The notes beneath the pieces are model-generated. The model searched no databases, had not been told where the DNA came from, and worked only from the letters and a program-made list of their open reading frames with translations. A DNA stretch of 21,692 nucleotides from a virus: IMG/VR virus record IMGVR_UViG_3300047562_000451, positions 1 through 21,692 of that record. The stretch is one strand, 5' to 3'. The position numbers and the translations under genes were made by a program. This document shows, in pieces, positions 1 to 21,692 of this stretch (position 1 is the stretch's first letter; each line of letters begins with the position of its first letter).

Positions 1-1
1 T

Positions 2-691
2 GAGACAACTGCGTACACAAGCGGCAGTCTAAAAACAGACTCGTTCTCTGGGACAAACATTGTGTCGAGCGGCCTTGGAACCGTAACATTCTATGGTGTA
101 GCTTCTAGTGCAGCTTTTACTATTGTTAGAAACTCAACAAATGTTGATGTGACCCTTGACAACATCAGCGTCCGCGAGATCAACCCCCTGTCTGTGTCTA
201 TACAGATGGACGGTAGGATGACTTATGCTGATACTGGGACGATTGCGGAAGTATATTTCTATCGTCGTATAAATGGCGGCGAATACGCTAATGCATGGCT
301 AGACACTAGCAGCACAAAAACAGGACAGGTGCTGTTTGAGCAACGAGATGGGACCACATACGACTCTGTAACGTCAGGCTCTACAGCCTACTCCCCCGGC
401 GTCCTAGTACCCTACAACATAGCGTCACGGCATGGCTCTACGTTCATCAATGGCGCTGTAGACGGAACTGCACTGACTGCCAACACAACCCCAGTGGCAC
501 TCCCGGACCTGTCAGCAACTGACTTGGAGCTGGGCTATGACTACATGGGAACCATCAATCAGTTCCGTGTGTGGTCTCAGGACTTAGGTGACACAGGGAT
601 CGTAGAGGCCACGGAGCCATCACTGGAACCCTCGTTGAGTCTAACCTTTGATGGATCAGGTAGTAGCTTTATTGTGGAGGATTGGACATGA
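2..691 (+). CDS. Phage adhesin/fibre protein with carbohydrate-binding-like and LamG-like regions (5' truncated)
   Basis: The frame is open from the left edge, so the N-terminus is missing; 229 residues are visible. A GTG at 62 is only an internal codon. The first ~60 residues look like the end of a beta-sandwich carbohydrate-binding module finishing in DNISVREI, a signature repeated in the next gene as DNISVKEV. The rest (from about PLSVSIQMDGRM) resembles a LamG/concanavalin-like lectin domain, with alternating strands, a GAVDGT turn and a late NQFRVWSQDL strand. Known: such domains occur in phage fibres and spikes that touch the host surface. Inferred: virion adhesin. The stop codon overlaps the next start, so the two are probably co-translated. 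Family-level confidence is moderate; the exact structural role (tail fibre or head spike) cannot be told. Confidence 0.7.
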   Translation, partial: ETTAYTSGSLKTDSFSGTNIVSSGLGTVTFYGVASSAAFTIVRNSTNVDVTLDNISVREINPLSVSIQMDGRMTYADTGTIAEVYFYRRINGGEYANAWLDTSSTKTGQVLFEQRDGTTYDSVTSGSTAYSPGVLVPYNIASRHGSTFINGAVDGTALTANTTPVALPDLSATDLELGYDYMGTINQFRVWSQDLGDTGIVEATEPSLEPSLSLTFDGSGSSFIVEDWT

Positions 692-2199
692 GTACTAGGC
701 AGTACAATAGCGCTACTGATCTGATTACCTTCAGTAGGGCTTCAGGGGGCACTGCGCTACGTAAGGTAGCGTATGGCTCCGAGTTGGTGACTAATGGTGG
801 GTTTGATACGGACAGTGATTGGATTAAAGGCAGTTCGTGGTCTGTATCTAGTGGGGTTGCCACTACAGATGGGACAGTGATTGGCGCAGTTATAAAACAA
901 GAGTTAACAAACACCGACATTGGAGATTTGTTGTACATTGAGTACACAGTCTCAAATTGGAACGGATCTGGCAGTCATAAAGCTCTTTTGGGTTCTACGG
1001 CAGGGAAAGAAAACACAGGAAACGGTACATTCTATGATGCAATTGTTCAAAACGGCGATAAAGAAATAAACATTCAGACACTGGGGAATGCTGCTTTTGA
1101 CGTAGACAACATCAGCGTCAAAGAAGTCACATTCGACCAAGGTGACCTAACGCTCTTCAACCACCCTGCTGGCATCCCACGCATTGAGTACGATGCCAAT
1201 GGGAATGTCTTGGGGCTGCTTGTGGAGGAGCAGAGGACTAATCTGGTTACTTATAGTGAGGACTTTGAGACATGGGGCAAGGTGTCATTAGACACGGGAT
1301 TAGATCCGGTTGTAACAGTTAATAATGCGGTTGCTCCAGACGGAAATCTCACTGCCGACAAGGTTGTATTTGATTTGGGCGCTGGAGCGTCTGCGAGATC
1401 GTATCTGGCTAGCACCATATTAGGTACAATTGCCGGAGACTATACACTCACCTTTTGGATGAAGGGAGAGGCAGGTGGAGAGCAAATAGTCGCTAGACAC
1501 GTAGACGCAGTTGACTATTCGTTGTTTACGCTAACAACAGAGTGGCAGCGTTATACCTTAACGGAAACTGGTTCCGGCGGCACTGCGACTGTCCATATAG
1601 GTTTAAGGCAGGGAGTTGTAGGAACTATAAATACTCAAGCAACCGTTCACATCTGGGGCGTACAACTAGAAGCAGGAGCCTTCCCAACGTCCTACATCCC
1701 CACCAGTGGCTCTACAGCGACACGCTCGGCTGACGTTGCCAGTATCCCTGTGTCTGCCTTTGGGTACAATCAGAGTGAGGGGACGGTGGTTGTTCAGTGT
1801 TCTATGGCAGACCCATCAGTGAATCCATATCAAAGACATTCTTTGACTATAAACGACGGCACAGGAAACAACCAAATTAGATTTTACAACTACAACTCTA
1901 ATTCTTCTTCATTTGTCGTAACAGATTCAGCTACAACACAAGCCGCGCTTATTTCTGGGGTAACGGATAGCTCTTCTGTTGCCGCTGGAGCGTCTTTTAA
2001 GCAAAACAATTTTGTAGCCTTATTCAACGGAGGGGCGGCGTCTACTGACAGCGCAGGAAATTTACCAAGCGGTTTAACTGTAATGCTGATAGGGTCTGCT
2101 CAGGGTGGCAGCAATTCATTTCTCGGCGGCCACATCAAGTCCATCAAGTATTTCCCGCGTCGACTAACGAACTCCCAGTTACAGGAGCTAACTTCATGA
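688..2199 (+). CDS. Multi-domain carbohydrate-binding phage fibre/head-spike-like protein
   Basis: 503 residues. I chose ATG 688 over the in-frame TTG 682 because GGAGG at 676-680 sits 7 nt upstream and ATG forms an ATGA overlap with the previous stop. Three beta-rich parts are visible. Residues ~28-150 form a carbohydrate-binding-like module opening with ELVTNGGFDTDSDW and closing with DNISVKEV. Residues ~165-350 form a second module that starts at RIEYDANGNVLG and EEQRTNLVTYSEDFETW and ends in WGVQLEAGAFPTSYIPT, wording I recognise from phage head-spike/fibre proteins. The C-terminal ~150 residues form a lectin-like domain ending in FLGGHIKSIKYFPRRL. The first module shares layout with the upstream gene, suggesting domain duplication. 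Likely a host-surface adhesin; substrate unknown. Confidence 0.78.
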   Translation: MSTRQYNSATDLITFSRASGGTALRKVAYGSELVTNGGFDTDSDWIKGSSWSVSSGVATTDGTVIGAVIKQELTNTDIGDLLYIEYTVSNWNGSGSHKALLGSTAGKENTGNGTFYDAIVQNGDKEINIQTLGNAAFDVDNISVKEVTFDQGDLTLFNHPAGIPRIEYDANGNVLGLLVEEQRTNLVTYSEDFETWGKVSLDTGLDPVVTVNNAVAPDGNLTADKVVFDLGAGASARSYLASTILGTIAGDYTLTFWMKGEAGGEQIVARHVDAVDYSLFTLTTEWQRYTLTETGSGGTATVHIGLRQGVVGTINTQATVHIWGVQLEAGAFPTSYIPTSGSTATRSADVASIPVSAFGYNQSEGTVVVQCSMADPSVNPYQRHSLTINDGTGNNQIRFYNYNSNSSSFVVTDSATTQAALISGVTDSSSVAAGASFKQNNFVALFNGGAASTDSAGNLPSGLTVMLIGSAQGGSNSFLGGHIKSIKYFPRRLTNSQLQELTS

Positions 2200-2705
2200 G
2201 TTACACAATAGACGAGAATGGGGATGTCTTCGTAGGGGACACCCGAGTATTCGCCACGATCTCAGGGGGCTACCTGAGCTGCATGATCAGGGCTAAGGAC
2301 AAGGCTACCTTCGAAGCAGCAGGGCTTCAGGTGGGCCTCATGACCCATGAGAACCCAGCACAGCCCGAGGTACTGGATGAGGAAGGAAACGTCCTACGGG
2401 CCGCTACAGAGGCTTCAGGGGCCATTATCCCCACCGGCGGTAACACAGTGACCCAGATGGGCGGCTACGTGACCGCTCCGGGTGTATTCAACGGAGAGGC
2501 TGAAGTAACCCCTCCTGTGATTGACACCCGCTGGCACGTGAACTTCTGGATCCCTGTGGACAGTGCTTGGGAGGACTGGATCATGCAGTGGATGGACAAT
2601 GGTGTCCCCGTTCAGGCCAATAAGAACGAGAATGCACTGAAGCATCAGGACATTGAGGTCATTGATCCCAAGACTGTTGCTACCAGAGGGAATGTGCTGC
2701 TATGA
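2196..2705 (+). CDS. Conserved-looking phage protein of unknown function in the fibre cluster
   Basis: 169 residues, starting at an ATGA overlap with the adhesin upstream and ending in the same way on the next gene, so it is probably part of the fibre operon. I do not recognise the family. The N-terminus (MSYTIDENGDVFVGDTRVFA) has a short beta-hairpin pattern. The middle is rich in Gly, Thr and Pro, and the C-terminal third contains a Trp-rich stretch (WHVNFWIPVDSAWEDWIMQW). There are no membrane segments, signal peptide or cysteine pairs. Soluble and beta-rich, it could be a small structural or fibre-associated protein. Its base composition looks somewhat more GC-rich than the two preceding adhesins. 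Confidence 0.7.
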   Translation: MSYTIDENGDVFVGDTRVFATISGGYLSCMIRAKDKATFEAAGLQVGLMTHENPAQPEVLDEEGNVLRAATEASGAIIPTGGNTVTQMGGYVTAPGVFNGEAEVTPPVIDTRWHVNFWIPVDSAWEDWIMQWMDNGVPVQANKNENALKHQDIEVIDPKTVATRGNVLL

Positions 2706-2977
2706 GCTTGGCGATATCAATTTTCATCGCCCTAAACATTGCCGACATTGTTTCGACCTATTTTGCGGTTGAAGAGAAAGGCATGAAGGAGCTGAACCCG
2801 ATTGCCAGATTTATGATGGATCGATTTGGCACCATCGGCGGCCTCTCAGCCATCAAGCTTCCCGTGGTCGTTGCGATGCTGTACCTTCCTGTCCCGATTT
2901 GGTTGTTATGGGCGTCGTGTTTTTTATATGTTTTAGTTATAATCAATAACGCATATCAATTGTGGAGAGCCGCGTGA
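2702..2977 (+). CDS. Small three-helix membrane protein, DUF5658-like
   Basis: 91 residues with three hydrophobic segments, about residues 2-22, 47-64 and 66-85. The first helix carries an embedded Asp (D15 in LNIADIVSTYF) followed by KELNP (residues 29-33). This D...E-x-NP arrangement resembles the DUF5658 family of small membrane proteins found in bacteria and phages, whose function is not known. ATG overlaps the previous stop as ATGA, and its stop overlaps the GTG of the adaptor gene. A membrane protein amid virion structural genes is odd: it could be a holin-like or superinfection-related protein, or an accessory gene inserted in the late operon. The family match is by eye. Confidence 0.72.
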   Translation: MSLAISIFIALNIADIVSTYFAVEEKGMKELNPIARFMMDRFGTIGGLSAIKLPVVVAMLYLPVPIWLLWASCFLYVLVIINNAYQLWRAA

Positions 2978-3597
2978 GCATCAGCACATTCTCTGAATTG
3001 AAATCAGCCATTGCGGATTTTCTGAACCGTGATGACCTGACGGCGGTTGTCCCGACATTTGTCTCGCTCGCCGAGGCGCAGATCAATCGAGATATTCGCC
3101 ACATCGAGATGGAAAACAGGGCAACGTCAACGGTATCAACGCAATACCTAGTTCGCCCATCTGACTGGGTTGAGACGATCCGGCTTCAGGTAACCTCTGG
3201 CGGCACGCGCAATCTTCAGCTTTTGTCAAAGGCGGCGATGGCCGACAAGCGCCAAGGTGCAGAGAACGCCACGGGCGAGCCGAAATATTATTGCCATTCT
3301 GAAAACACATACGAGTTCTTCCCGACGCCCGATGGCTTGTATACGATTGAGTCGCTTTATTATCAAAAAATTCCCGCACTGTCTGACGCCAACACATCTA
3401 ACTGGCTACTGGCCAGCCACCCCGATGTGTACCTCTATGGTTCGCTGCTGCATTCTGCGCCATATCTTGCAGAGGATCAGCGTGTGGGCGTGTGGGCGCA
3501 GCTCTACAGCGCGGCGACTCAGAGGGTGAATCAGTCAAGCGACGACGCGCAGTGGTCAGGTACTGGGCTTACGATGAAGATCAGAGGGCTTGGTTAA
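2974..3597 (+). CDS. SU10-type head-to-tail adaptor protein
   Basis: 207 residues from GTG 2974, which overlaps the preceding stop as GTGA and has GGAG at 2964-2967 at suitable distance. An in-frame GTG at 2962 is possible but sits on that ribosome-binding site. The N-terminal pattern TFSELKSAIADFLNRDDL...FVSLAEAQINRDIR, then Arg/Glu-rich MENRATS and a RPSDWVETIRL strand, matches what I know of phage SU10-like adaptor proteins. Those bind under the portal ring and connect it to the nozzle. The later ENTYEFFPTP and helical end (LLHSAPYLAEDQRVGVWAQL) also fit. Its place among fibre genes, 11 kb upstream of the portal, is unusual. Function is fairly secure; name by homology only. Confidence 0.82.
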   Translation: MSISTFSELKSAIADFLNRDDLTAVVPTFVSLAEAQINRDIRHIEMENRATSTVSTQYLVRPSDWVETIRLQVTSGGTRNLQLLSKAAMADKRQGAENATGEPKYYCHSENTYEFFPTPDGLYTIESLYYQKIPALSDANTSNWLLASHPDVYLYGSLLHSAPYLAEDQRVGVWAQLYSAATQRVNQSSDDAQWSGTGLTMKIRGLG

Positions 3598-4589
3598 TGT
3601 CTGCCATAACGCTCAGAGGTACGAAGGGCGAGCCGCTCACGCATGATGAGGTTGACGCTAACTTCGACAACCTAAACACCGACAAGTATCAATCTGGGGA
3701 CAACATTACGGCTGGGACTTTGACGACTACCGGCAACGCTGGGATTGGCACTGCTACTCCAACAGCGCTACTAACGCTTTCTAAAGAGGCCACTGGCGCA
3801 AGTAGCAGCAGTGGAATCATTCAGTATTGCTACGGCGATGTGGTGCGTTACCAGCAATACCATGCCAACGGAACAGAGGCATCCCCCACAGCCTCACTCA
3901 GCGGTAATAATTTAACTCAGTTCAGCGCCAGAGGTTACACCGGGTCAGCCTTTACTGCTGGTGTAGCGAACATAGAGATGGTCGCAGAGGATGACTTTAG
4001 TACGTCCACAAAAGCAGGGATAAGCTTTAGGACTCATAATGGCACCTCTTTAGCCGAGCGTATGCGTGTCAAATCCAACGGCAACGTTGGCCTAGATGTT
4101 GGCAACGGTGACGGCTACGGTATCACCTTTAACTCTACAACGCACAACGCGGCGACGACCCTCGACTACTATGAGGAGGGGACGTGGACGCCTGTTTTGG
4201 GGGATTCATATATAGGCGGCAACACCGCGACAGCCTCTGCTAAAGGGGCTTACACTAGGATTGGTAGGCTCGTTACTTGTACGTTTAGCCTGTACTCTAT
4301 AGATACAACAGGGCTGTTGGCGGCAAACACTCTCTTTTTACGGGGTCTCCCTTTTACCAGTCACTCAACTACCACTAATCCATCCAGTGATCAGTCTTTA
4401 GGTTTTTGGAATAACATGACTATAAGTGGGGTCGGCGTTAATCTCTCAATACGTTACAGCAGCGGCGATACTTATGGCCAGTTTTTCGTCGTTAAAACAT
4501 CAGGCGGTATGTCAAACATACTAGTAAGTGCTCTAACATCTGGGACAGCATCACTAGGCGGCACATTCACATACTTTACAAATACCTAA
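3597..4589 (+). CDS. Phage tail fibre-like structural protein (GIGT...EEGTWTP type)
   Basis: 330 residues from ATG 3597 (TAATG overlap with the adaptor stop); the frame is open further upstream but that part merely overlaps the adaptor. The N-terminus SAITLRGTKGEPLTHDEVDANFDNLN is a recurrent phage fibre/collar start that I take as a virion-attachment motif. Next comes NAGIGTATPTALLTLSK, typical of trimeric fibre shafts, then MRVKSNGNVGLDVGN. LDYYEEGTWTPVLGDS introduces a C-terminal beta-rich head ending in TFTYFTNT. Such proteins often end in an S74 chaperone; this one does not. Probably a host-recognition or collar fibre. Specificity is unknown. Confidence 0.78.
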   Translation: MSAITLRGTKGEPLTHDEVDANFDNLNTDKYQSGDNITAGTLTTTGNAGIGTATPTALLTLSKEATGASSSSGIIQYCYGDVVRYQQYHANGTEASPTASLSGNNLTQFSARGYTGSAFTAGVANIEMVAEDDFSTSTKAGISFRTHNGTSLAERMRVKSNGNVGLDVGNGDGYGITFNSTTHNAATTLDYYEEGTWTPVLGDSYIGGNTATASAKGAYTRIGRLVTCTFSLYSIDTTGLLAANTLFLRGLPFTSHSTTTNPSSDQSLGFWNNMTISGVGVNLSIRYSSGDTYGQFFVVKTSGGMSNILVSALTSGTASLGGTFTYFTNT

Positions 4590-4598
4590 GAGGCTCAT

Positions 4599-4934
4599 AT
4601 GCCAAACTATCAACAATCTGACATCGCAGGCACTAAGTACACTCGATCCTATCAGGTGAATGTGCAGAACGGTCTATCAAATAAAGCGATCACGTTCTTT
4701 GAAGAGCAGATCATCAACCTTGATGATGGCAGCGTTGTTCAGCAGAAAGCGGGCAATGTGTCCGAGTCCTTGACCGCAGATAACGCAAGTACGGCTTTTC
4801 CTTTGCTTGATCCAGAGACAGGACAGGTTATAGTTCAGGGCGCGACCATGACATATTCTGGCGTATATGCCGCGCTGTACAGCCTGTACATCCATCTGGC
4901 GACTGAGCGCGATGCGGCACCGGATCCCTCATGA
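4599..4934 (+). CDS. Small hypothetical phage protein, fibre cluster
   Basis: 111 residues. ATG 4599 is preceded by AAGAGG at 4588-4593, a good ribosome-binding site. The sequence is soluble, with a strand-rich first half (YTRSYQVNVQNGL, ITFFEEQIINLDDGSVVQQ) and a helical end (YSGVYAALYSLYIHLATERD). I do not recognise a family. Its stop overlaps the start of a 53-residue gene. Position between two fibre-like genes suggests a virion or fibre-assembly accessory role, but nothing in the sequence proves it. Confidence 0.65.
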   Translation: MPNYQQSDIAGTKYTRSYQVNVQNGLSNKAITFFEEQIINLDDGSVVQQKAGNVSESLTADNASTAFPLLDPETGQVIVQGATMTYSGVYAALYSLYIHLATERDAAPDPS

Positions 4935-5092
4935 TGGATCAAGAGTATGTTCTTCGAGAATACTGGGTGGCAGGCTACACCGATCTTGATGACTGGAACT
5001 ATTCATCATCAAAGATTGAGACGTGGGTGGACGAAGGCTCTTCATCAGGGATATGGACAGATGCAGCATCAACTGATTATGGGTGGTCTTGA
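4931..5092 (+). CDS. 53-residue acidic, aromatic-rich small protein
   Basis: ATGATG at 4931 overlaps the previous stop, and the TGA at 5090-5092 overlaps the next ATG as TGATG, so this short frame exactly fills the gap between two genes. That perfect fit is the main evidence that it is real. The peptide is acidic and rich in Trp, Tyr and Ser (REYWVAGYTDLDDW near the start, STDYGWS at the end), with no membrane segment. Family unknown. The repeated W/Y-D/S pattern looks like a small beta structure, perhaps a fibre-associated or attachment peptide. Gene-finders with a 60-codon cut-off would miss it. Confidence 0.62.
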   Translation: MMDQEYVLREYWVAGYTDLDDWNYSSSKIETWVDEGSSSGIWTDAASTDYGWS

Positions 5093-5991
5093 TGTTTAGG
5101 TCTATGCTCATCGTTGGAGGAGGGGCCGCGCCCGATCAGCAGATATTTACCAGCACATCAGAGGTCAGCTTTACCGTACCTGAGAATGTTAATTTTATCT
5201 CGGCGGTTGCAATCGGCGGTGGTGGCGCTGGAACAGGGTCAGCAGGTAGCGCCCGCAAAGGCGGTCAGGGCGGCACGCTGGCCTACGGCACGTTTGAGGT
5301 AACTCCGGGTGAGACGCTAACAATCAGGGCCGGAGCGGGTGGAGTTGAGAGCGGAACCAGCGACGCCGATGTCCCCGGCGGCAATGGTAGCCCCTCTTAC
5401 ATCAAGCGCGGATCCACCATATTGATCAGCTCCCCCGGCGGTGCAGGAGGTAACAACACCAACTCTGATACTGTTACCTTTGACTCCAGCGTCACCAACA
5501 GCGATTCTAATGTCGGAGGGCTTGGCGGCGTTCGCGGGTGGAATAATTATGGCGTAGGCGGCGGCGGCGCAGGCGGCTACTCCGGCGTAGGCGGCGCGGG
5601 CGGCGACGGTATGCCTGACGGGGTTAATATTGACGGCGAGGCCGGATCAGGCGGCGCAGGGGGTGGCGGCGCATACGGCTACGACGGAAGCGACGCCAAT
5701 GGCACTTACGGTCGCGGCGGGTATGGTGGCGGCACAGACCCGCGGGGTGAAGGCGCAAGCGGTGCTGGAGGGGTTGCTGATTACCCACCTCCTTACGGCG
5801 CTAATCAGATAACTCCAGAAGCGGATGGCGGGATAGGCTCTTATGTATCCTCTGGCTACGGCGGGGGCGGCCCAACATACGCTGGGATTACTTATACCCT
5901 TCGCGCCCCTAATGGCAAAGCCGGCGTCGTTCGTCTAATCTGGCCGGCAACAACACGCAAGTATCCATCAACGAATACTCGAGATATGTAA
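5092..5991 (+). CDS. Glycine-rich phage adhesin/fibre protein
   Basis: 299 residues from ATG 5092 (TGATG overlap); a GTG at 5083 is less likely. The N-terminal ~50 residues (QQIFTSTSEVSFTVPENVNFI) form a beta-strand region like those preceding phage glycine-rich domains. From about residue 40 to 260 the chain is dominated by Gly blocks such as GGGGAGGYSGVGGAGGDG and GGAGGGGAYGYDGS, ending with KAGVVRLIW. Known: long Gly-rich segments in some phage adhesins fold as polyglycine-II sandwiches whose tips contact the receptor; the ISAVAIGGGGAG...GVVRLIW frame is common in tail-tip proteins. Inferred: a distal receptor-binding protein. The gene is noticeably GC-rich because of the GGN codons. Confidence 0.75.
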   Translation: MFRSMLIVGGGAAPDQQIFTSTSEVSFTVPENVNFISAVAIGGGGAGTGSAGSARKGGQGGTLAYGTFEVTPGETLTIRAGAGGVESGTSDADVPGGNGSPSYIKRGSTILISSPGGAGGNNTNSDTVTFDSSVTNSDSNVGGLGGVRGWNNYGVGGGGAGGYSGVGGAGGDGMPDGVNIDGEAGSGGAGGGGAYGYDGSDANGTYGRGGYGGGTDPRGEGASGAGGVADYPPPYGANQITPEADGGIGSYVSSGYGGGGPTYAGITYTLRAPNGKAGVVRLIWPATTRKYPSTNTRDM

Positions 5992-5992
5992 A

Positions 5993-6487
5993 ATGGCAAC
6001 GACTACGACTAATTTCACGTTCAATCTGCCAGCAGTCGGCGGCGATGATGATTCATGGGGAACGCTTTTAAACTCTAACTGGACATCGCTTGATTCAATC
6101 CTAAACGGCGACGGCGCGTCAATTAACATTGACGGCATCACTGCAGACGGGATGACCCTGACTGGTGTTGTATCGCTGGGCGTTGCAGGAAAAATCACTG
6201 AGACCGTTTACACATTATCGACCAGCGGAACGATCAACATTGATCCAGCAAACGGCACGGTTCAGACCATAGCAATGTCCGGTAACGTAACGTTCACCGA
6301 ATCGCTGGCAAATGGTGAGTTTGTAACCTTGCAGATCACGTCTGTTGGCACCGATACGGTTACCTGGCCGTCAATGAAGTGGATGTTTGGATCAGCGCCA
6401 ACACTGAATGCGACCAACGCAAACTGGGTTCAGCTATGGCAGGTAGCGGGACAGCTTTACGGCTCATATTTGGGATACACCAGCTAA
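5993..6487 (+). CDS. Phage tail fibre/collar-like protein
   Basis: 164 residues, starting 1 nt after the previous stop and ending in a TAATG overlap with the nozzle gene. The N-terminus (TTTNFTFNLPAVGGDDDSWGTLLNSNWTSLD) matches a widely seen phage fibre start with a WG-x-LLN-x-N-x3-LD motif, probably an attachment segment. The remainder is strand-rich with repeated Thr/Ser/Val (SGTINIDPANGTVQTIAMSGNVTFTE...WPSMKWMFGSAPTLNATNANWVQLWQV), and the tail resembles the end of phage collar or fibre domains. Likely a small virion protein attached near the nozzle. Function is inferred from pattern and neighbourhood. Confidence 0.7.
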   Translation: MATTTTNFTFNLPAVGGDDDSWGTLLNSNWTSLDSILNGDGASINIDGITADGMTLTGVVSLGVAGKITETVYTLSTSGTINIDPANGTVQTIAMSGNVTFTESLANGEFVTLQITSVGTDTVTWPSMKWMFGSAPTLNATNANWVQLWQVAGQLYGSYLGYTS

Positions 6488-8001
6488 TGCCGATAATTAA
6501 GTTAGACATTCCGGCTGGCGTTTATTCTCACGGGACACCGTTAGAGTCAAAAGGTCGCTGGATTGATGCCAACCTAGTTCGCTGGACTAACGGTGCGCCG
6601 CAGCCGATAGGCGGGTGGGTGTCTCTGGGCGTCACTATTGCGGCCTCTACCGAGGGCATCATGCGGGGCTCGCATTCTTGGGTGTCAAACGGTGGAGCGC
6701 CGTATGTGGCGTTTGGATCTGCCTCAAAGCTTTACATTGTCACCGGCACAAACACGGCATACGACATCACGCCTGCGTCATTCACAACAGGCATCGCCGA
6801 AGCCGGACAAAACACTGGGTACGGTGGTGGCGCATACGGTAATGGAGCGTATGGCGTACCGAGAGAGATTAACTACACCGTCTCGCCAGCAACAAATTGG
6901 ACGCTTGATAACTGGGGCCAGAACCTAATCGGGTGCTCTGATGCGGACGGAAAAATCTACGAGCTTGTCATGGACGACGGCGCGGGCGGCGGCTTTATCA
7001 ATGACAACACCGTCAACGCGACCGTCGTAACAAACGCACCAACAACCTGTAGGTCAATGATCGTGACCGCTGAACGGTTTGTTTTTGCGTTTGGGGACGG
7101 TACACCGAGGACGATTAAGTGGTGTGACAAGGAAGACAACACGACATGGACACCTGCGGTCACGAACGAGGCCGGAGACTTTGAGCTTCAAACAAACGGC
7201 GTGATAGTCTGCGCCGAACGTGTTAGGGGTCGCACGCTCATCCTAACCACCCAAGATGCGTGGACTGCCGCATATCAAGGCCCGCCATTGGTTTACGGCT
7301 TCCAGAAGATAGGCGAATCTTGCGGCGTTGCAGGGCGCAATCTGAGCGCCTCTGTTGGCCCTACGGCCTTCTGGATGGGCGAGCGCAACTTCTTTGTGTA
7401 TGACGGGTCAACGGCGCGTGTGCTGCCGTGTGAGGTTCATGACAAGGTATTCACAGAAATGAATACCGACAGAATCAGTCACGGTTTTTGTGTGCCAAAC
7501 ACAAAATTTAATGAGGTCTGGTGGTTCTATCCAGGCATGGCCGATGACGAGAACACGCGCTACGTGGCCTATGACTACCACGAGAACCACTGGACGATTG
7601 GTGAGTTATCGCGCACGGCTGGTGTTGATAGCGGGGCATTCAAGGAGCCGTTGCTGATTACGGAGGCCGGCGTCATCTATCGTCATGAGACGGGTTTCGG
7701 GCATGGCGGTACAAAGCCTTATCTGACCTCCGGCCCGATCAATATCGCGGATGGCGATAACGTAATGCGGGCCACTGAGTTGATTCCAGAGGAGGAGACA
7801 CAGGGCCAGATGGCGCTGACCTTTACGACCCGATTCTATCCTAATGGAACCGAATACACGCACGGGCCATATGATCCAGCCAACCCAACATCCGTAAGAT
7901 TTACGGGGCGTCAGATGTCAATGAAGATTGAGGCAGACGACGGCGCTAACTGGCGCTTTGGTGATGTACGTCTTCGGATCACTGGGGGCGGTAGGCGATG
8001 A
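6487..8001 (+). CDS. Tail nozzle/hub-like structural protein
   Basis: 504 residues from ATG 6487 (TAATG overlap); the open frame extends upstream to 6379 but only within the previous gene. The opening MPIIKLDIPAGVYSHGTPLESKGRWIDANLVRW...GGW is a pattern I associate with nozzle or hub proteins of short-tailed phages, which sit beneath the adaptor and close the DNA channel. Repeated strand motifs of a beta-propeller-like body follow: CSDADGKIYEL, MIVTAERFVFAFGDG, TAFWMGERNFFVYDGST, NEVWWFYP. The end (RFTGRQMSMKIEADDGANWRFGDVRLRITGGGRR) fits a terminal beta domain. Next to the fibre genes and the adaptor, it completes the short tail. It could alternatively be called a phage stabilisation protein. 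Confidence 0.78.
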   Translation: MPIIKLDIPAGVYSHGTPLESKGRWIDANLVRWTNGAPQPIGGWVSLGVTIAASTEGIMRGSHSWVSNGGAPYVAFGSASKLYIVTGTNTAYDITPASFTTGIAEAGQNTGYGGGAYGNGAYGVPREINYTVSPATNWTLDNWGQNLIGCSDADGKIYELVMDDGAGGGFINDNTVNATVVTNAPTTCRSMIVTAERFVFAFGDGTPRTIKWCDKEDNTTWTPAVTNEAGDFELQTNGVIVCAERVRGRTLILTTQDAWTAAYQGPPLVYGFQKIGESCGVAGRNLSASVGPTAFWMGERNFFVYDGSTARVLPCEVHDKVFTEMNTDRISHGFCVPNTKFNEVWWFYPGMADDENTRYVAYDYHENHWTIGELSRTAGVDSGAFKEPLLITEAGVIYRHETGFGHGGTKPYLTSGPINIADGDNVMRATELIPEEETQGQMALTFTTRFYPNGTEYTHGPYDPANPTSVRFTGRQMSMKIEADDGANWRFGDVRLRITGGGRR

Positions 8002-8657
8002 GCAGAGAAGCGCCACCCCCGTATTCTGGGACAGCCCAACTGTGGGCTGAAGATCTGACCGATTATTTGACGCGCAGTCGGTCTCAACTTGCGTTTAAGG
8101 ATGCAAACGACAGGGCGACAGAAGACGGTATTATCTTGTGGGATACCACTGGCTACCCAGTCGTGTCAAAGGACGGTGAGTTCCGGCAGATCGTACTGGC
8201 CGATGGTCACGGCGATTTTATTGTGAGTTCAAATCTGACATTTACCACCAACACTGAGACGACGATACCGTTCACGGCTGCCGGCACACTTCACGGACTA
8301 TCATTAAACGGCAACGATATTGTATTTGAGGAAGCCGGTCACTATCTGTCCGCGTTTTCGGCGCAGCTATACTCAACATCATCGTCAACGGTCAATTTTG
8401 TGTTCTGGTCTCGGATCATTGCCGCAGCAGGCGGGTCAACGGATGCCTATACCATGCGCAATGCGCTTCACCAGAACGGCTCCGCCTTAGTCGTAAGTCG
8501 GACGGGTGTGTTTGAGGTTCAGGCAGGTGACAAATTGAGGGCGTTGGCGGCAGTGGATAGTTCAAGCGCATCGCTTCAAGCTTTTGCCGCAAATCAGATT
8601 GCAACAGAGCCAGCAGCGCCGGCTGCAACGCTATCTGTTCTCAGGGTGCATCAGTGA
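7998..8657 (+). CDS. Virion protein with N-terminal anchor helix and C1q/TNF-like beta head
   Basis: 219 residues, ATGA overlap with the nozzle gene. The first ~45 residues (PPYSGTAQLWAEDLTDYLTRSRSQL) form a helical segment of the kind seen at the start of small podovirus structural proteins. The C-terminal ~140 residues have the strand order of a jelly-roll: TTIPFTAAGTLHGLSLNGN, then VFEEAGHYLSAFSAQLYS, NFVFWSRI, VVSRTGVFEVQAGDKLRALAAV. The phrase F-x-x-A-G-x-Y-x-x-x-x followed by F-x-V-x-A-G-D resembles C1q/TNF-like trimeric heads. I infer a trimeric surface knob, a further candidate adhesin. Fold assignment is by pattern only. Confidence 0.7.
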   Translation: MSREAPPPYSGTAQLWAEDLTDYLTRSRSQLAFKDANDRATEDGIILWDTTGYPVVSKDGEFRQIVLADGHGDFIVSSNLTFTTNTETTIPFTAAGTLHGLSLNGNDIVFEEAGHYLSAFSAQLYSTSSSTVNFVFWSRIIAAAGGSTDAYTMRNALHQNGSALVVSRTGVFEVQAGDKLRALAAVDSSSASLQAFAANQIATEPAAPAATLSVLRVHQ

Positions 8658-8661
8658 TATA

Positions 8662-9030
8662 ATGGACGAGCTTGAGCAGGAGTTGAATCGTTGCAGAAAG
8701 TGGATTGAGGGGGCATTGGAGCATAGTGGCGGAACTCATACTTTTGATGATATTTGTGGCATGGTTAGGTCTGGCGCGCTTCAGTTTTGGCCCGCCGATG
8801 ATGCCTGCGCGATCACTGAAATTATTTTTTACCCGCGCAAAAAGGTTCTTCATATCTTTCTGGCCGGCGGGAATATGGACACGATCGTTGATATGAACGC
8901 ATCAGCAGAGCACTTTGCAAAGCTCAACGGGTGTACCGGAATGAGTGTTGCAGGCCGAAGAGGGTGGTCAAAAGTTTTATCGCATAAAGGTTATTCGGAG
9001 TCTCACACGACTCTCAGCAAGGAGATATAG
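8662..9030 (+). CDS. GNAT-like small phage protein in the internal-virion block
   Basis: 122 residues from ATG 8662; the frame is open to 8584 but that part lies inside the upstream gene, so this first ATG after its stop is preferred. The sequence has a helix (LEQELNRCRKWIEGALEHSGGTH), an acidic DDI segment, LQFWPADDACAITEIIFYPRKKVLHIFLAGG strands, and ends with GCTGMSVAGRRGWSKVLSHKGY. That layout, with a late AGRRGW...L...GY motif, recalls the C-terminal half of GNAT acyltransferases and the similarly placed small GNAT-like proteins of podoviruses (T7 gp13 is of this type). No clear acetyl-CoA loop is visible, so catalysis is doubtful. It sits directly before the ejection-protein block. Confidence 0.68.
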   Translation: MDELEQELNRCRKWIEGALEHSGGTHTFDDICGMVRSGALQFWPADDACAITEIIFYPRKKVLHIFLAGGNMDTIVDMNASAEHFAKLNGCTGMSVAGRRGWSKVLSHKGYSESHTTLSKEI

Positions 9031-9032
9031 AC

Positions 9033-9497
9033 ATGTCAGGTGGCGGCGGCAAAGGCGGTTCACAATCATCAAAGGTAGAGATCCCACCGTGGGCAGAGGC
9101 GGCAATGCAGGAGAACCTGCGTAAAGCCGAGCAGTTCGGCGAGATAGGGTACATGCCGTACTACGGGCCTTCTGTTGCGGCTTTCACCCCGATGCAGGAG
9201 ACGGCCATGCAGAGCGCCTATGATGCAGGAGCCGCGTATGGCCTAGCGCCGCGTGGTGGCAATGCCCTTGCTGGTATCCCGCAGGCGCAGGAGTTTGCCG
9301 GCGGCATACGCGGGTATTCATCGGGCGACCTGTTTGATCAGGCGGTTGCTGAGTTTGAGGCAAGACGACCTGGACAGGCTGAAGCGTATAACCGAATGTT
9401 TATCAATCCAACGCCGCAGCCAGCACCAGTATTTGATCCGCAAGACCCCTCAACTTGGGGTCAATACTATCCTTGGTTTAATTTTAGGGGATTCTGA
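9033..9497 (+). CDS. Internal virion/structural protein, N-terminal type of the A/Q-rich family
   Basis: 154 residues, ATG 9033 with the strongest ribosome-binding site of this block (AAGGAGAT, 9019-9026). It begins with a flexible MSGGGGKGGSQSSK leader, followed by IPPWAEAAMQENLRKAEQFG and YMPYYGPSVAAFTPMQETAMQ. This start is common in phage proteins that continue into long Ala/Gln-rich helices; here the chain stops after a Pro-rich end (PTPQPAPVFDPQDPSTWGQYYPW) and the Ala/Gln-rich part is the next gene, which overlaps by TGATG. I infer two pieces of what is a single protein in related phages, or two cooperating internal virion proteins. Exact function unknown. Confidence 0.7.
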   Translation: MSGGGGKGGSQSSKVEIPPWAEAAMQENLRKAEQFGEIGYMPYYGPSVAAFTPMQETAMQSAYDAGAAYGLAPRGGNALAGIPQAQEFAGGIRGYSSGDLFDQAVAEFEARRPGQAEAYNRMFINPTPQPAPVFDPQDPSTWGQYYPWFNFRGF

Positions 9498-10657
9498 TGG
9501 GCGCACAAGCACAGGGTGGCGGTAAGGGCGGCCAGATGCCGAATATGTTTGAGCAGTCTTCTATGGCTGCTACTGGTGGCATGATGGGCGCTGCTGGCGA
9601 GATGGGCTTCCAGCCGATGATGCTTGACCCTAGCCAGTATGGCGCTAACGGTAGAGCTAACGTCTACGCCCAGCAGGTTGGGGCGAATGACATGAGCGCC
9701 GCGCAGACTACGCAAGCGGACATTGATCGGTTTTACAACCCGTATGTTGGGCAGGTTGTAGACACCTCAATGCAAGACATTGAGCGGGCGCGATTGCAGC
9801 AGCAAAACGCTGCGGCGGCGCAGGCTCAAGCGGCGGGCGCATTTGGCGGCTCTCGCGGCGCTCTGATGGAAGCAGAGGTAGGGCGTAATGCTCTGGAGCA
9901 GGCTGCACAGACAGCGGCTCAGTTACGCGCTCAGGGCTATTCACAGGCGGCTAACCTTTCGCAGCAGGATGTGGCGCGTCGTCAGGCAGCATCGCAGTTC
10001 AACGCAGCGCAGGCGTTGCAGTCGGCTCTGGCCAATCAGGGCGCGAATCTACAAGCTGCTCAGACGCGGGCGCAGCTCGGTATGCAGGGGTCAATTGCCT
10101 CTCAAGCAAACGCTCTACAGGCGGCGCTGGCGAATCAGGGCGCTCAACTGGCCGGCTCTCAGCAGAGGTTAGCGGCAGGGAACCAGTTGGCCAATATCGG
10201 CAACCTCGGATTTAATCAGGCTCAGAGTGTTCAGCAGCAGATGGCGCAACAGGGCGCATTGCAGCAGATGCTACAACAGCAGTTGATACAGGCCGCTCAG
10301 GGCCAGTACGCAGGGTATCAAGGTTTCCCCAGTCAGGCGCTTGGGTATCTGTCTCAGGCGCTTGGGTCGTCTCAGATCCCGCAGAATCAGACCACATCAA
10401 GACAGCCTGGGCTGTTTGACTATCTGACGCTGGGGATGTTCTCTGACATTCGCTTGAAGGAAAACATTCGACCCCTCGGCGCGACAAAGAGCGGCCACAA
10501 GGTCTACGAGTGGGATTGGAACGACGCGGCCAAGGGCTTAGGTCTTGAAGGCAGAGCGCGTGGCGTTATCGCCCAAGAGGTCATGGAGACCCGCCCAGAT
10601 CTGGTGATGACAGACGAGAGCGGATACCTCAAGGTCAACTACGGAGGGATTCACTGA
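9497..10657 (+). CDS. Ala/Gln-rich internal virion-type protein with C-terminal peptidase S74 chaperone domain
   Basis: 386 residues. N-terminus MGAQAQGGGKGGQ echoes the previous gene's leader. Residues ~75-290 are Ala/Gln-rich helix, including FYNPYVGQVVDTSMQDIERA, AGAFGGSRGALMEAE and two copies of a repeat around ALANQGANLQA / ALANQGAQLAG (DNA ~10015-10050 and ~10110-10150). Residues 316-386 form a short S74 domain: SDIRLKENI (candidate autocleavage dyad S316/K321), then RGVIAQEVMETRPDLV and GYLKVNYGGI. Known: S74 domains are intramolecular chaperones that usually trim themselves off trimeric fibres. Here it caps a helical, ejection-type protein; see findings. Whether it cleaves is unknown. 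Confidence 0.8.
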   Translation: MGAQAQGGGKGGQMPNMFEQSSMAATGGMMGAAGEMGFQPMMLDPSQYGANGRANVYAQQVGANDMSAAQTTQADIDRFYNPYVGQVVDTSMQDIERARLQQQNAAAAQAQAAGAFGGSRGALMEAEVGRNALEQAAQTAAQLRAQGYSQAANLSQQDVARRQAASQFNAAQALQSALANQGANLQAAQTRAQLGMQGSIASQANALQAALANQGAQLAGSQQRLAAGNQLANIGNLGFNQAQSVQQQMAQQGALQQMLQQQLIQAAQGQYAGYQGFPSQALGYLSQALGSSQIPQNQTTSRQPGLFDYLTLGMFSDIRLKENIRPLGATKSGHKVYEWDWNDAAKGLGLEGRARGVIAQEVMETRPDLVMTDESGYLKVNYGGIH

Positions 10658-11019
10658 TGATCTTGCAATCAATTCTGGGCGGTCTTTACGACTATGCGAA
10701 GCAAGACAGGCCGATGCCTGACTATATGTCAGGGGTGCCGGATTACACGGCCCAAGACCCGCTGATGACGCAGATGCGTCAGCCCTCTCAGGCGCTCGGG
10801 GTAATGGGCCTATCTCCACATGCCCCGCAGATGAACATGACGCCAACGGGCAATATGTCGCCGGTTAACATGGCGGGGCCGGTTCAGCAGCGGGGTCTGC
10901 TGGACATGATCGGGGATCGATTTGCAGAGAACTACGCTAATCGATACGAGCGAAAGAACAGAATGCCCTACGCAGGCTTGCAGCCGATGACCCCGGGGCA
11001 GCTAACACCCTACATTTGA
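10657..11019 (+). CDS. Small Met/Pro-rich phage protein, internal-virion block
   Basis: 120 residues, TGATG overlap with the S74-bearing gene. Low-complexity and rich in Met, Pro, Gln and Gly (SPHAPQMNMTPTGNMSPVNM), with a short helix at each end (ILQSILGGLYDYAKQDRPMPDY; LLDMIGDRFAENYANRYERK). No membrane segment, no recognised domain. Likely disordered and possibly packaged in the virion, since its neighbours on both sides look like internal virion proteins. No better function can be assigned. The stop is followed after 7 nt by the next start. Confidence 0.65.
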   Translation: MILQSILGGLYDYAKQDRPMPDYMSGVPDYTAQDPLMTQMRQPSQALGVMGLSPHAPQMNMTPTGNMSPVNMAGPVQQRGLLDMIGDRFAENYANRYERKNRMPYAGLQPMTPGQLTPYI

Positions 11020-11026
11020 GGTAATC

Positions 11027-12217
11027 ATGGGCTTACTCGACAGTCTTTTTGGTGGTTCATTCATAGAAAGCCACACCAGGCCGACACCGTTCAGCGCAAC
11101 TGGCGGGATGCCTGCCGCATTGCCGCCATCGAGACCCGCATCTGCGCCAACGCCCGCGATGCCGGTGCCGCCATCGGCCCCAGCAACCCAGCCGTCTTTT
11201 TTTGAGCGACTTGGATCGGGCGTCAAGGACTATCTCAGCGATCCCGAGAACAGGGCGCGATTGGCTGCTGGATTTAACACCATGCGGCTTAATCCAGATC
11301 CCAATATCGCACGGATGGCGCAGTCTCAGATTGAGACATCGCAGCAGATGCGGCTTTTGAAGCAGCAAGGGAACCAGACCGCAATCGCACTAGAAACAGC
11401 AGCAGCTAGGGAGTCAAACCCAGCAAGGAAAAAGCAACTTGAGGATGCGGCTGTTTTGGTGCGAAATCAGCCGGAGATGGCGGTAGCCGCGTCGAAGCTT
11501 TTGTTTAAAACCGCAACGCCGCAGAGTTACGCGCCGAGGGTAGATCCCCAAACAGGGCAGTTATACATCACCCAATATGACCCGACCACGGGGTCGGTTA
11601 GTCGCGTAGATGTCCCAGGCGCAATCGGCGAGACGCCAGCGCAACAATCTGAGCGAGAGCTAAAAGCGGAAACAAGGGCTGTTGATATAGAGAACGCGGT
11701 AGCGGCGGGAACAGCCGCATTCTCGCAAGTACAAAATATTGATACAACAATTGGGCGGCTAGAGAGCGCACTAGATGCGCTTGATAACGGCGCTCAGTCT
11801 GGGGCGCTGCGCCAATACATTCCATCGTTTGACGCGGCGACATCGTCGCTCAGGGCTACTGCCAACCAGATGGGCATTGATATTGTCAATTCAGCAACCT
11901 TTGGCGCATTAAGTGCATCAGAACTAAAGCTTGCCTTGGATACAGGGCTTCCATTGGAATTGCCGCCTAATCAGCTGAGAAAATACATAGCTGAAAAGAT
12001 AGCAGCACAGACAAAACTCAGAAATCAGCTTTTCTCAACAGCCCAGAGGCTGTCTTCTGGGAAAATTCCGTACAGCGACTTTATTAAGCAGTATAAGCCA
12101 AAAGGTGGGACCGAGGTGTTTCGCGGCGTAGGCGGCGGCGGAATACAAAGACCGCCCAGCATTACCGAAGAAGAATGGAATGCAATGACACAAGAACAGC
12201 GAAACCTATTTAAATAA
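11027..12217 (+). CDS. Helical internal virion (ejection-type) protein
   Basis: 396 residues. ATG 11027 follows TTGAGGTAAT, giving a GAGG ribosome-binding site; the capsid gene has nearly the same leader. The N-terminal MGLLDSLFGGSF segment is amphipathic. Residues ~28-57 are a Pro/Ala-rich linker, and the body is mostly helix with coiled-coil potential (MRLLKQQGNQTAIALETAAARE; AETRAVDIENAVAAGTAAFSQVQNIDTTIGRLE). A conserved-looking segment near the C-terminus, ATFGALSASELKLALDTGLP then a basic helix and FIKQYKP, recurs in virion-associated phage proteins. The final ITEEEWNAMTQEQRNLFK is a short acidic helix. Inferred role: ejected or lumenal head protein. No enzymatic motif seen. Confidence 0.68.
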   Translation: MGLLDSLFGGSFIESHTRPTPFSATGGMPAALPPSRPASAPTPAMPVPPSAPATQPSFFERLGSGVKDYLSDPENRARLAAGFNTMRLNPDPNIARMAQSQIETSQQMRLLKQQGNQTAIALETAAARESNPARKKQLEDAAVLVRNQPEMAVAASKLLFKTATPQSYAPRVDPQTGQLYITQYDPTTGSVSRVDVPGAIGETPAQQSERELKAETRAVDIENAVAAGTAAFSQVQNIDTTIGRLESALDALDNGAQSGALRQYIPSFDAATSSLRATANQMGIDIVNSATFGALSASELKLALDTGLPLELPPNQLRKYIAEKIAAQTKLRNQLFSTAQRLSSGKIPYSDFIKQYKPKGGTEVFRGVGGGGIQRPPSITEEEWNAMTQEQRNLFK

Positions 12218-12226
12218 GGTGATGTA

Positions 12227-14092
12227 ATGGCAGAATTTACTTCAGAGCAAATGCAGGCAATTCTTGAGGCAAGGGCAAAGCTTCAGGCTGAGCCGCAACG
12301 CATTCGCACAATGGCACAGGGCGCCACTTTAGGATTCGCTGATGAAATCGAGGCTCTTGTAAGATCTGCCGTTCCAAATGGCCCACAGTATGAAGATGTA
12401 AGAAACGAGATCAGGGCAAAGCTTTCTGCGTACAAGCAACAAAACCCAAAGGCCGCTTTAACTTATGAGCTGGCCGGTGCTTTGGCTCCATCGCTGGCTA
12501 TGATGGCCACAGGTGTTGGCGCTCCCAGCGGGGCGGCATCATTGAGTCGTATTGTAGGCACGGGTGCATTAGAAGGCGGGCTTTATGGTTATGGCGCATC
12601 TGAGAGTCCTGAGTCGGCTGGTCAAGAAACCATTGTTGGTGGTGCCACTGGCGCGATTGCTGGCCCTGCTTTACAGCTTGGCTTACGGGGTGGAGCAGAT
12701 GTTGCATCTAAGCTGATTAACTTTTTGAGAGAAAAGATTGGAGAAAAGCCGGCAACTGCTGTGCAGGCGGAGCTACAAAGACTACAGGAGCAAACCGGCA
12801 AGTCAGTAGAGGAAATTATCGCAGACCTTCAATCTGGGCGGTTGATGTCCGACAACCGCACGTTAATGATTGCATTAAAGAACATTGTGTCAGAAGGCGG
12901 AGAGTCTGGGCGCAGTGTAGTAGAGCGAACTCAGGCTCGTGCAGGCGAAACAGCAGATATTGCTATGCGGGGCTTACAGCGAGAGCTGGCGCCAAATATG
13001 GACGAGAATGTTATAAGATCAATGCGCCAAACTGATGAGCAATTAAAAGCCGCAGAGCGTGAGGCATACGGATCTGTTTTCGGGGCTAACCAATTTGTTC
13101 CTGAGTCCGTAGCAAATGAAATGCTTCGAGCCGCACAGGCAATGCCGGATCTTGCCGAAGAGATAATGACCCGCTACAAGGCAGAGGGCAGAATCGTTCC
13201 GCCATTTAAAGTGGCCGATAACGGAGAGCTACAGTTTGTTCGGGCGCCTTCATTGGAAGATGCAGAGATTATGCGCCGCACGTTAAAAGATCGCGCCGAC
13301 CTATTCTATCGAAGCGGGCAAGGCACAATGGGCGAGGTCGTCTCTCAGATTGAAAAGAATTTGAGGCGCAACATTGATGAGCTATCTCCACAGTTACAGG
13401 CTGTAAGGCAGACCGCCGCCCAGACCAGAACAGGCAGAGACGCATTTGAGGCCGGACGTAAGGCTCTGTCGATGAACGTGGACGAGCTTGAACTGCTAAT
13501 GGAATCATTCACGTCAGAGGCCTCAAAAGCGTTTAGGGCTGGCCTAATGCACGCGATTCGCAACAAAGTACCGAGGCAAGGGACAACACTTAAAAACCTT
13601 GCAAACGAAGATGTGCAGTTTGGTCAGGTTTTGAGAACAGCTTTAAGCGACAGAGATGTCTCTCAGCTAACAAGACAGCTTGAACTTGCCGGTGAAACCG
13701 CAGATGTAGCAAAAGGAATTCCAACAACGGCTGGTAGCCCTACAGCCCCATTGACGCAAGAGCGCGCCAGAGCCGGCATGAGGGGATCTATGCAGGACGT
13801 TGGTAGGGTAATGTCTGGCGATCCGACAATCGTTGTTGATATGCTAGATCGCTTATTAAAACGAGATCGGCCCACATTAACAGATCAGCAAAGAATGCAG
13901 GTCGTCGAGGTCTTGTTCTCTCGTGACCCAGAAATGGTACGCAGGGCATTAACTAACGAGACGCCAATGTCTGAGCTTGCCGCTATGGCCGGACAGGTGG
14001 CGGATGCGTTAGTGTCCGGCGGTAGAACTGCTGGCACAATACAGGCTACGCAAGAATCTACTGGCTTACTGCCAAATGTTGAGGGCAAATAA
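12227..14092 (+). CDS. Large internal virion/ejection protein with Gly/Ala-rich hydrophobic region
   Basis: 621 residues; AAGG in TAAGGTGATGT precedes ATG 12227. The N-terminal AQGATLGFADEIEAL is a motif I have seen in phage internal and minor structural proteins. Residues ~80-175 are unusually rich in Gly and Ala with a mildly hydrophobic character (ELAGALAPSLAMMATGVGAP; GGATGAIAGPALQLGLRGGA), resembling glycine-zipper segments that could insert in a membrane during DNA ejection. The rest is charged helix (RERL/QLE-type repeats, LEDAEIMRRTLKDRADLFYR, VVSQIEKNLRRNIDELSPQL). It directly precedes and overlaps the portal gene. Function is inferred from position and composition; a lytic transglycosylase motif was looked for and not found. 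Confidence 0.7.
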   Translation: MAEFTSEQMQAILEARAKLQAEPQRIRTMAQGATLGFADEIEALVRSAVPNGPQYEDVRNEIRAKLSAYKQQNPKAALTYELAGALAPSLAMMATGVGAPSGAASLSRIVGTGALEGGLYGYGASESPESAGQETIVGGATGAIAGPALQLGLRGGADVASKLINFLREKIGEKPATAVQAELQRLQEQTGKSVEEIIADLQSGRLMSDNRTLMIALKNIVSEGGESGRSVVERTQARAGETADIAMRGLQRELAPNMDENVIRSMRQTDEQLKAAEREAYGSVFGANQFVPESVANEMLRAAQAMPDLAEEIMTRYKAEGRIVPPFKVADNGELQFVRAPSLEDAEIMRRTLKDRADLFYRSGQGTMGEVVSQIEKNLRRNIDELSPQLQAVRQTAAQTRTGRDAFEAGRKALSMNVDELELLMESFTSEASKAFRAGLMHAIRNKVPRQGTTLKNLANEDVQFGQVLRTALSDRDVSQLTRQLELAGETADVAKGIPTTAGSPTAPLTQERARAGMRGSMQDVGRVMSGDPTIVVDMLDRLLKRDRPTLTDQQRMQVVEVLFSRDPEMVRRALTNETPMSELAAMAGQVADALVSGGRTAGTIQATQESTGLLPNVEGK

Positions 14093-16185
14093 TGAGACCA
14101 GAACCAAAGAGCAAGCAAGAGATTGAGTCCATTGCGCGTGAGGCGATCACGGATGCGGTTGATTTCTGTGAATCAGAGATAGCCGAAGATCGCATCAAGG
14201 CACAGCGCTACTTTGATGGCGAGGTTGACATTGGAGAGGAAGAGGGCCGCTCAAAGGTGGTGGCCACAAAGGTGCGCGACACAATTCGAGCGATTAAGCC
14301 AAGCTTGATGAGGGTGTTTCTGTCAACGGACAAGCCGGTTGAGTATGTCCCACGAGGGCCGGAGGATGTGCAGGCAGCAGAGCAGGCCACCGAATACATG
14401 CACTATGTGTTCAATGAGCACAATGGCTACCGCGTCTTAAATGACGCATTCCATGATGCGCTGGTCAAAAAGTCTGGGATTGTGAAGGTTTATTGGGACA
14501 CATACCAGGAGCAGCAGACCTACGAGTTTTTTGGTCTTAACGAGATGGAGTATCGTGCCATCACATCAGATGATGATGTTGAAATACTGTCTGAGACCGT
14601 GACCACTGAGATTCAGGTTGACGAAATGGGCATGGAAGTCGAAATGCCCAAGTATGACCTGAAGGTGGCGCGGTACAAAGACACCGGCAAGATCTGCATT
14701 GAGTCGGTGCCGCCAGAAGAATTCTTTGTTGATAGAAACGCCCGCAATCTTGAGTCCGCGTTTTGCGTGGGCCACCGAACGGAAATTCGCGTAGGTGATT
14801 TGGTTGAGATGGGCTATGACTTTGATGAGGTCTCAGAGCTGTCTGGTCTTCAGCACTCCGATACGTTCTCGGATGTTGAGAAGTACGAACGGCGCGGCTA
14901 CGACTCAGATTATTCTGACGAGGATACGCAAGACCCCGCCATGAAGCTGGTGGCGGTCACCGAAGTGTACATGAAAATTGATGTGGAAGGCACGGGCATT
15001 CCTACCTTGCAAAAGGTTATGTTGGGCGGCAACCAGTACAAGCTGCTTGATGTTGAGCCGTGCTCAGTTATTCCTTTTGCGGTGTTTGAGGTTGATCCAG
15101 AGCCGCACACCTTCTATGGCCGGTCGATAGCGGATCTGATCATCAACGATCAGGATGCGGCAACAGCAATGCTGAGATCAGTGCTTGATAACGTTGCGCT
15201 CACAAACAGCCCTCGTCTTGAGGTTGTTGATGGTGCCGCCAACATTGATGATGTGCTCAACAACGAGATTGGCGGGCTTATTCGGGTTAAGCAGCCCGGA
15301 TCGATCACTCCGCAGGTTGTCCCGTTTGTTGCTGGGCAGACTTTGATCGCGCTCCAGTATCTGGATGCCGAGATTGAGGGTAAAACTGGCGTCACCAAGG
15401 CGTCTTCTGGGTTGTCACCCGATGCACTCCAATCGACGACCGCTGCTGCGGTAGCGGCCACCGTGCAGGCACAAGCCGGGCAAATTGAGGTCATGGCTCG
15501 CAATCTGGCCGAGGGCGGTATGCGTCAGATGTTCCGGCTGATGCTGAAGTGCATGGTTGAGAACGTTGATGAAGAGCAAATGATGCGGATTGCGGGCCAG
15601 GATTACGTCCCGGTTGACCCGAGATCGTGGAACACCGCGATGGACGTTTCTGTCAATGTGGGGTTAGGCACCGGCAGAGAAGAGCAGAAGCTGGCGGCAT
15701 TGATGCAGGCGTTTCAGGTGCAGAGCCAGATCATGCAGGCATACGGCCCAGCTAACGGGATGGTGACGCTTACGAATATCCGCAACACGCTTTCAGATAT
15801 TTTGGCATTGAACGGTGTTCGGAACTCAACCAGATACTTTATGCCAATGAACCCGCAAACAGAGCAGATGCTGATGCAGCAGCAACAACAGCAGCAGCAG
15901 CAACAGCCGCAGCAGGATCAGCAGGCGCAGGCTTATTTGCAAGCTGAGATGATGAAGGCTCAGGCCAAGGCGCAGACCGACATGGCCAAGCTTCAGGCAC
16001 AGCAGCAGCATGACATGGCGAAGCTTCAGATCCAGATGCAGAAGGCGGCGTCAGATGATGACCTGGCGCGTGACAAGATGGATCAGGATCTGATCCTCAA
16101 TGCGGCTGAGATTGTCGGGAAGTACGGCACGGCGGTCGATATAGCCCGAATTAAGCAGATGCAGGCGGCACCGCGTGGATATTAA
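14092..16185 (+). CDS. Portal protein, SU10/P22-like
   Basis: 697 residues, close to the length of P22-like portals. GAGGG at 14081-14085 serves ATG 14092, which overlaps the preceding TAA. The N-terminal SKQEIESIAREAITDAVDFCESE, then RIKAQRYFDGEVDIG, EEGRSKVVATKVRDTIRAIKPSLMRVF and VEYVPRGPEDVQAAEQATEYM match the clip/wing layout of this portal class. The central ESVPPEEFFVDRNARNLESA and IADLIINDQDAATAMLRSV, followed by GVTKASSGLSPDALQSTTAAAV (stem/crown helices), are typical. The C-terminal ~110 residues are Gln-rich helix with a run of ten Gln at ~596-605. Function: dodecameric DNA entry/exit ring at one capsid vertex. The following gene starts inside its last 11 bases. Confidence 0.9.
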   Translation: MRPEPKSKQEIESIAREAITDAVDFCESEIAEDRIKAQRYFDGEVDIGEEEGRSKVVATKVRDTIRAIKPSLMRVFLSTDKPVEYVPRGPEDVQAAEQATEYMHYVFNEHNGYRVLNDAFHDALVKKSGIVKVYWDTYQEQQTYEFFGLNEMEYRAITSDDDVEILSETVTTEIQVDEMGMEVEMPKYDLKVARYKDTGKICIESVPPEEFFVDRNARNLESAFCVGHRTEIRVGDLVEMGYDFDEVSELSGLQHSDTFSDVEKYERRGYDSDYSDEDTQDPAMKLVAVTEVYMKIDVEGTGIPTLQKVMLGGNQYKLLDVEPCSVIPFAVFEVDPEPHTFYGRSIADLIINDQDAATAMLRSVLDNVALTNSPRLEVVDGAANIDDVLNNEIGGLIRVKQPGSITPQVVPFVAGQTLIALQYLDAEIEGKTGVTKASSGLSPDALQSTTAAAVAATVQAQAGQIEVMARNLAEGGMRQMFRLMLKCMVENVDEEQMMRIAGQDYVPVDPRSWNTAMDVSVNVGLGTGREEQKLAALMQAFQVQSQIMQAYGPANGMVTLTNIRNTLSDILALNGVRNSTRYFMPMNPQTEQMLMQQQQQQQQQQPQQDQQAQAYLQAEMMKAQAKAQTDMAKLQAQQQHDMAKLQIQMQKAASDDDLARDKMDQDLILNAAEIVGKYGTAVDIARIKQMQAAPRGY
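15877..15930 (+). repeat. CAG/CAA repeat encoding a poly-glutamine tract in the portal C-terminus
   Basis: The reading frame here runs through ten consecutive Gln codons (mixed CAG and CAA) and then QQ-D-QQ-A-Q. Mixed codon use suggests the tract has been kept at protein level rather than being a fresh slippage product, but the CAG-rich DNA is still prone to length variation. It lies in the Gln-rich C-terminal helix of the portal, in the region expected to face the capsid interior. Confidence 0.85.
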
Positions 16186-16405
16186 GACGCTCGCCGCGCA
16201 GGTGCGGAATTTGCAGAACGACGAGGCGTTTTGCTATATAATGAAAAGTATTAAGAAAGATCAGGCTAATATCTTTCTGAACCCGACCTCATCTCTGGAT
16301 GAGAGGGAGTCCGCTCACGAAATTGTTCGTGGGTTATCAAAGATCGAAGATCGAATAGCCACAATCCTGATGGATGAAGCGATCTTCGATAAAAAACATC
16401 AGTAA
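16175..16405 (+). CDS. Small helical protein between portal and scaffold
   Basis: 76 residues from GTG 16175, with AGGCGG at 16163-16168 upstream; its first 11 bases overlap the portal's end. The chain is mostly helix, with LAAQVRNLQNDEAFCYIMKS, an LDERESAHEIVRGLSKIEDRIATIL helix and a short acidic/basic end. Small proteins of this shape, with an ER-x-x-A-x-x-I-x-x-L motif, are frequent directly after portal genes in short-tailed phages, function not established. It may assist portal or scaffold assembly. Start choice is moderately certain; no in-frame ATG occurs before residue 23. Confidence 0.65.
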   Translation: MDIKTLAAQVRNLQNDEAFCYIMKSIKKDQANIFLNPTSSLDERESAHEIVRGLSKIEDRIATILMDEAIFDKKHQ

Positions 16406-16417
16406 GGGAACGTCACC

Positions 16418-17359
16418 GTGGAAGCGAACGAACCAGAAGCAGGATCCATTGAATCGGCACTCGCCAAACTTCTTCAAGAACCTGAAGAAATGGAAGCCGA
16501 GGAGGTGGATGAGGATGTTGAGTCCGAAGAGGAGTCTGACGAGGAGTCTGACGAGTCTGACGAGGACATTGAGGACAGCGAAGACACTGAAGAAGATGGC
16601 GATGATGAGTCAGAGCCTGAATTGTTCACCGTCAAGGTTGACGGGAAAGAGCAGCAGGTAACACTTGACGAACTCAAGCAGGGATTCAGCGGTCAAGCAT
16701 ATGTCCGAAAAGGGATGGAGCAGGCAGCCCAGCAGCGTAAGCAGGCCGAGGAGGTCTATGCCGCCCTTTTGAATGAGCGCCAGCAGATCGCCCAATTGTT
16801 TCAACAGATTCAGCAGGGAGGTATGCCGACGCCACCGAAGATGCCGACCAAAGAGATGTTTGATTCCGACCCGATAGGATACCTGGAAGCAAAGCTCTCT
16901 TACGACGAGCAAAAGGCGGCCTTTGACCAGCAGATTGGACAGATGCAACAGGTTGTTCAGCAGCAGTCACAGGCGGCACAGGCGGCACAGGCGGCTCATT
17001 TGCAGCGTGAGATGGAGATCCTAAAGCAATCGATACCAGAGTTTAATGATGAGAAGCAGGGTCGCGCATTGCGTGAAAAGCTGGTCTCATCTGGCCAAAA
17101 AATCTACGGCTATACCGTGGATGAGCTTGGTGCAATCTCTGATCACCGTGCTGTTCGTGTTCTAACGGATGCGATCAGATACCGCGAGATGATGGATGGC
17201 AAGACCAAGATGGAGGCCAGCGCCAAGCCCAAGCAGGGTAAGGTACTCAAGGCGGGTGCGAAGAAGGTAGGATTGAAATCTCAGGCAGAGAGGCAAGCTC
17301 GACAAAAGCTAAGAAAGACCGGATCCTTAAATGATGCGGTTAGTTTAATCCTAAATTGA
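16418..17359 (+). CDS. Capsid scaffolding protein
   Basis: 313 residues from GTG 16418 with AAGGGA at 16404-16409. Domain order fits phage scaffolds. Residues ~22-68 are a very acidic, Ser/Glu/Asp tract. LFTVKVDGKEQQVTLDELKQGFSG (residues ~69-92) is a common scaffold-like motif. A Gln-rich coiled coil (residues ~100-200) carries an FDSDPIGYLEAKLSYDEQK segment. The end is strongly basic (KVLKAGAKKVGLKSQAERQARQK) and finishes with LRKTGSLNDAVSLIL. Known: basic C-terminal helices of P22-type scaffolds bind the capsid protein's inner face. It lies between portal and major capsid genes, as expected. It would be expelled or degraded at maturation; no protease domain is visible. Confidence 0.86.
   Translation: MEANEPEAGSIESALAKLLQEPEEMEAEEVDEDVESEEESDEESDESDEDIEDSEDTEEDGDDESEPELFTVKVDGKEQQVTLDELKQGFSGQAYVRKGMEQAAQQRKQAEEVYAALLNERQQIAQLFQQIQQGGMPTPPKMPTKEMFDSDPIGYLEAKLSYDEQKAAFDQQIGQMQQVVQQQSQAAQAAQAAHLQREMEILKQSIPEFNDEKQGRALREKLVSSGQKIYGYTVDELGAISDHRAVRVLTDAIRYREMMDGKTKMEASAKPKQGKVLKAGAKKVGLKSQAERQARQKLRKTGSLNDAVSLILN
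16529..16564 (+). repeat. Short tandem repeat (GAGTCTGAC units) in the acidic region of the scaffold gene
   Basis: Near-identical copies of (GAG)GAGTCTGAC follow one another and encode Glu/Ser/Asp blocks. They probably arose by slippage or short duplications in a low-complexity acidic tract; the frame is preserved because each unit is a multiple of three bases. Confidence 0.8.
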
Positions 17360-17369
17360 GGTAATTATC

Positions 17370-18326
17370 ATGGCACAGCCAAGTAACACATTTGATTCAT
17401 ATGACGCCAAAGGTATCCGCGAGGATCTGGAGGACGTGATTTACGATATTTCGCCTGAAGAAACTCCTTTCTACAGCGCGTGCAAAAAGGTTAAAGCAAC
17501 CAACACCTTCCATGAGTGGCAGACCGATGCGCTTCGCGCTTCAGCAGCAAACGCTCACATCGAAGGCGATGCAACGTCGGCGGAGGCACGCACGGCGACC
17601 TCGCGTCTGGGGAACTACACGCAGATCTTTAAGAACGCAGTGGTTGTGCCTGACACCGACGAGGGCTTGAAAAAGGCTGGCCGAGCGGCAGAAATTGCAT
17701 ACCAAACGCTCAAGATCGCCAAAGAACAGAAGCTCGACATCGAAAAGGCACTGTTTGACAACAACGCTCGCGCTGCCGGCAATAGCTCAACGGCTCGTGA
17801 GCTGGCAGGTGCTCCTGTGTGGTTGATCAGCAACACGGTGTTCGGCGCAAACGAAGGTGCCGACGCTACTGGTGACGGAAGTGACGCTCGAACTGATGAG
17901 ACCACGGCGCTGACCGCGTTCTCTCAGACCAAGTTCGATACCGTGATGCAGTCAATCTGGGAGCAAGGCGGCAAGCCTGATGTGTGCTATTTGTCTGCAT
18001 TCCAGATGAACAAGGCGCTTGGGTTTGTTGGTAACAACTCGCAACGCTCTACCATCGGCGCGGCTGACGGCAAGGTAGCCAACTTGATGTCGGTCTACAT
18101 GACCCCGTGGGGAAGCATTGAGTTTATGCCGACCCGTGAGAATCGTTCGCGTGACGTGTTCATCATGCAGTCCGATATGTGGGCTGTTGCCGTTCTGCGT
18201 CCGACCAAGAACGTAGCGTTGGCGAAGACCGGCGATAACACGACCCGTCAGGTTGTCACCGAGTTGACGCTTGTTTGTAAGAACGAAAAGGCGTCTGGCG
18301 GCGTTTTCGACAACACCACCAGCTAA
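17370..18326 (+). CDS. Major capsid protein, SU10-type (DUF5309 family)
   Basis: 318 residues. The leader TTGAGGTAATTATC gives a GAGG ribosome-binding site for ATG 17370. The N-terminal EDLEDVIYDISPEETPFYSACKKVKATNTFHEWQTD and the following AHIEGDATSAEARTATSRLGNYTQI match the SU10 major head protein family (Pfam SU10_MHP, formerly DUF5309), which has the HK97 fold. GLKKAGRAAEIAYQTLKIAKEQKLDIEKALFDN is the spine-helix-like region. KPDVCYLSAFQMNKALGF and the late SDMWAVAVLRPTKNVALAKTGD are also typical. Codon use is clean and GC-rich, as expected of a highly expressed gene. A strong terminator follows 7 bases after the stop. Confidence 0.92.
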   Translation: MAQPSNTFDSYDAKGIREDLEDVIYDISPEETPFYSACKKVKATNTFHEWQTDALRASAANAHIEGDATSAEARTATSRLGNYTQIFKNAVVVPDTDEGLKKAGRAAEIAYQTLKIAKEQKLDIEKALFDNNARAAGNSSTARELAGAPVWLISNTVFGANEGADATGDGSDARTDETTALTAFSQTKFDTVMQSIWEQGGKPDVCYLSAFQMNKALGFVGNNSQRSTIGAADGKVANLMSVYMTPWGSIEFMPTRENRSRDVFIMQSDMWAVAVLRPTKNVALAKTGDNTTRQVVTELTLVCKNEKASGGVFDNTTS

Positions 18327-18333
18327 GGAGCGC

Positions 18334-18357
18334 GGGGGGAGGAAACTCCCCCCTTTT
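18334..18357 (+). terminator. Intrinsic (rho-independent) terminator after the capsid gene
   Basis: GGGGGGAG (18334-18341) pairs perfectly with CTCCCCCC (18346-18353) around a GAAA tetraloop, an 8-bp stem with a GNRA-type loop, directly followed by TTTT (18354-18357). This is the clearest non-coding signal in the window. It would end the long structural transcript after the capsid gene or act as a partial terminator that lowers expression of the small proteins and lysis genes downstream. Confidence 0.92.
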
Positions 18358-18361
18358 CATT

Positions 18362-18622
18362 ATGTATAAAGTGACAATCTCAAACTTATTCATTGGCGGC
18401 AAAAAGTATCGCAATGGGGATTTGGTTGACATCTCAGAAGATGAAGCAGCCAAGCACAGCACTCGGCTTGAGTATGTTGAGGTAAAGCAAGAGCCGGAAC
18501 CACCCAAGAAACGAGGACGGAGGAAGAAAAGTGAAGGTTCAGGAGAAGTTCAGGGACAACCACGACGGGACGTTCACGATTCAGAACACTTACCTGAATC
18601 AACCTTATTTGGAGATAGCTGA
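18362..18622 (+). CDS. Small phage protein with N-terminal beta motif and basic tail
   Basis: 86 residues, ATG 18362 only 5 bases after the terminator U-tract; no ribosome-binding site is evident, so initiation may be weak. The N-terminal part (YKVTISNLFIGGKKYRNGDLVDISEDEAAKH) is a compact motif, with G-x-x-Y-x-x-G-D followed by an acidic helix, that I have seen in small proteins next to phage capsid genes; function unknown. A Pro/Glu linker leads to KKRGRRKK. The frame then runs on for about 30 residues across the beginning of the next gene. The basic tail could bind DNA or capsid. The overlap may be incidental extension past the conserved part. Confidence 0.66.
   Translation: MYKVTISNLFIGGKKYRNGDLVDISEDEAAKHSTRLEYVEVKQEPEPPKKRGRRKKSEGSGEVQGQPRRDVHDSEHLPESTLFGDS
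18519..18523 (+). promoter_or_regulatory. Ribosome-binding site inside the preceding gene's Arg codons
   Basis: GGAGG lies 7 bases before the GTG at 18531. In the upstream reading frame the same bases are part of CGG-AGG, two of the Arg codons of the KKRGRRKK tail. The site decides the start of the following gene. Confidence 0.75.
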
Positions 18623-18818
18623 CCAATACCGTGCCGCTGGCGTTGGCATGACCGGCGAGTCGCGGCTAGTTGGTGTGATTCCTATGCACATCATGCAGGA
18701 ATGGTTTAAAGAGGCGGGAGTGTCTTGGGACGACCGCGAGGCTTGCAAAGAGATCGTGAAGCGCAAGATGTTGTCGGGCGATTTCGATAAACTTCGCGTC
18801 TGGGAGGGAAGCTACTGA
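18531..18818 (+). CDS. Conserved phage protein of unknown function downstream of capsid
   Basis: 95 residues from GTG 18531, chosen because of the GGAGG at 18519-18523. The sequence DNHDGTFTIQNTYLNQPYLEIADQYRAAG, then GESRLVGVIPMHIMQEWFKEAGVSW and a basic EIVKRKML...LRVWEGSY end, is a family I recognise from several short-tailed phages (N-terminal FTIQNTQD-like strand, then IPMxVxExWxxE), always near head genes, with no established role. It is soluble and compact, mixed alpha/beta. It overlaps the previous gene by 92 bases and the next by 1. A virion accessory role is plausible from location only. Confidence 0.75.
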   Translation: MKVQEKFRDNHDGTFTIQNTYLNQPYLEIADQYRAAGVGMTGESRLVGVIPMHIMQEWFKEAGVSWDDREACKEIVKRKMLSGDFDKLRVWEGSY

Positions 18819-18934
18819 TGCCAGTTAAAAAATGCAAAAACGGCAAATACCGAATCGGCAACGGCCCCGCAATGTACAAAACGAAGGCGTCAGCAGACCG
18901 TGCGTACAAAGCGTACAAAGCTAAAAAAAAGTAG
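18818..18934 (+). CDS. 38-residue basic phage microprotein
   Basis: ATG 18818 overlaps the preceding TGA as TGATG, and GGGAGGGA at 18802-18809 lies upstream. The product begins MPVKKCKNGKYRIGNGPAMY and ends in an Ala/Lys/Tyr helix, AYKAYKAKKK, so it is strongly basic. Small phage proteins with the same plan (a Cys/Gly-rich start followed by a K-x-A-x-x-x-x-x-AYxAY-like helix) are common next to head or lysis genes; no function is known to me. Its tiny size means length cut-offs would skip it. A DNA-binding or internal role is conceivable, not shown. Confidence 0.7.
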   Translation: MPVKKCKNGKYRIGNGPAMYKTKASADRAYKAYKAKKK

Positions 18935-18943
18935 CGCAAAATC

Positions 18944-19210
18944 ATGCTCAATGAAGAGCGGTTGACTCAAAAAATTGGCGCTATCGAAACGAAGCTCGAC
19001 AAGATTTCTGAGGCGCTAACGCTTCTGGCTCGCGTCGAGGAGCGTCAAGCACAATCAGCGGAGGCGTTAGGACGAGCATGGAAAACAATCGAATCAATCG
19101 AGCTGAGAATTTCGCAGTTGGAGAAGACCGAGGCGCAGACAATGACCCGTCAAGCGATGTGGGCGGTGATAGTCTTGTTAACGGGCGTGATTGGCTACCT
19201 CATAAAATAG
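18944..19210 (+). CDS. XhlA-like membrane protein with coiled coil (probable lysis accessory)
   Basis: 88 residues. Residues ~5-65 form a heptad-like coiled coil (KIGAIETKLDKISEALTLLARV; WKTIESIELRISQLEKTE). A C-terminal membrane helix spans ~71-87 (AMWAVIVLLTGVIGYLIK). This architecture, cytoplasmic or periplasmic coiled coil plus one C-terminal membrane anchor, matches XhlA-type proteins of phages and PBSX-like elements, which work with holins and amidases. The position directly before a holin supports a lysis role. No clear ribosome-binding site precedes ATG 18944. It could instead be a spanin-like protein, but there is no lipobox or N-terminal signal. Confidence 0.72.
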   Translation: MLNEERLTQKIGAIETKLDKISEALTLLARVEERQAQSAEALGRAWKTIESIELRISQLEKTEAQTMTRQAMWAVIVLLTGVIGYLIK

Positions 19211-19231
19211 ATTTTATATCCGAAAAAATAG

Positions 19232-19325
19232 ATGACGTATTTTTTCAGGCTGAAACAATAATTGAAAAAATGATTGCTACGATGGCAATCAACGTCTCCA
19301 GCAGCGTTGATGAAAAAAACGTCAT
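19232..19325 (+). repeat. Nested inverted repeats in the gap before the holin gene
   Basis: The 135-base gap 19211-19345 has no convincing gene. ATGACGTATTTTTTCA (19232-19247) is complementary to TGAAAAAAACGTCAT (19311-19325) with one unpaired base, enclosing about 63 bases. Inside, TGATTGC (19271-19277) pairs with GCAATCA (19285-19291), and ATCAACG (19288-19294) pairs with CGTTGAT (19305-19311). The two inner hairpins share bases 19288-19291, so they exclude each other; the second also touches the outer arm at 19311. This could be an RNA switch or protein-binding structure controlling the holin, or chance pairing in an A/T-rich stretch. Confidence 0.55.
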
Positions 19326-19345
19326 GAACAAAAGCAGGTCTTATC

Positions 19346-19750
19346 ATGGGCGTCATTGAGCTAATTGCTGGGGTCTTCAAGCCTGCCGCCGAACTCATTG
19401 ATAGCCTTCATACGTCGGAAGAGGAGCGGCTTATTCAAAAACGCCAGTTGCTGGATGTTCAGGCAGCCGCAATGCAGAGGGTATTTGACTATGAGGCAGA
19501 GATCATCAAAGCGCAGTCAAAGATCGTTCATGCAGAGGCGTCATCTGAGCACTGGCTTACCGCAAGCTGGCGACCCATCACCATGCTCACTTTCCTCGCT
19601 CTTGCCGTTGGGGATTCTCTGGGGTGGCTACCAAACCCGCTCAGGGATGAGGCATGGACCCTCTTGCAGCTTGGGTTGGGTGGATATGTGTTAGCCAGAA
19701 GTGGCGAAAAGATAGTCACAACGGTAAAGAAAAATGGCCAAGGTGAGTAA
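19346..19750 (+). CDS. Holin of the 3-TM (GTA-type) family
   Basis: 134 residues. An amphipathic or membrane-associated N-terminus (VIELIAGVFKPAAELID) is followed by a helix (EERLIQKRQLLDVQAAAMQRVFDYEAEIIKAQ). Then comes the characteristic SSEHWLTASWRPITM (residues ~67-80) and hydrophobic segments ~77-93 and ~102-117. The WLTASWRPI signature matches the 'holin of 3TMs, for gene-transfer release' family (Pfam GTA_holin_3TM). Known role: makes membrane holes that let endolysin reach the cell wall. The start codon follows the hairpin-rich gap with only a weak CAGG upstream, in keeping with tight control. Its end overlaps the endolysin start by 17 bases. Confidence 0.88.
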   Translation: MGVIELIAGVFKPAAELIDSLHTSEEERLIQKRQLLDVQAAAMQRVFDYEAEIIKAQSKIVHAEASSEHWLTASWRPITMLTFLALAVGDSLGWLPNPLRDEAWTLLQLGLGGYVLARSGEKIVTTVKKNGQGE

Positions 19751-20108
19751 GTTTTTTAGCGAAGATGAGCTAAAATGCCAACATTGTGGGGAGTACAGAT
19801 ATGACCGCGCTTTTCTTGATCTTCTGGACAGTATTCGTATGGAGCTTGGGTTTCCTATGCGGGTTAGTTCAGGTTACAGATGCCCCAGTCACCCTATCGA
19901 AGCTGCTAAAGGTCAGCCGGGAGTACACAGTACAGGTATGGCAGTTGACATACTCTGCCACGGTGCTGAAGCTCTTGACCTTGTTAGGGTTGCGCAAGCG
20001 CACGGAATCAGCCGAATCGGAGTAAATCAAAAGGGCGACATGGCCCAGAGGTTTATTCATTTGGATATCTGTGATGACAGGCCAACACCTGCGTTTTGGA
20101 GCTACTGA
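19734..20108 (+). CDS. Endolysin: peptidase M15 family (D-Ala-D-Ala-type, zinc)
   Basis: 124 residues, one compact catalytic domain without a wall-binding part. The sequence shows SSGYRCPSHP (residues ~45-54), VHSTGMAVDI with zinc ligands H65 and D72, and FIHLDI with H109. This is the His-Asp...His set of the peptidase M15_3 family (PF08291), whose phage members cut peptide cross-links of peptidoglycan. The N-terminal FFSEDELKCQHCG contains a CxxC pair typical of this subgroup. ATG 19734 overlaps the holin; GTG 19743 is an alternative start. No signal peptide, so release should depend on the holin. A membrane-type frame is nested inside this gene (see findings). Confidence 0.9.
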   Translation: MAKVSKFFSEDELKCQHCGEYRYDRAFLDLLDSIRMELGFPMRVSSGYRCPSHPIEAAKGQPGVHSTGMAVDILCHGAEALDLVRVAQAHGISRIGVNQKGDMAQRFIHLDICDDRPTPAFWSY

Positions 20109-20129
20109 TGAAAAACAGCGGGTTGGCTT

Positions 20130-20201
20130 ATGAGCATTTTTGAAAAAATCATCTGGATTGTCGTTTTAATCTCAATGACAGTAATTTTTTTAGGGCTTTG
20201 A
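20130..20201 (+). CDS. 23-residue single-helix membrane peptide (possible)
   Basis: ATG 20130 to TGA 20199-20201 encodes a short peptide starting MSIFEKIIWIVVLIS and continuing hydrophobic to its end, one membrane helix with a charged N-terminal edge (FEK). It fills the space between the endolysin stop (20108) and the next gene (ATG 20203). Only a weak G-rich stretch precedes it. It may be a tiny holin-like or lysis-regulating peptide. An 11-codon frame from ATG 20108 overlaps the endolysin stop and seems too short to count. Evidence is composition and location only. Confidence 0.45.
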   Translation: MSIFEKIIWIVVLISMTVIFLGL

Positions 20202-20202
20202 T

Positions 20203-21692
20203 ATGGGTCTTTTGTCATTCGCCGATGATGTTGCCAAGCTGATCAAGCAGGGCTTCCCTGAATCCGTAGCCAAGCGGATCGCTTCTGGTGAACTGCCGAT
20301 GGATCAGGCATTAAAGGCAACTAAAGATTTAAATTTCCTGCATAACACAACCCCTCAAGCAATTCAAAGGTATAGCCAGATGGGCGGCTTACCTAACCCG
20401 TCACTAGCGGTAACAAGGCAAAATATACCATTTGAAGGATTTGGAGATATAACGCTTGTTGGAAACCCAAATAACTTTGATCCTAAAAGAGCAGTAAACA
20501 GAGTCTACAGCGCAGACGCATATACAAGCAGAGCACCAAGGCCGGTTCGCTTAGCCCAAAAAAATGCCTACAAGCAAGTATCTGAAGATTTTGCAAAATA
20601 CAAAAATCATGGATACATGGATCAGCTAAGGTATGACCTTTCCGATCTTGAGACAAAGAAAAACATTAACGAGTATTCTTATAGGAACGCAACAGACTGG
20701 TTTAGTAACGACAATGCGGCGTTATTGAAATTTGCCGACGACAACAACATTAAGCCGCCCATGAAAGAGGATGGCACCGTATCGTACTCTGACCTTTATA
20801 AGATGAGAGAGGATAATCGTCAGCTACATGAACAGTGGGTAAACGACCAGCTCGACAAATACTTTCAAGAAGATGAATATTTTATATCTAACCCAGATCG
20901 TGATAGGTATGCCTCAAGTGCAAAACTGAAGCCGTATACCGCGCCAGAAGTTTCAAGATTTATGTCGAGAAAGGGCGGGGCAAATACTGAAAGCACTATG
21001 ACGCATGGTGCGGGGAATATAAGAGCCTCAACCACTAAGCGGTTTAAGTCGCTGGATGACATAAGAAGCAGCAAAGGCTTATTAAAGCCAGCCGAAGATG
21101 TTGCCGAAATCAAGCAAACATCAGGGATGATGCTTGATGACTTACAGGAAGCCTTACGTCCGTATTACGACTACGACCCTAGTGGGTTTTCGTATTTGGA
21201 TAGCGTTGGCGAAATGTTGTCGCTTTCTGAGCGTAAAGGCTTAGATGCTGCAATGCGTGAAGTCGGCTTTTCAAACGTCCCAGATGGAATCATTAAAGAG
21301 CTAAACGACTACAAGGATTATCTGCGATATGCTCCAACGGAGTATTTTGAGGGTAAACCGCATAGACCTGTTAGCTTGAGAGAGTTCACTGGCGCAATCG
21401 TTCCAGATAGCACCGATCAGAGGACGATAGACATTCTTTCTAAGTACGGCATTGACGTAAAGCCGTACAAAACTCAAGAAGAAAGAACTGCTCTGAGGAA
21501 AGCTTTTAAAGATACGGCCTTTACAACTGCCGGTGCTGGACTACTGGGCGCTGGACTGCTGGGCAGCGATGATGCCGAAGCTGGTTTCATCAACAAAGGC
21601 GGCAAGACCCTGCTGGAAGCGTGGCACGGATCACCGCACAAGTTTGACCGATTTGACCTGTCAAAGATCGGCACCGGAGAGGGCGCACAAGC
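20203..21692 (+). CDS. Polyvalent-type phage protein with start of ADP-ribosyltransferase (ART-PolyVal-like) domain, 3' truncated
   Basis: The frame is open from ATG 20203 to the right edge: 496 full codons, C-terminus outside the window. Residues 17-34 (GFPESVAKRIASGELPMD) match a helix that often precedes effector domains in phage polyvalent proteins. Residues ~61-107 contain GGLPNPSLAV, FGDITLVG and VYSADAYT, a conserved block known from the same class. A long helical linker follows, then an Ala/Gly/Leu stretch (AGAGLLGAGLLGSDDAEA, ~435-461). From ~473, AWHGSPHKFDRFDLSKIG and TGEGAQ begin an ART fold, HGS being the first NAD-binding motif. Known: polyvalent proteins carry multiple effector domains delivered with phage DNA. 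Inferred: host takeover or anti-defence. Composition is more A/T-rich than the structural genes, consistent with separate acquisition. Confidence 0.82.
   Translation, partial: MGLLSFADDVAKLIKQGFPESVAKRIASGELPMDQALKATKDLNFLHNTTPQAIQRYSQMGGLPNPSLAVTRQNIPFEGFGDITLVGNPNNFDPKRAVNRVYSADAYTSRAPRPVRLAQKNAYKQVSEDFAKYKNHGYMDQLRYDLSDLETKKNINEYSYRNATDWFSNDNAALLKFADDNNIKPPMKEDGTVSYSDLYKMREDNRQLHEQWVNDQLDKYFQEDEYFISNPDRDRYASSAKLKPYTAPEVSRFMSRKGGANTESTMTHGAGNIRASTTKRFKSLDDIRSSKGLLKPAEDVAEIKQTSGMMLDDLQEALRPYYDYDPSGFSYLDSVGEMLSLSERKGLDAAMREVGFSNVPDGIIKELNDYKDYLRYAPTEYFEGKPHRPVSLREFTGAIVPDSTDQRTIDILSKYGIDVKPYKTQEERTALRKAFKDTAFTTAGAGLLGAGLLGSDDAEAGFINKGGKTLLEAWHGSPHKFDRFDLSKIGTGEGAQ

Follow-up and report, generated by a model that had tools for sequence, protein, structure and literature searches.

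A short Peptidase_S74 domain as a facultative C-terminal module of podoviral DNA-ejection proteins

Organization of the locus

The window analyzed here is an IMG/VR virus fragment of 21,692 bases. Its gene order runs from a tail protein, an adaptor of the SU10 type (PF24175, 2e-34), and fibre-like genes via the ORFs starting at 9033, 9497, 10657, 11027, and 12227 to the portal, the scaffold, the major capsid protein, and a holin (Table 1). Capsid and portal place the virus among the podoviruses related to SU10, LUZ24, and phiEco32, the nearest being Octadecabacter Antarctic DB virus 2 (capsid 74.5% identical, portal 47%). The order tail, N-terminal ORF, body, internal proteins, portal, scaffold, and capsid is conserved among the relatives. 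In Octadecabacter DB virus 2, the gene at the position of ORF 11027–12217 is annotated as "cell wall hydrolase", and ORF 10657–11019 has no family match among Pfam and PHROG profiles. Stop–start overlaps of the form TGATG are found at both the 9033/9497 and the 9497/10657 junction, which suggests translational coupling of the ejection genes; a scan for promoters and terminators yielded nothing above chance. A small gene at 8584–9030 (phrog_22172, unknown) lies ahead of the ejection genes in almost every relative, and the gene in this position of Octadecabacter DB virus 2 is annotated as acetyltransferase.

Table 1. Features of the ejection-gene region and the data on which each assignment is based
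Feature	Position	Strand	Basis
Partner ORF ahead of the body gene, 154 aa, matching the N-terminal end of the ejection family	9033..9497	+	phrog_4287 positions 1-93, 2.7e-6
Ejection-protein body with C-terminal S74, 386 aa	9497..10657	+	ORF; phrog_4287 2.4e-15, mostly via S74
Junction SRQPGLFDYLTLGMF	10397..10441	+	corresponds to the natural end of homologues with no S74, such as L043 (SKQPGLFDYLTLGASMF-stop)
Short (ejection-type) Peptidase_S74, residues 316-386, and stop codon	10442..10657	+	Pfam 4.3e-10; PDB profile matches; AlphaFold2
Putative dyad Ser316 (10442-10444) to Lys321 (10457-10459); predicted cut F315/S316	10442..10459	+	invariant in 32/32
Small ORF following S74, 120 aa, its start overlapping the S74 stop (TGATG)	10657..11019	+	ORF call
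Probable second internal/ejection protein	11027..12217	+	phrog_26675 3.3e-10, residues 218-357; conserved order
Probable third internal/ejection protein, 621 aa	12227..14092	+	phrog_5880 3.6e-25 (unknown function); conserved order ahead of portal
Portal protein	14092..16185	+	phrog_1216 1.6e-150

The S74 domain and the body ahead of it

The Pfam match to Peptidase_S74 spans residues 316–370 and scores 40.2 bits, above the curated cut-off of 22. Built from this domain together with its relatives, a sequence profile finds S74 domains of known structure, namely the long tail fibre 6f45 (4.8e-7), the neck appendage 3gud (4.1e-5), and MyRF 7dc3 (4.1e-5). The domain starts with SDIRLKEN, in which S316 and K321 are spaced by five residues, and the motif GVIAQEV follows approximately 40 residues C-terminal of S316. 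Because of the Pfam score, the profile matches, and the positions of the dyad, the S74 call is right and not a chance match; the first-pass annotation had read a short C-terminal S74 domain from these same motifs, and both the domain and the stated length of 71 residues from S316 onward are borne out. The AlphaFold2 model of the segment is of good quality (mean pLDDT 86). A Foldseek search with the full model or the S74 monomer model gives no PDB match at E ≤ 0.001; the monomer model has 26 BFVD matches at this threshold, several of them named intramolecular chaperone domain. No further S74 domain is found in the window at E ≤ 0.001—ORF 9497–10657 is the sole carrier—and the earlier remark that the fibre genes carry none holds for this 21.7 kb fragment, itself incomplete.

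The body features a strongly biased composition, with 47 Ala and 45 Gln among the 186 residues from 86 to 271, and the AlphaFold2 model ahead of residue 316 contains helix and coil only, partly at low confidence. The protein had been described as helical and of low complexity, and possibly ordered into a helical bundle: composition and predicted helices agree with the first two terms, but heptad periodicity does not rise above that of shuffled sequences.

Assignment to the ejection proteins

The most plausible identity of the 386-residue protein is that of a DNA-ejection protein of podoviruses, belonging to the SU10/phiEco32 type (phrog_4287). With S74 removed, residues 1–315 give no phrog_4287 match, and the assignment, therefore, rests on the relatives, the upstream ORF, and the gene order. 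Homologues of the body lacking S74 match phrog_4287 unaided over positions 84–318 (L009, 3.3e-12; L017, 1.1e-10; L091, 2.1e-12). A body-only HMM does not reach the proteins of SU10, PVA1, and AH02, and its match to LAh6 is weak and composition-prone; hence, the link to phrog_4287 is bridged via these S74-less relatives. The core member of the family is phiEco32 gp24 (1.2e-108), and SU10_022 is its counterpart. The SU10 proteins gp20–24, among which SU10_022 is counted by gene number, are part of the virion and are missing from it once the genome has been released (PMC9509320). Because of family membership and gene position, the ejection role is well supported, and we infer it for the virus of the window. 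Phage relatives were found neither at the DNA level nor by tblastn of one S74-less body, and a body-alignment search of bacterial and archaeal genomes returned none.

Members of phrog_4287—phiEco32 gp24, SU10_022, and Salmonella 7-11 gp20—share with the protein of the window an N-terminal segment, a helical body, and the gene position of an internal protein. The window differs by splitting the family into two adjacent ORFs of 154 and 386 residues and by a very diverged body sequence. P22 (gp7, gp20, gp16) and T7 (gp14–gp15–gp16) likewise encode their internal proteins as a group close to tail and portal genes, and the ejection proteins of these two phages are not known to carry S74. The S74 protein of AH02 directly precedes a "P22-like injection translocase" and matches phrog_598 "DNA ejection".

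If the protein were instead part of a tail fibre or needle and had been mistaken for an ejection protein, this would account for the homologue of Octadecabacter DB virus 2 being annotated as "tail spike protein/chaperone". The fibre-family profiles that match ORF 9497–10657, however, cover essentially the S74 segment alone, and the model is helical and Ala/Gln-rich with no β-structure ahead of S74. Both the phrog_4287 matches of the relatives and of the upstream ORF, and the experimental ejection of an SU10 family member (PMC9509320), also speak against a fibre, making this explanation quite improbable. Among the body homologues found, none is a β-helical fibre, in line with the initial description of an internal, non-fibre carrier.

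The counterpart of the upstream ORF adjoins the body gene in most relatives. Its length varies from 154 residues here to more than 1000 (L043:4568–7765 and L006:3188–5341 are among the long versions), and the long versions are arrays of approximately 20-residue repeats (FDPSGLQQQIAGLEGQ...) with coiled-coil/fibritin-like character. They pair mostly with S74-less bodies, although not independently of phylogeny: the shorter upstream ORF in the presence of S74 (median 162 versus 458 aa, p 8e-6 uncorrected) is phylogeny-dependent and comprises four independent pairs only.

Facultative placement of S74

When viral contigs were scanned with an alignment of the body, 80 loci were found, and removal of duplicates left 72 body homologues. 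S74 is present in 19 of these 72 and absent in 53, a few of the latter being fragments. Most S74-less homologues end at the position equivalent to the start at S316: the window reads ...TTSRQPGLFDYLTLGMF followed by SDIRLKEN, whereas L043 reads ...TTSKQPGLFDYLTLGASMF-stop and L037 ...TTSRQPGLFDYLTLGLSL-stop. On a body tree calculated with S74 excluded (65 rows, 193 columns), the presence of S74 requires nine changes, at least five of which are forced by well-supported branches. Distant phages repeat this pattern, as the phiEco32 and SU10 proteins lack S74 and the homologues of 7-11, GAP52, and LAh_6 end in it, like that of the window. In L091 and L092, an unrelated C-terminal domain of approximately 70 residues, starting with CWVAREVYG, stands at the S74 site. 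As judged from these sequences, S74 is a facultative C-terminal module of ejection proteins. The alternative domain (CWVAREVYGE...PILKSIIRPFMDAKRK; L091:7827–8774, L092:7971–9002) has no Pfam match.

A short, separate type of S74 domain

The S74 domain is taught as a fibre-folding chaperone that trimerises β-helices, with MyRF as the odd exception. Members of this S74/ICA/CIMCD family, such as endosialidase NF, T5 pb1, the GA-1 neck appendage, and MyRF, share with the domain of the window the S-D-x-x-x-K start with its Ser/Lys dyad, the aromatic pair, the GviAQE motif, and the C-terminal position. They usually sit on a β-fibre or stalk, in contrast to the helical, low-complexity ejection protein described here. 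The domains of fibre type also run longer: 52–108 residues follow GviAQ in 91 fibre-type domains—a set drawn mostly from one seed, so that its spread is under-sampled—versus 29–45 residues in 32 ejection-type domains. The stretch from the Lys to the aromatic pair has a median of 16 residues in the ejection type and 21 in the fibre type.

In MyRF, the coiled coil of the C-terminal helix α4 is the main driver of trimerisation, with α1 forming a collar around it, and the same Ser/Lys dyad cuts only in the trimer (PMC8326128). The AlphaFold2 model of the S74 domain of the window features two long strands with a five-residue turn between them at the site of the MyRF helix α1, where the ejection type is shorter by approximately five residues. 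No long helix follows the last strand, and the chain stops a few residues past VNYG. By sequence length and by the model, the ejection-type S74 is devoid of the coiled-coil helix α4, which belongs to the full-length fibre and MyRF form but lies outside the Pfam model, and, in the model, of α1 as well.

Twenty-six ejection-type domains form one clade with an SH-aLRT of 97 in a tree of the S74 domain based on 83 columns only and a quick search. L085 had been labelled internal and falls outside this clade; it is a fibre by its own sequence, and its body match is weak. A tblastn search with an ejection S74 protein returned 49 phage records, many annotated as injection or ejection proteins; a fibre S74 returned 472, most of the named ones among the matches listed being tail fibre or receptor-binding proteins. 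Since the domains have their own clade and their partners are split in this manner, the S74 of ejection proteins looks like an old, separate lineage rather than a recent capture from a fibre.

The dyad Ser and Lys are invariant in all 32 ejection-type domains; they are also invariant across the sampled fibre S74 domains, so that part of this invariance may be structural. The S74 segment has a dN/dS of 0.05–0.29 in the eight pairs with usable dS, indicating purifying selection. Low dN/dS and the unvarying dyad together let the segment be read as a functional domain. The patchy distribution could also be that of a mobile remnant lacking function; given the purifying selection, the invariant dyad, and the single old clade, we regard this as very improbable.

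The earlier suggestion that S74 acts in trans, as a chaperone of the tail fibres encoded nearby, draws on the fact that all fibre genes of the fragment lack the domain. S74 is, however, known as an intramolecular chaperone, and the ejection type forms a distinct clade. Trans action is considered very unlikely because the L028 contig encodes an S74 of the ejection type alongside a complete one of the fibre type and because the gene order is identical in phages whose ejection proteins have no S74.

Proposed role during assembly

We favour, with a probability of roughly 0.52, a cis-acting, removable C-terminal assembly domain that is probably self-cleaved at F315/S316. The 386-residue protein would be the main chain of a podoviral ejection protein, carried inside the head and leaving it ahead of the DNA or together with it. 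S74 would fold in cis while its chain is being made or assembled and either aid oligomerisation or cover the hydrophobic C-terminus (PGLFDYLTLGMF) until packaging. Ser316 and Lys321 would then cut between F315 and S316, releasing the 71-residue fragment and leaving a C-terminus identical to that with which S74-less relatives are made. Since the helix that usually drives trimerisation is missing from the short form, the body or a partner would have to bring the chains together by oligomerising, and this association may supply the assembly trigger for cleavage. Of the previous proposal that the domain orders a helical bundle in cis, the cis action is retained; ordering as in fibres is not simply transferable to a domain with no trimerising coiled-coil helix.

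The putative cleavage, taken for itself, is somewhat favoured; its uncertainty stems from the missing α4, given that MyRF cuts only as a trimer, and from the residue preceding the dyad Ser, which differs between homologues and in two of them, L042 and L045, is Pro. Should S74 not cut, the second choice would be a permanent structural end domain—a plug, or a contact to portal or membrane—with the dyad kept for folding. The trimer dependence of MyRF cutting (PMC8326128) set against the helix-free domain of the window, the variable P1 residue, and the CWVAREVYG domain at the same site in two relatives, as expected of exchangeable ends, are all consistent with such an uncut domain. Against it stand the invariance of Ser and Lys despite the divergence of much else and the observation that most relatives function with precisely the C-terminus that cleavage would yield; we consider a permanent domain possible but doubtful. 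More speculative still is a generalization of the removable domain: minimal S74 domains with no trimerising helices of their own might serve internal virion proteins as assembly-sensing self-proteases that cut upon oligomerisation or portal loading, whereby assembly would license maturation of the ejection machine. This is unlikely on the present data.

Relation to known systems and annotations

Neither the S74 family nor the ejection family is new, and their combination is widespread in databases: it is found in Salmonella 7-11, Cronobacter GAP52, Vibrio PVA1, and Pseudomonas AH02. The combination is contained in phrog_4287 and in several GenBank records, that of AH02 naming it an intramolecular chaperone. 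The first-pass annotation treated an S74 domain on an internal protein as a departure from the rule; the carrier is indeed not a fibre, but the pairing itself was already present in annotated phages. A full-text literature search, whose coverage excludes most subscription papers, found no published discussion of S74 on ejection proteins. As far as can be told, what is new is that the module is placed facultatively, forms a clade of its own, and lacks the trimerising helix.

Few parts of the virion are as poorly understood as the ejection proteins, which often escape resolution in cryo-EM, as in SU10 (PMC9509320). A self-cut at a defined residue, if true, would give a handle on the timing of their maturation. 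A widespread short S74 on ejection proteins, under purifying selection and with no trimerising helix, would set the catalytic core apart from the coiled coil, so that the role of the core alone could be tested. For annotation, labels derived from S74, such as "tail spike/chaperone", can mislead for whole groups of podophage genes. Gp18 of MW805364.1 (L002:11458–12363), a "tail spike protein/chaperone", is an ejection protein by homology and probably owes its label to S74 alone.

Large proteins of up to 1123 residues also end in a short S74 (L013:1317–4685, L016:2818–6186, L015:1–1485), and that of L013 matches phrog_6121 "virion structural protein"; the short form is, therefore, not confined to close relatives of phrog_4287. 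In Roseobacter phage CRP-235, an 844-residue "hypothetical protein" (L022:5682–8216) features a transglycosylase-like N-terminal stretch and a C-terminal short S74; its chain possibly combines S74 with a lytic ejection protein.
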